NCBI GenBank assembly: GCA_018240425.1
Contig: JAFEFU010000064.1
Span: 1-64,000 of the forward strand
Length of the DNA stretch: 64,000 bases
Source of the DNA: Pseudomonadota bacterium
GTDB taxonomy: Bacteria; Pseudomonadota; Alphaproteobacteria; Rhodobacterales; Rhodobacteraceae
Direction of reading: 5' to 3'
Shown: piece after piece, positions 1-64,000 of the stretch
Layout: each line of letters starts with the position of its first letter
How positions within the stretch are numbered: the stretch's first letter is position 1
The notes under the pieces: generated by a model
What the model saw: only the letters and a program-made list of their open reading frames with translations
The model's database searches: none
Told to the model about the DNA's origin: nothing
Translations under genes and position numbers: made by a program

Positions 1-14
1 AGTTGACCTGTCCC

Positions 15-100
15 TTAACCATTTAAGACTTTCGCGCCCCCGGATTGCTGAAACTTGTGCATATTAACACTTGGGTAATCATTCCCGCCTCAGGGTTAAC
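15..100. promoter_or_regulatory. Cluster of TTAAC half-sites (possible CtrA control)
   Basis: Upstream of the PAS-domain gene there are three TTAAC motifs, at 15-19, 64-68 and 96-100. The first belongs to TTAACCATTTAA. The second begins a TTAA-N7-GTAA arrangement (64-78), one base from the classical TTAA-N7-TTAA site of the alphaproteobacterial response regulator CtrA. Assigning CtrA is inference; no perfect full site is present. Confidence 0.3.
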
Positions 101-172
101 AAAGCCTGATCCCCGCGGCAACGCGATCCGGGCGGGCGGCCAGCCGGGCGCTGCAATGGCAAGGTTGTGGAC

Positions 173-853
173 ATGCGATCTGACGAAAACAGGGGCGAGG
201 TTGTCCCCTTCCGCGAGGCGAAGCAGGACATGGGCTTTCCGCCCCTGGCCGAGGTCAGGGCCTATTGGGAGGCACTGCGGGCCGGGCGCCGGGTGCCGCT
301 GCGCTCCGACATCGACCCGCGCGGGATCGAGGGGGCGCTGGACCATGCCTTCATCCTCGAGCGGATCGCGCCGCAGGTGGCGCGCTTCCGGCTGGCGGGC
401 ACCCATCTGGGCGACCTGATGGGGATGGAGGTAAGGGGAATGCCGCTGACCACCCTCTTCACGCCGCTGGCGCGCACCGCGGCGGGTGCCATCGTCGAGG
501 GCGTCTTTCGCCGGCCCGAGGTCGCCGAACTGATCCTTGCCGGCGAGACGGGGCCGGGCAGGCCGGCGCTGGTGGCGCGGATGATCCTTCTGCCTTTGCG
601 CAGCGATCTTGGCGACATCAGCCGCGCGCTCGGCTGCCTGTGCGCGCTCGGCCAGACCGGCCGGGCGCCGCGCCGGTTCGACCTGACCGGGGTCACTGCC
701 GCCCCCATCGGCGACGGGCCAGGAACGGGCGACGGGCCGGCGACGGGTGACGGGCGCCCCGCCCCGCCCGGCCTTGCCGAGGCGCCAGCCACCTTCGCCC
801 CGGCGGCATCGCCCGGGCGGGCGCACCTGCGGCTGGTCAGGACCGGCGACTGA
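173..853 (+). CDS. PAS_5-type PAS domain protein
   Basis: The product is about 226 residues. The first ~150 residues look like the alphaproteobacterial PAS_5 family: an Arg/Glu-rich start, then segments such as SDIDPRGIEG and RLAGTHLGDLMGMEVRG, which are typical of these single-PAS proteins. The C-terminal ~70 residues are a low-complexity Gly/Pro/Ala tail with a GDGPGTGDGP-type duplication. I chose ATG 173 because AAGG lies 8 bases upstream; GTG 167 is an in-frame alternative. There is no signal peptide or output domain, so it is probably a cytoplasmic sensor or adaptor with an unknown ligand. It stands alone, its 3' end facing the DAHP synthase gene. Confidence 0.75.
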   Translation: MRSDENRGEVVPFREAKQDMGFPPLAEVRAYWEALRAGRRVPLRSDIDPRGIEGALDHAFILERIAPQVARFRLAGTHLGDLMGMEVRGMPLTTLFTPLARTAAGAIVEGVFRRPEVAELILAGETGPGRPALVARMILLPLRSDLGDISRALGCLCALGQTGRAPRRFDLTGVTAAPIGDGPGTGDGPATGDGRPAPPGLAEAPATFAPAASPGRAHLRLVRTGD

Positions 854-875
854 GGCGCCGGCCCCCGCCTGCACC

Positions 876-2246
876 TTACATGCCGGCGGCGCGGCGCATG
901 GCGCGGCGGTCCTGGAGTTCCTCGGCAACCAGGAAGGCCAGTTCCAGCGACTGGCTGGCGTTCAGGCGCGGATCGCAGGCGGTGTGATAGCGGTCGGACA
1001 GATCCTCGTCCTTGACCGCGCGCACCCCGCCGGTGCATTCGGTCACGTCCTTGCCGGTCATCTCGAAATGGACGCCGCCGGGGATCGAGCCCTCGGCCTT
1101 GTGGACGGCGAAGAACTCGCGCACCTCGCGCAGCACCGACTCGAAGGGCCGCGTCTTGTAGCCCGAGGCCGCCTTGATCGTGTTGCCGTGCATCGGATCG
1201 CAGGTCCAGACGACATTGGCGCCCTCTTCCTGGACCGCGCGGATCAGGCGCGGCAGGTGATCGCCGACCTTGCCCGCGCCGAAACGGGCGATCAGCGTCA
1301 GGCGCCCGGCCTCGTTCTCGGGGTTCAGCTTGCGGATCAGCGCCTTCAGGTCGTCGGCCGAGAGCGACGGGCCGCACTTCAGCCCGATCGGGTTCTGGAC
1401 GCCGCGGCAGAATTCGACATGCGCCCCGTCGGGCTGGCGGGTGCGGTCGCCGATCCAGATCATGTGGCCCGAGCCCGCGACCGGCAGGCCGGTGGTCGAG
1501 TCGATCCGGCACAGGGCCTCTTCGTATTCCAGTAGCAGCGCCTCGTGGCTTGTGTAGAAATCGACGGTGGCCAGTTCATGCGCGGTCTCGGAGGTGACCC
1601 CGGCCGCGGCCATGAAGTCCATCGCATCCTCGATCTGGCGGGCGACTTCGCGGTAGCGGCGGGCGTCGGCCTCGTCGGTGAAGCCGGAGATCCAGCTCTG
1701 CACCCGGTGGATGTCGGCGTAGCCGCCGGTCGAGAAGGCGCGCAAGAGGTTCAGCGAGGCGGCGGCCTGGGTGTAGGCCTGCAACATCCGCGCCGGATCG
1801 GGAATGCGGGCGCCGGCGCTGAAGTCGAAGCCGTTGATGATGTCGCCCCGGTAGGACGGAAGCTCGACGCCGCCCACCACCTCGGTCGCCGCCGAGCGCG
1901 GCTTGGCGAACTGGCCTGCGACCCGGCCGATCTTGATCACCGGCAGCTTGGCGCCCCAGGTCAGGACGATCGCCATCTGCAGGATGACCTTGAACGTGTC
2001 GCGGATGTTGTCGGCCGAGAATTCGGCGAAGCTCTCGGCGCAGTCGCCCCCTTGCAGCAGGAAGGCGCGACCCGCACCCACCTCGCCGAGCGCGCGCTTG
2101 AGCTTGCGCGCCTCGCCGGCGAAGACCAGGGGCGGCATCTGGGTCAGCGCCCGTTCGACCGCGGCAAGCGCCGCCCGATCGGGATAGTCGGGCATCTGCA
2201 CCCGCGGCCTCGTGCGCCAGTCGGATTTGGTCCAGCCCAAAGTCAT
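876..2246 (-). CDS. aroG: Class II 3-deoxy-7-phosphoheptulonate (DAHP) synthase
   Basis: It catalyses the first shikimate-pathway step, condensing phosphoenolpyruvate with erythrose 4-phosphate. The 456-residue length fits the plant-like class II enzymes. The N-terminus ([14 protein letters not shown]), [46 protein letters not shown] and [16 protein letters not shown] are family signatures; the Cys of GDCAES and the later His, Glu and Asp residues provide the metal site. The start at 2246 is preceded by GGGAGACTGAG. A good promoter lies at 2283-2311 on the same strand. The gene is divergent from the GlxA-type regulator and stands alone. Confidence 0.95.
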
Positions 2247-2282
2247 CTCAGTCTCCCGCGGCTTTAGCGATAACGGTTCGCG

Positions 2283-2311
2283 CTTATAAAGAAGGCCCCC
2301 GCCGCTTGCAA
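2283..2311 (-). promoter_or_regulatory. Sigma-70-like promoter of the DAHP synthase gene
   Basis: Read leftward, TTGCAA (2306-2311) and TATAAG (2283-2288) are separated by 17 bases. The predicted start lies ~30 bases before the ATG at 2246, leaving a short untranslated leader. Identified by motif only. Confidence 0.6.
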
Positions 2312-2401
2312 ACCACTTCCTGCGCACCTGCCCTGCGATTGCCCTTGCAGCGGCTGGCGATTGGTGGTTCTGTGCGTAAAACGACAGGAATGGGTCGCAT
2401 A

Positions 2402-3421
2402 ATGCAGGTCGTCGCCGCGCGCGGCAAGAAGGAAACCGACGAGAAAACCCGCACGCGCCGGGTGGTCTTTCTGCTCCTTGACCGTTTCACCATGATCTCT
2501 TTCGCCGGCGCGATCGAACCCCTGCGCATCGCCAACCGGATGCTGGGCCGGCCCGCCTATTCCTGGATCCTCGCCGGCGAGAACGGCAAGGAGGTCCGCT
2601 GCTCGAACGGGGTGGCCTTCCGCGTCGATGTCGGCCTGTCCGACCTCGAGCGCGACGACATGATCTTCGTCTGCGGCGGCATCGACATCCAGCAGACGAC
2701 GACCAAGGCGGCGCTGAACTGGCTGCGGCGCGAGGCGCGGCGCGGGGTGGCGGTGGCGGGGATCTGCACCGGCTCCTACACGATGGCCAAGGCCGGCCTT
2801 CTGGACGGCAAGCGCGCGACCATCCACTGGGAGAACCAGGACAGCTTCCTTGAAGAGTTCGAGGAAGTGCGGATGACCAAGTCGGTCTTCGTCATCGACG
2901 GCAACCGCATGTCGACCGCGGGCGGCACCTCGTCGCTCGACCTGATGCTGAAGCTCATCGCCCAGGATCACGGCGAGGACGTGGCCAACATCGTCGCCGA
3001 CCAGCTTGTCTACAACTCGATCCGCAGCGACCAGGACACGCAGCGCCTGTCGATCCCGACCCGGATCGGGGTGCGCCATCCCAAGCTCAGCCAGGTCATC
3101 CAGATCATGGAGGCCAACATCGAGGATCCGATCAGCCCGGCGACGCTGGCGACCGACGTGGGCATGTCCACCCGCCAGCTCGAAAGGCTGTTCCGCCGCT
3201 ATCTGAGCCGCAGCCCCAAGCGCTATTACATGGAACTGCGCCTGCAGAAGGCGCGCAACCTGCTGATGCAGACCGACATGAGCGTCATCAACGTGGCGCT
3301 TGCCTGCGGATTCGCCAGCCCGTCGCATTTCTCGAAATGCTACCGCGCCCACTACCAGACCACCCCCTACCGCGAGCGTGGCACGATCGGCAAACCGGGC
3401 GCCGCGCGGCTGTCGATCTGA
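2402..3421 (+). CDS. GlxA/GbdR-family AraC transcriptional regulator
   Basis: It has an N-terminal DJ-1/PfpI-like amidase-fold sensor domain (residues ~15-185, with [20 protein letters not shown] and [17 protein letters not shown]) followed by an AraC helix-turn-helix pair (residues ~225-325: [31 protein letters not shown]). This is the layout of GbdR, the Pseudomonas regulator that responds to glycine betaine and dimethylglycine. ATG 2402 is chosen because family members begin shortly before a KTRR-type segment; ATG 2390 is in frame but has AGGA directly against it. The next genes encode a branched-chain-type ABC transporter, and a dimethylglycine dehydrogenase-like gene lies ~8.7 kb further on, so a role in methylated-amine or amino-acid use is possible. 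The ligand is unknown. Confidence 0.85.
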
Positions 3422-3597
3422 CCGAAGATTGCCCGGCGGCGGCATTCACTTCAAGTTTGAAACAATTTGGCGCGTGCGCGCGCAATTTTCATGCGCGGGC
3501 ACCGGCCACGCACCCCTGGCGCATGATTTCCTTGCTTTTCGCAGGCGGGGAATTAGGTTCGCTGCTCAGGACAACGTTCCAGCAGGGGAGACCACCA

Positions 3598-4782
3598 ATG
3601 AGAACTCTTCTTGCCGCAACCGCGGCGAGCGCCCTTTTTGCGGGCATTGCACATGCCGAGGACATCAAGCTCGGCATCCTTTACGGCTTCACCGGCCCGA
3701 TTGAATCGCTGACCGGCTCGATGGCCGCCGCCTCGGAAGCCGCGATCGACGAGGTCAACAAGTCCGGCGAATTCCTCGACGGCAAGACCAAGGTCTCGGC
3801 GGTCCGCGCCGACTCGACCTGCATCGACGCCGCCGCCGCCACCGCGGCCGCCGAAAAGCTCGTCACCTCGGACAAGGTGTCGGGCATCCTCGGCGGCGAC
3901 TGCTCGGGCGTGACCGGCGCGGTCCTGCAGAACGTGGCGATCCCGAACGGGATGGTGATGATCTCGCCCTCGGCGACCTCGCCGGCGCTGTCGAAGGTCG
4001 ATTCCAAGGGCCTGTTCTACCGCACCGCCCCGTCGGACGCGCGCGAGGGCGAAGTGGCTGCCGACATCATGATGGAGCACGGCATCAAGACCGCGGCGCT
4101 GACCTATTCCAACTCGGACTATGGCAAGGGCCTTGCCGAAGCCATCCAGAAGGCGTTCGAGGCCAAGGGCGGCAAGATCACCATCTCGGCCGCGCACGAG
4201 GACGGCAAGGCCGACTATTCGGCGGAAGTCGCCTCGCTCGCCTCGGCCGGCGGCGACATCCTGATCGTCGCGGGCTACGTCGATCAGGGCGGCTCGGGCA
4301 TCCTGCGCGCGGCGGTCGACTCGGGCGCCTTCACCAAGTTCGAGCTGCCGGGCGGCATGATCTCGGACACGCTGACCAAGAACGTCCCCGAAGGGCTGAA
4401 CGGCTCGTTCGGGCAGGTTCCGGGCAACGACTCGCCGGGCCTGAAGAAGCTGGGCGAAATGTCGGGCGGCAAGTTCGACGTGACCTCGCCCTATACGCCC
4501 GAAAGCTATGACGCGGCGGCGCTGATGCTTCTGGCGATGCAGGCGGCCAACTCGACCAAGCCGGCCGACTATTCCAAGAAGATCATGGAAATCGCCAACG
4601 GACCGGGCGAGAAGATCGAGCCGGGCGACCTGGCCAAGGCGCTGAAGCTCATCAAGGAAGGCAAGCCGATCGACTATGTCGGCGCCTCGAACGTCCAGCT
4701 GATCCCCCCGGGCGAGAGCGCGGGCAACTACCGCGAGATCGAGGTCAAGGACAACAAGATCGTGACGGTGAAATACCGCTGA
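3598..4782 (+). CDS. livK: Branched-chain-type ABC transporter substrate-binding protein
   Basis: This is a periplasmic type I binding protein (Peripla_BP_6 / LivK-like), 394 residues. A clear signal peptide ends at about residue 20 (GIAHA|EDIK). The mature start IKLGILYGFTGPIE and the segments GGDCSGVTGAV, SPSATSPALS and YSNSDYGKGLA are typical. ATG 3598 follows a strong AGGGGAG ribosome site; the frame is open upstream, but that part lacks a signal peptide. It is the first gene of the liv operon, and a hairpin after it may keep its transcript more abundant than the downstream genes, as is common for binding proteins. Specificity for branched-chain amino acids is by family only; related proteins bind amides, urea or other amino acids. 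Confidence 0.9.
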   Translation: MRTLLAATAASALFAGIAHAEDIKLGILYGFTGPIESLTGSMAAASEAAIDEVNKSGEFLDGKTKVSAVRADSTCIDAAAATAAAEKLVTSDKVSGILGGDCSGVTGAVLQNVAIPNGMVMISPSATSPALSKVDSKGLFYRTAPSDAREGEVAADIMMEHGIKTAALTYSNSDYGKGLAEAIQKAFEAKGGKITISAAHEDGKADYSAEVASLASAGGDILIVAGYVDQGGSGILRAAVDSGAFTKFELPGGMISDTLTKNVPEGLNGSFGQVPGNDSPGLKKLGEMSGGKFDVTSPYTPESYDAAALMLLAMQAANSTKPADYSKKIMEIANGPGEKIEPGDLAKALKLIKEGKPIDYVGASNVQLIPPGESAGNYREIEVKDNKIVTVKYR

Positions 4783-4800
4783 TCCAACGCGATCGGCAAC

Positions 4801-4827
4801 GGCAGTCCGAACCCGGTTCGGGCTGCC
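4801..4827 (+). terminator. Intercistronic hairpin between livK and livG
   Basis: An 11-bp stem with one G-T pair (4801-4811 with 4817-4827) closes a 5-base loop and is followed by TTCGCTTTC rather than a clean T run. It sits 18 bases after the binding-protein stop and 73 bases before livG. A partial terminator or RNA-stabilising element giving more binding protein than ATPase is the likely role (inference). Confidence 0.55.
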
Positions 4828-4900
4828 TTCGCTTTCAGGGACAGGCACTTGCCCCGAACCGATGCCGAAGGCACATCGGGGCAACGCTGGGGGAACACGC

Positions 4901-5689
4901 ATGATCGTCGTCGAGGAACTGCACAAGCAGTTCGGCGGATTCCGTGCCGTCAATGGCGCATCCATCACGATCGAGACCGGCTCGATCACCGGGCTGATCG
5001 GCCCGAACGGGGCGGGAAAGTCCACGCTGTTCAACGTCATCGCCGGGGTCTTCAAGCCGACCTCGGGCCGGGTGGTGATGGACGGCGAGGACATCACCGG
5101 CCTTGCCCCGCACGAGCTGTTCCACAAGGGTCTCCTGCGCACCTTCCAGATCGCGCATGAGTTCTCGTCGATGACGGTGCGCGAGAACCTGATGATGGTG
5201 CCTTCCGGCCAGTCGGGCGAGACGCTGTGGAACACCTGGTTCCACCGCCGCCGCATCCGCGACGAGGAGGAGGCGCTCGGCCGCAAGGCCGATGAAGTCC
5301 TCGACTTCCTGACGATTTCCCACCTGACCCACGAGAGGGCCGGCAACCTTTCGGGCGGACAGAAGAAACTTCTGGAGCTGGGCCGCACCATGATGGTCGA
5401 TGCCAAGGTCGTCTTCCTGGACGAGGTGGGCGCCGGCGTGAACCGCACGCTTCTGAACACCATCGGCGACGCGATCGTGCGCCTGAACAAGGAACGCGGC
5501 TACACCTTCTGCGTGATCGAGCACGACATGGATTTCATCGGCCGCCTCTGCGACCCGGTGGTGGTCATGGCCGAGGGCAAGGTGCTGGCCAAGGGCTCGG
5601 CCGGCGACATCATGAAGAACGAGGCGGTGATCGAGGCCTACCTGGGCCGCGGCCTGAAGAACAAGGTGAAGGCAGAGGCGCATGGGTAG
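4901..5689 (+). CDS. livG: Branched-chain-type ABC transporter ATPase LivG
   Basis: An ABC ATPase of 262 residues that powers the LivHM permease. Walker A GPNGAGKST is at residues 34-42, the signature LSGGQKK near 155, Walker B as VVFLDEVGAG, and the switch His in VIEHDMDFIG. The C-terminal extension ending in EAYLG is the LivG-type (BCA_ABC_TP_C) tail. Walker B reads LDEVGAG where LDEPxAG is common: the catalytic Glu is kept and the Pro is replaced by Val. ATG 4901 was chosen at the conserved domain start. The next gene begins 12 bases after its stop and is not a transporter gene. Confidence 0.92.
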   Translation: MIVVEELHKQFGGFRAVNGASITIETGSITGLIGPNGAGKSTLFNVIAGVFKPTSGRVVMDGEDITGLAPHELFHKGLLRTFQIAHEFSSMTVRENLMMVPSGQSGETLWNTWFHRRRIRDEEEALGRKADEVLDFLTISHLTHERAGNLSGGQKKLLELGRTMMVDAKVVFLDEVGAGVNRTLLNTIGDAIVRLNKERGYTFCVIEHDMDFIGRLCDPVVVMAEGKVLAKGSAGDIMKNEAVIEAYLGRGLKNKVKAEAHG

Positions 5690-5701
5690 GAATACTTGGG
5701 C

Positions 5702-6313
5702 ATGAGGAACCGCAGGATTTTGAGACTGACTCAGGTCATGGCCACTCTCTTGTTCGCGCTGCCAGTTCAGGCGGACGAGATCGTTGGCCGAACAATCGTC
5801 AACGGCAAAGATGTCTTGCTGTTTTCCGACAACTCCTGGGCATATGAAAACAGCTTCGGGAACAACTGCAAGGCAGTATCAAAGGCGGTCTCCTTCTGTG
5901 GCGAGAAGCTCGGCTGGGAAAAATCCGGCACCCCCTCTCCCGAAATTGCGGCGGCCTACCGGCATGATGCCAAGCTGTACGGGCAGTTCGTCGTCGAAGA
6001 GTTCGGGCGGAATGACGGCAGCAACATCGAAGCTGTCAAATCCCTGGTGCTGAGTGGGATCGAAGAGAAGACGGGCGAAAAGCCCGGCGTCCTTGCGGCC
6101 AACGCGGACCAGCTGGATGGACATCCATCCGAAACGCTTGTCTTCGTCGTCAGGTTCAAGGGGCTGCCCGTGGTATTCGCGAACACGATTGTGCTGACCG
6201 ATACCTCGACGGTGCAGGTGCAGACCTACCGGATCGGGGAAACCACCTACAGCGATGCGCACAGAAAACTTCACGAGGAGTTTGCCGCCAACACGAAACT
6301 CGGGACAAACTGA
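5702..6313 (+). CDS. Low-GC secreted protein of unknown function inside the liv operon
   Basis: Not recognised. The 203-residue product has an N-terminal hydrophobic signal (MATLLFALPVQADE), predicted to be cut after ...VQA. The next segment (GRTIVNGKDVLLFSDNSWAYE) resembles the strand-rich 'displayed residue plus Trp-Tyr' start of many small periplasmic proteins, and two Cys follow (NCKA, SFCGEK). The C-terminal half (LVFVVRFKGLPVVFANTIV, then a Tyr/Thr-rich strand region and an amphipathic end) vaguely recalls PsbP/DcrB-like folds, a weak guess. Base composition is clearly different: I count ~52% GC over its first 180 bases in a GC-rich neighbourhood. ATG 5702 uses the TAGGAA overlapping the livG stop; TTG 5696 is an alternative. 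Its TGA overlaps the livF ATG, so the two are translationally coupled. Confidence 0.75.
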   Translation: MRNRRILRLTQVMATLLFALPVQADEIVGRTIVNGKDVLLFSDNSWAYENSFGNNCKAVSKAVSFCGEKLGWEKSGTPSPEIAAAYRHDAKLYGQFVVEEFGRNDGSNIEAVKSLVLSGIEEKTGEKPGVLAANADQLDGHPSETLVFVVRFKGLPVVFANTIVLTDTSTVQVQTYRIGETTYSDAHRKLHEEFAANTKLGTN

Positions 6314-7023
6314 TGGCTGAACCGTTCCTGATCGGCGAGAAGATGACCGGCGGCTACGGCGCGGCCGACATCCTGCACGACTGCACGCTTGCGGTCGAAA
6401 AGGGCCAGATCGCGGTGATCGTCGGGCCGAACGGCGCCGGCAAGTCGACGGCGATGAAGGCGGTCTTCGGCATGTTGAACCTTCGCGGCGGCCATGTGCG
6501 GCTGAACGGCGAGGACATCACCCACCTGTCGCCGCAGGAGCGGGTCAGGAAGGGCATGGGCTTCGTGCCGCAGGTCAACAACGTCTTTCCCTCGATGACG
6601 GTCGAGGAGAACCTCGAGATGGGCGCCTTCATCCGTGGCGATGATTTCCGGGACACGATGGAGCAGGTCTATGCCCTCTTCCCGATCCTGAAGGAAAAGC
6701 GCCGCCAGCCGGCAGGCGAACTGTCGGGCGGCCAGCGCCAGCAGGTCGCGGTGGGCCGGGCGCTGATGACCCAGCCCAAGGTCTTGATGCTGGACGAGCC
6801 CACCGCCGGCGTCTCGCCCATCGTCATGGACGAGCTGTTCGACCGGATCATCGAGGTGGCGCGCACCGGCATCTCGATCCTGATGGTCGAGCAGAACGCG
6901 CGCCAGGCACTCGAGATCGCCAACCAGGGCTATGTGCTGGTCCAGGGCCGCAACCGCTATACCGACACCGGCAAGGCCCTGATGGCCGACCCCGAGGTCC
7001 GCCGCACGTTCCTGGGGGGATAG
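6313..7023 (+). CDS. livF: Branched-chain-type ABC transporter ATPase LivF
   Basis: The second ATPase of the transporter, 236 residues, without the long LivG tail. Walker A GPNGAGKST is at residues 38-46, the Q-loop region is GFVPQVNNVFPSMTVEENL, the signature is ELSGGQRQQVAVGRALM, and Walker B is VLMLDEPTAG with a canonical Pro. The switch His position reads VEQNARQAL, as is normal for LivF proteins. Its ATG overlaps the stop of the preceding low-GC gene (TGATG). A second unrelated low-GC gene starts 4 bases after its stop. Confidence 0.93.
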   Translation: MAEPFLIGEKMTGGYGAADILHDCTLAVEKGQIAVIVGPNGAGKSTAMKAVFGMLNLRGGHVRLNGEDITHLSPQERVRKGMGFVPQVNNVFPSMTVEENLEMGAFIRGDDFRDTMEQVYALFPILKEKRRQPAGELSGGQRQQVAVGRALMTQPKVLMLDEPTAGVSPIVMDELFDRIIEVARTGISILMVEQNARQALEIANQGYVLVQGRNRYTDTGKALMADPEVRRTFLGG

Positions 7024-7027
7024 AGCG

Positions 7028-7906
7028 GTGCGAACGCTCAAGTCGATCCTCTGCTGCGCGGCCGCAACTGCGGTTCCGGTCTCTACGGCGGCTGCGCAAG
7101 ATACGCAGCTGCTTTGCGGCGTCGAAGTGGAGTGTGTCAACGGTAACTGCACCAAGCCCCAGGGTGCCGCACATCGCCAAGTGATATTCATCTTGCCGCG
7201 CGATCAGAAGGATCACATAGAGTTAGGAACGTATGACGGCGTCTTCAACGTGGGCTCCGAGTTCGACATTCCCAAACATCGGCGGGACTTTCTAACGGGC
7301 ACACGCGTCTATCGCTGGTCGACTGCGGACGGCGGCACCGCCCAGATCAAAGTCCACTCCGTCACACCAGCGCCAGAACCAAACGCGGCGGACGGGGCAG
7401 TCAAGGACCTGCGCCAAAGGCCCTTCACCTATGACCGCGATGTGACCGTTGGCGGAACAAAGACGCCGGCCCATTCCTCGGGGCTGTGCTTCGACCCTAC
7501 CTACGTATTGCTTGGTCCGAGCATGGTTCCCGGCGTCATTCACTCGGATGAAAACGAACGCTACCTTTCCGACCCCAGTGCCCGTTCGGAGTTGGTTGCG
7601 CACTGCAAGCTTCAACCGGCGAACGCGGGAAGCGAAGTCGCTGGGCTGGATTTGTGGTTGGTCGCCGACGCACCTGGGACGGCCTGCGTTTTGGACATGG
7701 CCAGCGATGGGCTGCTTTGTTTTGAGATACGCGAGACCAAGTCGGGAAAACTCTTCGAAAGCGCGTTCGGCGACACGAACCTGCGCCTGCTGATCCGACC
7801 GAATGGGACAGCGACTTACAAGGACGTCGAAAGCGGCTCCGACGGCGCCGCATCAAGAACAACAAAATACTCGGGCACTTGTGAGAAGGGGCCAGCATTC
7901 CAGTGA
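7028..7906 (+). CDS. Second low-GC secreted protein of unknown function in the liv operon
   Basis: Not recognised. The 292-residue product starts at GTG and carries a plausible signal peptide ending AAA|QDTQ near residue 23. The mature part has several Cys (LLCGVEVECVNGNCTK near the start, GLCFDP, AHCKL, TACVLD, GLLCFE, SGTCEKG), suggesting disulfides in the periplasm or envelope, and there are no membrane spans after the signal. Composition is again below that of its neighbours (I count ~52-60% GC in two 60-base lines). It starts 4 bases behind livF and is followed by ~150 bases before livH. It shares no obvious sequence with the gene at 5702, so the two are separate acquisitions or strongly diverged. 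Confidence 0.7.
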   Translation: MRTLKSILCCAAATAVPVSTAAAQDTQLLCGVEVECVNGNCTKPQGAAHRQVIFILPRDQKDHIELGTYDGVFNVGSEFDIPKHRRDFLTGTRVYRWSTADGGTAQIKVHSVTPAPEPNAADGAVKDLRQRPFTYDRDVTVGGTKTPAHSSGLCFDPTYVLLGPSMVPGVIHSDENERYLSDPSARSELVAHCKLQPANAGSEVAGLDLWLVADAPGTACVLDMASDGLLCFEIRETKSGKLFESAFGDTNLRLLIRPNGTATYKDVESGSDGAASRTTKYSGTCEKGPAFQ

Positions 7907-8054
7907 CAGCCTTCGTCAACCATCGCTGTTTCAATAACCTCCGCGTCTCCCGGGCGACGCCGGCGGCATCATACGGCCCCGCCGGTTGCCGGGGCGCGAA
8001 CTCCATCCACGGCAATCCAGAAGGTGGAATCCAGTCCGCAGCGGGGGAACTACA

Positions 8055-9065
8055 TTGGACTATCTGAACGCACTCGTCGCCCTTCTGAACTTCGTGGTGA
8101 TCCCCGCCGCCGCCTATGGCGCGCAGCTGGCACTGGGCGCGCTGTCGGCGACGCTGGTCTATGGCATCCTGCGCTTTTCCAACTTCGCGCTTGGCGACAC
8201 GATGGCCTTCGGCACCGCCGTCACCATCCTTCTGACCTGGTGGTTCCAGGCCCACGGCATCGGCCTTGGCCCCCTGCCGACCGCGCTTCTCGCCCTGCCC
8301 TTCGGCATCGCCGTCTGCTCGGCGCTGGTGCTGGCCACCGACCGGCTGGTCTACCGCTATTACCGGCGGGTCAGGGCCAAGCCGGTGATCGTGGTCATCG
8401 CCTCGATGGGGGTGATGTTCGTCATGGCCGGGATCACCCGCTTCATCATCGGCGTCGAGGAGATCAAGTTCACCGACGGCACCAAGTTCGTGATCGAGCC
8501 CAACAGCTTCAAGGCGGCGACCGGGCTGGCCGAGGGGCTGGCGCTGCGCTCGACCCAGCTCATCACCCTGGTCACGGCCGGGCTGGTGGTCTGGGCGCTC
8601 TTCTGGTTCCTGAACACCACCCGCACCGGCAAGTCGATGCGCGCCTATTCCGACAACGAGGATCTGGCGCTTCTGTCGGGGATCAACCCCGAGCGCGTGG
8701 TGCAGATCACCTGGATCATCGCCACAGCCATCGCCGTGATCGGCGGCACGCTCTACGGGCTGGACAAGACCTACAAGTCCTTCAACTACTTCTCGCTCCT
8801 CTTGCCGGTCTTCGCGGCCGCCGTGGTCGGCGGGCTGGGCAATCCCCTGGGCGCGATCGCCGGGGGCTTCCTCGTCGCCTTTTCCGAGGTCGGCGTGACC
8901 TATGCCTGGAAGAAGGTGGCAACCTATCTGCTGCCCGAAAGCCTCGCGCCCGACAGCCTGCTCCAGATCCTGTCCACCGACTACAAGTTCTCGGTCAGTT
9001 TCGCGATCCTCATCATCGTCTTGCTGTTCAAGCCGACCGGCATCTTCAAGGGGAAGTCCGCATGA
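8055..9065 (+). CDS. livH: Branched-chain-type ABC transporter permease LivH
   Basis: An inner-membrane permease of 336 residues with about eight hydrophobic segments (BPD_transp_2 family). The conserved early segment GALSATLVYGILRFSNFALGD and the late PVFAAAVVGGLGNPLGAIAGG and LFKPTGIFKGK are typical of LivH. I place the start at TTG 8055, giving MDYLNALVALLN, because GGGGGAAC lies just upstream and the family begins this way; an in-frame upstream start at 7986 would add 23 residues unlike any permease. Its TGA overlaps the livM ATG (ATGA). Confidence 0.9.
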   Translation: MDYLNALVALLNFVVIPAAAYGAQLALGALSATLVYGILRFSNFALGDTMAFGTAVTILLTWWFQAHGIGLGPLPTALLALPFGIAVCSALVLATDRLVYRYYRRVRAKPVIVVIASMGVMFVMAGITRFIIGVEEIKFTDGTKFVIEPNSFKAATGLAEGLALRSTQLITLVTAGLVVWALFWFLNTTRTGKSMRAYSDNEDLALLSGINPERVVQITWIIATAIAVIGGTLYGLDKTYKSFNYFSLLLPVFAAAVVGGLGNPLGAIAGGFLVAFSEVGVTYAWKKVATYLLPESLAPDSLLQILSTDYKFSVSFAILIIVLLFKPTGIFKGKSA

Positions 9066-10417
9066 CCATCAACTGGCGCAATGTCGGGCTGTTCGCGGCG
9101 GTCGGGGTGCTGTTCCTTCTCGAGGGCACGGTCAGGTGGACCATCGGGCCGACCGGAACCGAATTCACCATCTTCGGCGACAGCTGGAACTCGTCGCTGG
9201 TCATCATGAACCTGTGCCTGATCTCGGCGGTGATGTCGCTGGGGGTGAACATGCAATGGGGCTATGCCGGTCTCTTCAACACCGGAATCGTCGGCTTCGT
9301 GGCGCTTGGTGCGCTGGCGCCGGTCCTGATCTCGTCGCCGGTGGTGCCGGCGGTCTGGGTCGGCGGCGGGGTCTACCGTCTGATCGCCGGCCTGATCTTC
9401 GGGGCGGGCGTCATCGCCGCCGCGGTCGCGCTCTACCGGCGCACCGAGGGCCGGCGGCGGACGCTGGCGATGCTGGCGCTGCTCCTTGCGGGCTTCTTCC
9501 TCTACCGCGCCATCCTCGATCCGGCGGTGAGCTTCATCGAGGCCAACGACCCCGCCCTGCACGGCAACATGGGCGGGCTGGGGCTGCCGGCGCTGATCTC
9601 ATGGCCGGTGGGCGCGCTCTTCGCCGCCGCCGCCGCCTGGGTCATCGGCAAGACCGCGCTCGGCCTGCGCTCGGACTATCTCGCCATCGCCACCCTCGGC
9701 ATCGGCGAGATCATCGTGGCGATCCTGAAGAACGAGGACTGGCTGGACCGGGGCGTGAAGAACGTCATCGACATCCCCCGCCCCTGGCCGGTTCCCGACG
9801 AGGTCGACCTGCAGGCCAGCGCGCGCTTTCTGGACTGGGTGCACAGCTTCGGCTGGAACCCGGTGACGGCCTCGACGATCATGGTCAAGCTGCTTTACGG
9901 CGGGCTGTTCCTGACCGTCCTGCTGATCCTGCTTTGGGCCTGCGAGATGGCGCTGAAGAGCCCCTGGGGGCGGATGATGCGGGCGATCCGCGACAACGAG
10001 ACCGCCGCCCGCGCGATGGGCAAGGACGTGACCGGCCGGCACCTGCAGGTCTTCATCCTCGGCTCGGCGATCTGCGGGCTGGCCGGGGCCATGCTCATCA
10101 CCCTCGACGGGCAGCTGACGCCGGGCAGCTTCACGCCCCTGCGCTATACGTTCACCATCTGGCTGATGGTCATCGTCGGCGGGTCGGGCAACAACTGGGG
10201 CGCGATCCTCGGGTCGTTCCTGATCTGGTTCCTGTGGATCAAGGTCGATCCCTGGGGCAATGCGCTGATGTTCACCCTGACGCGCGGCATGGACGACGCC
10301 TCGACGCTGAAGCACTACCTTCTGGACAGCGCCGCGCAGATGCGCACGATCACGATGGGGGTGATCCTGCTGGTGGTGCTGCGCTTCGCGCCCCGAGGCC
10401 TCATTCCCGAGCGCTGA
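9062..10417 (+). CDS. livM: Branched-chain-type ABC transporter permease LivM
   Basis: The partner permease, 451 residues, with about ten hydrophobic segments. Hallmarks are MQWGYAGLFNTGIVGFVALGA, LRSDYLAIATLGIGEIIVAIL, SPWGRMMRAIRDNETAARAMGKD, FTIWLMVIVGGSGNNWGAILG and the end VLRFAPRGLIPER. It overlaps livH by four bases. Its last 17 bases overlap the 3' end of the oppositely oriented glycosyltransferase gene, so the operon ends in a convergent overlap without an intergenic terminator. Confidence 0.92.
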   Translation: MTINWRNVGLFAAVGVLFLLEGTVRWTIGPTGTEFTIFGDSWNSSLVIMNLCLISAVMSLGVNMQWGYAGLFNTGIVGFVALGALAPVLISSPVVPAVWVGGGVYRLIAGLIFGAGVIAAAVALYRRTEGRRRTLAMLALLLAGFFLYRAILDPAVSFIEANDPALHGNMGGLGLPALISWPVGALFAAAAAWVIGKTALGLRSDYLAIATLGIGEIIVAILKNEDWLDRGVKNVIDIPRPWPVPDEVDLQASARFLDWVHSFGWNPVTASTIMVKLLYGGLFLTVLLILLWACEMALKSPWGRMMRAIRDNETAARAMGKDVTGRHLQVFILGSAICGLAGAMLITLDGQLTPGSFTPLRYTFTIWLMVIVGGSGNNWGAILGSFLIWFLWIKVDPWGNALMFTLTRGMDDASTLKHYLLDSAAQMRTITMGVILLVVLRFAPRGLIPER

Positions 10418-11951
10418 GCGCAGCCGCGGCCGGCCAGATGCCGATGCGGTCGCCGCCGAACGACAGGGCCTCGGAGGGCGGGGTTGCGATCGGCGCGTGG
10501 TCGATGGACCCGAACACCAGTCCGCGCGGGTGGGCCACCGCCCAGGCGACCAGGTCGGCCGCCGTCGCCGGCGTGGCGACCGGCTGGCGGTAGCGGGCGG
10601 TGAAGTTGACCTCGGCATTGTAGCTCATGCCGGTGACGGCCAGTTCGCCGTCGCCCGCCGGGGCCAGCAGGATCGCAAGGCGGCGGCTGTCGTAGCCGTC
10701 GAAGGCGCCCGAGACATAAAGGAGCAGGTGCAGCGCCAGCGTCGTGCCGGCGCCAAGCAGCAGGTGGCCGGGCACCAGGTCCAGGCGCCGCGCCATGAAC
10801 CCCAGCCCGGCGAGGGCGCCGGCAAAGCCCAGAAGCGGAAAGGTCTGGTGGATGATCGCCGCATCGCCCGGCACCAGCCCCGCCACCATCGCCACCACCA
10901 GCGCCGCCAGCCCGTAGGCCAGCCAGGGGGCAAGGCTGCGCCCCGGTCCGCCGACGCTCATCGGCCGCGCCACGAGAAGCGCCAGCGCCGGCAGATCGGG
11001 CAGAAGGTAGTGGGCCTGCTTGCTGGACACGAACGAGAAGAGCACGATCCCCGACAGCGCCCAGATCAGGCACAGCTGCGCCGCCGCGTCGGTGCCGACC
11101 GCGCGCGGCAGGCCGGACCAGAAACGCGCGCTCCAGCCCCAGGGGAACAGCATCACCGGCAGAAGCGCCAGAAGGAACCAGAAGGGCCGGTCGTGAGCCA
11201 TGCCGCCCGACACGCGATCGACCGACTGGCTCCACAGAAGTTCGTGGCGGAAGGCCGCGTCCGCGGTCAGCACCGTCGGCACCAGCCAGACCGCGACCAG
11301 CGCCAGCCCCAGGGCCAACGCAAGGCCGAAGCCCTTCGCCGCCTCGCGCAGGCCCGGCCCGTCCGGCGCCCAGAACCGCATCAGGAGAAGGGGCGGCAGA
11401 AGGTGCAGAAGCACCACCGGCCCCTTGGCATAGCCGCCAAGCGCCAGCATCACCCCAAAGGCCAGCCACGGCGTCCGCCCCCCTTCGCCGCACCCGATCC
11501 GCCATAGGGCCGAGATCCCGCCAAGGACCGCCAGCGACAGCATCGTGTCGAACATGGTGGCGCTGCCGTAAAGCTGGAAGATGCTGAATCCCGCCAGCAC
11601 CGCCGCCGCCGCCAGCGAGGTCTCGCGCTCGCCCGGCCAGAAGCTGCGCGCCAGCCCGGCGGTTGCGGCGATCACGGCGACGGCAAAGACCGGCCCGATC
11701 AGGCGCGCCGCGAACTCGCTGACCCCGGTGATCCCCCAGACCAGGTTGATGAGCCAGAAGAGAAGCGGCGGCTTGTGCGAATAGGGGGCGAAATTGCGGG
11801 TCAGGTGCAGGGGATCGCCCGACAGGTGCATCTCCCAGGCGACGGCGAGATAGCGCGTCTCGTCCACCGGAAGAAGGGGGCGCAGCAGCAACAGGCACAG
11901 CATCAAGAGGGCAAAGCCGATCAGTATGCGCGGAAGTGTCAGGCGAATCAC
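10401..11951 (-). CDS. ArnT-like (GT83) lipid-carrier-dependent glycosyltransferase
   Basis: An integral-membrane GT-C glycosyltransferase of 516 residues, with ~11-12 hydrophobic spans and the early Asp-Glu motif PVDETRYLAVAWEM in the first periplasmic loop, as in ArnT/PMT enzymes that move a sugar from a polyprenyl phosphate to lipid A or protein. FSFVSSKQAHYLLPDLPALALL matches the second conserved loop (S/T-K-x-x-Y-L-L-P). GTG 11951 is preferred because GGGGAG lies six bases upstream; ATG 11981 would add 10 unlikely residues. It stands alone and overlaps livM convergently. The sugar and acceptor are unknown; no arn genes are in the window. Confidence 0.82.
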   Translation of the reverse strand: MIRLTLPRILIGFALLMLCLLLLRPLLPVDETRYLAVAWEMHLSGDPLHLTRNFAPYSHKPPLLFWLINLVWGITGVSEFAARLIGPVFAVAVIAATAGLARSFWPGERETSLAAAAVLAGFSIFQLYGSATMFDTMLSLAVLGGISALWRIGCGEGGRTPWLAFGVMLALGGYAKGPVVLLHLLPPLLLMRFWAPDGPGLREAAKGFGLALALGLALVAVWLVPTVLTADAAFRHELLWSQSVDRVSGGMAHDRPFWFLLALLPVMLFPWGWSARFWSGLPRAVGTDAAAQLCLIWALSGIVLFSFVSSKQAHYLLPDLPALALLVARPMSVGGPGRSLAPWLAYGLAALVVAMVAGLVPGDAAIIHQTFPLLGFAGALAGLGFMARRLDLVPGHLLLGAGTTLALHLLLYVSGAFDGYDSRRLAILLAPAGDGELAVTGMSYNAEVNFTARYRQPVATPATAADLVAWAVAHPRGLVFGSIDHAPIATPPSEALSFGGDRIGIWPAAAALSARE

Positions 11952-12064
11952 GAATGTCTCCCCGCCGGTGCGGCCGGCCATGCCCCGTGCCTAAGGCCAA
12001 GCGCGCCCGGGGCCAAACAACTTCGCAGCAAACCGCGGGCCCGGTCATCGGCTGTTGCCGAAAA

Positions 12065-12092
12065 CGACAGATTTTGTCGAAGAATGATCTTC
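12065..12092. promoter_or_regulatory. Two abutting inverted repeats upstream of the flavoprotein gene
   Basis: CGACA-GATTT-TGTCG (12065-12079) shares a base with GAAGA-ATGA-TCTTC (12079-12092). Both are perfect five-base dyads in the AT-richer part of the gap before the dehydrogenase start at 12158. They look like a repressor or activator site, but no regulator is identified. Confidence 0.35.
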
Positions 12093-12157
12093 ATCGGCAG
12101 CGGCGGGCTGTAATCATCGCGCCAGCCTCCGCAAAGGCGGCGAACAGGGAGCAAGCG

Positions 12158-14584
12158 ATGAAGACCCATGCACAGGTGGCCGTGATCGGCGGCGGCGTCG
12201 TCGGCTGTTCGGTCCTCTACCATCTGACCAAGCTCGGCTGGCGCGACGTGATGCTGATCGAACGGTCGGAACTCACCTCGGGCTCGACCTGGCACGCGGC
12301 AGGGGGCTTCCACACGCTGAACGGCGACACCAACATGGCGGCGCTTCAGGGCTATACGATCGGCCTCTACAAGGAGCTGGAGCAGATCACCGGCATGTCC
12401 TGCGGCCTGCACCATGTCGGCGGCATCACCCTGGCCGACAATCAGGCGCGGTTCGAGATGCTGAAGGCCGAAAGGGCCAAGCACCGCTACATGGGGCTGC
12501 ACACCGAAGTCCTGACACCCGCCGAGATCGAGAAGTTCACCGACGGGCTGGTCAACACCAAGGGCATCATCGGCGCGCTCTACGACCCCCTGGACGGCCA
12601 CCTCGACCCGTCCGGCACCACCCATGCCTATGCCAAGGCCGCGCGGATGGGAGGTGCCGAGATCGTCCTGCACAACCGGGTGCTGGAGACCAACCCGCGC
12701 CCCGACGGCACCTGGGACGTGGTGACCGAAAAGGGCACGATCCACGCGGAACATGTGGTCAACGCCGGCGGCCTCTGGGCGCGCGAGGTGGGGGCGATGG
12801 CGGGCGTCTACCTGCCGCTTCTGCCGATGGCGCACCAGTATCTCGTCACCGACGACATCCCCGAGATCATGGCGATCCTGAAATCGGGGCGCGAATTCCC
12901 GCATGTGATGGACCCCGGCGGCGAAAGCTATCTGCGCCAGGAAGGGCGCGGCCTCTGCATCGGCTTCTATGAAAAACCCTGCGAGCCCTGGAGCGTGGAC
13001 GGCACCCCCTGGACCTTCGGCCACGAGCTTCTGAACGAACAGTTCGACAAGATCGAGGATTCGGTCGCCTTCGCCTACCGCCGCTTTCCGGTCCTGGAAC
13101 GCAGTGGCGTCAAGCGGGTGATCCACGGCCCCTTCACCTTCGCCCCCGACGGCAACCCGCTGATCGGGCCGGTCCCGGGCCTGCGCAACTATTGGTCGGC
13201 CTGTGCGGTGATGGCCGGTTTCAGCCAGGGCGGCGGCATGGGCAAGAGCCTCGCCGAATGGATGATCCACGGCGAGACCGAGGTCGATCCGCGCGGCTTC
13301 GATGTGGCGCGCTTCGGCAAGTGGACGACGCCGGGCTATACCGTGCCCAAGGTGATCGAGAACTACCAGATGCGCTTTTCGGTCAGCTACCCCAACGAAG
13401 AGCGCCCCGCCGCCCGGCCCTTCCGCACCACGCCGATGTACGACATCTTCGACAGGATGGGCGCCGTCTGGGGCAGCCAGTACGGGCTCGAGGTGGCGAA
13501 CTACTTCGCCCTTCCCGGCGAGCCGCGTCACGAGACGCCGACCTTCAAGCGCTCGAACGCCTGGGACGCGACGCGGGCCGAGGTCATGGCCGTGCGCGAG
13601 GGGGTCGGCATCAACGAGGTGCAGAACTTCGGCAAGTTCCGGGTGCGCGGCAGGAACGCCCGCGCCTGGCTCGACATGATGATGGCCGGCACGATCCCGC
13701 AAAAGGGCCGCCTGTCGCTGACCCCCATGCTGTCGCCCAAGGGCAAGATCATCGGCGACTTCACCGTAACCTGCCTGGCGGAAACCGAGTTCCAGATCAC
13801 CGGCAGCTACGGCGCCCAGGACCAGCACCTGCGCTGGTTCGAAAGGCACGCCGAGCCGGGTGTGACCGTCGAAAACATGTCCGACCGGATCACCGGCTTC
13901 CAGATCGCCGGGCCCAAGGCGCGCGAGCTTCTGGCCCGCGTCACCCGTGCCGACGTGTCGAACGCGGCCTTCAGGTTCATGGATGCGAAACAGATAACGG
14001 TCGGCATGGTCGATTGTCTTGTCCAGCGCGTCAGCTACACCGGCGATCTCGGCTATGAGATCTTCTGCGACTTCATGAAGCAGCGCAGCCTCTGGCAGAC
14101 GCTGTGGGAGGCGGGGCAGGATCTGGGCCTGCGCCCGTTCGGTATGCGGGCGATGATGAGCCTGCGGCTCGACAAGTGGTTCGGAAGCTGGGCGCGCGAG
14201 TTCAGCCCGGACTATTTCCCCGGCGAGACCGGCATCGACCGCTTCATCCGCTGGAACAAGGAGGCCGACTGGATCGGCAAGGCGGTGGCGCTGAAGGAAA
14301 AGGCCGAAGGGCCGCAGCGCCGCCTCTGCCCCTTCGTGGTCGATGCGGCCGACGCCGACGTGGTGGCCTATGAGCCGCTGTGGATCGGCGACAAGGTGGT
14401 GGGTTTCTGCACCTCGGGCGGCTATTCGCACTGGACGGGCAAGTCGGTCGCGCAGGCCTTCGTGCCCGTCGGTCTGATCCGCGAGGGGCTGGAGGCCGAG
14501 ATCGAAATCCTGGGCGAGCGGCGCCGGGCACGGATGGCCTCGGGCCCCCTCTGGGACGCGGACGGGACGCGGATGCGCGGCTGA
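12158..14584 (+). CDS. Dimethylglycine/sarcosine dehydrogenase-like FAD and GcvT-domain protein
   Basis: An 808-residue flavoprotein of the DMGDH/SARDH type, which demethylates N-methylated glycines and passes the methyl group to tetrahydrofolate. The N-terminal DAO domain has the dinucleotide motif VIGGGVVGCSVLYHL (residues ~9-23). SGSTWHAAGG places a His at residue 46, equivalent to the His that covalently binds FAD in mammalian DMGDH. A central FAO_M region follows, and the C-terminal ~360 residues are GcvT-like (from YDIFDRMGAVWGSQYGLE; later DRITGFQIAGPKA, GYEIFCDF). ATG 12158 follows CAGGGAGCAAG. It is transcribed alone; the GbdR-like regulator at 2402 may be relevant. The exact substrate (dimethylglycine, sarcosine or another N-methyl compound) cannot be settled here. 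Confidence 0.88.
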   Translation: MKTHAQVAVIGGGVVGCSVLYHLTKLGWRDVMLIERSELTSGSTWHAAGGFHTLNGDTNMAALQGYTIGLYKELEQITGMSCGLHHVGGITLADNQARFEMLKAERAKHRYMGLHTEVLTPAEIEKFTDGLVNTKGIIGALYDPLDGHLDPSGTTHAYAKAARMGGAEIVLHNRVLETNPRPDGTWDVVTEKGTIHAEHVVNAGGLWAREVGAMAGVYLPLLPMAHQYLVTDDIPEIMAILKSGREFPHVMDPGGESYLRQEGRGLCIGFYEKPCEPWSVDGTPWTFGHELLNEQFDKIEDSVAFAYRRFPVLERSGVKRVIHGPFTFAPDGNPLIGPVPGLRNYWSACAVMAGFSQGGGMGKSLAEWMIHGETEVDPRGFDVARFGKWTTPGYTVPKVIENYQMRFSVSYPNEERPAARPFRTTPMYDIFDRMGAVWGSQYGLEVANYFALPGEPRHETPTFKRSNAWDATRAEVMAVREGVGINEVQNFGKFRVRGRNARAWLDMMMAGTIPQKGRLSLTPMLSPKGKIIGDFTVTCLAETEFQITGSYGAQDQHLRWFERHAEPGVTVENMSDRITGFQIAGPKARELLARVTRADVSNAAFRFMDAKQITVGMVDCLVQRVSYTGDLGYEIFCDFMKQRSLWQTLWEAGQDLGLRPFGMRAMMSLRLDKWFGSWAREFSPDYFPGETGIDRFIRWNKEADWIGKAVALKEKAEGPQRRLCPFVVDAADADVVAYEPLWIGDKVVGFCTSGGYSHWTGKSVAQAFVPVGLIREGLEAEIEILGERRRARMASGPLWDADGTRMRG

Positions 14585-14605
14585 TCCCGCGGCGTGGGGG
14601 CCGGG

Positions 14606-15214
14606 ATGCACGGCGCGGCGGACCTGCTGATCCTGATCCCCGCCGCCGGCGCCGCGCGGCGCATGGGCGGGCGCGACAAGCTTGTGGAAGACGTGGCGGG
14701 CGAGCCGGTCCTGCGGCGCACCGCCCGCCTTGCCTTGGCGACCGGGGCAAGGGTGCTGGTCACGCTGGCCGCCGACCGCCCCCTGACCCTCGGTCGCCTT
14801 CAGGCGCTGGAGGGCAGCAGCGCCGGGATCCTGTCCCTTGCCGGCGCGGATGAGGGACTGGCCGCCAGCCTGCGGGCCGGGGCGGCGCGGGCGGGCGCGG
14901 CGCGGGGGATGATGGTCCTTCTGCCCGACATGCCCGAGGTGGACGCGGTCGACCTTTGCCTGATCATCGGCACCTTCGCCGCCGACCCGTCGCGGCCCCT
15001 GCGCGGCGCCGGGCCGGAGGGCGAGCCCGGCCACCCGGTCATCCTGCCCGCACGCCTTCTTGCCTCGGTCGCCGGGCTGACCGGCGACGAAGGCGCGCGG
15101 CGGCTGCTTGCGGATGAGGAGGTGCGCCTCTGCCCCCTGCCCGGCCGCCACGCGCTGACCGATCTCGACACGCGCCGGGACTGGGCGCTCTGGCGCAAGG
15201 GACAGGCCGGATAG
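14606..15214 (+). CDS. MobA-like (MocA-type) NTP transferase
   Basis: A 202-residue nucleotidyltransferase of the NTP_transf_3 fold. The N-terminal loop ILIPAAGAARRMGGRDKL is the nucleotide-binding signature (LAAGxSxRMGxxK), and VLLPDMPEVD provides the metal-binding Asp. EGEPGHPVILPARLL matches the MobA/MocA C-terminal core. Related enzymes activate molybdopterin with CTP or GTP for xanthine dehydrogenase-type enzymes; no molybdoenzyme gene is adjacent, so the client is unknown. ATG 14606 is chosen over GTG 14594. It lies 21 bases behind the dehydrogenase gene and may be cotranscribed. A short hairpin separates it from the convergent RTX gene. Confidence 0.8.
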   Translation: MHGAADLLILIPAAGAARRMGGRDKLVEDVAGEPVLRRTARLALATGARVLVTLAADRPLTLGRLQALEGSSAGILSLAGADEGLAASLRAGAARAGAARGMMVLLPDMPEVDAVDLCLIIGTFAADPSRPLRGAGPEGEPGHPVILPARLLASVAGLTGDEGARRLLADEEVRLCPLPGRHALTDLDTRRDWALWRKGQAG

Positions 15215-15224
15215 ACGGAGGCGG

Positions 15225-15240
15225 GAAGGCCGGTGCCTTC
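15225..15240. terminator. Hairpin at the convergent junction of the MobA-like and RTX genes
   Basis: GAAGGC-CGGT-GCCTTC is a perfect six-base stem ten bases after the rightward gene's stop, with its last two bases inside the leftward gene's stop codon. No T run follows on either strand, so termination is only suggested. Confidence 0.4.
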
Positions 15241-17404
15241 AGGCGGCGAGAACCGCCCGGACCTCGTGCGGTTTCAGCGACAGGCGCGCGGCCTCGTAGG
15301 CGGTCAGGCCCGGAACCGTCGCCAGATCGGGGAACAGGGTCAGGATCTCGTCGCGCTGCGCCGCGTCCAGACCGCCGAGCGATGCGGCGCCGGGCTGGAA
15401 GCTCTCGCTCCAGATCCCGTCCGAGCGGACGATCTCGTGCTGGTCGAAGAGGAAGTGGACATAGGTCACGGGGCCGGCGGGAGCGCGCCGGATGCCCGGC
15501 CGCCCGGCAAGATGCATGGCCGCGGCCAGCACCTCGGTCTCGCCGGCGATCAGTTCGGCGCGCGCCCCGGTCAAAAGCATCCGGTGCTGCGGCGACAGCA
15601 TCATGTCGCGCTCGGGCAGACCCTCGCCCAGCGCGCCGCGCCGGATATGGACAGGGCGCAGGGCCGGGGCGGCGACGAGATCGGCGGCGCCCAGGCTGCG
15701 GCTGCCCGACCAGCGCACCGGGCGATAGCCGCTGTCGCGGGTCAGCACCCTGTCGCCCTCGCGGATCTGCTCGGCCGGGACCGGGCCGCGGTCGGTCTCG
15801 ATCAGGGTGCCGGGGGTGAAGCAGGGGATGATCGTCTCGATGTTGGAAAACGTCATCGAGCCGATCACGGTGCCGTTCGCATCGAGGAACTGGACGGTGC
15901 CGTTCTCGTGGTTGGGCGAGGAGAAGAGGATGTTGGTGTTGTGCCAAGTGTAGCCCGAGCCGAACAGGTCGAGAACGTCGTTGTCGGTGTTGCCCGGGTC
16001 CTCGCCCCCGTCCACGACATCCCCGGCGGTGATCCCCACGAACCTGTCGCTGCCAAGGCCGCCGGTCAGCACGTCGCTGCCCGCGCCACCGCTCAGCGTG
16101 TCGCTGCCGTCGCCCCCGTCGATCGTGTCGTTGCCCAGCCCCCCGGCAAGCGAGTCGTTGCCCGCCCCCCCGGTGATCAGGTCGTCATTGTCGCCGCCGT
16201 CGATCGTGTCGTCGCCGTTGCCACCGATGATCGTGTCGTTGCCCGCGTCGCCCGCCAGCGAGTCATTGCCGTCGCCGCCGTCGATGGAATCGTTGCCGGC
16301 CCCCCCGCGGATCGTGTCGGAAAAGGTGCCGGTGCCGCCGAACAGGGAATCGTTGCCCGCCCCCCCGTCGATGCTGTCATTGCCGGTGCCGCCGTCGATC
16401 GTGTCATTGCCGGTCCCCCCGGCCAGCGAGTCGTCGCCCGCGCCGCCGGTGATGGTGTCATCGCCCGATCCGCCATCGACCGTGTCGTTGCCGTTGCCCC
16501 CGTCGATGGTGTCGTTGCCGATCCCGCCGGAAATCGAGTCGTTGCCGTCCCCGCCCAGAAGGGAATCGTGGCCGCCGAGCGTGTCGTTGGCATAGTCGCC
16601 GACCAGCGTGTCGTCGCCCGCCCCGCCGATCAGCGTGTCGTTGCCGGTCCCCCCCATCAGGGAATCGTTGCCGACCCCGCCGTCGATCGAATCGTTGCCG
16701 GTGCCGCCGTCGACGGTGTCGTTGCCGTCGCCCGCCAGCACCGTGTCGTTTCCGGCCCCGGCCCGCACATAGTCGTCGTTGCCCGACGACCCGGCCAGAC
16801 CCGCGTCGTTGTTGTCGATCTTGTCGCTGCCGCCGGCGATCGGCTCGACATAGGAGGCGTCGATCAGGTCGTTGCCGGCGGTGCCGTCGACATAGCCGTC
16901 ATCGAAGCCCGTCACCTGGCGGGTGATGGTCATGTCGGCGCCGGTCTGGGCCACCGAGTTGAAGGTGATCGAGCGGATCGGCTTGGCTTCCTGGGCGGTC
17001 GTGTCGGCGTTGGCCGTGATCTCGGGGGCCAGGAACAGTTCGCCCGTGGTGCTTTGCGCGATGACGGCGGTGATCGTCGCGGTCGTCCCGTCGGCGTAGG
17101 TCAGCGTCGCGTTGTACTGGACGCTGGTGTCGAAGGTGAAGGTCTGGACCCCGGCGCCGATGTTGGAGGTGAAGGTGTCGTTGGCGGCGTTGTTGTTGCT
17201 GTCCATCGCCGTCGCCGAGCCGCCGACGTTGGTCATCGTCGCCGAGGTGATGTGCCCGAACAGCGGATCGGCCGCCGAGCCGAAGGTCTGGCCGAGGAAG
17301 GCGGCGTTGCTGACGTTCTCGGCAGTGGTGTTGCCCTCGGTCGGGTCAAGCTGCACCGAGGGCTTGCCGAGGTAGATCCAGGTGAATGTGTTGGATGTTG
17401 CCAT
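15239..17404 (-). CDS. RTX-repeat protein with C-terminal Hint domain
   Basis: A 721-residue protein in three parts. Residues 1-~170 are a Thr/Asn/Ala-rich beta-type region without a signal peptide. Residues ~217-450 are nonapeptide RTX repeats (GGxGNDxxx), which bind calcium and usually mark type I secretion. The C-terminal part from Cys528 (CFTPGTLIETDRGPVPAEQI) is a Hedgehog/intein-type Hint_2 domain, including REGDRVLTRDSGYRPVRW, MMLSPQHRMLL and FDQHEIVRSDGIWSESF. The Hint Cys may drive autocleavage or ester formation. Most likely it is an extracellular or surface protein. No ABC/HlyD secretion genes are in the window. A second Hint protein lies ~0.9 kb upstream on the same strand. Confidence 0.88.
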   Translation of the reverse strand: MATSNTFTWIYLGKPSVQLDPTEGNTTAENVSNAAFLGQTFGSAADPLFGHITSATMTNVGGSATAMDSNNNAANDTFTSNIGAGVQTFTFDTSVQYNATLTYADGTTATITAVIAQSTTGELFLAPEITANADTTAQEAKPIRSITFNSVAQTGADMTITRQVTGFDDGYVDGTAGNDLIDASYVEPIAGGSDKIDNNDAGLAGSSGNDDYVRAGAGNDTVLAGDGNDTVDGGTGNDSIDGGVGNDSLMGGTGNDTLIGGAGDDTLVGDYANDTLGGHDSLLGGDGNDSISGGIGNDTIDGGNGNDTVDGGSGDDTITGGAGDDSLAGGTGNDTIDGGTGNDSIDGGAGNDSLFGGTGTFSDTIRGGAGNDSIDGGDGNDSLAGDAGNDTIIGGNGDDTIDGGDNDDLITGGAGNDSLAGGLGNDTIDGGDGSDTLSGGAGSDVLTGGLGSDRFVGITAGDVVDGGEDPGNTDNDVLDLFGSGYTWHNTNILFSSPNHENGTVQFLDANGTVIGSMTFSNIETIIPCFTPGTLIETDRGPVPAEQIREGDRVLTRDSGYRPVRWSGSRSLGAADLVAAPALRPVHIRRGALGEGLPERDMMLSPQHRMLLTGARAELIAGETEVLAAAMHLAGRPGIRRAPAGPVTYVHFLFDQHEIVRSDGIWSESFQPGAASLGGLDAAQRDEILTLFPDLATVPGLTAYEAARLSLKPHEVRAVLAA
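16057..16756 (-). repeat. RTX nonapeptide repeat tract (27-bp period)
   Basis: In-frame 27-bp units encode GGxGNDxxx blocks with much synonymous variation. On the plus strand they appear as recurrent GTCGTTGCC and GCCGTCGAT words. This is protein-coding repetition, not a CRISPR or satellite array. Confidence 0.9.
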
Positions 17405-18158
17405 CTACTCGTTACCCACAACCAAACCAGAACGCCTGCAAACCGCCATCATGCCGCGAGGCCGGCGAAAAGCCGCCCCCGGGCTTCCGGCTTCCTCCGC
17501 CGCTGTCGTCATCGGCCCCGCTGACACCTGTTCCCGCCGCAATGATACGGCCCGGGCGCCAGCCTGGCACGGCAACCGGAAACAAATCGGAAATGCCCGC
17601 CGCACGGCGCAAGGATTGCCGCACCCTGGCGCCGGGGGCACCGCCATCGCCCTGGCGGGAACGGGACTCCGCGCGCGCCCTTCCTGCGAAGGACCGCCCC
17701 CGGAAAGTCGCATTCCGGTCGCCGCAGTGCCCATCGTTCCACGTCAAACGCAACCACCCATTCACCGCTTCTCGCCGCCCGTCTGGCCGGGCGTCCTGGC
17801 GGGGTTCTTGTCCTTTGGTGAATAGCCCGGGCCGAGCCGGTCGGCACAGGGGTTTTGAGTGGCCAGTCAACAATCCCGATCGGTCGTTGCCGTGCGACAA
17901 CAGACCACGCGGCCCATCCGCCGCGATTTGCGAAACAGGCGATGGTTCCGCAACGGCTGGTAGAGCCTTCGGCGGGCGCCTACTGCCGCTTGCGGGTCAG
18001 GGGTGCAGGCCTCGGGCCCCCGGCGAATCGCCTGCAGCCGGTCCGGCGGCGGTGGCCCGGTCCTCGATGCGCCGCTTCCCGCCGCCCCGCGCACGACCGG
18101 CGTGGATGTATCCCGGCGGCTGCGGCCCCGGCCCTCGCGGGGCGAACAGCCCCCGGGC
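17405..18158. other. Non-coding stretch between RTX and Hint genes
   Basis: About 750 bases with no recognisable gene. The open frames on both strands here have no family features, no convincing ribosome site and repetitive Arg/Pro/Ala translation typical of antisense in GC-rich DNA. The RTX promoter should lie at the left end, but I could not assign a clear -35/-10 pair. Confidence 0.5.
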
Positions 18159-18269
18159 CTAGCCGCGCCGGCGGGCGCGGACCGTGGCCGGGCAACTTGC
18201 GGGCCGGGCGGGCGAGAGCCGCGGCAGGCACAGGGCGAAAACCGCCACACAGATCATCGACAGGAACAT
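18159..18269 (-). CDS. Possible 36-residue hydrophobic peptide (candidate small gene)
   Basis: An ATG at 18269 has GGAG five bases upstream. The predicted peptide begins with a hydrophobic run (MFLSMICVAVFALCLP) followed by an Arg/Pro-rich tail and a TAG. It could be a small membrane or secreted peptide placed between the stand-alone Hint gene and the RTX gene on the same strand. Conservation is unknown and the tail looks like ordinary GC-rich sequence, so it may be spurious. Confidence 0.25.
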   Translation of the reverse strand: MFLSMICVAVFALCLPRLSPARPASCPATVRARRRG

Positions 18270-18345
18270 CTGAACTCCAATCCCTTCCGGCCAGCCGGCC
18301 GTGCACTCCCTGCGCCCCGCCGGAAATACGGCGGAACGGCCCTTC

Positions 18346-18912
18346 CTATGTCTCCAGCGCCCGCCGCAGCGGCCTGACCGGCCTGCGGTCGGGGAAGATC
18401 TCGTGGATCTCGGTGCGCTGCGCGTTGCCGCGCGCCCCGAGCGACGGGTCGCCCAGACAGAAGGCCTCGACCCAGCAGCCGTTGGCGAGGATCACCTCGT
18501 GCCGGTCGAACTCGACCAGGATGTAGCCGACGCCGAGGACCGCACAGGTACGGACGGCTCTGCCGCCACACAGGTGCTTGACCGGCACCAGCGCATCGCC
18601 AAGGCCCGGGGCCTCGGGCACGCCGAACGGCAGCCGGTCCGGGCGGACCAGAAGCCTCAGGTTGGGACTGCAGAGCATGTCACGCTCGGGCAGCCCCTTG
18701 TCCAGGGCCCCGGCTGTCACCAGGACCGGCTGAAGGTGCGGCACAATAGCCAGCTGCCCATAGTCGTAGTCCCGCCGGAAAACCCGGCGCAGGGTCTGCA
18801 ATCCATTGTCGCGGGTGACGATCCGGTCACCCGCGCAAAGCTCCTCGACCGACTTTTCACCGCCGAGGGTCGTGATCAAGGTTCCGCTGGTAAAGCAGGG
18901 CACGATATCCAA
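18346..18912 (-). CDS. Stand-alone Hint-domain protein
   Basis: A 188-residue product that is almost entirely a Hint_2 domain, beginning within five residues at the catalytic-type Cys (CFTSGTLITTLGGEKSVEEL) and including GDRIVTRDNGLQTLRRVF, MLCSPNLRLLVR and FDRHEVILANGCWVEAF. It aligns in order with the RTX protein's C-terminal domain. The start is uncertain: TTG 18912 with a weak GGGAAA upstream, or GTG 18903. An upstream in-frame stop lies at 18937-18939, so no N-terminal RTX part is attached. It is either a genuine free Hint protein or the surviving end of a broken RTX-Hint gene. Confidence 0.7.
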   Translation of the reverse strand: MDIVPCFTSGTLITTLGGEKSVEELCAGDRIVTRDNGLQTLRRVFRRDYDYGQLAIVPHLQPVLVTAGALDKGLPERDMLCSPNLRLLVRPDRLPFGVPEAPGLGDALVPVKHLCGGRAVRTCAVLGVGYILVEFDRHEVILANGCWVEAFCLGDPSLGARGNAQRTEIHEIFPDRRPVRPLRRALET

Positions 18913-19446
18913 TTTCCCGACAAAAAATCTTGAAACTCACCGGTTGGCCGGCACTCGTCCATTCATTCGGGTCTTTGGCTAATTCCGGCCTTTCCCGCCT
19001 TGGCCGACCAGGTCATGCGCCCCGGTCAAGGCCAGATGGCCGGCAAAAGATGGCGAAAATGTGGCGCATTTCAGGGCGTTACTGTTGCCCAACCCCCGTC
19101 CCGCAAGGGTCACGCCGCGCGATTGGGTACAGGCGCGAAATAGTCGCCATTTCGGCCAACATGCTGCTATCAAATGGTATTTCTACCGTTCTCCTGCCCG
19201 GGACGGTCAGAGCGCCTCTCCGAAACCTGTCCTTTCGTTAGCTAACCGTTGAACAGGTGCGAACAATCACCCCCCTGGAGCGCCACGCAAAAAAGATTCC
19301 GGGCATTTTTGCGGCAGGGTCCGGCGTTTCCTCGCGGGCCACAAAGCCGGAGGGCTGCCCCCCGATTGGTTCACCCCCGCCGCGCGCCGCCGGAGGGGCG
19401 CGCCGAATCTGCCCGAAGGGCGGGCGATGATGGGCTGAAGGCGCGC
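18913..19446. other. 534-base intergenic region with several dyads
   Basis: No gene recognised. It is AT-richer than its surroundings. It holds a perfect inverted repeat CGAAAT-N7-ATTTCG (19136-19154), an imperfect relative near 19054-19072, and the concentric dyad at 19225-19258. The promoter of the Hint gene should be at its left end. Confidence 0.5.
19225..19258. repeat. Concentric nested dyad ACCTGT-N6-GTTAGCTAAC-N6-ACAGGT
   Basis: The 10-bp perfect palindrome at 19237-19246 lies at the exact centre of outer arms ACCTGT (19225-19230) and ACAGGT (19253-19258). Both spacers are six bases. No T tract follows, so it does not look like a terminator. A protein-binding site is more likely. Confidence 0.5.
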
Positions 19447-19530
19447 TGGTGCCCGGAGCGGGACTCGAACCCGCATGACTTGCGTCGGCGGTGTTTGAGA
19501 CCGCTGCGTCTACCATTCCGCCATCCGGGC
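19447..19530 (-). tRNA. tRNA-Leu (anticodon CAA), CCA encoded
   Basis: Read leftward, the gene has a seven-base acceptor stem GCCCGGA/TCCGGGC, an anticodon stem GCGGT/ACCGC closing the loop CTCAAAC (anticodon CAA), a long class II variable arm, GGTTCGAGTCC in the T arm and a genomic CCA at 19447-19449. The length of 84 bases including CCA is normal for tRNA-Leu. Confidence 0.95.
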
Positions 19531-19578
19531 GCGCGCCAACAGATAGCCGCGCCCCGCCGCGATGGCAAGGCGCGGGCC

Positions 19579-20433
19579 TTAGATGTTGTCGGTGCTGAAC
19601 GTGTCGCAGGCGCGGATCGAGCCGGCCTTGTAGCCGGTCGCCAGCCAGCGCTGGCGCTGCTCGGAGGTGCCGTGGGTGAAGCTGTCGGGCATGGGCACCC
19701 GCCCGGCACTTCTTTGCAGCGTGTCGTCGCCGATGCGCGCGGCGGCATCGACCGCCTCCTGGATGTCGCCGGGCTCGAGCGTGCCCAGCTTGTCGGCGGC
19801 CTGGCGCGCCCAGACCCCGGACAGGCAGTCGGCCTGCAACTCGATGCGCACCGAGATGGCGTTGCTGTCGGCCTCGGAGGCTTGCTGGCGGGCGGCATTG
19901 GCCTTTGCGAGGATGCCCAGTTCGTCCTGGACATGGTGGCCGACCTCGTGGGCGACGACATAGGCTGCCGCGAAATCGCCATGCGCACCCAGTTGCTGCG
20001 AGAGCGTGACGAAAAAGCCGGTGTCGAGATAGACCTTCTTGTCCTCGGGGCAGTAGAAGGGGCCGGTGGCCTCGGACGCGCCACCGCAGGCGGAGCCGGT
20101 CGCGCCCTTGAACAGGACCAGGGTCGTGGGCGTGTAGGTCCGCCCCAGCTCCCTCTGGAAGATGTCGCCCCAGACCTGCTCGGTGTCGGCCAGCGTGACC
20201 GAGACGAATTTCGCCGCCTGCTCGTCCTCGGGGGTGATCTGGCCGCCGCCCGAGGAGATCTGGCCGCCCTCCGACAGGCCCTGTTGCAGGACCGCCAGCG
20301 GATCGCCGCCAAGCGCCCAGACGATCAGCGCCACGGCAACCAGCCCCAGGCCGCCGCCACCCGCGACGCGGCCGACGCCCATGCCCCTGCGGTCCTCGAC
20401 ATTGTCGCTTTCGCGCCGGCCTTCCCACTTCAT
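19579..20433 (-). CDS. ypfJ: Neutral zinc metallopeptidase, YpfJ family
   Basis: A 284-residue membrane-anchored protein. A cytoplasmic Arg/Gly-rich start precedes one transmembrane segment (residues ~27-42), then a periplasmic domain with the zinc motif HEVGHH (162-167) and the downstream ELQADCLSGVWA, which supplies the third ligand, as in PF04228. Cys pairs (SACGG, FYCPED, ADCLSG, RACDTF) may form disulfides. The ATG at 20433 has GGGGGA upstream. It lies just beyond tRNA-Leu on the same strand and is divergent from the YqaA gene. Substrates of this family are largely unknown. Confidence 0.9.
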   Translation of the reverse strand: MKWEGRRESDNVEDRRGMGVGRVAGGGGLGLVAVALIVWALGGDPLAVLQQGLSEGGQISSGGGQITPEDEQAAKFVSVTLADTEQVWGDIFQRELGRTYTPTTLVLFKGATGSACGGASEATGPFYCPEDKKVYLDTGFFVTLSQQLGAHGDFAAAYVVAHEVGHHVQDELGILAKANAARQQASEADSNAISVRIELQADCLSGVWARQAADKLGTLEPGDIQEAVDAAARIGDDTLQRSAGRVPMPDSFTHGTSEQRQRWLATGYKAGSIRACDTFSTDNI

Positions 20434-20570
20434 CTCACATCCCCCCGGCCCTGCGGCCCACCCTTGACGCGCCGATCCTACCCGCGCCCGGCGCCCCCTG
20501 TCACGGAGCTTTTCCTTGACCTCGCGCCCGCCCTGTGGCCAATGGCGCGGGCAACCACTGGCCCGAGGCG

Positions 20571-21161
20571 ATGTTTCAGAAACTCTATGACTGGACCCTG
20601 TCCTGGGCGCGCTCCCCGAACGCCACCGTGGCGCTCGGCACCATTTCCTTCGTCGAAAGCTCGGTCTTTCCGATCCCGGCCGATGTCCTCTTCATCCCGA
20701 TGTGCGCGGCCCGGCCCGAGCGCGCCATGCGGCTGGCGGCGATCGCCTCGGTCACCTCGGTGCTCGGCGGCATCTTCGGCTGGCTGATCGGGCATTTCGC
20801 CTTCGCCTGGCTGGCGCGCCCGGTCCTCGAGTTCTACCACAAGCTCGACGCCTTCGAGGCGATGCGCGCCGAGGTGGCGGGCAGCACCTGGATCATCCTC
20901 GTCCTTCTCGTCACCTCGGGCCTCGCCCACCTGCCGCCGATGAAGGTGGTGACCATCCTTTCCGGGGTGGTGGGCTTCAGCCTGCCCTTGTTCATCCTGT
21001 CGGCCATCGTCGCCCGCGGCGCGCGCTTCTATGCCCTGGCCTGGGCGCTCCGCCGCTATGGGGCCGTCGTGCTCGATTTCGTCGAGCGGCGGCTGGGGCT
21101 GGTGGTCGGCACCCTCCTCGCCCTGCTGCTGGGCCTCTACGGCGTCACGAGGTTCCTGTGA
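20571..21161 (+). CDS. YqaA/DedA-like small membrane protein
   Basis: A 196-residue inner-membrane protein of the SNARE-associated (DedA-like, YqaA) family. It has the early motif GTISFVESSVFPIPADVLFIPM, then a glycine-rich segment GGIFGWLIGHFAFAWLARP, and later LAHLPPMKVVTILSGVVGFSLPLFILS. Four to five hydrophobic spans are visible. ATG 20571 follows CCGAGGCG; an upstream in-frame ATG at 20535 adds an unlikely stretch. Its TGA overlaps the GTG of dsbB (GTGA), so translation is coupled. DedA relatives act in lipid flipping and membrane homeostasis; the role of this branch is not settled. Confidence 0.85.
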   Translation: MFQKLYDWTLSWARSPNATVALGTISFVESSVFPIPADVLFIPMCAARPERAMRLAAIASVTSVLGGIFGWLIGHFAFAWLARPVLEFYHKLDAFEAMRAEVAGSTWIILVLLVTSGLAHLPPMKVVTILSGVVGFSLPLFILSAIVARGARFYALAWALRRYGAVVLDFVERRLGLVVGTLLALLLGLYGVTRFL

Positions 21162-21619
21162 GCCGCGACGCCCGCATCCTCGCCCTTCTGGCCGGCCTCG
21201 GGTCGGCGGCGCTTCTCGGCGGGGCCTATGTCTTCCAGATGCTCGGCTATGCGCCCTGCGAGCTCTGCCTGTTGCAGCGCTGGCCGCACGCGCTGGCGAT
21301 CCTTCTCGGTCTTTTCGTCTGGCAGACGGGCCGGCGGCCGCTGGCCTGGGCCGGGGCGCTGGCGGCGCTGGCGACGGCCGGCCTCGGCGTCTATCACACC
21401 GGGGTTGAGCGCGGCTTCTGGATCGGCCCTTCCACCTGTTCGTCAGGGGGCATCCAGGGCCTGTCGCCCGGCGACCTGATGACCCAGATCATGAACGCCC
21501 CGCTGGTGCGCTGCAACGAGGTCGCCTGGAGCCTTTTCGGCCTGTCGATGGCCTCGTGGAACGCGCTCCTGTCCCTGGGGCTGGCGCTTCTGTGGGTGGC
21601 GGCGGCGCGGCGGCGCTGA
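21158..21619 (+). CDS. dsbB: Disulfide bond formation protein B
   Basis: A 153-residue inner-membrane quinone-linked oxidase that reoxidises DsbA. It has four hydrophobic segments, the first redox pair CELC (Cys34, Cys37) followed by LLQRWPH, and the second periplasmic pair Cys94 (PSTCSSGG) and Cys119 (VRCNEVAW). The start is a GTG overlapping the preceding stop. Its own stop abuts the stop of the convergent Lrp gene with no base between, inside an 18-bp palindrome. Confidence 0.92.
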   Translation: MSRDARILALLAGLGSAALLGGAYVFQMLGYAPCELCLLQRWPHALAILLGLFVWQTGRRPLAWAGALAALATAGLGVYHTGVERGFWIGPSTCSSGGIQGLSPGDLMTQIMNAPLVRCNEVAWSLFGLSMASWNALLSLGLALLWVAAARRR

Positions 21620-21628
21620 TCAGCGCCG
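21611..21628. terminator. 18-bp perfect palindrome across two abutting stop codons
   Basis: CGGCGCTGA/TCAGCGCCG is self-complementary. Its centre is the exact junction between the dsbB TGA and the reverse-strand TGA of the Lrp gene. It can fold into a hairpin in either transcript. No T tract follows, so bidirectional termination is a guess. Confidence 0.45.
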
Positions 21629-22051
21629 GCCGGCGCGGCGGGTGGACAGAAGCAGGCTGGTCTCGCTGGCCAGAACCCCCTCGTAGTTCCTGACCCGAAG
21701 GATCAGCGCATCGAGATCCTCGAGCGTGCGGGTGCCGATCTCGGCGATCAGATCCCACCGCCCGTTGGTCGAGTGGACGGCGACCACCTCGGGCAGGCCG
21801 GTCAGGCGGGCGGTGATCCGCTCTTGCCCGCGGCCCTCGATCGCGATCATCATCAGCCCGCGCACCGGCATTTCCGCCACGTCGCTGCGGGTCAGGACGG
21901 TGAATCCGGTGATCTCGCCCCGCGCCACCAGCCGCTCCAGACGCGCGCGGACGGTGGCGCGCGCCAGCCCCAGCCGGTCCGCCAGCTCCGACCAGCTGGC
22001 CCGCCCGTCGCGCCGCAACTCGCTGATCAGCGCCTGATCGGTATCGTCCAT
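21620..22051 (-). CDS. Lrp/AsnC-family regulator, probably of the arginase operon
   Basis: A 143-residue regulator with an N-terminal helix-turn-helix (residues ~2-50: LISELRRDGRASWSELADRL and ARATVRARLERLVARGEITGF) and a C-terminal RAM/AsnC ligand domain (GLPEVVAVHSTNGRWDLIAE). ATG 22051 is chosen with GGAGG about ten bases upstream. It is divergent from the arginase-CtlX-ornithine cyclodeaminase operon, across a 112-base gap, a classical arrangement for Lrp-type control of amino-acid catabolism. Arginine, ornithine or citrulline could be the effector (inference). Confidence 0.9.
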   Translation of the reverse strand: MDDTDQALISELRRDGRASWSELADRLGLARATVRARLERLVARGEITGFTVLTRSDVAEMPVRGLMMIAIEGRGQERITARLTGLPEVVAVHSTNGRWDLIAEIGTRTLEDLDALILRVRNYEGVLASETSLLLSTRRAGRR

Positions 22052-22075
22052 TCCGGTCAATCCTCCTGCCATATC

Positions 22076-22086
22076 GGACAAAGTCC
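22076..22086. promoter_or_regulatory. Small dyad in the Lrp-arginase intergenic region
   Basis: GGAC-AAA-GTCC lies just upstream of the Lrp gene in the shared divergent control region. It is a candidate binding half for the regulator, but it is short and unproven. Confidence 0.3.
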
Positions 22087-22163
22087 AGCCCGCATCGACA
22101 ATAATCCGGCTTCAAACCGACGCAATATGGTTCATCCTGTTGAAAATACCAAGGGGCCCCGCC

Positions 22164-23093
22164 ATGACCAAGAACTGCATCCTGATCGGTGCGCCGATCG
22201 ACGCCGGGCAAAGGCGCGCGGGCTGCCTGATGGGTCCGGCGGCCTACCGCGTCGCGGGCCTCGGCCCCTCGATCACCGAGCTTGGGCATCTGGTCAGCGA
22301 CTGGGGCGATGTCGCGCTGCCGCCGCTCGAGCCCGCGGCCTGCCCGAACCCCGCCGTCCATTCGCTGTCCGAGATCGTCGGCTGGACCCGCGCCCTCAGC
22401 GCCCGCACCGCCGAGGCCCTGGCCGAGGGCGGCTTTCCGATCATCCTCGGCGGCGACCATTCGCTGGCGCTCGGCTCGGTCGCAGGCGCCGCCCGCCATG
22501 CCGCGGACCGGGGCCGGCCGCTGTTCGTCCTGTGGCTTGACGCGCATTCCGATATCCACACGCCGCTGACCACCCAGTCCGGCAACCTGCACGGCACGCC
22601 CGTCGCCTATATCGCCGGCCACCGGGGCTTTGACGCCTTGCCCCCCTTCCCCGCCCCGGTCCCCGAGGAACGCATCTGCCTTTACGGCATCCGTTCGGTC
22701 GATCCGGCCGAACATGCCAGCCTTCTGAAGACCGACATGGCGATCTGCGACATGCGGGTTCTGGACGAGCGCGGGATCGTCGCGCCCCTGCGCGAGTTCC
22801 TCGACCGGGTGCGCGCGGCCAACGGGATGCTGCATGTCTCGCTCGATGTCGATTTCCTCGACCCGTCGATCGCGCCGGCGGTCGGCACCACCGTGCCCGG
22901 CGGCGCCACCTTCCGCGAGGCGCATCTGGTGATGGAGCTTCTGCACGAAAGCCGCCTTGTCACCTCGCTCGACCTTGTGGAGCTGAACCCGTTCCTCGAC
23001 GAACGCGGGCGCACCGCGAAACTGATGGTGGAACTGGTGGGTTCGCTGATGGGCCGCAAGGTCTTCGACCGCCCGACCCGGAGCTTCGGATGA
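22164..23093 (+). CDS. rocF: Arginase
   Basis: It hydrolyses arginine to ornithine and urea, and has 309 residues. The binuclear manganese motifs of the ureohydrolase family are all present: IILGGDHSLALGS, LWLDAHSDIHT and HVSLDVDFLDPSIAPAVGT. The N-terminal IGAPIDAGQRRAGCLMGP is arginase-like rather than agmatinase-like. ATG 22164 is preceded by AAGGGG. The stop overlaps the next gene by ATGA. First gene of a three-gene operon that converts arginine and probably citrulline to ornithine and then proline. Confidence 0.92.
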   Translation: MTKNCILIGAPIDAGQRRAGCLMGPAAYRVAGLGPSITELGHLVSDWGDVALPPLEPAACPNPAVHSLSEIVGWTRALSARTAEALAEGGFPIILGGDHSLALGSVAGAARHAADRGRPLFVLWLDAHSDIHTPLTTQSGNLHGTPVAYIAGHRGFDALPPFPAPVPEERICLYGIRSVDPAEHASLLKTDMAICDMRVLDERGIVAPLREFLDRVRAANGMLHVSLDVDFLDPSIAPAVGTTVPGGATFREAHLVMELLHESRLVTSLDLVELNPFLDERGRTAKLMVELVGSLMGRKVFDRPTRSFG

Positions 23094-24052
23094 CCTTCCT
23101 TCCCGCCCGAAACCTGTTGCAGGCGCCGAACGCGGTGGTGATGATCCGCCCCCACGCCTTCGCGCCGAACCCCGAAACCCGCGCCGACAATGCCTTTCAG
23201 ACCAGCGCCAACGCGGCCGGCGCGGACCTGAGCCTGAGCGCCCGCGACGAACATGACCGCGCCGTCGAGACCCTGCGGCGCCACGGCGTCACCGTCCATG
23301 TGTTCGAGGACGACGGCAGCCGCGACACGCCGGACAGCGTCTTCCCCAACAACTGGTTCTCGACCCATCCCGGCGGCCAGGTCGCGGTCTATCCGATGTA
23401 TGCCGCCAGCCGCCGCCGCGAGCGGCGCGCCGACGTTCTGGAAATGCTGAAACGCGACTACCGCGTGCAGGAAATCATCGACATGTCGGGGCTTGAGGAG
23501 GACGGGCTGGCACTGGAAGGGACCGGGGCGATGGTGCTCGACCATATCGGGCGCATCGCCTACACGGTGCGTTCGAACCGTGCCGACCCGGTGGCGCTGG
23601 AACGGTTCTGCACCCATTTCGCCTATGAGCCCATCGCCTTCGACGCCGTGGATGGCCAGGGCCGCGCCGTCTATCACACCAACGTGCTGATGTGCATCGC
23701 CACCGATTTCGCGCTCGTCGGCCTTGACCTGGTGCCCGACGGGCACCGCCGCGCCACCATCGCGCAGCGGCTGGCGGAAACCGGCAAGACCGTGATCCCG
23801 CTGACCGAGGCGCAGATCGGCGACTTCGCCGGCAACGCCATCGAGCTGAGCGGGCGGGACGGGCGCATTCTGGCGCTGTCCCGCCGCGCCGCCGGGGCGC
23901 TGAGCGACCATCAGCGCGCCGAGATCGAACGCAGCGCCCGGATCGTGGCGCTCGACGTGCCCACCATCGAGCATGCGGGGGGCTCGGTGCGCTGCATGAT
24001 CGCGGGCGTGCACCTGTCGCCGCGCCTCGCCCAGACAGGAGTCGCCGAATGA
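23090..24052 (+). CDS. ctlX: CtlX-type citrulline hydrolase / amidinotransferase-fold protein
   Basis: A 320-residue member of the arginine deiminase/DDAH (guanidino-modifying) fold. Segments that fit are VVMIRPHAFAPNPETRADN, PDSVFPNNWFSTHPGG (substrate loop), ALEGTGAMVLDH, VYHTNVLMCIATDFAL (catalytic His region) and GGSVRCMIAGVHL with the expected nucleophilic Cys. The related CtlX/citrulline ureidase branch cuts citrulline to ornithine, CO2 and ammonia, which fits its place between arginase and ornithine cyclodeaminase. ATGA overlaps exist on both sides. A dimethylarginine hydrolase role is an alternative. Confidence 0.82.
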   Translation: MTFLPARNLLQAPNAVVMIRPHAFAPNPETRADNAFQTSANAAGADLSLSARDEHDRAVETLRRHGVTVHVFEDDGSRDTPDSVFPNNWFSTHPGGQVAVYPMYAASRRRERRADVLEMLKRDYRVQEIIDMSGLEEDGLALEGTGAMVLDHIGRIAYTVRSNRADPVALERFCTHFAYEPIAFDAVDGQGRAVYHTNVLMCIATDFALVGLDLVPDGHRRATIAQRLAETGKTVIPLTEAQIGDFAGNAIELSGRDGRILALSRRAAGALSDHQRAEIERSARIVALDVPTIEHAGGSVRCMIAGVHLSPRLAQTGVAE

Positions 24053-25119
24053 CGACCAGACCCAACCTTAACATCGTCCCTTTCATCAGCGTCGACAACA
24101 TGATGCGGCTGGTTCTTCACCTTGGCGTCGAGCGGGTCCTGACCGAGCTTGCCGCCGAGATCGAGCGTGACTTCCGCCGCTGGCCGCTGTTTGACAAGAC
24201 CCCGCGCGTCGCCTCGCATTCCGACGTGGGGGTGATCGAGCTGATGCCGACCTCCGACGGAGAGATGTATGGGTTCAAATATGTGAACGGCCACCCGAAG
24301 AACATGAGGGAAGGCCTGCAAACCGTTACCGCGTTTGGACTTCTTGCCGATGTGAACACCGGCTACCCGGTGCTTCTGTCGGAAATGACCATCCTGACCG
24401 CGCTCAGGACCGCCGCCATGTCGGCGCTGGCGGCCAAATGGCTGGCGCCGAAAGGGGCGGCCTGCATGGCGCTGATCGGCAACGGCGCCCAGGCAGAGTT
24501 CCAGGCGCTGGCCTTCCAGGCGGTCTGCGGCATCGCCGAGGTGCGCCTCTACGACCTCGACCCTGCGGCGACGCGCAAGTGCGCGGCCAACCTGAGGGGC
24601 ACCGGGCTGAAGGTCACCGCCTGCGCCAGCGCCGAAGAGGCGATCCTTGGCGCGCAGATCATCACCACCGTCACCGCCGACAAGCAATATGCGACGATCC
24701 TGACCGACAACATGGTCGGCAACGGCGTCCACATCAACGCGGTCGGCGGCGACTGCCCCGGCAAGACCGAGCTCCACCGCGACATCCTGCTGCGCTCGGA
24801 CATCTATGTCGAATATCCGCCCCAGACCCGGATCGAGGGCGAAATCCAGCAGCTTGCCCCCGACCACCCGGTCAAGGAACTGTGGCAGGTGATGACCGGC
24901 CAGATCGCCGGACGGGCCGACGCGCGCGCCATCACCCTCTTCGATTCGGTCGGCTTCGCGATCGAGGATTTCTCGGCCTTGCGCTATGTGCACGGGAAGT
25001 TGCAGACCCTGCCCAAGTCGCTGGCCTTCAGCGCCGACCTCGACATGATCGCCGACCCCGACGAGCCGCGCGATCTTTACGGGATGCTCCTGCGCAAGAA
25101 GGCGGCGCTGGTCGCCTGA
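24049..25119 (+). CDS. ocd: Ornithine cyclodeaminase
   Basis: It converts ornithine directly to proline with release of ammonia, using bound NAD. The 356-residue length and the mu-crystallin-like fold fit: the Rossmann motif ALIGNGAQAEFQALAF, then EVRLYDLDPAATRKC, INAVGGDCPGKTELH with the catalytic Asp, and the long C-terminal extension of the OCD branch. TALRTAAMSALAAKWLA is the substrate-region signature. It starts at the overlapping ATGA and completes the arginase/CtlX/OCD route to proline. Confidence 0.93.
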   Translation: MTTRPNLNIVPFISVDNMMRLVLHLGVERVLTELAAEIERDFRRWPLFDKTPRVASHSDVGVIELMPTSDGEMYGFKYVNGHPKNMREGLQTVTAFGLLADVNTGYPVLLSEMTILTALRTAAMSALAAKWLAPKGAACMALIGNGAQAEFQALAFQAVCGIAEVRLYDLDPAATRKCAANLRGTGLKVTACASAEEAILGAQIITTVTADKQYATILTDNMVGNGVHINAVGGDCPGKTELHRDILLRSDIYVEYPPQTRIEGEIQQLAPDHPVKELWQVMTGQIAGRADARAITLFDSVGFAIEDFSALRYVHGKLQTLPKSLAFSADLDMIADPDEPRDLYGMLLRKKAALVA

Positions 25120-25181
25120 TCCCCCTTGCCTTGCGGCAGCGCTGCGGTTCCTCTGGCGGCAGGAATCGAAGGGCGGGCAGG

Positions 25182-25652
25182 ATGAGCAAGAGCCTGAAAC
25201 GTGTCGAGGCGGCCCTGGTCGCGGCGGGGCTGCGCCCCGAGATCCGCGCGCTCGACGCCAGTTCGCGCACCGCGGCCGAGGCGGCGGCGGCGGTGGGCTG
25301 CGCGCTCGACCAGATCGCCAAGTCGATCATCTTCCGCGGCGAGACGGGCGGCCATGTCCTTCTGTTCGTGACCGCGGGCGGCAACCGGGTCGATCCGGCC
25401 CGTGCCGCGGAGGTCGCGGGCGAGCCCCTGGGCAAGGCCGACGCCGACCTGATCCGGGCCGAGACCGGCTTTGCCATCGGCGGCGTCGCGCCCGTCGGCC
25501 ACCTGTCGCCGGTCCGGGCCTTCTTCGATCCCCGCCTGATGGACTTCCCGCAGGTCTGGGCGGCGGCGGGGACGCCCCACCATGTGTTCGCGATCGCGCC
25601 CGCGCGGCTTCTGTCCCTTGCCGGCGCCAGCCTCGCCCGCTTCACCGCCTGA
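25182..25652 (+). CDS. YbaK/EbsC-type aminoacyl-tRNA deacylase
   Basis: A 156-residue trans-editing protein of the YbaK/ProX family that clears mischarged tRNA (usually Cys- or Ala-tRNA-Pro). The fold is recognisable from CALDQIAKSIIF with the conserved Lys, LLFVTAGGNRVDPARAAEV, and TGFAIGGVAPVGHLSP, which holds the GxxPxG motif. ATG 25182 follows GGGCAGG. It lies 62 bases behind ocd on the same strand and may be read through with it. Confidence 0.88.
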   Translation: MSKSLKRVEAALVAAGLRPEIRALDASSRTAAEAAAAVGCALDQIAKSIIFRGETGGHVLLFVTAGGNRVDPARAAEVAGEPLGKADADLIRAETGFAIGGVAPVGHLSPVRAFFDPRLMDFPQVWAAAGTPHHVFAIAPARLLSLAGASLARFTA

Positions 25653-25693
25653 CGCGCGGATTTCCGCCAAGCCGGGGCGGTGGAGGCGGGTGG

Positions 25694-25712
25694 ATGTTAA
25701 AATAATTCACAT
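25694..25712. promoter_or_regulatory. Upstream operator-like palindrome of the DUF2852 gene
   Basis: ATGTTAA-AATAA-TTCACAT has the same 7-5-7 design as the site at 25753, with one mismatch between its arms. It lies seven bases upstream of a TTGACG -35-like hexamer (25719-25724). Confidence 0.5.
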
Positions 25713-25752
25713 CAATCCTTGACGCGGGCGCCCGCTCCACCGATCTTCCGTC

Positions 25753-25771
25753 ATGTGAAGGGCATTCACAT
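25753..25771. promoter_or_regulatory. Downstream operator-like palindrome of the DUF2852 gene
   Basis: ATGTGAA-GGGCA-TTCACAT is a perfect 7-5-7 inverted repeat. It lies where the transcript should start and ends 17 bases before the ATG at 25789. With the copy at 25694 (centres 59 bases apart) it brackets the core promoter, as in repression by looping or by two dimers. Confidence 0.6.
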
Positions 25772-25788
25772 AGGAAACGGAGGTTCCC

Positions 25789-26247
25789 ATGTCCACCATC
25801 GCCGCCTGGCCCGCCCGGGCCGAGAGCTGGCTCGACGACCGCGGAAAAGGCGCCTGGATCGCCGCCATGATCCTCGGTTTCATCTTCTTCTGGCCCGTGG
25901 GCCTTGCCCTGCTGGCCTACATGATCTGGAGCAAACGCATGTTTTCCAAGGGCACCTGCGGCTTCGGCCACCGGATGGGGTCGCATCCCTTCCGCACCCA
26001 CGGCCAGCGCTTCCGCTCGTCCGGCAACAGCGCCTTCGACGCCTACAAGGCCGACACGCTGGACAGGTTGCAGCGTGAACAGGACGAGTTCGAGGCCTTC
26101 CTCGAACGTCTGCGCGCCTCGAAGGACAAGTCCGAGTTTGACCAGTACATGGAGGAACGCGCCCGCGCCGCCCGCGCCGAGGCCGAGGCCCGCGACCAGG
26201 GCGGCCCCGCGCCCGATGCCTCGGGGTCCGGCAGCGGCCGCGCCTGA
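25789..26247 (+). CDS. DUF2852 membrane protein
   Basis: A 152-residue protein with one strong transmembrane segment (residues ~24-45, GAWIAAMILGFIFFWPVGLALLA split over the span) followed by a basic region and a Phe/Arg-rich stretch, SSGNSAFDAYKADTL. A long charged, probably coiled-coil tail (residues ~85-135) and a Gly/Ser end complete it. This is the usual build of DUF2852 proteins, which have no assigned function. The ribosome site GGAAACGGAGG is strong. Two matching palindromes flank its promoter, so it is probably tightly regulated. Confidence 0.85.
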   Translation: MSTIAAWPARAESWLDDRGKGAWIAAMILGFIFFWPVGLALLAYMIWSKRMFSKGTCGFGHRMGSHPFRTHGQRFRSSGNSAFDAYKADTLDRLQREQDEFEAFLERLRASKDKSEFDQYMEERARAARAEAEARDQGGPAPDASGSGSGRA

Positions 26248-26404
26248 CGCCATCCCGAACCACAGACAGCCGCCGCGGCGCGTCAACAGTCGCGCCGCGG
26301 CGGGGCTACCTTAAAGGATAAGGCGCCGCGCCCACGGAATGGCTTGGCGAGCGCGCGCGGCCTTGATAACCTCGCCCTCATCGAAGCTGCCATACTCCTG
26401 TGCC

Positions 26405-27247
26405 ATGCGCCACACGCTGCCCCTTGCGCCGCAATTCTATGTCACGGCCCCGCAGCCCTGCCCCTATCTCGAGGGGCGGTCCGAACGGAAATTGTTCACG
26501 GCCCTCCCCGGCGAAAATGCGGTCAGGCTGAATGACGCGCTGTCCAAGCAGGGGTTCCGGCGCTCGCAGAACGTCCTCTACCGCCCCTCCTGCGCCGAAT
26601 GCACCGCCTGCCTGTCGGCGCGCATCCGCGTCGCGGACTTCCGACCCAGCCGCAGCCAGAAGCGTGTCCTGCGCCGCAACGCCGACCTGCGGCGCGAGGC
26701 GACCAGCCCCTGGGCGACCGAAGACCAGTATGCGCTGTTCCGCCGCTATCTCGACCAGCGCCATTCCGACGGCGGCATGGCCGACATGGACATCTTCGAG
26801 TTTGCCGCGATGATCGAGGAGACGCCGGTGAAAAGCCGGGTCATCGAATATTCCGCCGCCCCCGCCGATGACGAGGGGCGCCGCGTGCTGGCCGGGGTCT
26901 GCCTGACCGACGTTCTCGATGACGGGGTCAGCATGGTCTACAGCTTTTACGAGCCCGAGCGGGAGCGTGACAGCCTTGGCACCTACATCATCCTCGACCA
27001 TGTCGAGATCGCGCGCGAGGCCGGCCTGCCCTATGTCTATCTGGGCTACTGGGTGCCCGGCAGCCGCAAGATGGGCTACAAGGCCGGCTTCAGCGCCGTC
27101 GAGATCTACAAGCACGGCCGCTGGCAGGACCTGGGCGACCCCGCCGCCCACACCGCCGAGACGCACCCGCTGTCGGTCGATCCGATCGCCGAGCAGGTGG
27201 CCCGCATCTCGCTGCCCGAAGCCCGCCCGGTGCGCCCGAAGCCGTGA
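26405..27247 (+). CDS. bpt: Leucyl/arginyl-protein transferase Bpt (N-degron pathway)
   Basis: A 280-residue aminoacyl-tRNA-protein transferase of the bacterial Bpt/ATE family. It adds Leu to N-terminal Asp or Glu so that ClpS/ClpAP can degrade the protein. The N-terminal Cys/Pro segment [37 protein letters not shown] (family Cys pairs), [18 protein letters not shown] and [19 protein letters not shown] are characteristic. ATG 26405 starts the conserved part. Its TGA overlaps the GTG of the next gene. Confidence 0.92.
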
Positions 27248-27660
27248 CCGGTAGGCAGCAGCGGCTGGCATTCGTCAGCCTTCTGGTGCCCGACTACGAT
27301 CTTGCGCTTGCCTTCTATGTCGGAAAGCTCGGGTTCGATCTGATCGACGATCTGCCGCAGGGCGGGGGCAAGCGGTGGGTTACCGTCCGGCCGCCGAGCG
27401 CGGGACAAGGTTGCGCCCTGCTTCTGGCCAGGGCCGCATCAGAGGCACAGGCCGCCGCCATCGGCAACCAGAGCGGCGGCCGGGTGTTTCTGTTTCTTGA
27501 GACGGACGATTTCACCCGCGACCACGCGGCCATGAAGGCGGTCGGGGTGCGCTTCGAGGAGGCGCCCCGACATGAGGCCTATGGCACGGTTGCCGTCTGG
27601 CGCGATCCGTGGGGCAACCGCTGGGATCTGGTTCAGTTCCGTTCCGCTGCGGCGCCGTGA
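27244..27660 (+). CDS. VOC (glyoxalase/bleomycin-resistance fold) protein
   Basis: A 138-residue single-domain VOC protein: [20 protein letters not shown] at the start, [20 protein letters not shown] in the middle and [17 protein letters not shown] at the end give the paired beta-alpha-beta-beta-beta modules. It starts at a GTG overlapping the bpt stop, so it is translationally coupled to bpt. The substrate is not predictable from the sequence. Confidence 0.82.
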
Positions 27661-27679
27661 CCCGCGCGATCCGCCGCGA

Positions 27680-28042
27680 TCACTCCACCGCGATTTCCGG
27701 CCCGGCGATGTGGACCGCCAGGAGGCAGCCGTGGGGTGTGTAGGAATGATGCTCGGACCCGTCCCGGTAAAAGACCAGATCGCCCGCCCTCAGCACCGTG
27801 CCGTCGCTTTCGTGCAGCTCGCCCTCGAGGATCAGGAACTGCTCGTGGCCGTTGTGGCGGTGGCCGCGCGTGGTCATGCCCGCCGGCATCCGGTAGACGT
27901 GGAAGCCCTGCCCCAGCGGCAGGCCGTCGTCCAGTTGCAGTACGCCGTCGCCAAGCGCGGTCCCGTCGGGATAGACGAAGGGGCGGAACGCGCCCTCGCG
28001 GATGTTGACGACCTGCCGGTCATTCCTGCCGATGGCTTTCAT
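27680..28042 (-). CDS. Single-domain cupin protein
   Basis: A 120-residue cupin. The metal-binding motif 1 is GHRHNGHEQFLILEGEL (two His and a Glu) and motif 2 is GDLVFYRDGSEHHSYTP (His). These small cupins often act on sugars, auxiliary cofactors or as sensors; the role here is unknown. ATG 28042 has AGGGAGG upstream. Its promoter contains a perfect operator-like dyad at 28073-28086. The gene is convergent with the VOC gene and divergent from the ilv leader. Confidence 0.82.
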   Translation of the reverse strand: MKAIGRNDRQVVNIREGAFRPFVYPDGTALGDGVLQLDDGLPLGQGFHVYRMPAGMTTRGHRHNGHEQFLILEGELHESDGTVLRAGDLVFYRDGSEHHSYTPHGCLLAVHIAGPEIAVE

Positions 28043-28072
28043 GCGCGCCTCCCTGTTGCCGGCCGATCATAT

Positions 28073-28086
28073 TGACTGGAAAGTCA
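28073..28086. promoter_or_regulatory. TetR-like operator dyad in the cupin promoter
   Basis: TGACT-GGAA-AGTCA (5-4-5) lies just upstream of a leftward TATGAT -10-like hexamer (28067-28072) of the cupin gene. The dyad would fill the -35/-10 spacer, a classical place for repression. No regulator gene is adjacent. Confidence 0.4.
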
Positions 28087-28230
28087 GAATGCCAGCGCAA
28101 TGTGCCCCGGGCAGCGTCCGCCGCCGCGAAGGCGCAGGCAACTTGTCTTTTCTGTCGCCGATGCCGCCCATGTTGAAAGAAAAATAGCAAAATGACGCAC
28201 CCAGCGTCACTTTCTTCGCGATTTTGCCGG

Positions 28231-28259
28231 TTGACGCCCCCGCCGCCCCCGCCTAATGT
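28231..28259 (+). promoter_or_regulatory. Promoter of the ilvIH attenuator leader
   Basis: TTGACG (28231-28236) and TAATGT (28254-28259) are spaced by exactly 17 bases. The predicted start near 28266 would give a leader RNA of ~155 bases before ilvI. Confidence 0.65.
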
Positions 28260-28287
28260 CCGCCGCACAGCAGCAATGGGAACAGCC

Positions 28288-28335
28288 ATGAGGGCGATCC
28301 TTGTACTTGGGGGGCAAAGGCGCATGGGCCGGTGA
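28288..28335 (+). CDS. ilv leader peptide (MRAILVLGGQRRMGR)
   Basis: A 15-codon open frame in the 5' leader of ilvIH, with consecutive Ile-Leu-Val-Leu codons (28297-28308: ATC CTT GTA CTT). CTT and GTA are unusual choices in such GC-rich DNA and would increase sensitivity to charged tRNA levels. GGGA lies six bases upstream of the ATG. The frame ends 25 bases before the terminator hairpin, the geometry expected of a translation-coupled attenuator for branched-chain amino acids. Confidence 0.75.
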   Translation: MRAILVLGGQRRMGR

Positions 28336-28363
28336 CGGCAGACCATGATGGTTCCCATGCGCC
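28319..28363 (+). promoter_or_regulatory. Predicted antiterminator hairpin of the ilv leader
   Basis: GGCGCATGGG (28319-28328) is fully complementary to CCCATGCGCC (28354-28363). The 3' arm takes the first three bases of the terminator stem (28361-28363), so the two hairpins compete. A ribosome that completes the leader peptide would cover 28319-28335 and favour the terminator; one stalled at the ILVL codons would leave it free. ATGGGAAC at 28276-28283 can also pair with 28351-28358. Confidence 0.65.
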
Positions 28364-28387
28364 CCCGATGACCCTCGGGGGCTTTTT
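28361..28387 (+). terminator. Attenuator terminator upstream of ilvI
   Basis: A perfect 8-bp stem GCCCCCGA/TCGGGGGC (28361-28368 with 28375-28382), a 6-base loop and TTTTT directly after it form a canonical intrinsic terminator 33 bases before the ilvI start. No gene ends here, so its role must be attenuation. Confidence 0.85.
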
Positions 28388-28420
28388 GTTGGCCGGAAGG
28401 CCAAGCGGATGGAGATGAGA

Positions 28421-30175
28421 ATGTCGCGGCAGATGACCGGTGCGAAGATGGTGGTTCAGGCCCTGAAGGATCAGGGCGTCGACGTGATCTTCGGTTATCC
28501 CGGGGGCGCCGTCCTGCCGATCTATGACGAGATCTTCCAGCAAAACGACATCCGCCACATCCTCGTGCGCCACGAACAGGGTGCGGTCCACATGGCCGAG
28601 GGCTATGCCCGCTCGACCGGCAAGCCGGGAGTGGTCCTCGTCACCTCGGGGCCGGGTGCGACCAATGCCGTCACCGGGCTGACCGACGCGCTGATGGATT
28701 CGATCCCGCTGGTCGTCCTGGCCGGACAGGTCCCGACCTTCATGATCGGCACCGACGGCTTCCAGGAGGCCGACACCGTCGGCATCACCCGCCCCTGCAC
28801 CAAGCACAACTGGCTGGTCAAGGACACCGACCGGCTGGCCGAGACCCTGCACCAGGCCTTCCATGTCGCCACCCGTGGCCGCCCCGGCCCGGTGCTGATC
28901 GACATTCCCAAGGACGTGCAGTTCGCCACCGGCGCCTACACCGGCCCGCGCGAGGCGGGCGTCAGCCACTACCAGCCGCGGGTGAAGGGCGATACGGCGG
29001 CGATCACCGCGCTGGTCGAGATGATGGAAAAGGCCGAGCGGCCGCTTTTCTACACCGGGGGCGGAGTCATCAACTCGGGCCCGGCCGCCAGCCAGCTTCT
29101 GCGCGAACTTGCGGACGCGACCGGCATCCCCGTCACCTCGACGCTGATGGGGCTTGGTGCCTATCCGGCCTCGGGCAAGGGCTGGATCGGGATGCTGGGG
29201 ATGCACGGGCTCTACGAGGCCAACCTCGCCATGCACGACTGCGACCTGATGGTGAACATCGGCGCCCGCTTCGATGACCGCATCACCGGCCGCATCGCCG
29301 ATTTCTCGCCCCACTCGAAGAAGGTCCACATCGACATCGACCCCTCGTCGATCAACAAGGTCATCCATGTCGATATCGGCATCGTCGGCGACGTGGCGCA
29401 TGTCCTGGAGGATCTGGTCAACATCTGGAAGGCGCGCGGCCGCAAGGTCAACAAGGAGGGCCTGACCCGCTGGTGGGGCAAGATCGACGGCTGGCGGGCG
29501 CGGAAATGCCTGACCTACCGCCAGTCGGACAAGGTCATCAAGCCGCAGTATGCGCTGGAACGGCTCGAAGCCCTGACCCGCGGGCGCGACCGCTACATCA
29601 CCACCGAGGTCGGACAGCACCAGATGTGGGCGGCGCAGTTCCTGCGTTTCGACGAGCCGAACCGCTGGATGACCTCCGGCGGCCTGGGCACGATGGGCTA
29701 TGGCCTGCCGGCCTCGATCGGGGTGCAGGTCGCCCACCCCGACGCGCTGGTCATCAACGTCGCGGGCGAAGCCTCGTGGCTGATGAACATGCAGGAGATG
29801 GGCACGGCCATGCAGTTCCGCGCGCCCGTGAAGCAGTTCATCCTGAACAACGAACGCATGGGCATGGTGCGCCAGTGGCAGCAGCTTCTGCATGGCGAGC
29901 GCTATTCGCACAGCTGGTCGGAAAGCCTGCCCGACTTCGTGAAGCTGGCCGAGGCCTTCGGCTGCAAGGGCATCCGCTGTTCGGACCCGGCGAAGCTCGA
30001 TGCGGCGATCGAGGAGATGCTGGCCCATGACGGGCCGGTGATCTTCGACTGCCTGGTCGAGAAGCACGAGAACTGCTTCCCGATGATCCCCTCGGGCAAG
30101 CCCCACAACGAGATGCTGCTGGGCGACGCCGACACCGAGGGCGCGATCGGGGCCAAGGGCGCGGTCCTGGTCTGA
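28421..30175 (+). CDS. ilvI: Acetolactate synthase, large (catalytic) subunit
   Basis: The thiamine diphosphate enzyme that begins valine, leucine and isoleucine synthesis, 584 residues. GYPGGAVLPIYDEIF, RHEQGAVHMAEGYARSTG (activating Glu), GPGATNAVTG, the FAD-region GMHG and GARFDDR, and MGMVRQWQQLLHGERYSHS are all typical. The diphosphate-binding motif reads AGEASWLMNMQE, with Glu where most family members have Asp. ATG 28421 is chosen because GGAG lies six bases upstream; ATGs at 28409 and 28415 are in frame. Expression should be set by the upstream attenuator. It forms a complex with IlvH, encoded 69 bases downstream. Confidence 0.95.
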   Translation: MSRQMTGAKMVVQALKDQGVDVIFGYPGGAVLPIYDEIFQQNDIRHILVRHEQGAVHMAEGYARSTGKPGVVLVTSGPGATNAVTGLTDALMDSIPLVVLAGQVPTFMIGTDGFQEADTVGITRPCTKHNWLVKDTDRLAETLHQAFHVATRGRPGPVLIDIPKDVQFATGAYTGPREAGVSHYQPRVKGDTAAITALVEMMEKAERPLFYTGGGVINSGPAASQLLRELADATGIPVTSTLMGLGAYPASGKGWIGMLGMHGLYEANLAMHDCDLMVNIGARFDDRITGRIADFSPHSKKVHIDIDPSSINKVIHVDIGIVGDVAHVLEDLVNIWKARGRKVNKEGLTRWWGKIDGWRARKCLTYRQSDKVIKPQYALERLEALTRGRDRYITTEVGQHQMWAAQFLRFDEPNRWMTSGGLGTMGYGLPASIGVQVAHPDALVINVAGEASWLMNMQEMGTAMQFRAPVKQFILNNERMGMVRQWQQLLHGERYSHSWSESLPDFVKLAEAFGCKGIRCSDPAKLDAAIEEMLAHDGPVIFDCLVEKHENCFPMIPSGKPHNEMLLGDADTEGAIGAKGAVLV

Positions 30176-30183
30176 GGCGGAGG

Positions 30184-30237
30184 CCGGGGTTTTCCACCCC
30201 CGGACCCCCGGAGGATATTTGAGCCACAATGAAAGAG
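30184..30237 (+). repeat. Intergenic repeat, copy 1 (GC hairpin plus conserved tail)
   Basis: Between ilvI and ilvH, CCGGGG (30184-30189) can pair with CCCCGG (30198-30203). A 25-base tail at 30213-30237 (beginning GGATATTTGA and ending AATGAAAGAG) follows. The tail matches 24 of 25 bases with copy 2 at 53595-53619 on the other strand. Here the purine-rich end forms the ribosome-binding region of ilvH. Confidence 0.7.
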
Positions 30238-30244
30238 AAAGAAG

Positions 30245-30805
30245 ATGTCGGCACTGAACATCAAGAAGGGCTCGACCAGCCATTCCGCCTATGACCTGCG
30301 CGACCCGAACGCCCAGGTGATCGAAAGCCACACGCTGGCGGTCCTGGTCGACAACGAGGCGGGGGTGCTGGCCCGGGTGATCGGCCTCTTCTCGGGGCGC
30401 GGCTACAACATCGACAGCCTGACCGTGGCCGAGGTCGACCACAAGGGCCACCGCTCGCGGATCACGGTGGTGACGCGCGGCACCCCGGCGGTGATCGAGC
30501 AGATCAAGGCCCAGCTTGGCCGACTGGTGCCGGTCCACGACGTGCACGACCTGACGGTCGAGGGGCCTTCGGTCGAGCGCGAGCTGGCGCTGTTCAAGGT
30601 GGCGGGGACCGGCGAGCGGCGGATCGAGTCGCTGCGGCTGGCCGAGATCTTCCGGGCGAGCGTGGTGGATTCGACGCTGGAGAGCTTCGTGTTCGAACTG
30701 ACCGGCACGCCCGACAAGATCGACGCCTTCGCCGACCTGATGCGGCCGCTCGGCCTTGCCGACGTGGCGCGGACCGGGGTTGCGGCCCTGTCACGCGGCG
30801 CCTGA
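30245..30805 (+). CDS. ilvH: Acetolactate synthase, small (regulatory) subunit
   Basis: The valine-sensing regulatory partner of IlvI, 186 residues. The N-terminal ACT domain (residues ~24-100) carries LAVLVDNEAGVLARVIGLFSGRGYNIDSL split across the loop that binds valine, and the C-terminal domain has ERELALFKVAG and VDSTLESFVFELTG. It has an unusually long N-terminal extension of ~20 residues before the ACT domain, typical of alphaproteobacterial forms. The ribosome site is the purine-rich end of the repeat element just upstream. Confidence 0.95.
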   Translation: MSALNIKKGSTSHSAYDLRDPNAQVIESHTLAVLVDNEAGVLARVIGLFSGRGYNIDSLTVAEVDHKGHRSRITVVTRGTPAVIEQIKAQLGRLVPVHDVHDLTVEGPSVERELALFKVAGTGERRIESLRLAEIFRASVVDSTLESFVFELTGTPDKIDAFADLMRPLGLADVARTGVAALSRGA

Positions 30806-30844
30806 GTGCGACGGTCGGGCCGCCCGTCAGGGCGCCCGTTCCGG

Positions 30845-31081
30845 TCAGTTGGGCAGGAGACCGTTCTCGCGGGCGGCCTGAAGCTCGTCCGCGTCGACCT
30901 GGCCGTTGCCGTCCACGTCGATCTTCTTGAACAGTTCGGGCGTCATGTTCGGATAGGCCGCCTTCAGTTCCTCGATCGAGTAGGTTCCGTTGCCGTCGGT
31001 GTCGCTGACCGTGGTCTGGGCCTGAGCGGCAAAGCCCGCCAGGCCGAAGGTCAGGACAAGGGCGATAAGCGACGTCTTCAT
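30845..31081 (-). CDS. Small secreted EF-hand protein
   Basis: A 78-residue precursor with a signal peptide (MKTSLIALVLTFGLAGFAAQA) and two calcium-binding loops, DTDGNGTYSIEE and DVDGNGQVDADE, each with the canonical Asp/Asn/Gly/Glu spacing. It is probably a periplasmic calcium-binding or buffering peptide. ATG 31081 has GGAG upstream. It lies between ilvH (convergent) and nrdJ (same strand, upstream) and is separated from nrdJ by that gene's terminator, so it has its own promoter. Confidence 0.85.
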   Translation of the reverse strand: MKTSLIALVLTFGLAGFAAQAQTTVSDTDGNGTYSIEELKAAYPNMTPELFKKIDVDGNGQVDADELQAARENGLLPN

Positions 31082-31236
31082 TCAGTTCTCCATCCTGGCA
31101 CATGTCCCCTGGTCCTTCGCGGGGGGCGGCGGCCTTGCCCTCAATCTGGGGGCCGGGCGCGGGCCGCGCAAGGGGGGTGCGTCGGGGGGAAAATGGCGGG
31201 ATCCTTCCCCGTTAGGCAATAACCGCCGGAAATCCA

Positions 31237-31265
31237 CAAAGAAAGGGGGCGGGTTGCCCCGCCCC
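31237..31265 (-). terminator. Intrinsic terminator of nrdJ
   Basis: Read leftward, GGGGCGGG-GCAA-CCCGCCCC (31246-31265) is an eight-base perfect stem with a tetraloop, followed by CTTTCTTTG. It lies ~100 bases after the nrdJ stop and ~160 bases before the EF-hand gene. Confidence 0.7.
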
Positions 31266-31361
31266 TGTCAGTTTCGCCGTTCAGGCTCGGTTTATACCGC
31301 TCGGTGTTCTTGCCTGCGGCCTGAACGTCGTCGGGGGCGAGCGCACCCGCCCCGGATCTCC

Positions 31362-34300
31362 TCAGCTGCACCCGCTCGTGCCCCCGCAGGTGTTGCACTT
31401 CATGCAGGTGCCGTTCCTGACCAGCGTGTAGTTGCCGCATTCGCCGCAGGGGTCGCCTTCGTAGCCCTGCATCCTGGCCTTGGCGCGGGCGTCCATCGCC
31501 ACGGTCCCGGAGGCGAGCGCGGTCGCCCCCGCGGTTCCGCCGCCCAGCATCGTCTCGGGCACCAGCCGGTTCAGCACCGCCAGCGGATCGCCGGCCAGCG
31601 CGGTCGCGCCGATGCCGCCCTGAAGCACCACCAGATCCTGCGGCAGGCGCTTTCTCAGATAGCCCGTCGACGATATTTGCTTGAGCACTTCCAAGGACTT
31701 GGAGGCCGCCCTTTCACTGACTTCCGCCAGGTTCGACTGGCCCTCGTCCTGCCCGCCGCCGAGGTCGTCGAAGGACGCGCCTTGCGGTTTCACATGGGCA
31801 AGATCGGTCCGGTCGAGGTAGCTGACTGCCAGTTCGCGGAAGATATAGTCGAGGATCGAGGTCGCGTTCTTGATCGAGTCGTTGCCCTGCACCATCCCGG
31901 CAGGCTCGAACCTGGTGAAGGTGAAGGCGTCGACGAACTCCTCGAGCGGCACGCCGTATTGCAGGCCGACCGACACGGCGATGGCGAAGTTGTTCATCAT
32001 CGCCCGGAAGCCCGCGCCTTCCTTGTGCATGTCGATGAATATCTCGCCGAGCTTGCCGTCGCCATATTCGCCGGTCCGAAGATAGACCTTGTGGCCGCCG
32101 ACGATCGCCTTCTGGGTGTAGCCCTTGCGCCGTTCGGGCAGCTTTTCGCGGTGGTTGCGGACGATTTCCTTGACGATCACCTTCTCGACGATCTTTTCGG
32201 CGAGGACCGCCGCCTTTTCCTGGGCCGAGCCGTTCAGCAGGATCTCCTCGGCCTCCTCGTCATCCTCGACCAGCGCCGCGGCCAGGGGCTGCGACAGTTT
32301 CGAGCCGTCGCGGTAGAGCGCGTTGGCCTTGATCCCCAGCGAGTGCGACAGTTCGTAGGCCGCCAGCGTCTCCTCGATCGTGGCGTTGTTCGGCATGTTG
32401 ATGGTCTTGGAGATCGCGCCCGAGATGAAGCTTTGCGCCGCCGCCATCATGGTGATGTGGCTGTCGACCGACAGGAACCGCTTGCCGGTCTTGCCGCAGG
32501 CATTGGCGCAGTCGAAGACCGGCAGGTGTTCGGCCTTCAGGTGCGGCGCGCCCTCGAGCGTCATGGTCCCGCAGACATGGTCGTTCGCCGCATCGACCTG
32601 CGCCCTGGTGAAGCCCAGGTGCTTCAGCATGTCGAAGGTCGGATCGGCCAGCCGTTCGGCCGGGATGCCAAGCGTGCCGGTGCAGAACTCCTCGCCCAGG
32701 GTCCACTGGTTGAAGACAAAGCGGATGTCGAAGGCGGTGGGCAGGGCAGCTTCGATCTTCTCGATCTCGCGCGGGCCGAAACCGTGGCCGATCAGCGCCG
32801 TATGGTTGATGCCGGGGCAATTGCCCAGGGATGCGTGGCCGACGGCATGGGCGACGATCTCCTCGATCTCGGCGGAACCGTAGCCCAGGGTTTCAAGGGC
32901 GGCGGGAACCGAGCGGTTGATGATCTTGAAGTAGCCGCCGCCGGCGAGCTTCTTGAACTTGACCAGCGCGAAGTCCGGCTCGATCCCGGTGGTGTCGCAG
33001 TCCATGACAAGGCCGATGGTCCCCGTGGGCGCGATCACCGTGGCCTGGGCGTTGCGGAACCCGTGCTTCTGGCCCAGCTCCAGCGCCTCGTCCCAGGCGG
33101 ATTTTGCAAGTGCGCCAAGTCCTTCGACCGGGATATTCGCGTGGTCGAGCGGCACCGGGGCGACGTTCACCTCTTCGTATCCCGCCGTCTTGCCACAGGC
33201 GGCGCTGCGGTGGTTGCGGATGACGCGCAGCATGTGCTTCGCGTTCTTCTGGTATTTGGGAAAGGCCCCCAGTTCGCCCGCCATCTCGGCCGAGGTCGCG
33301 TAGGAAACCCCGGTCATGACCGCGGTCAGCGCGCCGCACAGCGCCCGGCCCTCGGGGCTGTCGTAGCCAAGCCCCATCGTCATCAAGAGGCCGCCGATAT
33401 TGGCATAGCCGAGGCCGAGGGTGCGGAAATCGTAGGACCGCTGGGCGATCTCCCGGCTGGGGAACTGCGCCATCAGCACCGAGATTTCCAGCGTCACCGT
33501 CCACAGCCGGGTGGCGTGCACATAAGCTTCGGCGTCGAAGTGGTTGTTCTTGTGGAAAGTAAGCAGATTCATCGACGCCAGGTTGCAGGCCGTGTCGTCA
33601 AGGAACATGTACTCCGAACAGGGGTTCGATCCGCGGATCGCCCCGTCTTCCGGGCAGGTGTGCCAGGCGTTCACCGTGTCGTGGAACTGGATGCCGGGGT
33701 CGGCGCAGGCCCAGGCGGCATGGCCCACCTGCTCCCACAGGTCGCGCGCCTTCACCGTCTTGGCCACCCGCCCATCGGTGCGGCGCACCAGCTCCCAGTC
33801 GGCATCGTCCTTCACCGCCTTCAGGAAGGCGTCGGTCACGCGCACCGAGTTGTTGGAATTCTGGCCCGAGACGCTGGCGTAGGCATCGGAATCCCAGTCG
33901 GTGTCGTAGGTCGGGAACTCGATCGAGGCATAGCCCTGCCAGGCATAGTCCAGCACCCGCTTGACGTAGGTGTCGGGGATCGCGACACGCTTGGCGCCGC
34001 GGATCGCGGCCTTGAGGCCGGGGTTCTTCGCCGGATCGACGGCATCCTCGCTCGACCCGTCCCAGGCGCGGATCGCCGCGAAGATCTCGTTCAGCTGGCG
34101 CTCGTGCATCTTCGAGCCGGCGACGAGGCTCGCGACCTTCTGTTCCTCGATGACCTTCCAGTTGATGAACTGCTCGATGTCGGGGTGATCCATGTCGCAG
34201 ATCACCATCTTGGCGGCGCGGCGCGTGGTACCGCCCGACTTGATCGCGCCCGCCGCGCGGTCGCCGATCTTGAGGAAGCCCATCAGGCCCGACGACTTGC

Positions 34301-35045
34301 CGCCGCCCGACAGCCGTTCGCCCTCGCCCCTGAGGGACGAGAAGTTGGTGCCGGTGCCCGAGCCGTACTTGAACAGCCGCGCCTCGCGCACCCAGAGGTC
34401 CATGATGCCGCCGTCGTTCACCAGATCGTCGCTGACCGACTGGATGAAGCAGGCGTGCGGCTGCGGATGCTCATAGGCCGAATCGGATTTGGTCAGGACA
34501 CCGGTCTTGTGGTCGACGTAGAAATGGCCCTGGCTCGGCCCGTCGATGCCATAGGCCCAGTGCAGGCCGGTGTTGAACCACTGGGGCGAGTTGGGCGCCG
34601 CCATCTGTTCGGCCAGCATGAAGCGCATCTCGTCATAGTAGGCGCGCGCGTCGGCCTCGGCGGTGAAATAGCCGCCCTTCCAGCCCCAATAGGCCCAGGC
34701 GCCGGCGAGGCGGTCGAACACCTGCTTGGCCGAGGTCTCGCCGGCATAGCGGTCGGCCTGCGGCAGCCGGTCCAGCGCCGCCTCGTCGGGGACCGAGCGC
34801 CACAGGAATTCGGGCACGCCCTTTTCCTTCACGCGCTTCAGCCGCGCCGCCACGCCCGCCTTGCGGAAGTATTTCTGCGCCAGCACGTCCGAGGCGACCT
34901 GGCTCCAGCCGGCGGGGACTTCCACTGCCTCGTTGCGGAAGACGATCTTGCCGTCGGGATTGCGAATCTCGGATGTGGTCGTCGAAAAGGCGATGTCGGC
35001 GTAGGCATCGCGGCCGTCCCTGGTGAATTTCCGTTCGATCTTCAT
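31362..35045 (-). CDS. nrdJ: Class II adenosylcobalamin-dependent ribonucleotide reductase
   Basis: It reduces ribonucleotides to deoxyribonucleotides with a B12-derived thiyl radical, independent of oxygen. The 1227-residue length fits the long NrdJ form of alphaproteobacteria. Visible landmarks are [10 protein letters not shown] and [11 protein letters not shown] near the start, [33 protein letters not shown] (NPCSE finger-loop motif), [20 protein letters not shown], and the C-terminal [18 protein letters not shown], whose Cys pairs act as zinc site and redox tail. ATG 35045 is chosen, with GTG 35048 adjacent. The upstream region has a tandem pair of NrdR-like boxes but no cobalamin riboswitch that I can see. 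Confidence 0.97.
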
Positions 35046-35186
35046 CACTGCCCCCGTCCCGTTTTCTGGCGCCCGGTCCCGTCGTGAAATCCGCGGACCC
35101 TGTTTTTTCGCCTGGGCGGGGCTGACAGGGGTGGCCCGACGACTGTCGCGGACCTTTCCGGCCTGTCCTTGTCCCCTTTGGCGACC

Positions 35187-35233
35187 ACACTACATTTTGT
35201 GGCCGTTGCCTCGGCCTACACAAACTGGCGTAG
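35187..35233 (-). promoter_or_regulatory. Tandem NrdR boxes upstream of nrdJ
   Basis: ACACTACATTTTGTGG (35187-35202) closely matches the NrdR box consensus. A weaker copy, ACACAAACTGGCGTAG (35218-35233), begins exactly 31 bases away, the spacing typical of paired NrdR sites (three helical turns). They lie ~140-190 bases before the nrdJ start. NrdR represses RNR genes when dATP is high. Confidence 0.7.
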
Positions 35234-35246
35234 AGTTCGGCCAGCG

Positions 35247-35290
35247 GTCAACAGGATTATTTACGAAATCGTCACGATATTCCTGTTGAC
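35247..35290. repeat. 10-bp inverted repeat with an inner dyad upstream of nrdJ
   Basis: GTCAACAGGA (35247-35256) and TCCTGTTGAC (35281-35290) are perfect inverted arms separated by 24 bases. The spacer contains ATCGT-C-ACGAT. The left arm, read leftward, supplies a TTGACC -35-like hexamer pointing to the NrdR boxes, so the element may overlap the nrdJ promoter. No terminator-like T tract is present. Confidence 0.55.
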
Positions 35291-35530
35291 GTCTTTCCAT
35301 CCGCGGGGGCTGGCCAGGCCGTCATGATTCATGCACAGGCCGGTCGGGCGACGGGCCGGCGAAATTCCGCTTGATGTGTATCGGCTTGGCAGGCGCGGCT
35401 GCGCCCGGATCTCGGGTCTGTCCACAGGCAACGCCATGCCGGGGCCGCTCGCGCGCGTCGCGACAGGCATGACGAAAATGCGACAGGGCGGCCCGCGTGC
35501 GGGGGCGGAGCTTGCCTTGGGAAGGAAGGA

Positions 35531-35607
35531 TGGTCGGGGCGAGAGGATTCGAACCCCCGGCCTACGGTACCCAAAACCGTCGCGCTACCAGGCTGCGCTA
35601 CGCCCCG
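35531..35607 (-). tRNA. tRNA-Pro (anticodon TGG), CCA encoded
   Basis: Read leftward, CGGGGCG/CGCCCCG forms the acceptor stem, ACGGT/ACCGT closes the anticodon loop TTTGGGT (anticodon TGG), GGTTCGAATCC is the T arm and CCA is genomic at 35531-35533. Length 77 bases. It lies between the nrdJ control region and the DUF192 gene. Confidence 0.95.
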
Positions 35608-35661
35608 ACGCGCCGTCTCTAGCCCTTCGGCCACTTGAATGAAAGCCCGGATCGCCGAAGA

Positions 35662-36138
35662 TCAGGGTGCCGGGCACGGCAGGGCCGCCTGCGCCTGGGG
35701 GACCAGCGGGCTTTGCAGGACCGCCCCCATGCCGATGCCGCGCCGGGCCGCCTCGCCGCCGGCGATCTCGAGGACGAACATCACCGCCCCGCCCGAGGGC
35801 ACCGGCGTCTCGTCCAGGGGCTTTCGGTCCGGCGCGATCCTGACCACGCGCCCCGTCCTGTCGATGAACAGCATGTCGAGCGGGATCAGCGTGTCCTTCA
35901 TCCAGAAGGCCACCTCCTGCGGCCGGTCATAGACGAAGATCATGCCGCGGCCGGGGTCGAGATGGTCGCGCAGCATCAGGCCCCTGGCGCGCTCGGCCGG
36001 GGTCGCCGCGCGTTCGACCTGAAAACCGGCGCTGCCGCCGGACCAGACGAGATCGGCGCGATCGGGCGCGCAAGCCGCCGCCCCTGCCCCCGGTGCCCCG
36101 GCCACCAGCCACAGAAGGGCCAGGGCCGCCCGCCTCAC
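35662..36138 (-). CDS. DUF192 secreted protein
   Basis: A 158-residue precursor with a signal peptide (RRAALALLWLVAGAPGAGAA) and a DUF192 domain: ARGLMLRDHLDPGRGMIFVY, VAFWMKDTLIPLDMLFID and VMFVLEIAGGEAARRGIGMG. The family is small, periplasmic and of unknown function. The start is a GTG (36138) overlapping the TGA of the cold-shock gene, so the two are translationally coupled, a common pairing in Rhodobacteraceae. Confidence 0.87.
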   Translation of the reverse strand: MRRAALALLWLVAGAPGAGAAACAPDRADLVWSGGSAGFQVERAATPAERARGLMLRDHLDPGRGMIFVYDRPQEVAFWMKDTLIPLDMLFIDRTGRVVRIAPDRKPLDETPVPSGGAVMFVLEIAGGEAARRGIGMGAVLQSPLVPQAQAALPCPAP

Positions 36139-36668
36139 TTCTGCTGCCTGACCGCGGTTTCCCAGGACACGATCTGCGCCGCCATCCGGCCGCGCCGCCC
36201 CTCGATCACGCGGATGCCGATCGCCTCGCCCGGGCCGAGGTCGGCAAAGCCCGAGCGCCGCAGCACCTCGATGTGAATGAACACATCCTCGGGCAGGCCG
36301 AAGATGTTGGCGAATCCGAAGCCCTTGCCCTTGTCGAACCATTTCACCCGCGCCGGCTCCAGCGGCAGGGCGGCGATGGTGGCCGCGTCGCTGTCGCCGA
36401 GATCCTCGATCGGGACGCGCTCCTCGTCCTCGGGCGGCGCGATCTCGATGACTTCGGTCGCCTGCGTGCCCCGGGCGGTCGTCTGCACCCTGACGGTGAT
36501 GCGCGCATTGTCGGCCACCGACCCCTGGCCGAAATTCCTCAGGACGTTGGCGTGAAGCAGGATATCGCTTCCCCCCTCGTCGCCCACGATGAAGCCGAAT
36601 CCCTTGGAGGCGTCAAACCACTTCACGCGGCCACGAACCACGTGTTGCGCCCCTTCTTCTTCTGTCAT
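36135..36668 (-). CDS. Protein with two cold-shock domains
   Basis: A 177-residue protein with two CSDs: residues ~12-75 (RVKWFDASKGFGFIVGDEGG, ILLHANVL) and ~107-170 (RVKWFDKGKGFGFANIFG, VFIHIEVLRRSG), joined by an acidic linker. Both keep the RNP1-like KGFGF core, so nucleic-acid binding is expected (RNA chaperone or antiterminator). The first domain keeps HANVL and the second HIEVL in the RNP2 area. The ATG at 36668 lacks a strong ribosome site. A TCTG-rich leader with repeated GTCTGTCTGT lies upstream. Confidence 0.9.
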   Translation of the reverse strand: MTEEEGAQHVVRGRVKWFDASKGFGFIVGDEGGSDILLHANVLRNFGQGSVADNARITVRVQTTARGTQATEVIEIAPPEDEERVPIEDLGDSDAATIAALPLEPARVKWFDKGKGFGFANIFGLPEDVFIHIEVLRRSGFADLGPGEAIGIRVIEGRRGRMAAQIVSWETAVRQQK

Positions 36669-36791
36669 TGTCTGTAGCTTTCCATCCGTCTGTCTGTTTG
36701 TTCAGTTCACCCTTCACACTGCAAGATACGCTGCGGCCATTGCGCCGCACCGCCCTCTGCCTCAAGAAAACTTACTGCACCGCAAAGAAAT

Positions 36792-37397
36792 TCAGGGGTT
36801 CAACCGTTCAATCGTCCAGTCTTGCAAAGCCGAACCACGGCGCCACCTGAACCTGTCGTGCAGCCTAAAAGCGCCGTCCGCCCAGAACTCGATTTCCAGC
36901 GGACATATCCTTATACCGCCCCAGAAGGGCGGACGCGAGGGGTTTGCCCCCTGCGCCGCCGTCACACGCGCAACTTCTGCCATCAACCCGAGGCGGGATG
37001 CAAGCGGTTCGGACTGGCGCGACGCCCAGGCGCCGAGCCGGCTTTTCAGCGAGCGCGAGGCGAAATAGGCATCCGCCTCGGGGCCGTCTTCACGCGACGT
37101 CAACCCGCGCACCCGGATCTGGCGGCGCAGGCTTTTCCAGTGCATGACGAAGGCGGCGGTGCCGCTGGCCTCGATCTCGCGGCCCTTTGCCGAACCGTAG
37201 TTGGTGTAGAAGACGAAATCCCGCGCGCCGATCTCTTTCAGCAAGACCATGCGGACATTGGGCATCCCGGTCTGATCGACGGTCGCCAGCGCGATCGCGT
37301 CGGGATCGTTCGGCTCGGCCTGCGCCGCTTCCGCCAGCCAGGCGCGCGCAATCGCGAACGGATCGTCGCCGGCAAAAATTCCACCACGGTCGCTCAT
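36792..37397 (-). CDS. pdxH: Pyridoxamine 5'-phosphate oxidase
   Basis: An FMN enzyme that makes pyridoxal phosphate, 201 residues. Family landmarks are [37 protein letters not shown] with RRQIRVRG (FMN binding), [19 protein letters not shown] and [17 protein letters not shown], ending in the C-terminal [11 protein letters not shown] 37397 is the conserved start. It is divergent from fabI across 126 bases, where the fabI promoter lies. Confidence 0.95.
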
Positions 37398-37463
37398 CCC
37401 GGCCTCCGCCCGCCTGCGGCAAACATCCAACATCGCACCCGCTGACCTAGGAGGTCCGCGCCC

Positions 37464-37492
37464 TTGAAGCAAGGTGGAAGTTCGCCTAATGC
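37464..37492 (+). promoter_or_regulatory. Sigma-70-like promoter of fabI
   Basis: TTGAAG (37464-37469) and TAATGC (37487-37492) are spaced by 17 bases, and the predicted start lies ~25 bases before the fabI ATG at 37524. Confidence 0.5.
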
Positions 37493-37523
37493 TTGCGCGG
37501 AACGGATGGGCGGAGGTGACGGA

Positions 37524-38360
37524 ATGGCCAATGGACTGATGGCGGGCAAGCGCGGCCTGATCATGGGACTGGCGAACGACAAGTCCATCGCCTGGGGCAT
37601 CGCCAGGGCCTGTGCGGCGCAGGGGGCGGAGCTGGCCTTTTCCTACCAGGGCGAGGCGCTTCTGAAGCGGGTTCAACCGCTGGCCGCCGAGATCGGATCG
37701 ACCGAGATCGTCGAATGCGACGTGGGCGACGAGGGATCGCTCGACCGGCTCTTCGCGCATCTGCAGAAGGTCTGGGGCAAGCTGGATTTCGTCGTCCATG
37801 CCATCGGCTTCTCCGACAAGAACGAGCTGCGCGGCCGCTATGTCGAGACCAGCGCCGAGAATTTCCGCATGACGATGGACATTTCCGTCTATTCCTTCAC
37901 CGCGGTCTGCCGGCGCGCGGCGGCGATGATGCCTGATGGCGGCTCGCTCTTGACGCTCACCTACTACGGGGCCGAGCGGGTCATGCCGCACTATAACGTC
38001 ATGGGGGTGGCCAAGGCCGCGCTCGAGGCCTCGGTGCGCTATATCGCCGAGGATCTGGGCAAGGACGGCATCCGCTGCAACGCGATCTCGGCCGGGCCGA
38101 TCAAGACGCTGGCGGCTTCGGGGATCGGCGATTTCCGCTATATCCTGAAGTGGAACGAACTGAACTCGCCCTTGCGCCGCAACGTCAGCCAGGACGAGGT
38201 CGGCAAGTCCGCGCTCTATCTTCTCTCGGACCTCGGCTCGGGCGTCACCGGCGAGACCCACCATGTCGATTGCGGCTATCACATCGTCGGCATGAAGTCG
38301 GTCGATGCGCCCGACATCGACGCCGTGACCGGCCGCCACGCCAAAGAGGCGGCGCAATGA
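37524..38360 (+). CDS. fabI: Enoyl-ACP reductase (NADH) FabI
   Basis: The last step of the fatty-acid elongation cycle, 278 residues. It is a divergent [20 protein letters not shown] (cofactor loop), [37 protein letters not shown] containing the Tyr-x6-Lys catalytic pair of FabI, and [18 protein letters not shown] 37524 has GGAGG upstream. The stop overlaps gpt by ATGA. Confidence 0.95.
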
Positions 38361-38860
38361 AGGAACGCCTTCCGCACGAGAAGGGCTTTCACGTCAGCTG
38401 GGACCAGATCCACCGCGACGCGCGGGCGCTGGCCTGGCGGCTGGACGGGCACGGGCCGGACAATGGCTCGTGGCGGGCGGTGGTGGCGATCACCCGCGGC
38501 GGGCTGGTGCCGGCGATGATCGTCTCGCGCGAGCTCGACATCCGCGTCGTCGACACGATCAGCGTCAGAAGCTATGCCCACCAGGACCGCAGCGAAGCCA
38601 AGGTGACGAAAAGCCCGCAGGCCGACCTGATGGGCGACGGCACCGGCATCCTGATCGTCGATGACCTGGTCGATACCGGCAAGACCCTGGAACTGGTGCG
38701 CAGGCTTTATCCCAAGGCGCATTTCGCCACGGTCTATGCCAAGCCCTCGGGCCGGCCGATGGTCGACACCTACATCACCGAAGTCAGCCAGGACACCTGG
38801 ATCTTCTTTCCCTGGGACATGGCGCTCCAGTATGTCGAACCGTTCCGTGGCAAGGACTGA
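38357..38860 (+). CDS. gpt: Xanthine-guanine phosphoribosyltransferase
   Basis: Purine salvage enzyme of 167 residues. The PRPP-binding motif is [34 protein letters not shown] and [12 protein letters not shown] are the Gpt-type N-terminal segments, and [19 protein letters not shown] closes the protein. The start overlaps the fabI stop. Confidence 0.93.
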
Positions 38861-38875
38861 GGCCGCACCGGCGTC

Positions 38876-39379
38876 ATGACCCCCGTTTACAAGACCCTTC
38901 CCGCCCGCATCCTGCACTGGCTGTTCGAAGCCAGCCTTGCGATCAAGGGGATTCTGTGCGCGATCGAGACCCTGTCCGGCCTCGGGCTCTTGTTGACGCC
39001 CAATCCGCTGGTGGCGCGGATGGTCTACTGGGCCACCCACCTGCATCTGGCCGCCGATCCCTATGACACGATGGCCGACCTGACGCGCCAGGCGGTCGAT
39101 TTCTTCCCGCTGCACATCCAGTCCTTCTACGGCTGGTATCTTCTGGCCCACGGCGGGTTGAAGCTGGCGATGGTGGTGATGCTCTGGCTGCGCATTCTCT
39201 GGGCCTATCCGGCGGCGATGCTGGTGCTGGTGGGCTTCGTCCTTTATCAGCTGACCGAGTTCGTCCATGCCGGATCGCCGGTGCTTCTGCTGCTCGCCTT
39301 CTTCGATTTCTTCATGGTCGGCCTCGTCTGGCAGGAATACCGCGTGCTGAGAACGGCGCGCGCCGCCGAGCTGACCTGA
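38876..39379 (+). CDS. DUF2127 membrane protein
   Basis: A 167-residue protein with about four hydrophobic spans (near residues 15-40, 82-100, 105-135 and 138-155). LHWLFEASLAIKGILCAIE and YGWYLLAHGGLKLAMVVMLW are typical of DUF2127. Function unknown. It lies 15 bases after gpt on the same strand and 25 bases before an aminotransferase gene. Confidence 0.82.
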   Translation: MTPVYKTLPARILHWLFEASLAIKGILCAIETLSGLGLLLTPNPLVARMVYWATHLHLAADPYDTMADLTRQAVDFFPLHIQSFYGWYLLAHGGLKLAMVVMLWLRILWAYPAAMLVLVGFVLYQLTEFVHAGSPVLLLLAFFDFFMVGLVWQEYRVLRTARAAELT

Positions 39380-39404
39380 CCCCGCGCGCCCCAGGGAGAA
39401 CCGG

Positions 39405-40583
39405 ATGGCCTTTGCCCTCAACCCCGCGCTTGCCGCGACCTTCTTCCCCCCGGTGATGGAGGCGCGGCGCTGGCTGGATGGCGTCACCTTCCCGCCGGGC
39501 CGGCCGCTTCTGAATGTCAGCCAGGCCGCGCCCGTCGATCCGCCGCCCGAGGGGCTGCGCCGCGCCCTGGCCGAGGCCGCGCTGAACGATCCGGCCGCGC
39601 ATCTCTATGGGCCGGTCCTCGGGATGCCGGCCCTGAGGGCCGAGGTGGCGGGCCAATGGTCGGCGGCCTATGGCGGCGCCATCGCCGAAGACGAGGTGGC
39701 GATCACCCAGGGCTGCAACCAGGCCTTCTGCGCCGCGCTGGCGACGCTGGCCGGCGCCGGGGACGAGGTCATCCTGCCAACCCCCTGGTATTTCAATCAC
39801 AAGATGTGGCTGGACATGGCCGGCTGCCGCACCGTGCCCCTGGCCACCGGCGCCGGCCTTCTGCCCGACCCCGCCGCCTGCGCCCGGATGATCGGGCCGC
39901 GGACCCGCGCCATCGTCCTTGTCTCGCCCAACAACCCCGGCGGCGTCGAATATCCCGCCGCCCTCGTCCGCGCCTTCTTCGATCTGGCGCGCGCGCACGG
40001 GATCGCGCTGATCGTGGACGAGACCTACCGCGACTTCGACAGCCGCGCCGGCGCGCCGCACGACCTGTTTGCCGACCCGGACTGGCGCGGCACCTTCATC
40101 CACCTTTATTCCTTCTCCAAGGCCTACCGGCTGACCGGCCACCGGGTCGGCGCCATCGTCGCCGACCGGGACTTCCTCGCGCAGGTCGAGAAATTCCTCG
40201 ACACCGTCGCCATCTGCCCCGGCCAGCTTGGCCAGATCGGCGCGCTCTGGGGGATGCGCAACCTCGCGCAGTGGGTGGCCGGAGAGAGGGCCGAGATCCT
40301 TGCCCGGCGCGCGGCCCTGGAACAGGGCTTCGGCAGGCTGGAGGGCTGGAAGCTTCTGGGCTGCGGCGCCTATTTCGCCTATGCCGAACATCCCTGTGCG
40401 CTTCCCTCGCCCGAGGTGGCCCGCCGTCTGGTGGCCGAGGCGGGCGTCCTGATGCTGCCCGGCACCATGTTCACGCCCGAGGGCGACCCGGCCGGCGCCC
40501 GCCAGTTCCGCATCGCCTTCGCCAACGTCGACGCCGGCGGAATCGACGCCCTGATCGGCCGGCTGGCGGGCTGGCGGCCCTGA
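39405..40583 (+). CDS. Class I/II pyridoxal phosphate aminotransferase
   Basis: A 392-residue fold type I aminotransferase. LNVSQAAPVDPPPEG near the N-terminus, YGPVLGMPALRAEVA, ITQGCNQAFCAALATLA, VSPNNPGG, LIVDETYRDF and the cofactor Lys in YSFSKAYRLTGHRVG are all present. The C-terminal FRIAFANVDAGGIDAL is typical. The substrate cannot be read from sequence; the family includes aspartate and aromatic aminotransferases and methionine-type enzymes. It lies in a rightward run after fabI-gpt. Confidence 0.87.
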   Translation: MAFALNPALAATFFPPVMEARRWLDGVTFPPGRPLLNVSQAAPVDPPPEGLRRALAEAALNDPAAHLYGPVLGMPALRAEVAGQWSAAYGGAIAEDEVAITQGCNQAFCAALATLAGAGDEVILPTPWYFNHKMWLDMAGCRTVPLATGAGLLPDPAACARMIGPRTRAIVLVSPNNPGGVEYPAALVRAFFDLARAHGIALIVDETYRDFDSRAGAPHDLFADPDWRGTFIHLYSFSKAYRLTGHRVGAIVADRDFLAQVEKFLDTVAICPGQLGQIGALWGMRNLAQWVAGERAEILARRAALEQGFGRLEGWKLLGCGAYFAYAEHPCALPSPEVARRLVAEAGVLMLPGTMFTPEGDPAGARQFRIAFANVDAGGIDALIGRLAGWRP

Positions 40584-40673
40584 TCCGCACCGCCGCCAGC
40601 CTTGCCCCCGCCAGCCTTGCTCCGCACGGGCGAAGGCCCTAAACAGCGTCAAGCAAATTTACCGGAGGGATTC

Positions 40674-42524
40674 ATGTCCACGCCCCTGCGCAAGAAACGC
40701 GGCCATTCCGTCATCTGGGGGGTTCTCGCCCTGATGATGATCGGCCTCGGCGGCTATGGGGTGACGAACTTCTCGCAGGGCGTGACCGACCTCGGCACGG
40801 TCGGCGACCGCAAGATCAGCGTGAACGACTATCACCGCGCGCTTCAGTCCGAGATGGCCTCACTCTCGAACCAGGTCGGCCAGCAGCTGACCTTCGAGCA
40901 GGCCCAGCAGATGGGCCTCGACCGCCAGGTGCAGGCGACGCTGGTCGCGGCCGCCGCACTCGAGGGCGAGGCGGCGCGGCTCGGCATCTCGATCGGCGAC
41001 GTGCAGATCAAGGACCGGATCATGGCCGCGCCCGGATTCCAGGGGCCGGACGGAAAGTTCAACCGCGACGCCTACGCCGAATTCCTGCGCCAGCAGGGCC
41101 TGAACGAAGCCCAGTTCGAGCGCAAGCTGCGCGACGAAGGCGCGCGCACCATCCTGCAGGGCGCGGTCGTCACCGGAGTCGAGGCCCCCGAGGACATCGC
41201 CGCCCGCATCGCCGCCTGGCGGGCCGAGACCCGCAGCTTCACCTTCGCCGAACTGATCCCCTCCGACCTGCCCGCGCCGGTCCCCGCGCCCACCGCCGAT
41301 GAGATCAAGGCCTGGTACGACGCCCACAACGCCAGCTACATGCGCCCCGAGACCCGCAAGATCACCTATGTCTGGCTCTCGCCCGACGACATGAAGGATC
41401 AGGTGCAAGTCGATGAGAAAACGCTGAAAGACGCCTACGCGGCCCGCAAGTCTGACTTCGTGGTGCCCGAAAAGCGCATGGTCTCGCGCCTTGTCTATCC
41501 GACCGCCGACGAGGCCGCGAAGGCCAAGGCGCGGCTCGACGCCAAGGAGGCCAGCTTCGAGGATCTGGTGCGCGAGCGCGGGCTTGCCCCCGCGGATGTC
41601 GATCTGGGCGAGGTGACGAAAGAGGATCTGGGCCCGGCGGGCGACGCGGTGTTCGCGCTGAAAGAACCCGCGGTCATCGGCCCGCTCGACAGCGATCTCG
41701 GCCCCGCGCTCTTCTCGATGAACGGCATCCTCGACGCCCAGATCACCACCTTCGACGAGGCCCGCGACGAGCTGCGCAACGAGGTGGCGATCGACCGCGC
41801 CCGGCGGCTGGTCTCGGACAAGGCCGGCCAGATCGAGGATGCGCTGGCCAGCGGCGCGAGCCTGGCCGACGTGGCCAAGGACGAGGGCATGACGCTTGGC
41901 CACATCGACTTCAACAGTGAAAGCGAGGGCGGCATCAGCGGTTACGAGGCCTTCCGCAAGGCGGCGCTGGCCGCCACGCCCGACGCCTTCCCGACCCTGA
42001 CCGCGCTGGACGACGGCGGTGTCTTCGCGCTGCAACTGGACAAGATCGACCCGGCGGCGCTGAAGCCCCTTGACGAGGTCAAGGACAAGGTCATCGCCGA
42101 CTGGACGGCGGACGAGACCCACAAGCACCTCCTGACCCTTGCGCAGGAGCAGATCGCCGAACTCGACAATGGCGCGACGCTCGACAAGCTGGGGCTGGTG
42201 ACGACCCATCTCGAGGATTTCGCCCGCGACGGCTTCGTGCAGGACGCCGATCCGGCGGTCGGCAAGGAGGTCTTCGCCATGACCGCGGGCGATCACAAGG
42301 TCGTCGATGCGGGCGGCAAGGTCTATCTCCTGTCGCTCGACTCGGTCACGCCCGCCGACATGGCCAGCGAGCAGGTGCGGGCGCTGCGCGACAAGATCCG
42401 CGCGAGCCTGTCGCAATCGACCGGGCGCGACCTCTTCGACGCCTTCACCCGGGCGGTTGAATCGACTCAGAAGGTCACGCTTGACCAGGCGGCGATCAAC
42501 GCCGTCGACGCACAGATGCGATAG
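40674..42524 (+). CDS. ppiD: PpiD/SurA-like membrane-anchored peptidyl-prolyl isomerase
   Basis: A 616-residue periplasmic foldase. One transmembrane anchor near residues 13-30 follows a basic start (RKKRGHS). A SurA_N-type chaperone region covers residues ~40-200 (GDRKISVNDYHRALQSEMA), followed by a parvulin-like domain around residues 240-360 and a long C-terminal chaperone-like part. The parvulin core is poorly conserved, so it may be more chaperone than isomerase. ATG 40674 follows CCGGAGGGATTC. trpE starts eight bases after its stop, so the two share a transcript. Confidence 0.85.
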   Translation: MSTPLRKKRGHSVIWGVLALMMIGLGGYGVTNFSQGVTDLGTVGDRKISVNDYHRALQSEMASLSNQVGQQLTFEQAQQMGLDRQVQATLVAAAALEGEAARLGISIGDVQIKDRIMAAPGFQGPDGKFNRDAYAEFLRQQGLNEAQFERKLRDEGARTILQGAVVTGVEAPEDIAARIAAWRAETRSFTFAELIPSDLPAPVPAPTADEIKAWYDAHNASYMRPETRKITYVWLSPDDMKDQVQVDEKTLKDAYAARKSDFVVPEKRMVSRLVYPTADEAAKAKARLDAKEASFEDLVRERGLAPADVDLGEVTKEDLGPAGDAVFALKEPAVIGPLDSDLGPALFSMNGILDAQITTFDEARDELRNEVAIDRARRLVSDKAGQIEDALASGASLADVAKDEGMTLGHIDFNSESEGGISGYEAFRKAALAATPDAFPTLTALDDGGVFALQLDKIDPAALKPLDEVKDKVIADWTADETHKHLLTLAQEQIAELDNGATLDKLGLVTTHLEDFARDGFVQDADPAVGKEVFAMTAGDHKVVDAGGKVYLLSLDSVTPADMASEQVRALRDKIRASLSQSTGRDLFDAFTRAVESTQKVTLDQAAINAVDAQMR

Positions 42525-42532
42525 GAGCGGAC

Positions 42533-44044
42533 TTGGCGCTTTTCCCCGCCTTCGAGACGTTCGAGGCCGGCTGGGCCGCTGGCCGAAACCAGCTGGTCTA
42601 TGCCCGGCTGGCGGCCGACCTGGATACGCCGGTGTCGCTGATGCTGAAGCTCGCCGATGCCGCGCGCATGAGCTTCATGCTGGAATCGGTCACCGGCGGC
42701 GAGGTGCGCGGCCGCTATTCGGTGGTGGGGCTGAAGCCCGACGTGATCTGGGACTGCCACGGCCTCCACAGCCGGGTGAACCGCCAGGCGCGCTATGACG
42801 ATGCCGCGTTCGAGCCGCTGGCCGGCCATCCGCTGGAAACCCTGCGCGCGCTGATCGCCGAAAGCCGCATCGACATGCCCGAGGGCCTGCCCGCGATCGC
42901 GGCCGGCCTGTTCGGCTATCTCGGCTATGACATGATCCGGCTGGTCGAGCATCTGCCGAACGTCAAGCCCGACCCGATCGGCGCCCCCGACGCGATGCTG
43001 ATGCGCCCGACCGTGGTGGCGGTCCTCGACGGGGTCAAGGGCGAGGTCACGGTCTGCTCGCCCGCCTGGGTCGCCTCGGGCCTCACGGCGCGCGCGGCCT
43101 ATGCGCAGGCGGCCGAACGGGTGATGGACGCGGTGCGCGACCTCGAGCGCACGCCCGCCGGCGAGAGCCGGACCCTCGGCGACGCGGCGCAGGTGGGTGA
43201 ACTGCATTCGAACTTCACCCGCGACGGCTACATGGCGGCGGTCGAGAAGGCCAAGGACTATATCCGCGCCGGCGACATCTTCCAGGTCGTGCCCTCGCAG
43301 CGCTGGACGGCGGACTTCGCCCTGCCGCCCTTTGCGCTCTACCGCTCGCTGAGGCGCACCAACCCCTCGCCCTTCCTGACCTTCTTCAACTTCGGGCCCT
43401 TCCAGATCGTCGGCGCCAGCCCGGAAATCCTCGTGCGCCTGAGGGGCGGCGAGGTGACGGTGCGCCCGATCGCCGGCACCCGCCCGCGCGGGCTGACCCC
43501 CGAGGAGGACCGCGCCAACGAGGCCGAGCTTCTCGCCGACAAGAAGGAACTGGCCGAGCATCTGATGCTTCTCGACCTCGGACGCAACGACGTCGGGCGC
43601 GTGGCGCGGATCGGCACGGTCAGACCGACAGAGAAATTCATCATCGAACGCTACAGCCATGTCATGCACATCGTGTCGAACGTGGTGGGCGAGATCGCGC
43701 CCGGCCATGACGCGCTGTCGGCGCTTCTGGCGGGCCTGCCCGCCGGCACCGTGTCGGGCGCCCCCAAGGTGCGGGCGATGGAGATCATCGACGAGCTCGA
43801 GCCCGAAAAGCGCGGCATCTACGGCGGCGGCGTCGGCTATTTCGCCGCCAACGGCGAGATGGACATGTGCATCGCGCTGAGGACCGCCGTGGTCAAGGAC
43901 CGCAAGCTTTATATCCAGGCGGGCGGCGGCGTCGTCTTCGACAGCGACCCGGCGGCCGAGTTCCAGGAGACCGTGAACAAGTCCAAGGCGCTGAAGAAGG
44001 CCGCCGAGGATGCGGGCCTCTTCGTCCAGCGCGGGAACGGCTGA
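42533..44044 (+). CDS. trpE: Anthranilate synthase component I
   Basis: It converts chorismate to anthranilate with TrpG, 503 residues. The N-terminal tryptophan-binding region (PVSLMLKLADAARMSFMLES, with Leu-x-Ser-like feedback motif region) and the chorismate-binding C-terminal half (IFQVVPSQRW, IVGASPEILVRL, PIAGTRPRG, LLDLGRNDVGRVA, SGAPKVRAMEIIDELEP, YGGGVGYFAANGEMDM, QAGGGVVFDSDP) are complete. The start is TTG 42533 with TAGGAG ahead of it. It is coupled closely to the ppiD-like gene, so no separate trp leader attenuator precedes it here. Confidence 0.95.
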   Translation: MALFPAFETFEAGWAAGRNQLVYARLAADLDTPVSLMLKLADAARMSFMLESVTGGEVRGRYSVVGLKPDVIWDCHGLHSRVNRQARYDDAAFEPLAGHPLETLRALIAESRIDMPEGLPAIAAGLFGYLGYDMIRLVEHLPNVKPDPIGAPDAMLMRPTVVAVLDGVKGEVTVCSPAWVASGLTARAAYAQAAERVMDAVRDLERTPAGESRTLGDAAQVGELHSNFTRDGYMAAVEKAKDYIRAGDIFQVVPSQRWTADFALPPFALYRSLRRTNPSPFLTFFNFGPFQIVGASPEILVRLRGGEVTVRPIAGTRPRGLTPEEDRANEAELLADKKELAEHLMLLDLGRNDVGRVARIGTVRPTEKFIIERYSHVMHIVSNVVGEIAPGHDALSALLAGLPAGTVSGAPKVRAMEIIDELEPEKRGIYGGGVGYFAANGEMDMCIALRTAVVKDRKLYIQAGGGVVFDSDPAAEFQETVNKSKALKKAAEDAGLFVQRGNG

Positions 44045-44056
44045 GGGGGCGCCCCC
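44045..44056. terminator. GC-rich palindrome between convergent trpE and YibQ-type genes
   Basis: GGGGGCGCCCCC fills the 12 bases between the two stop codons. It is a perfect palindrome without T runs, so termination is only a possibility. Confidence 0.35.
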
Positions 44057-45916
44057 CTACTTGCCCTTCATCATCACCGCCGACACCGGCGCAATCGCCA
44101 CCGACTTCGCCTGCGGCCCGGTGGCCCAGGCGACAAGGCTGGTAACCGCCTCGGGCGTCGAGGGAAGCGCCACGACCGTGGCCCCCTTCTGCGAGGCCAT
44201 GAAGGCCGCGCGGTCCAGCTCGCGGCGCACCGTCCCCTCGTTGTCGTCCTTCTTGTCCAGAAGCTTCTCGATCACCGCATTCGGCAGCCCGGCCTTTTCG
44301 GCGGCGCGGCGCCCGTCGTTCAGCCCGGCGTCATAGGTGATGAGGCCGCGCCCGTCGGCGGCGAGAAGGGCCGCGACATGCTCGGCCGCGCGCCCCCCTT
44401 CCAGCATGGTCGAGCCGGGCCTGCCGACCAGCGCGACCGAATCCGGCAGCGTGGCGGCGAAGTCCTGGTAGGCCACCTCGACATCCGAGGGCGTCGAGCC
44501 GTCGGGCAGCGCGCCGGCGAGGATCGCGACCTCGGCCCCGGCGGCGTGATAGCTGGCGGCGACCGACGAGGCATCGGGGCGCGAGGGATCGACCGCGATC
44601 GTCACCGGAAAGGGCAGGCTGGCCAGCGCCGCCGGGTCGAGCCCGCCGGCCTCGACCCCCAGATCGAAGATCAGCACCCCGAGCAAGGGCTTGTTGTCGG
44701 GGTTGGTGAAGGCGGCGGCATAGCGGCGCAGCGGCCCGGCCTCGGCCTGGGACTGCGCCCCCTTGTCGGGTCCGGCGTCGGGCGCGGGCGCCTCGGACAT
44801 GCCCGGAAGGCGCAGGATCTTGACCCCCGGAACCGAACGCGCCGCACCCTCGCCATCCGCGGGCTTGCCGGTCCCTGCGGCACCCGGCGCGGGCGTCGCG
44901 GTCTCGGGCCCGCCCGCGCCGCCCGAGGGCGGCACCAGCGTCACCACCTTGGGCAGGCCGGTCGCGGCCTTTGCCGGGTTGCCGGGCTTGATGATCAGCG
45001 GTCCCTGCGCCGGCGCGTCGCGCACGGTGAGCGTGCCGCCGCCGGGCGGCGCGATGATCGTGGGCTTGGCGGCGGGTGCGGGTTCGGGGGCGGCCTCGGG
45101 CGCCGGGGTGGCTTCGGGGGCCGGGGCAGCGGCCGGTGCCGGCTGCGCGCCCTCGGGAACCTGTGTGCCGGCCCCGGCGGCGACCGAGAGCGAGGAATCG
45201 GGTGCCCCCGCAGACGGCTGGCTGACCACCCGGCCGACCCCGGCGCCGGTCTCCGGCTCGGGCGCGGCAGAGGGGGCCGCATCGGCCGCCGGGGCCGGGG
45301 CGGCGCTGTCCGGGGCTGCGGGCGCTGTGGCGGGTGGCGCGACGGGGGGCATGACGGGGGGCATGACCGGCGCCGGTGCGGCCTCGGCCGTCGCCGCCGC
45401 ATCGGCGGGCGCGGGGGCTGTCACCGGGGCTGTCGCAGGGGCCGGAGCGGCAGGCGGGGGCTCGGCGGCGGGAAGCGCGGCCGGGGCCTCGGGTGCGGCG
45501 GGCGCAGCCTGCGGCGCCGGCACCTCCTGGCTGGCGACGGGGGCCTGCGCCGGGGCGGCGGCAGCGGGCGCGGGTGCCGCCTGGCTGGCCGCAGGAGCGG
45601 GTGCCGCCTGGCTGGCCGCAGGAGCGGCCGGGGCGGACTGCGAAGGTTCGGCGGGCGTCGCGGGCCCCTGATCCGCGGTCACGGTCGCCGGGGCGGGAGC
45701 GGGTGCAGGCTCGGCTGCGGGCGCTGGCTCGGGTGCGGGCTTGGGGGCTTCCGCCCCGGCCCCGGTCGCCGGCGCTGCCGGCTTGGCGGCGGCACCCTCG
45801 GCGGTCACGGCGGTCACCATTGCCGCCGGCGGCGCCACCATCAGCGACAGCACGCCAAGACCCAGAACCGACAGGACAAGTCCGGTCGCCGCCCCCGCGA
45901 GAAAACTCCTGCTCAC
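44057..45916 (-). CDS. Divergent polysaccharide deacetylase (YibQ family) with long Ala/Pro linker
   Basis: A 619-residue envelope protein. It has one N-terminal transmembrane or signal segment (AATGLVLSVLGLGVLSLMVA), then ~370 residues of Ala/Pro/Glu-rich low-complexity linker, which probably spans the periplasm or cell wall, and a C-terminal divergent polysaccharide deacetylase domain (residues ~400-615: LLGVLIFDLGVEAGGL, PFPVTIAVDPSRPDASSVA, VALVGRPGSTML, GATVVALPSTPEAV). GTG 45916 is preferred, with GGAGGCGATT ahead of it. It sits reversed between trpE and trpG, as the yibQ gene does in Rhodobacter trp clusters. Confidence 0.88.
   Translation of the reverse strand: MSRSFLAGAATGLVLSVLGLGVLSLMVAPPAAMVTAVTAEGAAAKPAAPATGAGAEAPKPAPEPAPAAEPAPAPAPATVTADQGPATPAEPSQSAPAAPAASQAAPAPAASQAAPAPAAAAPAQAPVASQEVPAPQAAPAAPEAPAALPAAEPPPAAPAPATAPVTAPAPADAAATAEAAPAPVMPPVMPPVAPPATAPAAPDSAAPAPAADAAPSAAPEPETGAGVGRVVSQPSAGAPDSSLSVAAGAGTQVPEGAQPAPAAAPAPEATPAPEAAPEPAPAAKPTIIAPPGGGTLTVRDAPAQGPLIIKPGNPAKAATGLPKVVTLVPPSGGAGGPETATPAPGAAGTGKPADGEGAARSVPGVKILRLPGMSEAPAPDAGPDKGAQSQAEAGPLRRYAAAFTNPDNKPLLGVLIFDLGVEAGGLDPAALASLPFPVTIAVDPSRPDASSVAASYHAAGAEVAILAGALPDGSTPSDVEVAYQDFAATLPDSVALVGRPGSTMLEGGRAAEHVAALLAADGRGLITYDAGLNDGRRAAEKAGLPNAVIEKLLDKKDDNEGTVRRELDRAAFMASQKGATVVALPSTPEAVTSLVAWATGPQAKSVAIAPVSAVMMKGK
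45570..45623 (-). repeat. 27-bp tandem duplication in the Ala/Pro linker
   Basis: Two perfect 27-base copies (45570-45596 and 45597-45623) encode APAASQAAP-type repeats. It is a recent in-frame duplication and a likely site of length variation. Confidence 0.85.
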
Positions 45917-46074
45917 AATCGCCTCCGGCCTGTGCCTGATCCTGTCGTGCCTGCCCTTGTCCGCTTCCAGCCCTTGACCCCGGGTTGCGGCTCGGCCCAT
46001 GTATAGCGCGACAAGCGCCGCGGTTCACCCCCAGAATGCAACCCCGGACCACGGCGCCCCGGGGAAAGTCCGCC

Positions 46075-46668
46075 ATGCTGCTTCTGATCGACAATTACGA
46101 CAGCTTCACCTACAACCTCGTCCATTATTTCGGCGAGCTCGGGGCCGATGTGGTCGTGCGCCGCAACGATGCCCTCGACGTGCAGCAGGCGATGGGGCTG
46201 AACCCCGCCGCCATAATCCTGTCGCCCGGCCCCTGCGATCCCGACCAGGCCGGCATCTGCCTGGCGCTGACCCAGGCCGCCGCCGAGACCCGCACCCCCC
46301 TTCTGGGCGTCTGCCTCGGGCACCAGACCATCGGCCAGGCCTTCGGCGGCAAGGTGGTGCGCTGCCACGAGATCGTCCACGGCAAGATGGGCGAGATCCA
46401 CCATCACGGCGGCGGGCTGTTCGGCGGCCTGCCCTCGCCCTTCCTCGCCACCCGCTACCATTCGCTGATCGTCGACCGCGCCAGCCTGCCCGCCGCGCTC
46501 GAGGTCACCGCCTGGCTCGAGGATGGCACGATCATGGGCCTCAGGCACCGCGAGTTGCCGATCGAGGGTGTGCAGTTCCACCCCGAATCGATCGCGTCCG
46601 AGCATGGCCACCAGATGCTGAAGAACTTCCTTGAAGGCGCTCGCGTGCCGCTCGGGACCGCGGCATGA
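46075..46668 (+). CDS. trpG: Anthranilate synthase component II (glutamine amidotransferase)
   Basis: It supplies ammonia from glutamine to TrpE, 197 residues. The class I amidotransferase triad is visible: Cys in [17 protein letters not shown] and His/Glu in [13 protein letters not shown]. The oxyanion segment [14 protein letters not shown] and the N-terminal [17 protein letters not shown] are typical. ATG 46075 was chosen; the frame extends upstream without features. Its stop overlaps trpD by ATGA. Confidence 0.95.
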
Positions 46669-47681
46669 GCGAGGATCTGCGCCCGCTGATCGGGCTTGCC
46701 GCCGACCGGCCGCTGACCCGGGCCGAGGCCGAGCGCGCCTTCGAGACCCTGTTCAGCGGCGCGGCGACGCCCAGCCAGATGGGCGGCTTCCTGATGGCGC
46801 TGCGCACCCGCGGCGAGACGGTCGAGGAGATTGCCGCCGCCGCCTCGGTGATGCGGGCGCGCTGCCATGCGGTGCGGGCACCCGCGGGGGCCATCGACAT
46901 CGTCGGCACCGGCGGCGATGGCAAGGGCACGCTGAACATCTCGACCGCCGCGGCCTTCGTCGTCGCCGGGACGGGCGTGGTCGTCGCCAAGCACGGCAAC
47001 CGCAACCTGTCGTCGAAGTCCGGGTCGGCCGATGCGCTGACGCAGATGGGCATCAACGTGATGGTCGGCCCGGAAGTGGTTGAAAAAGCACTGGAACAAG
47101 CCGGAATCGCCTTCATGATGGCGCCGATGCACCATCCGGCCATGCGCCATGTGATGCCGACGCGGACCGAACTGGGGACCCGGACGGTGTTCAACCTTCT
47201 CGGCCCGCTGACCAACCCCGCCGGGGTCCGCCGCCAGCTGACCGGCGCCTTCTCCCGCGCCTGGATCCGGCCGATGGCCGAAGTGCTGCGCGCGCTCGGC
47301 TCGGAGGCGGCCTGGCTGGTGCATGGCGGCGACGGCACCGACGAATTGTCGATCTCGGGCATCAGCCATGTCGCGGCGCTCGATGGCGGCGCGGTGCGCG
47401 AGTTCGAGGTTCACCCCGAGGAGGCGGGCCTGCCCGTCCACCGGTTCGAGACCATCCTCGGCGGGACGCCCGAAGAGAACGCCGACGCCCTGCGCGCCCT
47501 GCTGGCCGGCGCGCCCGGCCCCTACCGTGATGCGGTCCTCCTGAACGCGGCGGCGGCGCTGGTGGTGGCCGGCCGGGCGGCGGACCTGAAGGAGGGGGCG
47601 GGTCTTGCCCGTGACAGCATCGATTCCGGCGCGGCGCGGGACAAGGTCGCGGCGCTCGCGCGGCTGACCAGCGCAGGCTGA
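46665..47681 (+). CDS. trpD: Anthranilate phosphoribosyltransferase
   Basis: It transfers phosphoribose to anthranilate, 338 residues. The PRPP loop [34 protein letters not shown], and [21 protein letters not shown] with [16 protein letters not shown] are diagnostic. The C-terminal [13 protein letters not shown] and [16 protein letters not shown] are also family-typical. It overlaps trpG and is followed after 3 bases by ung instead of trpC. Confidence 0.95.
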
Positions 47682-47684
47682 GGC

Positions 47685-48326
47685 ATGGTCCCGCCCGCCT
47701 GGGCGCACCTGCCCTTCTTCGCCCGCGACTGGCCCCGGATCGAGGCCGGGCTGGCGCTCGATCCGCGCCAGATCCTGCCGCCCGCGGCGCAGCGCTATGC
47801 GGCGCTGGACCTGACCCCGCCCGCCGCGGTCAAGGTGGTGATCCTTGGCCAGGACCCCTATCCGACCCCCGGCCACGCGCAGGGGCTGGCCTTCTCGGTC
47901 GCGCCGGAGATGCGGCCCCTTCCCCGTTCGCTTCTGAACATCTTCAGGGAGTTGCAGGATGATCTTGATGTTTCCATGCCGAACGGCGACCTGCGCGGCT
48001 GGGCACGCCAGGGGGTGCTGCTCCTGAACACCTGCCTAACGGTCCCCTCGGGCGAGGCGGGCGGCCATGCGCGCCTCGGCTGGCAGCGGCTGGCCGAGGA
48101 GGTGCTGGCCGAGGTGTCCGCCCGCCCCGCCGCCTTCCTTCTCTGGGGCAGCCATGCCCAGGCGTTGGAGGGCCATATCCGGCCCGGCCCACATCTGATC
48201 GTCGAAAGCGCCCACCCCTCGCCCCTGTCGGCGCGCCGGGGCTTTTTCGGCTCGCGCCCCTTCAGCCGGGTGAACGGATGGCTGACGGCGCAGGGCCGGG
48301 CGCCGATCGACTGGGCGGGGGGCTGA
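47685..48326 (+). CDS. ung: Uracil-DNA glycosylase, family 1
   Basis: It removes uracil from DNA, 213 residues. The catalytic water-activating loop GQDPYPTPGHAQGLAFS (Asp-Pro-Tyr), LLLNTCLTV, and the leucine-loop SAHPSPLSARRGFFGSRPF place it in family 1. The N-terminus is short. ATG 47685 follows the trpD stop by three bases, so it is the last gene of a trpG-trpD-ung transcript. Its 3' end faces ccmH across a hairpin-bearing gap. Confidence 0.93.
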   Translation: MVPPAWAHLPFFARDWPRIEAGLALDPRQILPPAAQRYAALDLTPPAAVKVVILGQDPYPTPGHAQGLAFSVAPEMRPLPRSLLNIFRELQDDLDVSMPNGDLRGWARQGVLLLNTCLTVPSGEAGGHARLGWQRLAEEVLAEVSARPAAFLLWGSHAQALEGHIRPGPHLIVESAHPSPLSARRGFFGSRPFSRVNGWLTAQGRAPIDWAGG

Positions 48327-48328
48327 GG

Positions 48329-48342
48329 CGCCGCTGCCGGCG
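48329..48342. terminator. Hairpin between convergent ung and ccmH
   Basis: CGCCG-CTGC-CGGCG (48329-48342) is a five-base stem in the 18-base gap between the two genes. It is GC-rich and lacks a T run. Confidence 0.35.
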
Positions 48343-48344
48343 GC

Positions 48345-48806
48345 TCATTCGCCCAATATCCGGTCCAGCCGCTCCTGCTCTTCGGCGGTCAGCGCCGCCG
48401 CGTCGCCCGCAGGCAGCATCCGGCTGCGGCGGCGCAGGTAGACGCCGGCCCCGGCCAGTCCCGCCAGCGCCGCCGCCGGCCCGGCCAGCCACAGGATCAG
48501 GTTCGCCCCGCCGACGCGGGGCCGGAACAGGATGAATTCGCCATATCGCGCCACGAGGAAATCCACCGCCTGCTGGTCGCTGTCGCCCCGGGTCAGCCGT
48601 TCGCGGATCAGGAGGCGGAGGTCGCGGGCGATCGGTGCGTTGGAATCGTCGATGGTCTCGCCTTGGCAGACCGGGCAGCGGATGGTCTCGGAGATGGCGC
48701 GGGCGCGGGCCTCGAGTGCCGGGTCGGGCAGGATCTCGTCGGGCAGGACGGCAAGCGCCGGCCCGGCGAGATGGGCGATCAGCGCGGCGATGAGGAAGCG
48801 GCGCAT
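48345..48806 (-). CDS. ccmH: Cytochrome c maturation protein CcmH (thioreductase part)
   Basis: A 153-residue membrane protein. It has a signal peptide (RRFLIAALIAHLAGPALA), the redox motif RCPVCQGETIDDSNAPIARDLR (residues ~45-65), a C-terminal transmembrane segment near residues 100-120 and a charged tail. It reduces apocytochrome c for heme attachment. It follows ccmF by five bases. The TPR-containing CcmI part of enterobacterial CcmH is not fused here. Confidence 0.93.
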   Translation of the reverse strand: MRRFLIAALIAHLAGPALAVLPDEILPDPALEARARAISETIRCPVCQGETIDDSNAPIARDLRLLIRERLTRGDSDQQAVDFLVARYGEFILFRPRVGGANLILWLAGPAAALAGLAGAGVYLRRRSRMLPAGDAAALTAEEQERLDRILGE

Positions 48807-48811
48807 GGTCC

Positions 48812-50770
48812 CTACTCGGCCGGCTGCGCCACGGGACGGCGGGCGCGCGCCCCGGCCCCGAGCCTCAGGCGCCGGTCGCTGAGGCTGAGGCCGCCCCCCG
48901 CCGCCATCATCAGCGCGCCGGCCCAGATCCAGTTGGCAAAGGGCTTCACATAGCTGCGCACCGCCCATCTGCCGTCGCCCTGCGGATCTCCGAGGACCAG
49001 ATAGACATCGTCGAAGACCCCGTTGTGGATCGCGGCCTCGGTGGTGGGCATCCCGGCCACGGGGTAGAAGCGTTTTTCCGGGTGCATCAGCGCGATCTCG
49101 GCCCCGCCCCTGCGGACGCGCATGGTGGCCATCTGGGTCACATAGTTCGGCCCCTGCCCCTTCTCGACCCCTTCGAGGGTCACTTCGTAGCGCCCGACAG
49201 GAAAGGTCTCGCCGGGTCTGACGGTGCGGATGTCCTCGACCGACCAGGCGGTCATCGCCGCGACGCCGATGAAGGTGATGCCGAGGCCGGAATGGGCCAG
49301 CGCCTTGCCCATGTCGGCGCGCGGCAGGCGCATCAGCCGCGCGGGCCGGCCGGCGGCGCGCAGCCAGAGTTCGGCGATCGTCCCGCCCACCAGCCACACG
49401 CCGAGCGCCAGCCCGACCGGAGCCACCGCCGAGCGGCCGGACTGCACCGACCAGGCCAGTAGGCCCACGGCCAGTGCCAGGGCGATGGCGCCCGCCAGCG
49501 GCCGCAGGGCCGCCCTGATCCGCGCCCGCTTCCAGGGGATGATCGCGCCGACCGGCAGGACCAGGGCAAGGATCAGGAAGAAGGGCGTGAAGGCGCTGTC
49601 GAAGAAGGGGGCGCCCACCGACAGTTTCGTCGAAAAGAACATTTCCGCGACAAGGGGCCAGATCGTGCCCACAAAGACGACAAAGGCCGAAACCGCCAGC
49701 AGGATGTTGTTCAGGACCAGCGCCGCCTCGCGGCTGACGACGCCAAAGACGCCCTTGGCCTGCATCGCCGCCGCGCGGATCGCGAAAAGCGTCAGCCCGC
49801 CGCCGATGAACAGGGTCAGGATCGCCAGGATGAAGACGCCGCGGCGCGGGTCGTTGGCGAAGGCATGGACCGAGGTGATGACGCCCGAGCGCACGATGAA
49901 GGTGCCGATCAGCGAGAAGCCGAAGGCGAGGATGGCCAGGAGGATCGTCCAGGCCTTGAGCGATTCTCGCTTTTCCACGACGATGGCTGAATGGAGGAGT
50001 GCCGCGGCCAGGAGCCAGGGCATGAAGCTGGCGTTCTCGACCGGATCCCAGAACCAGAAGCCGCCCCAGCCCAGTTCGTAATAGGCCCACCACGAGCCCA
50101 TCGCGATGCCGATGGTCAGGAAGATCCAGGCGGCGAGCGTCCAGGGCCGCACCCACCGCGCCCATGCGGCATCGACCCGGCCCCCGATCAGCGCCGCCAT
50201 CGCGAAGGAGAAGGACATCGAAAGCCCGACATAGCCGAGATAGAGGAAGGGCGGATGGAAGGCGAGGCCGGGGTCCTGCAGCAACGGGTTCAGGTCATGG
50301 CCGTCGAAGGGCGGGAACTCGAGCCGCAGGAACGGGTTCGAGGTGAAGAGGATGAACAGAAGGAACGCCACCCCGATCATCGCCTGGACGCTGAGCGCGC
50401 GGGCCTTGAGGTCGGCGGGCAGCCCGCGCCCGAACCAGCCGACCGAGGCCCCGAACCCCGCGAGGATCAGGACCCACAGCAGCATCGAGCCCTCGTGGTT
50501 GCCCCAGACGCCGGCCACCTTGTAAAGCATCGGCTTCAGCGTGTGGGAGTTCTCGACCACCACCTTCAGAGAGAAGTCCGAGGTGACGAAGGCGTGCATC
50601 AGCGCCGCGAAGGCGCCAGCGATCGCCAGGAACTGAAGCGTGGCCAGCGGCCCCGCCATTTCCATCCAGCGCCGCCGCCCGCTTTGTGCCCCGGCAAGGG
50701 GGATGATCGACTGCACCAGCGCGAAGGCGAGGGCAAGGGTCAGGGAAAAATGGCCAAGCTCGGTGATCAT
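48812..50770 (-). CDS. ccmF: Heme lyase subunit CcmF
   Basis: A 652-residue polytopic membrane protein of the cytochrome c heme-lyase complex. The tryptophan-rich heme-handling motif WGGFWFWDPVENASFMPWL, LFTSNPFLRLEFPPFDGHDL and LNPLLQDPGLAFHPPFLYLG are hallmark segments, and about 14-15 hydrophobic spans are present. ATG 50770 is the natural start. The gene is separated from ccmE by a holin/muramidase pair on the same strand. Confidence 0.96.
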   Translation of the reverse strand: MITELGHFSLTLALAFALVQSIIPLAGAQSGRRRWMEMAGPLATLQFLAIAGAFAALMHAFVTSDFSLKVVVENSHTLKPMLYKVAGVWGNHEGSMLLWVLILAGFGASVGWFGRGLPADLKARALSVQAMIGVAFLLFILFTSNPFLRLEFPPFDGHDLNPLLQDPGLAFHPPFLYLGYVGLSMSFSFAMAALIGGRVDAAWARWVRPWTLAAWIFLTIGIAMGSWWAYYELGWGGFWFWDPVENASFMPWLLAAALLHSAIVVEKRESLKAWTILLAILAFGFSLIGTFIVRSGVITSVHAFANDPRRGVFILAILTLFIGGGLTLFAIRAAAMQAKGVFGVVSREAALVLNNILLAVSAFVVFVGTIWPLVAEMFFSTKLSVGAPFFDSAFTPFFLILALVLPVGAIIPWKRARIRAALRPLAGAIALALAVGLLAWSVQSGRSAVAPVGLALGVWLVGGTIAELWLRAAGRPARLMRLPRADMGKALAHSGLGITFIGVAAMTAWSVEDIRTVRPGETFPVGRYEVTLEGVEKGQGPNYVTQMATMRVRRGGAEIALMHPEKRFYPVAGMPTTEAAIHNGVFDDVYLVLGDPQGDGRWAVRSYVKPFANWIWAGALMMAAGGGLSLSDRRLRLGAGARARRPVAQPAE

Positions 50771-50844
50771 GGGGGCGGATCATAGTTGCCCTGCCCGGAA
50801 AGGCCAATGGCCTGCGCGCCCGTGTCGCGCAGGCTTGATGGGTG

Positions 50845-51354
50845 TCAGGGCCGCCCGCCGTGCCCGCCGCCGCGGCGTTGGCGCAGTTCCTCCAGCGCCG
50901 GGTTCGCCGGTCTGGCGGCGGGCGCGGGCGGCGGGGCGGCCTCTGCCGCCGGCAGGGGCCGGGCGCGGAAATAATGCGCCTCGCGCGCGCCGAAGTAGAA
51001 GCCGACGATGGCGGTCAGGAGCCACCAGAGCGGTTCGGGCACGTAGTTCAGCCCGACCATGCGTTCGGCGAAATGCACCGGGTCGACCATCGCATAGGTG
51101 AAAAGCCCGAGCGTGCCGAAGGCGAGGAACGGCCGCGGCAGCCGGTTCAGCCCGTTGACGATCCGGTCGAACCGGCCCGGCGCGGCATACTGGAATTCCG
51201 CGCCATGTTCGTCGATGGCGGCCTTGTAGGCCGCTTCGGCAGCCTGCATCTTCCCGGTGGCGTTGGGGACAAAGACCTCGGCCACGCGGCCCACCGCCTC
51301 GCCGATGGCCTGCGTCGCGGCGGGGGTGCCGAAAATGGCGCGGATCAGGCCCAT
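50845..51354 (-). CDS. GTA-type holin-family membrane protein
   Basis: A 169-residue protein that fits the GTA_holin_3TM family: an N-terminal ~60-residue amphipathic part (IGEAVGRVAEVFVPN), then hydrophobic segments FLAFGTLGLFTYAMV and LWWLLTAIVGFYFGAREAHYF, and a Pro/Ala/Arg-rich C-terminus. It probably forms the membrane partner of the adjacent muramidase gene, which it overlaps by 10 bases. This pair lies between ccmE and ccmF; I find no phage structural genes nearby. Confidence 0.82.
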   Translation of the reverse strand: MGLIRAIFGTPAATQAIGEAVGRVAEVFVPNATGKMQAAEAAYKAAIDEHGAEFQYAAPGRFDRIVNGLNRLPRPFLAFGTLGLFTYAMVDPVHFAERMVGLNYVPEPLWWLLTAIVGFYFGAREAHYFRARPLPAAEAAPPPAPAARPANPALEELRQRRGGGHGGRP

Positions 51355-51956
51355 TTTGCTGTCCTTTCCCGATGTTCCGCATCGCTCAGCCGGAAGCGGG
51401 GCGAGATGAATTCCTCGGCGCGCAGGATCCAGCCGCCCTTCCCGCCGTCGCGGCGGCGGGCAAAGCGTCGGCTTTGCGGACGGGCATCGGCGAGGACGTA
51501 GTAATAGTTGCGCCGGGCAATGCCGTAGGCGTCGGCCAGAAGCGCCGGGTCGGGGCGGGCGGCATCCTGCGCGGCGGCGAGGGTGCGCGGGCCGAGGGCG
51601 CCGTCGGCGGCAACCTCGTGGCCGAGATCGCGCAGGAGCCGCTGGAGGATCTTCACCGCGTTGGCCCCGGCGTTGACATACATGTCGAAGACCGAGGCCT
51701 GGAGGCAGTCGGGAAGGCCGCCCAGCCCCGGCCGGCGGAAATACTGCTCGACGAAGATCTGCGCCGCCTGGCCCGCGCTCAGCGCCTGCACATCCGAAAG
51801 GCCGGTGGCGCCGTCGCCGTCAAGGTCGATCCCCAGCCGGCGCAGGGTGGCGAGCGTGACGCCGTGGTTGGTCGCGCCCCCCGGATCGGCGGGGTCGTTG
51901 GCAAAGCCGCCCTCGCGGGCGACGATCTCATTGGCGATGTCGGATACGGATTTCAT
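51345..51956 (-). CDS. Holin-associated N-acetylmuramidase (glycoside hydrolase 108)
   Basis: A 203-residue endolysin-like enzyme. REGGFANDPADPGGATNHGVT (split over the catalytic Glu segment) is the GH108 signature, VEQYFRRPG and VFDMYVNAGANAVKILQRLL follow, and the C-terminal half has a peptidoglycan-binding-3 type region (GALGPRTLAA). An insert DLDGDGATGLSDV looks like a calcium-binding loop. No signal peptide is present, so export may need the partner holin. It lies between ccmE and the holin gene. Confidence 0.88.
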   Translation of the reverse strand: MKSVSDIANEIVAREGGFANDPADPGGATNHGVTLATLRRLGIDLDGDGATGLSDVQALSAGQAAQIFVEQYFRRPGLGGLPDCLQASVFDMYVNAGANAVKILQRLLRDLGHEVAADGALGPRTLAAAQDAARPDPALLADAYGIARRNYYYVLADARPQSRRFARRRDGGKGGWILRAEEFISPRFRLSDAEHRERTAKWA

Positions 51957-52000
51957 GGCCCTGTCCCTGGAAAGTCAGGGCCAAGGCTGCGGGCAAGGGG

Positions 52001-52483
52001 TTAATTCGACGCTGGCGCGGCGTTCGCTCCACCTTCGCGCCGGTCCTTGGGATCGACATAGGTGCCCTGGGCCTTCAGCGCGTCGATCACTTCCTTGGGC
52101 ATGTAGTTCTCGTCATGCTTGGCGAGGATCTCGCTGGCGACGAAGGTGCCGCCCTGCATGTGGCCGGTCCCCACCATGCCCTGCCCCTCGCCGAAGAGGT
52201 CGGGCAGGACGCCGGTGAAGCTGACCGGCACCGAGGCGCCGTTGTCGGTGACGCGGAAGGTGACGGTCGCGCCGGCACCGCGCACCAGGCTGCCCTTCTC
52301 GACCAGGCCGCCAAGGCGGAACACTTCGGCGTCGGACGGGTGTTCGGCCAGCACCTGTGTGGGCGAGCGGAAATACTGGAGTGCGTTCGGCGCCGCATAG
52401 TAGAAGGCGCCGAAACTCGCCACCATCGCCGCCGCCGCCAGAAGGATGATCTGGATGCGGCGCTGTTTCTTCAGGTTCTTCAC
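52001..52483 (-). CDS. ccmE: Heme chaperone CcmE
   Basis: It carries heme covalently in the periplasm before handover to CcmF, 160 residues. A single transmembrane anchor lies near residues 10-30 ([20 protein letters not shown]), then an OB-fold domain ([33 protein letters not shown]) and the heme-binding His in [10 protein letters not shown], with the accompanying Tyr. GTG 52483 overlaps the argC TGA (GTGA), coupling heme-chaperone translation to arginine synthesis, apparently by chance of gene order. Confidence 0.95.
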
Positions 52484-53508
52484 GGAAAGACCGGAGCCAG
52501 CATCAGCCCCGCCGTCTCGTCAAGGCCCAGCATCAGGTTGGCGTTCTGGATCGCCTGGCCGGACGAGCCCTTGGTCAGGTTGTCGAGCGCGGCCACCACC
52601 AAGGCCCGCCCCGGCAGGCGGTCGGCCATCACCCCGACATGGACGAAGTTCGACCCGGCGATCGAGCGGGTCGAGGCAAGCTGGCCGAAGGGCAGGACAT
52701 GCAGGAAGGGCTCGGCCGCATAGCGGTCGGCCAGCGCCTTGTGGACCGCCTGCGCATCGCCCCGGACATAGCCGGTGGCGAGGATGCCGCGGTTGAAGGG
52801 CATCAGGTGCGGCGTGAACTGGATCCTGACCGGCCGGCCGGCCAGCGCCGAGAACTCCTGGTCGAACTCGCCCAGATGCCGGTGGGTGCCGCCGGCCGAA
52901 TAGGCATATGTGCCGCCCGAAAGCTCGGCATGGAGCAGGTTTTCCTTCAGGGACCGCCCCGCGCCCGAGACCCCGGCCTTGAGGTCGAGGATGATCTCGT
53001 TGATGTCGATGACGCCCGCCTCGATCAGCGGCCGGATCGCATATTGGCCGGTCGCGGCGTTGCAGCCGGTCCCGGCCACCAGCCGCGCCGGGCGGATCGC
53101 GTCGCGGTAGAACTCGGTCAGGCCATAGACCGCCTGTTTCTGCAGATCGGGCGCGGCATGGGGCTTGCCATACCATTTCTCGTAGTCCGCCGGATCGCGC
53201 AGCCGGAAGTCGGCCGACAGGTCCACTACCTTGAGGCCGCGCGGCAGGGCGGCGATCACCGCCTGGCTGGTGGCGTGCGGCAGGGCGCAAAAGACCAGAT
53301 CGACGCCGGAAAAGTCCATGTCCTCGATCTTCTGCAGCGTGGGCAGCTTCAGATGGGCGAGAAAGGGAAAGACCTCGCCCATGCCCATCCCGGCCTTGCG
53401 GTCGCCGGACAGGGCGCGCACCCGCATCCCCGGATGGGTGGCGATCAGGCGGACAAGCTCGGCCCCCGTGTAACCGGAAGCCCCGAGGATGGCGACAGAG
53501 GCGGTCAT
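52480..53508 (-). CDS. argC: N-acetyl-gamma-glutamyl-phosphate reductase
   Basis: The third step of arginine synthesis, 342 residues. The Rossmann start [20 protein letters not shown] and the catalytic Cys region [14 protein letters not shown] are present; the Cys context differs from the NPGCY common elsewhere but looks like a normal lineage variant. [22 protein letters not shown] with [11 protein letters not shown] completes the active site. ATG 53508 has AAGGA upstream. It is the first gene of an argC-ccmE-lysin-holin-ccmF-ccmH run. Confidence 0.95.
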
Positions 53509-53594
53509 GGCGCGTCCTTTCGCAGGCGGGCAGCGGCAGACTCCATATCGTCGCCGGGGCCGGGCCGCAACGGCCGAATTGCCGCGCCTCCCCC

Positions 53595-53619
53595 CTCTTT
53601 CATTGTGGTTCAAATATCC
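53595..53619 (-). repeat. Intergenic repeat, copy 2
   Basis: Read leftward it matches the tail at 30213-30237 in 24 of 25 bases (GGATATTTGA, ACC instead of GCC, ACAATGAAAGAG). It lies in the lpxB-argC gap. As at the first copy, a GC-rich hairpin lies just upstream in the same orientation (53628-53648). Confidence 0.7.
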
Positions 53620-53627
53620 CAGGGTGC

Positions 53628-53648
53628 GCGAGGGACAGCGTCCCTCGC
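53628..53648 (-). terminator. Nine-base perfect hairpin after lpxB
   Basis: GCGAGGGAC-AGC-GTCCCTCGC lies 7 bases after the lpxB stop (leftward). It is followed by the repeat tail at 53595-53619, not a T run. It could be a rho-type pause or the hairpin half of the intergenic element. Confidence 0.5.
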
Positions 53649-53655
53649 TCCGCGC

Positions 53656-54798
53656 TCACAAGTGCGCGAGGACCGAGCGCGCGGCGCGCAGGCCCGGCGC
53701 CTCGCCGCCCTGGCCCAGGAGCCGCAGCGTGGTGTCGGCGGCGTCGCGCTGTGCCGCGCGCGCGGCCCCGTCCGACAGAAGCCGGTGCAGGGCGGCGGCG
53801 ATGGGCCCGGGCCGGCAAGCGGGGCCGAGAAACTCGGGCACCGTGCGGGTCTGCGAGACGATGTTGACCAGCGTCACCGTGTCGATCAGCGCCGCGCGCT
53901 TCATCATCCGGAAGGTCAGCCAGTTGAAATCATGGGCGATGACCATCGGCACCCGGTTCAGCGCCAGTTCCAGGCTGACGGTCCCCGAGGCCGCCAGCGC
54001 CAGATCGGCGGCGGCGAAGGCCGCCAGCCTGTCGGCGGCCGTCTCGACGATCACCGGCGGCTCGGCCCATCCGGCGACCATCTCGTGCACCAGCGGCGCC
54101 ACCCCCCTGACCGTGGGCAACACCACCCTCAGGCCCGGATGTTCGGTGCGCAGAAGCGAAAGCGCGCCCTGAAACCGCGGCAGAAGACGCGCGACCTCGC
54201 CCCGCCGCGATCCCGGCAGGCAGAGAAGCAGCGGCTGCGCCGGCGCCACGCCCAGCCTCTCGCGCAGCGCCGCCGCCGCCGGGGGAGCGGCGACCCCTTG
54301 GGCGGCGATCGGGTGGCCGACGAAATCGCAGGTCATGCCGGCCGCTTCCATGTAGGGTGGCTCGAACGGGAAAAGCGCCAGCACATGGTCGATGACCGGC
54401 GCCATCTTCGCCGCCCGGCCGGGCCGCCAGGCCCAGACCGTGGGGGCGACATAATGGATGGTGCGCTGCGCCGGATGCGCCCGCCGCACCAGCCGCGCGA
54501 CGCGCAGGCCGAAATCGGGGCTGTCTATGGTGACGAGCGCGTCGGGCCGCGCCTCGGCGGCGGCCCGCGCGGTCTCGGCGATCCGGCGCTTCAGCTGGCG
54601 GTACTTGGGCAGGATCTCGAGAAGCCCCATCACCGACAGCTCTTCCATCGGAAAGAGGCTGCGCAGGCCCTCGGCCTCCATCAGCGGACCGCCGACACCC
54701 AGGAACGAGACGCCGGGCCGCAGCGCCTTCAGCCCGGCCATCAGCGCCGCGCCCAGGGCATCGCCCGAGGCCTCCCCGGCGACCAGAAAGATCTTCAT
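53656..54798 (-). CDS. lpxB: Lipid-A-disaccharide synthase
   Basis: A GT19 glycosyltransferase joining UDP-diacylglucosamine and lipid X, 380 residues. KIFLVAGEASGDALGAALM, SVMGLLEILPKYRQLKRRI, VTIDSPDFGLRVARLVRR, HYVAPTVWAWRPGRA, FVGHPI and LCLPGSRRGEVARLLP are diagnostic. ATG 54798 overlaps the lpxI stop. Last gene of the leftward lipid A cluster. Confidence 0.95.
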   Translation of the reverse strand: MKIFLVAGEASGDALGAALMAGLKALRPGVSFLGVGGPLMEAEGLRSLFPMEELSVMGLLEILPKYRQLKRRIAETARAAAEARPDALVTIDSPDFGLRVARLVRRAHPAQRTIHYVAPTVWAWRPGRAAKMAPVIDHVLALFPFEPPYMEAAGMTCDFVGHPIAAQGVAAPPAAAALRERLGVAPAQPLLLCLPGSRRGEVARLLPRFQGALSLLRTEHPGLRVVLPTVRGVAPLVHEMVAGWAEPPVIVETAADRLAAFAAADLALAASGTVSLELALNRVPMVIAHDFNWLTFRMMKRAALIDTVTLVNIVSQTRTVPEFLGPACRPGPIAAALHRLLSDGAARAAQRDAADTTLRLLGQGGEAPGLRAARSVLAHL

Positions 54799-55631
54799 GA
54801 GGGACGCGACCACAGGAAGAGGCCCGCCGCCCCCGCCGCCGCGACCACCGCCGCGCGGTCGAGGAGCAGCACCGACCCCGCCTGCCAGGCGATCCCCGCC
54901 AGCCCCGCCGCATGGGCGCCGCGCACCGTCTCGGGTCCGATCACCGGCAGGTCGATGCGCCGGTCCTGGCCGGGTTTCGCCCCCTTGTAGAGCACCCCCC
55001 GCGCGCCCTTCGGGTCGGGCCGGAGACCGGCGCCGGTGCGGGCGACGAAGTCGAGCATCGCGTCGGTCCCGGGCAGCGTCTCGACCGCGAGGCACAGGCC
55101 CTGGGCGACCACCGCCCCCTGCCCGAGGTCGAAGCCCCCCAGCCCCGCGACGATCTCGGCCGCGCGCCCCGCATCGGCGCGGTCGGCCTCGGTCGGCGCA
55201 CCGGCCAGAACGCCCGGTCCGGGCACGAGGTCGGGGGCGATCACATCGGCGCCGACCACCTCGAGCCCGAACTCCTCGAACGTCGCCACGATCGCGCGCA
55301 GTGCCCCGTCGTCGCCCGAACGCAGCGCGGCAAGAAGCCGCGGCAGAAGGCTGGCGGTGCGCGCATCGAACAGCTCGGCCTCGAGCGCCGGGCGCCGGAC
55401 CGCCCCGGCAAAGCAGACCCGGCCCACGCCCAGGGCGACCAGATTCTCGATCAGCGGCACCAGACGCTCGAGCCGGAAGGTCAGCGACGCGGGGCCGCGC
55501 ACGCCCTCGGGCAGGGTCGCGGGATGCCCGTCGAACTCGGCCAGGACGAACGGCTCGCCCGCCGCGCGCAGCGCCGAGGCCAGAAGGCCCGGAAGCATCC
55601 CGCTGCCGGCGATCAGTGCGGTCCCCTTCAT
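54795..55631 (-). CDS. lpxI: UDP-2,3-diacylglucosamine diphosphatase LpxI
   Basis: The alphaproteobacterial alternative to LpxH, 278 residues. LIAGSGMLPGLLASALRAAG at the start, FAGAVRRPAL, LGGFDLGQGAVVAQGLCLAVE with the EGT-equivalent segment, and VLYKGAKPGQDRRIDLPVIGP are LpxI features. Overlaps with both neighbours (lpxA, lpxB) put it in the same transcript. Confidence 0.93.
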   Translation of the reverse strand: MKGTALIAGSGMLPGLLASALRAAGEPFVLAEFDGHPATLPEGVRGPASLTFRLERLVPLIENLVALGVGRVCFAGAVRRPALEAELFDARTASLLPRLLAALRSGDDGALRAIVATFEEFGLEVVGADVIAPDLVPGPGVLAGAPTEADRADAGRAAEIVAGLGGFDLGQGAVVAQGLCLAVETLPGTDAMLDFVARTGAGLRPDPKGARGVLYKGAKPGQDRRIDLPVIGPETVRGAHAAGLAGIAWQAGSVLLLDRAAVVAAAGAAGLFLWSRPS

Positions 55632-56422
55632 CGCGGCCCGAGGAACGAACGGTCCGAGGGGCCGAGGATGAAGTCGAGAACCTCGCGGACATAGGCATTG
55701 TCGCTGCCGGCCTCGGACCGGCTGCGGGCCATGTCGCGAAAGGCGCCGGCGCCGAGGTCGGCCAGAAGCTCGCGCAGGGCGTGCAGGTCGGCGCGATCCG
55801 CCCCCCGCCGCTTCAGGCCGACGATGTTCAGCCCGTCCAGCACCCCGCGCGGCCCCTGCACCAGCCCGTGCGGGATCACGTCCGCCGTCACCATCGTCAC
55901 CGCGCCGATCATCGCGCCGCGCCCGATGCGGACGAACTGATGTACCCCGGACAGGCCGCCGACGATGACGTCGTCCTCAAGGACGCAATGGCCGGCGATG
56001 GCGACACTGTTGGCCAGGATCACCCGGTTTCCGACCTGGCAGTCATGAGCCACATGCGACGCGGCCATGAACAGCCCCTCGTCGCCCACCCGCGTCACCC
56101 CGCCGCCGCCCTCGGTTCCGGCGTTCATCGTCACATACTCGCGGATGCGGTTGCGCGCGCCGACGATCAGGCGGGTGCGTTCGCCGCGGAACTTCAGATC
56201 CTGCGGCACCTCGCCGAGGCAGGCATGGGGAAAGACCATCGTGCCGGCGCCGATCTCGGTCCAGCCGGTCACCACGACATGCGATCTGAGCTCGACCCCT
56301 TCGCCGAGGGAGACCTCGGGGCCGACCAGGCAGAAGGGGCCGATCTTGCAGCCCGGGCCGATGGTCGCGCCCGGCTCGATCACCGCCGAGGGATGGACGG
56401 CCGCTGTCGCGTCGATACCCAT
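55628..56422 (-). CDS. lpxA: UDP-N-acetylglucosamine acyltransferase
   Basis: The first lipid A step, 264 residues. A left-handed beta-helix of hexapeptide repeats (IGPGCKIGPFCLVGPEVSLG) runs through residues ~15-190, with the catalytic region FMAASHVAHDCQVGN containing the key His, GHCVLEDDV and GGLSGVHQFVRIG. A C-terminal helical bundle follows. It lies three bases after fabZ. Confidence 0.96.
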   Translation of the reverse strand: MGIDATAAVHPSAVIEPGATIGPGCKIGPFCLVGPEVSLGEGVELRSHVVVTGWTEIGAGTMVFPHACLGEVPQDLKFRGERTRLIVGARNRIREYVTMNAGTEGGGGVTRVGDEGLFMAASHVAHDCQVGNRVILANSVAIAGHCVLEDDVIVGGLSGVHQFVRIGRGAMIGAVTMVTADVIPHGLVQGPRGVLDGLNIVGLKRRGADRADLHALRELLADLGAGAFRDMARSRSEAGSDNAYVREVLDFILGPSDRSFLGPR

Positions 56423-56425
56423 GCC

Positions 56426-56884
56426 TCAGTCCCGCAGGTCCATCATCGCGGTGATCTCGGCCTCGCAGGCCAGCTCGGCGCCGACCTTGGCCGCGCCGTG
56501 GAACTTCCAGATCTTGCCGCCGCCGCGCTTGACGGTCATGTGCAGTTCGAGCACGTCGCCCGGCACCACCATGCGGCGGAACTTGCAGTCGTTGATCGAC
56601 ATGAAATAGGTCAGCAGGTCACGGCCGACGACATCCATCGACAGGCCGACCAGCACCGCCGAGGCCTGGGCCATCGCCTCGATGATCGTAACACCGGGCA
56701 TGATCGGCTTCGAAGGGAAATGCCCCTGGAAATGGGGCTCGTTCATCGTCACGTTCTTGATGCCGACGCAGCCCTTGTGCAGGACGATGTCCCTGACCTT
56801 GTCGATCAGCAGGAATGGGTAGCGGTGGGGGATGATCCGCTGAATCAGGTGGATGTCCGCTTCGGTAACTGTGCTGGTGTCCAT
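56426..56884 (-). CDS. fabZ: 3-hydroxyacyl-ACP dehydratase FabZ
   Basis: The dehydratase of fatty-acid synthesis, 152 residues. [11 protein letters not shown] holds the catalytic His and [19 protein letters not shown] the Glu region. The hot-dog fold is complete ([16 protein letters not shown]). ATG 56884 begins the conserved part. In many relatives lpxD lies beside this gene; here the neighbours are skp and lpxA. Confidence 0.95.
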
Positions 56885-56977
56885 GCCTGATCGGCCTCCC
56901 TGACTGGCCGTCCCCGTTTCTGGCCCTGTTCCGGCCTTGCTAGCAACTCGGCCCTTTCTGCGCAAGAAGCAGCCGGT

Positions 56978-57616
56978 TCAGTTGCCGCCGCCCGTATCGC
57001 CGCCCGTATCGCCGCCCGTATCGGCTGGCGGGGCCGCGCCGGGCTGGCCCTGGTCCGGCGGAGGCGCGGGCCGCTCCGGTCCCGCCCCAAGAACCTCGTC
57101 CAGACGCTGGCGCATGTCGTCGGTGGCGTCGATTGAGCGGGCCGAGACGAAGACCGCCCGGTTGTCGAGGATCGCGACCGCGCCGCGCGCGCGCAGGAGA
57201 TCGGCCATCACCGGCAGGGCGGCGGTGAAGAAATCCTGCCGCGCCTGGTCGCGGCGGGTGGCGATCTCGCGGGCCTTGCGGTCCTGCGCGGTGCGGATCC
57301 CGGTCACGCGCTGGTCGAAATCGTCGGCCAGCTTGCGGAAGTCGGGCGCCGGCATGGTGGGGCGGCGCTCGGTCAGGGATTTCTCCTCGGCGGTCAGCTC
57401 GGCCTCGATGCGGTTGTTTTCCGTTTGCAATGCCTGGCTTTCGGCGGCGATCTCGGCCTCGGCCCGCTTGCCCCAGAGCGACTGGTCATAAAGCCGCTCC
57501 TGGTCGATGGTCAGGATCGGGCTGGCGGGCGCCACTGCCTCCTGTGCCAGGGACGGCACGGCGGCCAGCACCGCCAGAACCGCCCCCCCGGCCAGACCGC
57601 GCAGCCGCCCGCCCAT
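56978..57616 (-). CDS. skp: OmpH/Skp-family periplasmic chaperone
   Basis: A 212-residue precursor. A signal peptide (VLAVLAAVPSLAQ) precedes ILTIDQERLYDQSLWGKR and a long coiled-coil arm (residues ~50-130: AEAEIAAESQALQTENNRIE) typical of Skp, which holds unfolded outer-membrane proteins for BamA. The C-terminal tail is low-complexity with three 12-base DNA repeats encoding DTGG. Its ATG overlaps the bamA TGA (TGATG). Confidence 0.87.
   Translation of the reverse strand: MGGRLRGLAGGAVLAVLAAVPSLAQEAVAPASPILTIDQERLYDQSLWGKRAEAEIAAESQALQTENNRIEAELTAEEKSLTERRPTMPAPDFRKLADDFDQRVTGIRTAQDRKAREIATRRDQARQDFFTAALPVMADLLRARGAVAILDNRAVFVSARSIDATDDMRQRLDEVLGAGPERPAPPPDQGQPGAAPPADTGGDTGGDTGGGN
56987..57022 (-). 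repeat. Three perfect 12-bp tandem repeats in the skp tail
   Basis: The unit GCCGCCCGTATC is repeated at 56987, 56999 and 57011. It encodes GGDT-type repeats at the C-terminus. The number of copies may vary between strains. Confidence 0.85.
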
Positions 57617-59934
57617 CAGAACTTGGTCGAGATGGTCAGGTCGAAGGTCTGTTCCTTGTCGTAGGATTCCTTCTTCAGCGGCTTGGCGAAGTTGATGCGC
57701 AGCGGACCGAGGGCGGAATCCCAGTAAAGCGACACGCCGACCGAGGCGCGCAGGTGCATCCGGTCGTCGATGGCGCCGGGGTTGTTCAGGCCCCAGACCG
57801 AGCCGGCATTGGCGAAGACGCCGCCGGTGATACCGTATTCCTCGGGCAGGCCGAGGGGGAAGCGCGCGTCGAGCCGGACGGCGGCATAATAGTTGCCGCC
57901 AAGCGCGTCCTGGTTCGGCACCGACAGGTCGCGCGGGCCAAAGCCGTTCGGCTCGAAGCCCAGCACCTTGCCGTTGCCGGTGAATCGGTCGAGATAGCGC
58001 GTGGTGCCGCCGTTCAGCGCCGTGACGACGCCGGCATCGGCTTCGGCATGAAGCGTGACCTCCTCGTGCATCACCTTGGTCTCGTAGGTCGCATTGGCGT
58101 TGGTCGTCACGGTCTTGATGTCGCCGCCCAGCCCGGCGAAGTCCTGGCCGAAGGTCAGAAGCAGCCCGCCGTTCGGATTGAGGCCGGTGATCCGCGTGTC
58201 GTAGGACAGGACATAGCCGACCGCGCTGGTGACCTCCGCCCCCCGCGCCTGATCGGCCAGAAGCAAGGGCGACGAACCGGTCGAGACCTTGGTGATCTTG
58301 TCGCTCGACAGCTTGTAGTGAAGGTCGAGGCGCATCTGCTCGGCGATCGGAAACTCGATTCCGGCCTGTGCCCCCAGCCGCTTGGTGGCGAACCTGGAAT
58401 GGGCATTGTCGGTCGTGTTGTACCAGCCCGACAGCTTCAGCTTCAGGTCGCGGTCAAGAAGCGACGGCTCGATGAAGGTGAAGGAATTGTCGTTGTTGTC
58501 CGAGGTGGTCGACAGGCTGAGGCTGAGATACTGGCCGCGGCCAAGGAAGTTCGACTCGGTCACGCCCACGTTCAGGCCGATCCCGTCCGCGACGCTGTAC
58601 GAGGCGCCGAACGTGAGCGAGCCGGTGGGCTTTTCCTCGACGTTCACGTCGACGATCACCTGGTCTTCCGAGTTGCCCTGCTTGGCGCTGACATCCGAGG
58701 TCTTGAAATAGTCGAGCTTGCGGATGCGGTCGGCGGCCTCGCGGATGGCGCGCGGGTTGAAGGGGTCGCCTTCGGCGATCTTGAACTGGCGGCGGATGAC
58801 CTTGTCCTGGGTGGTGGCGTTGCCCTCGATGTCGATCCTCTCGACAAAGACGCGCGGCCCCTTGGTCAGCACGAAGGTCACGTCAAGGGTCTGGGTCTGC
58901 GGGTTGCGGGTGATGCGCGGGTCGATCGACAGGAAGTCGATGCCCTTCCTCTCGGCGATCGCCTCCATCCGGCGGATGGTCGTGTCGATGGCCACCGGCG
59001 AATAGACCGCGCCCGGACGGATCCTGACCACCTTGGCGAAATCGGCGGCATCGACTCCGTCATACTCGCTGACGGTCGAGATATGGTTGAAGCTGTAGCG
59101 CTGGCCTTCCTGGATGTTGAAGGTCAGGAAGAAACCGTTGCGCTCGCGCGAGAATTCCGACGAGACGCCGCGCACCTGCGCGTCGATGTAGCCGCGCGAA
59201 TGGTAGAAATCGAGCAGGAGCTGCTTGTCGGCCTCGATCCGGTCGGGAACGAAGGTGTCGCTGCGGATCAGCGCGCGGAAGAGGCCTGCCTGCTTGGTCG
59301 CCAGCACCTGGCGCAGCCGGCGGTCGGAGAAGTCGCGGTTGCCGGTGAAGGACAGGCGCTCGACCTCGCTGACCTTGCCCTCGCGGATCTCGAAGACCAG
59401 GTCGACCTTGTTGTCGCCGCGGTCGATGACCTTGGGCTCGACCCGCGCCGCGATCCGGCCCTGGGCAACATAGGCCTGGGTGATGTTGGCCGCGTCGTCC
59501 TCGGCCTGCTTGGCCGAATAGACCTTGCGCGACTGCGACTTGATGAGCTTGGTCAGATCCTCGTCCTTGATCCGGCGGTTGCCCTCGATGCTGATGGCGT
59601 TGATCGTCGGATTCTCGGTCACGCGGATCACCAGCGTCTTGCCCGAGGGCACGACATCGACGGTGGCGAAGAGGCCCGAGGCGGTCAGCCGCTGGACCGC
59701 GTCGTTCAGGCCCGCGTCGCTGACCGGCTGGCCCTTCGGAATCCCGGCAAGCTTCAGGATCGTCGCCGGCTCGATCAGGGTGTTGCCCTCGACCTTGACC
59801 GCCGAGAACACATGGTCGGCGGCCAGCGCCGGCAGCGAGGCGACCGACAGGAACAGGGCCGCGCACAGGGCCGTGCCCGACAGCAATCCCCGTTGGAAAT
59901 GCCGTCCAGCCGCGCGCCGCTCTTGCCTCGTCAT
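57616..59934 (-). CDS. bamA: Outer-membrane protein assembly factor BamA
   Basis: A 772-residue outer-membrane protein insertase. A signal peptide (ALFLSVASLPALAA) is followed by five POTRA domains (residues ~40-430; first VFSAVKVEGNTLIEPATIL) and a C-terminal beta-barrel beginning near GSLTFGASYSVADGIG and ending TFDLTISTKF with the aromatic C-terminal residue. VRGVSSEF and FGLGFGQ-type barrel strands are present. It has its own strong promoter at 59976-60004 within the cluster. Confidence 0.96.
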   Translation of the reverse strand: MTRQERRAAGRHFQRGLLSGTALCAALFLSVASLPALAADHVFSAVKVEGNTLIEPATILKLAGIPKGQPVSDAGLNDAVQRLTASGLFATVDVVPSGKTLVIRVTENPTINAISIEGNRRIKDEDLTKLIKSQSRKVYSAKQAEDDAANITQAYVAQGRIAARVEPKVIDRGDNKVDLVFEIREGKVSEVERLSFTGNRDFSDRRLRQVLATKQAGLFRALIRSDTFVPDRIEADKQLLLDFYHSRGYIDAQVRGVSSEFSRERNGFFLTFNIQEGQRYSFNHISTVSEYDGVDAADFAKVVRIRPGAVYSPVAIDTTIRRMEAIAERKGIDFLSIDPRITRNPQTQTLDVTFVLTKGPRVFVERIDIEGNATTQDKVIRRQFKIAEGDPFNPRAIREAADRIRKLDYFKTSDVSAKQGNSEDQVIVDVNVEEKPTGSLTFGASYSVADGIGLNVGVTESNFLGRGQYLSLSLSTTSDNNDNSFTFIEPSLLDRDLKLKLSGWYNTTDNAHSRFATKRLGAQAGIEFPIAEQMRLDLHYKLSSDKITKVSTGSSPLLLADQARGAEVTSAVGYVLSYDTRITGLNPNGGLLLTFGQDFAGLGGDIKTVTTNANATYETKVMHEEVTLHAEADAGVVTALNGGTTRYLDRFTGNGKVLGFEPNGFGPRDLSVPNQDALGGNYYAAVRLDARFPLGLPEEYGITGGVFANAGSVWGLNNPGAIDDRMHLRASVGVSLYWDSALGPLRINFAKPLKKESYDKEQTFDLTISTKF

Positions 59935-59975
59935 ACCAGTCCCCCGCCGTTCAGGTCACCTTGTTATCTGTTCAG

Positions 59976-60004
59976 TGACTAGCGGGATTGGGCACCCTTG
60001 TCAA
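59976..60004 (-). promoter_or_regulatory. Strong sigma-70-like promoter of bamA
   Basis: Read leftward, TTGACA (59999-60004) and TAGTCA (59976-59981) are separated by 17 bases, ~40 bases before the bamA ATG. It would drive bamA-skp-fabZ-lpxAIB separately from uppS-cdsA-dxr-rseP. Confidence 0.65.
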
Positions 60005-60010
60005 AGGAAC

Positions 60011-60037
60011 GGCGCGGCCCTTCTGCAGGGTCGCGCC
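60011..60037 (-). terminator. Hairpin separating the rseP part from bamA
   Basis: An 11-base stem with one G-T pair (60011-60021 with 60027-60037) and a 5-base loop lies just upstream of the bamA promoter. Leftward it is followed by GTTCCTTTG, so it may partly terminate rseP-side transcripts. Confidence 0.5.
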
Positions 60038-60110
60038 ACATTTTGCCCGAGTGTTGTGAAAGATCGCCAGACCTAGTTGCCGAACGGGATTTCGGCCCCG
60101 GTTTCCCGGC

Positions 60111-60275
60111 TTAGTTGAACGCGGCGCTGTGGGGAAGCTGGAGGTGCATCACCGCCACCGCGATCGCCGCCGCGACCATCAGGCTGACGATCACCGACAG
60201 GGGCGCGATCACGCCGTCGGCACGGCGTTGCACCAGCTGGTTCAGATCCCGGTAGCCATTGGCAAGCATATGCAT
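60111..60275 (-). CDS. 54-residue single-span membrane peptide between rseP and bamA
   Basis: An ATG at 60275 with GGAG eight bases upstream opens a 54-codon frame ending in TAA. The peptide has a polar N-terminus (MHMLANGYRDLNQLVQRRAD), one hydrophobic span (residues ~22-45, APLSVIVSLMVAAAIAVAV) and a short polar end (LPHSAAFN). No family is recognised. Its position 108 bases after rseP and its own ribosome site make it a good candidate small protein of the envelope-stress or BAM region. Confidence 0.6.
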   Translation of the reverse strand: MHMLANGYRDLNQLVQRRADGVIAPLSVIVSLMVAAAIAVAVMHLQLPHSAAFN

Positions 60276-60383
60276 CGTCGTCACTCCGCCCGTTATTGGT
60301 TTGGCGGCAGCATGGCAGACGATTGTGACCCGATTGCGGCAGGGGCGCGGCGGTTTGCGGCCGGACGGTGCGCGGCCCGGCGG

Positions 60384-61742
60384 TCAGGGGCAGATGATGT
60401 CGTTGGTCAGCCCGAAGGTCATCATCGCCAGGACCAGCATCAGCCCGACGGTCATCGCGATGTTCAGCACCCTCGGCGGCAAGGGTCTGCCGGTCGCCCA
60501 TTCGTAGGTGTAGAAGACAAGGTGCCCGCCGTCGAGCATCGGGATCGGGAAGAGGTTCATCAGCCCGATCGCCGTGGACAGGACCGCGATGAACCAGATG
60601 AAGTCGCTGATCCCCTGGCTGGCGACCTGGCCCGTGGTCTCGGCGATGCCGATCGGGCCGCGCATGTTGCACGACGAGATCTGCCCCGCCGCCACGTTCC
60701 ACAGGGCCGAAAGCGAGGTGCGCGCTATCGTCCAGGTCTGCTCGGCCGCGATCGGAACCGCCTCGCCCAGGCTGACCTTGCGCAGGGTCGGCGCGAAGAA
60801 GAAGTCCCCGGCGAGGCCGATCTTGTAGCTGGTCTCGAATCCGCCGCCGGGCTTGGGCAGGTCGGTCTCGCGCGGGGCCAGCGTCAGGGACAGGTCGTGG
60901 CTCGCCCCCCCGTCCCGGCCTGGGCGCCAGAGCGTCAGCCGCATCGGCGCCCCCTGCCCCTTCTCGACCGCCGCCTGCAGGTCGGCGAAGCGCTGGATCG
61001 GCCGCCCGTCGATCGCGGTGATCACGTCGCCCTTCTCGATCCCCATCGCCATCGCCGCCGATCCCGGCGACACGGCCTCGGCCCGGGGCGGCATCGGGAA
61101 GGGGCCGGGAACGTCGATCTCGGCCCCGTCGCGGCGGACCCGGTAGGTGACCTGCGCCTCGGGGGGCAGCGCCTCGGCCACCGCGCCGAGATCACCCCAG
61201 CCGGCTGTCGACCGTCCGCCGACGGCCAGGATCTCGTCGCCCGCGCGCAGACCGCCGGTGCCGCCCGGCAGCGCATTCAGGCTGCCGATCACCAGCCGGT
61301 CGGAGGGCGCGCCGGAAATCACGAAGATCAGCGAAAAGACGATGATCGACAGGATGAAGTTGAAGCCCGGTCCGGCGGCGACTGTCGCCGCACGCGCCCA
61401 GAGCGGCGCCCCGTGCATGGTGTGGCGCCGCTCCTCGGGGGTGAGGGCGGCCATCGTCGTCGTGTCCGCCCCGGCCGAAGCCGCGTTGGCGTCGCCCAGA
61501 AACTTCACATAGCCCCCGAACGGAAGGGCCGCGATCTGCCAGCGGGTGCCGCGCCGGTCGGTGCGCGACCAGAGCAGCGGCCCGAAACCCAGCGAGAAGA
61601 CCTCGGCATGGATGCCCGACAGACGGCCGACGATGTAATGGCCGTATTCGTGGACCGCGACGATCACCGACAGGGCGACGATGAAGGCCGCCGCCGTCCA
61701 GAACAGGTTGCCGAAAACCGGGATCAGTGCCGCAAAGTCCAT
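60384..61742 (-). CDS. rseP: Site-2 metalloprotease RseP
   Basis: An intramembrane zinc protease, 452 residues. The HExxH motif is in VAVHEYGHYIVGRLSGI (residues ~30-45), two PDZ domains follow (near residues 140-210 and 215-290), and the third ligand is in LFPIPMLDGGHLVFY. It cleaves anti-sigma factors or other single-span proteins, and in some alphaproteobacteria also polarity factors. It lies one base after dxr. Confidence 0.95.
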   Translation of the reverse strand: MDFAALIPVFGNLFWTAAAFIVALSVIVAVHEYGHYIVGRLSGIHAEVFSLGFGPLLWSRTDRRGTRWQIAALPFGGYVKFLGDANAASAGADTTTMAALTPEERRHTMHGAPLWARAATVAAGPGFNFILSIIVFSLIFVISGAPSDRLVIGSLNALPGGTGGLRAGDEILAVGGRSTAGWGDLGAVAEALPPEAQVTYRVRRDGAEIDVPGPFPMPPRAEAVSPGSAAMAMGIEKGDVITAIDGRPIQRFADLQAAVEKGQGAPMRLTLWRPGRDGGASHDLSLTLAPRETDLPKPGGGFETSYKIGLAGDFFFAPTLRKVSLGEAVPIAAEQTWTIARTSLSALWNVAAGQISSCNMRGPIGIAETTGQVASQGISDFIWFIAVLSTAIGLMNLFPIPMLDGGHLVFYTYEWATGRPLPPRVLNIAMTVGLMLVLAMMTFGLTNDIICP

Positions 61743-61743
61743 G

Positions 61744-62934
61744 TCAGTTCCTTCTGCCCGCGCCGATCACCTCGCCCGCGACGGCGCGCGCCTCGCCGTC
61801 GGTCGCCAGGATGATATCGAGCGTCCGGGGCGCGGCGCCAAGGGTGGTGCTCGCAGCAAATCGTTCAAGAACCGTTTCCACGACCCCGGCCATGTCGAGA
61901 AAGCCGATGCGCCCGGCGATGAAGGCGTCCAGCGCCACCTCCTTGGCGGCGTTGAAGACCGCGCCGGCCAGGCCGCCCGTCTCCATCACCGCGCGGGCGA
62001 GGCGCAGCGCCGGATAGCGCACCGGGTCGGGCGCCGCGAAGGTCAGCCGGCCCACCGCCGCGAGATCGAGCCGCGCCACCGGCAGGGGCGCGCGGTCGGG
62101 CCAGTTCAGCGCATAGCCGATCGCATGGCGCATGTCGGGCGCGCCGAGATGGCCGATCATCCCGCCGTCGCGGAAGCCCACCAGCGCGTGAACCAGCGAT
62201 TCTGGGTGGAGCAGCACCTCGATCCTGTCGGGTGTTATCCCGAAAAACTCATGCGTTTCAATAAGTTCCAGCGCCTTGTTGAACATGGATGCGCTGTCGA
62301 TGGTGATCCTTTGCCCCATCGCCCAGTTGGGATGGCACGAGGCTTCGGCCACCGTGGCCCCGGCCAGCCGCTCGATCGGCCAGTCGCGGAAGGCGCCGCC
62401 CGAGGCGGTGATGATGATGCGCTCGACCGTGGCCATGTCCTCGGACAGAAGCGACTGGAAGATCGCCGAATGTTCGCTGTCCACCGGCAGGATGCGCGCG
62501 CCGTGCGTCCGCGCCGCGTCCAGAAGCAGCGGCCCCGCCGTCACCAGGCTTTCCTTGTTGGCGAGCGCGAGCGTCGCCCCGTGGGCCAGCGCGCGGAACC
62601 CCGGCACCAGTGCCGCCGCGCCGACGATTCCCGACATGACCCAGTCCGCTGGCCGGTCCGCGGCCTCGGCCAGCGCCGTCGGTCCCGCCGCCGCCTCGAT
62701 CCCCGACCCCGCAAGCGCGCCCTTGAGCTCGTCCAGGCACTCGTCGTGCGCCGTCACCGCCAGTTCGGCCCCGAGGGCGCGGGCCTGCTCGGCCAGCCGC
62801 GCCACGTTCCGCCCGCCGGTCAGCGCCACCGTCCGGTAGGCCTCCCGCCCCCCCTGCCGCACCAAGAGGTCGAAGGTGCTTTCCCCGATCGAGCCGGTGG
62901 CGCCAAAGACCGAGACTGACCTGAGCGCGCCCAT
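61744..62934 (-). CDS. dxr: 1-Deoxy-D-xylulose 5-phosphate reductoisomerase
   Basis: The second step of the MEP isoprenoid pathway, 396 residues. SVFGATGSIGESTFDLL binds NADPH, LANKESLVTAGPLLL holds the metal-binding Glu region, PVDSEHSAIFQSL and ASGGAFRDWPIERL are conserved, and SASMFNKALELIE with ETHEFFGI closes the active site. ATG 62934 overlaps the cdsA stop (TGATG). Confidence 0.96.
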   Translation of the reverse strand: MGALRSVSVFGATGSIGESTFDLLVRQGGREAYRTVALTGGRNVARLAEQARALGAELAVTAHDECLDELKGALAGSGIEAAAGPTALAEAADRPADWVMSGIVGAAALVPGFRALAHGATLALANKESLVTAGPLLLDAARTHGARILPVDSEHSAIFQSLLSEDMATVERIIITASGGAFRDWPIERLAGATVAEASCHPNWAMGQRITIDSASMFNKALELIETHEFFGITPDRIEVLLHPESLVHALVGFRDGGMIGHLGAPDMRHAIGYALNWPDRAPLPVARLDLAAVGRLTFAAPDPVRYPALRLARAVMETGGLAGAVFNAAKEVALDAFIAGRIGFLDMAGVVETVLERFAASTTLGAAPRTLDIILATDGEARAVAGEVIGAGRRN

Positions 62935-63728
62935 CAATAGCCGAAGTCCGGCAGGGGCAGCCGCGCCAGCACCCAGACAAGGACAAAGGCCGAGGCCCCG
63001 ATCAGCGCGTCGAAACGGTCGAGCACCCCGCCGTGGCCGGGAATCAGGCCCGAGGAGTCCTTGACCCCGGCCCGCCGCTTGATCCAGCTTTCGGCAATGT
63101 CGCCCATCTGCGCGGCAAGAGCCGTCAGCGCCGAGAACAGGACCAGCGAGCGCGGCTCGCCGTAGAGAAGCGCGAAGGCCAGCCCGACCGCCGCCGCCCC
63201 CGCCCAGCCGGCCACCGTGCCCGACCAGGTCTTCTTGGGCGACAGGCGGGGCCAGAACTTCGGTCCGCCGACGATCCGCCCGCCGAAATAGCCAAGGACG
63301 TCCGAGGCCAGCACCACCAGCACCAGCCACAGGCTGAAGGCGAGGCCGAAGCCCTCGCGGAAGCCGACGAAGGCATAGCAGGCGATCATCAGCAGCGCCG
63401 CATAGGCCCCGTGCAGGAGCCGGTCGCGCCCCTGCGTCAGCAGGAACACCAGCGCCGGCGCCGGCAGAAGCGCCATCCAGCGCACGTCGTGGCGCCACAG
63501 GACCAGTGCCATCACCGCCGCCGCCAGCACCCCGATCAGGCGCGCCTCGGCCGGGCGGCCGGGCGAATGCATCCGCGCCAGTTCCCAGATCATCAGCCCC
63601 GCGCCGGTCGCGGCCAGCAGCCGGACCGGCCGCCCGCCCCACCAGACGGCCACCAGCCCGACCGCAAGCACGGCCAGGCCCGAAAGGATACGGACCCTGA
63701 GATCGGCCCACTGCGCGGGAAGTGTCAT
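62934..63728 (-). CDS. cdsA: Phosphatidate cytidylyltransferase
   Basis: It makes CDP-diacylglycerol for phospholipid synthesis, 264 residues, with about seven membrane spans. The C-terminal signature [21 protein letters not shown] followed by LDRFDALI is the CdsA motif. [14 protein letters not shown] and [12 protein letters not shown] precede it. Overlaps uppS by ATGA and dxr by TGATG. Confidence 0.95.
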
Positions 63729-64000
63729 CGGGCGACGACACCGCCATAGCGCCGCTCGCGCGACGAGAAGCGATGCAGGATCGCGGCCAGTTCCTCGGGG
63801 GTGAAATCGGGCCAGAGCGTCGGCGTGAACTCGTATTCCGCATAGGCCGACTGCCAGAGAAGGAAGTTCGAGGTCCGGGTCTCGCCCGAGGTGCGGATGA
63901 TGAGATCGGGATCGGGAAGGCCCACGGTGTCGAGCCGCGCCGCCAGCGCGGCCTCGTCGGCCTGATCCGCCGCCAGCCGCCCTGCCGCCACGTCCTCGGC
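63725..64000 (-). CDS. uppS: Isoprenyl transferase (undecaprenyl diphosphate synthase), 3' part
   Basis: Only the C-terminal ~91 codons are inside the window; the gene continues beyond base 64000. [20 protein letters not shown] with YAEYEF and [13 protein letters not shown] is the conserved third region of cis-prenyltransferases, with the Arg and Ser residues that bind isopentenyl diphosphate. It starts the leftward uppS-cdsA-dxr-rseP run. Confidence 0.93.

Follow-up and report, generated by a model that had tools for sequence, protein, structure and literature searches.

The window, meaning the whole stretch of 64,000 nucleotides of Rhodobacteraceae DNA analysed here, carries a short gene for a putative membrane protein between rseP and bamA, with all three genes on the minus strand. 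The neighbours were assigned from family models: rseP, coding for the site-2 protease, occupies positions 60384–61742 (TIGR00054, 251.2 bits against a cut-off of 147.55), and bamA occupies positions 57616–59934 (TIGR03303, 656.9 bits against a cut-off of 297.15). The small gene at 60111–60275 begins with an ATG at 60275–60273, and its stop codon ends at 60111, which gives a frame of 54 codons followed by the stop (MHMLANGYRDLNQLVQRRADGVIAPLSVIVSLMVAAAIAVAVMHLQLPHSAAFN); using an alternative GTG start at 60284 would extend the product to 57 residues. A Shine-Dalgarno-like GGAG, read from the sequence, lies at 60284–60287 (minus strand), 8 nt 5' of the ATG, and the top 19-residue Kyte-Doolittle mean of the protein is 2.62. 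The preliminary description had reported a 54-residue single-span protein with a good ribosome site in the rseP-bamA gap without naming a strand, and both the frame and these properties were recovered as described, with the minus strand now added. An open reading frame arising by chance was rejected as an explanation, because 400 rounds of dinucleotide shuffling of the 449-nt gap never produced a frame comparable in length and hydropathy (at least 52 amino acids with a 19-residue hydropathy mean of at least 2.1). We regard 60111–60275 as a genuine conserved gene, predicted to encode a small membrane protein of Rhodobacteraceae.

A tblastn search with the window protein gave matches at E ≤ 1 in 20 of 61 genomes, and, besides the gene itself, the match was located between rseP and bamA in 10 of the other 19. 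An iterative profile seeded with six members (the window copy and five tblastn matches) identified a homologous frame, always on the coding strand, in 83 of 86 rseP-bamA gaps, or 78 of 81 when loci fetched twice were counted once, from a set that leans to close relatives and consists of the best 80 of 557 rseP relatives plus the loci from the tblastn searches. Six of these 80 loci were left out of the gap analysis, as no bamA start was found in them (L049, L066, L081, L084, L091 and L095); L081 contains a member of the family near the contig end. The preliminary description had let its observation depend on a conserved frame at the rseP-bamA site within the family, and the search for such a frame did not refute it. 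Because the gap profile had been seeded with the window copy, a second profile was built without the window's genus. Among 1186 six-frame segments of the window, the small frame alone was above the threshold of this profile, with an E value of 1.5e-8 (next best 0.3). At E ≤ 0.01, the family profile matched 144 of 198 Rhodobacteraceae genomes, each representing one genus, with a single match in 141 and a second, weak match in three; the other 54 genera gave no match at this threshold. No match was obtained outside of the Rhodobacteraceae: four of 289 genomes of the class matched at E ≤ 0.001, and all four belong to this family.

The rseP-bamA gaps holding a member span 317–2011 nt, with a median of 448.5 nt. 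All three misses among the 86 gaps are Haematobacter loci (L056, L059 and L062), where bamA is present, the small gene is absent, and the gap measures 215 nt. Among the 17 no-match genomes with rseP and bamA adjacent in the matches listed, 13 have a gap of at most 316 nt. As for the longer gaps, that of genome G063 contains a strong operator box of the type described below (score 28.3) together with a hydrophobic frame, located after rseP, that fits the family poorly (E = 0.66), and that of G185 contains a short frame resembling the N-terminal motif of the family (E = 0.23; positions 2955–3074 of L159, minus strand), which is possibly a decayed copy of the small gene. Neither a box nor a motif-like frame was found in the longer gaps of G094 and G105. 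The short frame of G185 ends with YSGLSLLIDL, representing the N-terminal motif without the helix.

The protein is under purifying selection in its relatives, the window copy not being covered, as it occurs in none of the pairs compared. All 44 pairs of relatives that agree in length and are at least 60% identical had a pN/pS ratio below 0.5. Pooling 12 close pairs resulted in a ratio of 0.16 in frame versus 1.58 and 3.02 in the shifted frames, and the substitutions in these pairs were distributed over codon positions 1, 2 and 3 as 63, 25 and 186.

The majority consensus of the family reads MxxxxxGYRGLSLLxxLNxDRxL and continues into a helix in which A, G and L abound; the N-terminal motif GYRGLSLLxxLNxDR forms a short segment ahead of this single hydrophobic helix; the window protein shows ADG in place of the DR found in most members. 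Of 74 members, 71 reach a top 19-residue hydropathy mean of 1.6 or more. Lysine and arginine residues are more numerous on the N-terminal side of the helix than on its C-terminal side in 70 of the 74 and equally numerous in four, and 60 members have none after the helix. By the positive-inside rule, a K/R-rich N-terminal side predicts an N-in/C-out orientation, and this charge distribution therefore suggests that the protein may reside N-in/C-out in the inner membrane. AlphaFold2 modelled one helix from residue 5 to 46 (mean pLDDT 72, pTM 0.39). A small-xxx-small pattern is present in the helix of all 74 members and is thus uninformative, and GxxxG occurs in 31. Scanning the 74 members against Pfam and NCBIfam at E ≤ 0.01 yielded only stray matches of single members (CrcB, Cyt_bd_oxida_II and Glycoamylase), and the one for which a cut-off was given stayed under it with 16.2 of 27 bits. 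A PDB sequence search with the family profile gave no match at E ≤ 1. The small protein is therefore without a family in Pfam, NCBIfam or PDB, and among the titles and abstract openings of the literature we found none naming a protein at the rseP-bamA site.

Upstream of the small gene lies the tandem operator GCCGCAAT-CGG-GTCACAAT (60322–60340, minus strand), a predicted ChvI-type box. The corresponding motif of the family is GCC-N-(A/C)-A-(A/T)-T-NNN-GCC-A-(C/T)-A-(T/A)-T, followed after 7 nt by TA-N3-T. The window copy matches this extended pattern at 60313–60340 with two mismatches; its second GCC has degenerated to GTC, leaving this copy without a strict GCC-N8-GCC, and the presumed -10 element, CATGCT at 60309–60314 (minus strand), deviates at the first T from the family consensus TANNNT at such spacing. 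Because of the two mismatches in the box and the replacement of the DR motif by ADG, the window copy may be drifting. The GCC-N8-GCC repeat is present in 61 of 78 upstream spacers versus 8.0 in shuffles (largest 15), while the spacings N7 and N9 occur in 15 and 16 spacers versus about 8 in shuffles (largest 16 and 13), and the bamA-side spacers contain GCC-N8-GCC in nine cases. Because the motif was derived from the small-gene spacers, the scores obtained there are not independent (25.5 for the window box; low values of -1.3 in L070 and 5.3 in L072), in contrast to those of the genome scans; the maximum over 100 randomly chosen segments of 300 nt, serving as null, was 14.2. Scores in genomes with rseP and bamA separated (see below) were 26.4 (L143), 20.1 (L147), 17.6 (L145), 9.1 (G113) and 9.0 (L141), the last one being low although tandem GCC repeats are present. 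From these data we predict that the small gene has its own promoter with a conserved operator.

The small-gene box of the family equals the ChvI consensus of S. meliloti, N-GCC-N8-GCC as cited in PMC9731502, in letters and spacing. The extended box was also present upstream of chvI in three other alphaproteobacterial families (three of the 29 class loci read), although the single mismatch in two of these three boxes falls on the TA of the -10 element, which counts against ChvI, as do the two mismatches in the window's own box. In the window's own genome, a response regulator and a kinase are encoded beside an HPr-kinase gene, which is the order expected of chvI-chvG (PMC4550343), and its ChvI shows 69% identity to the ChvI of L283, a locus carrying the box. 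We therefore consider it likely that ChvI of the ChvG-ChvI envelope-stress system recognises the tandem GCC-N8-GCC box. The alternative that an OmpR-family regulator other than ChvI reads it draws on the chvI loci of the Rhodobacteraceae themselves, where none of the 300-nt upstream regions scored above the null maximum of 14.2 (best values 13.9 and 11.5) in the 18 of 20 loci in which chvI was found; a bare GCC-N8-GCC is present in seven of these 18 regions. Autoregulation of chvI was thus not found in this family, although belonging to the ChvI regulon does not require it. Moreover, the motif described for Caulobacter ChvI is another one, TTGC-N3-GCAA, in which N3 is mostly GCC (PMC9731502). 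Against such a reader stand the agreement with the S. meliloti consensus (PMC9731502) and the boxes before chvI in three other families, and we rate it as rather unlikely. CenR, considered as a specific candidate from the same regulator family, was rejected, because its motif TGA-N8-TGA (PMC9275681) does not fit the box. If ChvI reads the box, the small protein would be made under the control of ChvG-ChvI.

To assess the linkage of the small gene to its neighbours, we used the 118 of the 144 matching genomes with all three positions among the matches listed, and in 113 of them neither rseP nor bamA is more than 800 nt away from it. For the other 26 of the 144, the distance to the single neighbour listed is at most 263 nt in 20 genomes, and neither neighbour is listed in six. 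A genome counted as split if more than 800 nt separated rseP from bamA or if the two were on different contigs. In the split genomes G080, G136, G065 and G083, the small gene is positioned 207–381 nt from bamA and away from rseP, the separation from rseP being just 1.7 kb in G083. In a further one, G113, it is found near a contig end, with rseP and bamA on other contigs. It was thus left with rseP in none of the five split genomes that carry a member; the split genomes G099 and G195 gave no match. Because the upstream genes differ among the split loci of G080, G136 and G065, we infer that these separations are independent. Five of the loci in which we found no bamA following rseP (L049, L066, L084, L091 and L095) have no member within 3 kb after rseP (1.3 kb in L066). 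Since four of them are from Roseovarius, the absences there probably represent one event. With four cases near bamA versus none near rseP, the separations are suggestive, not proof, of a linkage to bamA rather than to rseP.

These observations bear on the idea, put forward in the preliminary description because of the position of the gene, that the small protein, encoded beside the protease RseP, serves as its substrate or modulator. The close neighbourhood of the three genes in 113 of 118 genomes fits this proposal, as does a short single-span protein predicted to be N-in/C-out. This is the orientation of classic RseP substrates, so the predicted topology would allow such a role. However, the small gene never stayed with rseP in the five split genomes that carry it, it is missing after rseP in the five loci named above, and it has its own predicted regulated promoter. 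Nothing we found favours a role with RseP over other ones; the proposal is not supported, and we consider it improbable. The neighbourhood alone would have misled the search for a function.

On the other side of the small gene, 3' of its stop codon, a separate bamA promoter was predicted at 59976–60004 (minus strand; TTGACA-N17-TAGTCA). Each of the 78 spacers that separate the small gene from bamA contains TTGAC followed by TA 17–19 nt further on, versus 1.6 in shuffles, and we predict a sigma-70-like promoter of bamA at this site. The -10 element of the window copy ends in A instead of T (TAGTCA), and many relatives show TAGTCA or TACTCA there. One could also imagine that the small open reading frame is a leader whose translation controls bamA, given that most of the genomes listed have it a short distance upstream of bamA and that it accompanies bamA in four of the five splits. 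Yet the promoter-like site lying between the frame and bamA in all 78 spacers (although longer transcripts are possible), the conservation at the protein level, the location away from bamA in G113 and the three Haematobacter loci with bamA and no small gene all argue against a leader, which we judge highly improbable.

We extended the search for the box to whole genomes. Allowing up to one mismatch, the extended pattern gave 93 matches in 80 Rhodobacteraceae genomes versus four for the reversed pattern, and 19 of the 93 are the small-gene promoter by their coordinates. Of the other 74, 44 are followed by the start of a frame of at least 60 amino acids 20–75 nt downstream, with a Shine-Dalgarno-like site in 31; no such downstream gene was seen for the remaining ones. 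Fifteen matches precede a protein of 112–124 residues (about 114) with, as judged by eye, one hydrophobic segment, for which one representative scanned gave no Pfam match. It was seen in L168, L171, L184, L197, L204, L210, L218, L220, L227, L229, L230, L233, L239, L243 and L244. Ten box-downstream representatives were scanned against Pfam, eight of them as first parts of longer or equal-length frames. The box precedes a D-Ala-D-Ala carboxypeptidase at three loci and a trypsin-like protease at two, and it is followed by two TadE-like proteins, one above and one just below the cut-off. In the window's own genome, up to two mismatches gave eight sites versus none in the control; one of them is the small-gene box, and the other seven form no clear envelope set. 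In the own genome (G000:C43:8143-8170; L232, L275) and in G005 (L170/L252), the box is followed at a distance of about 240 nt by the start of a large protein, and the two proteins have a common N-terminus. Across 114 genomes of the class, we obtained 55 matches versus five in the control, and 29 of the 53 matches outside of the own genome were read. Three of these loci have the box before chvI (L283, L285 and L291), seven before a gene which we take to be yebC (L288, L290, L292, L300, L307, L308 and L309), two before a gene presumably coding for PBP1a and one before a gene presumably coding for a Do-type protease, while the other 16 have no recurrent gene.

Taken together, we favour the reading that the gene encodes a small N-in/C-out inner-membrane protein under ChvG-ChvI control, which probably assists or modulates an envelope machine; from sequence comparison, we assign this reading a probability of roughly 0.6. 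The protein might act as an accessory subunit or modulator of a larger envelope complex, and its function may be linked more closely to the bamA side than to RseP. A more specific alternative is that the protein, tuned by ChvI, is dedicated to helping the assembly of outer-membrane proteins from the inner membrane. In four of the five cases where it is separated from rseP, the gene is found near bamA, and the upstream genes differ among G080, G136 and G065; this points towards such a helper, and the same box precedes envelope genes in other genomes, such as the one for D-Ala-D-Ala carboxypeptidase. In contrast, BAM is located in the outer membrane and the small protein is predicted in the inner one, G113 breaks the linkage to bamA, and the four bamA-side cases may just reflect the positions of the breakpoints; such a helper is conceivable, if doubtful. 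Returning to the ChvG-ChvI-controlled modulator, its furthest extension, which we put forward very tentatively, is a protein widespread in Rhodobacteraceae that couples envelope stress to outer-membrane protein assembly: active ChvI would lead to synthesis of the protein encoded next to bamA, which would then, from its place in the inner membrane, tune how outer-membrane proteins are delivered or checked for quality. If this were true, there would be a predicted ChvI regulon of Rhodobacteraceae that includes a second protein without a Pfam family, the one of about 114 residues. A conserved gene without a Pfam or NCBIfam family in a widely studied bacterial group now has a candidate regulator. 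In addition, the box predicts a ChvI regulon for the Rhodobacteraceae, of which we found no description in literature titles and abstracts, and directs attention to additional envelope proteins that lack a Pfam family.

Small bitopic membrane proteins such as CydX, KdpF, AcrZ and MgtS usually act through a larger membrane partner. The small protein resembles them in being shorter than about 60 residues with one helix and differs from them in its lack of Pfam, NCBIfam or PDB matches and its restriction to Rhodobacteraceae among the genomes sampled. Known substrates of RseP include RseA and signal-peptide remnants, and like these, the small protein has a single span predicted to be N-in/C-out; the gene was not left with rseP where the locus is split, a linkage that would support such a role without defining it. 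The CenKR regulon of Rhodobacter sphaeroides (PMC9275681) offers a parallel in the tandem direct repeat of an OmpR-family regulator before envelope genes, whereas its CenR motif is TGA-N8-TGA and bamA is absent from the main text of that report. Compared to the known ChvI regulon, the control of the small gene is predicted from sequence, and chvI is without a scoring box in 18 genomes of the family; like the genes regulated by ExoS/ChvI, ChvG/ChvI and BvrS/BvrR, however, the small gene carries the tandem GCC-N8-GCC of the S. meliloti consensus (PMC9731502) at the place of the -35 element.
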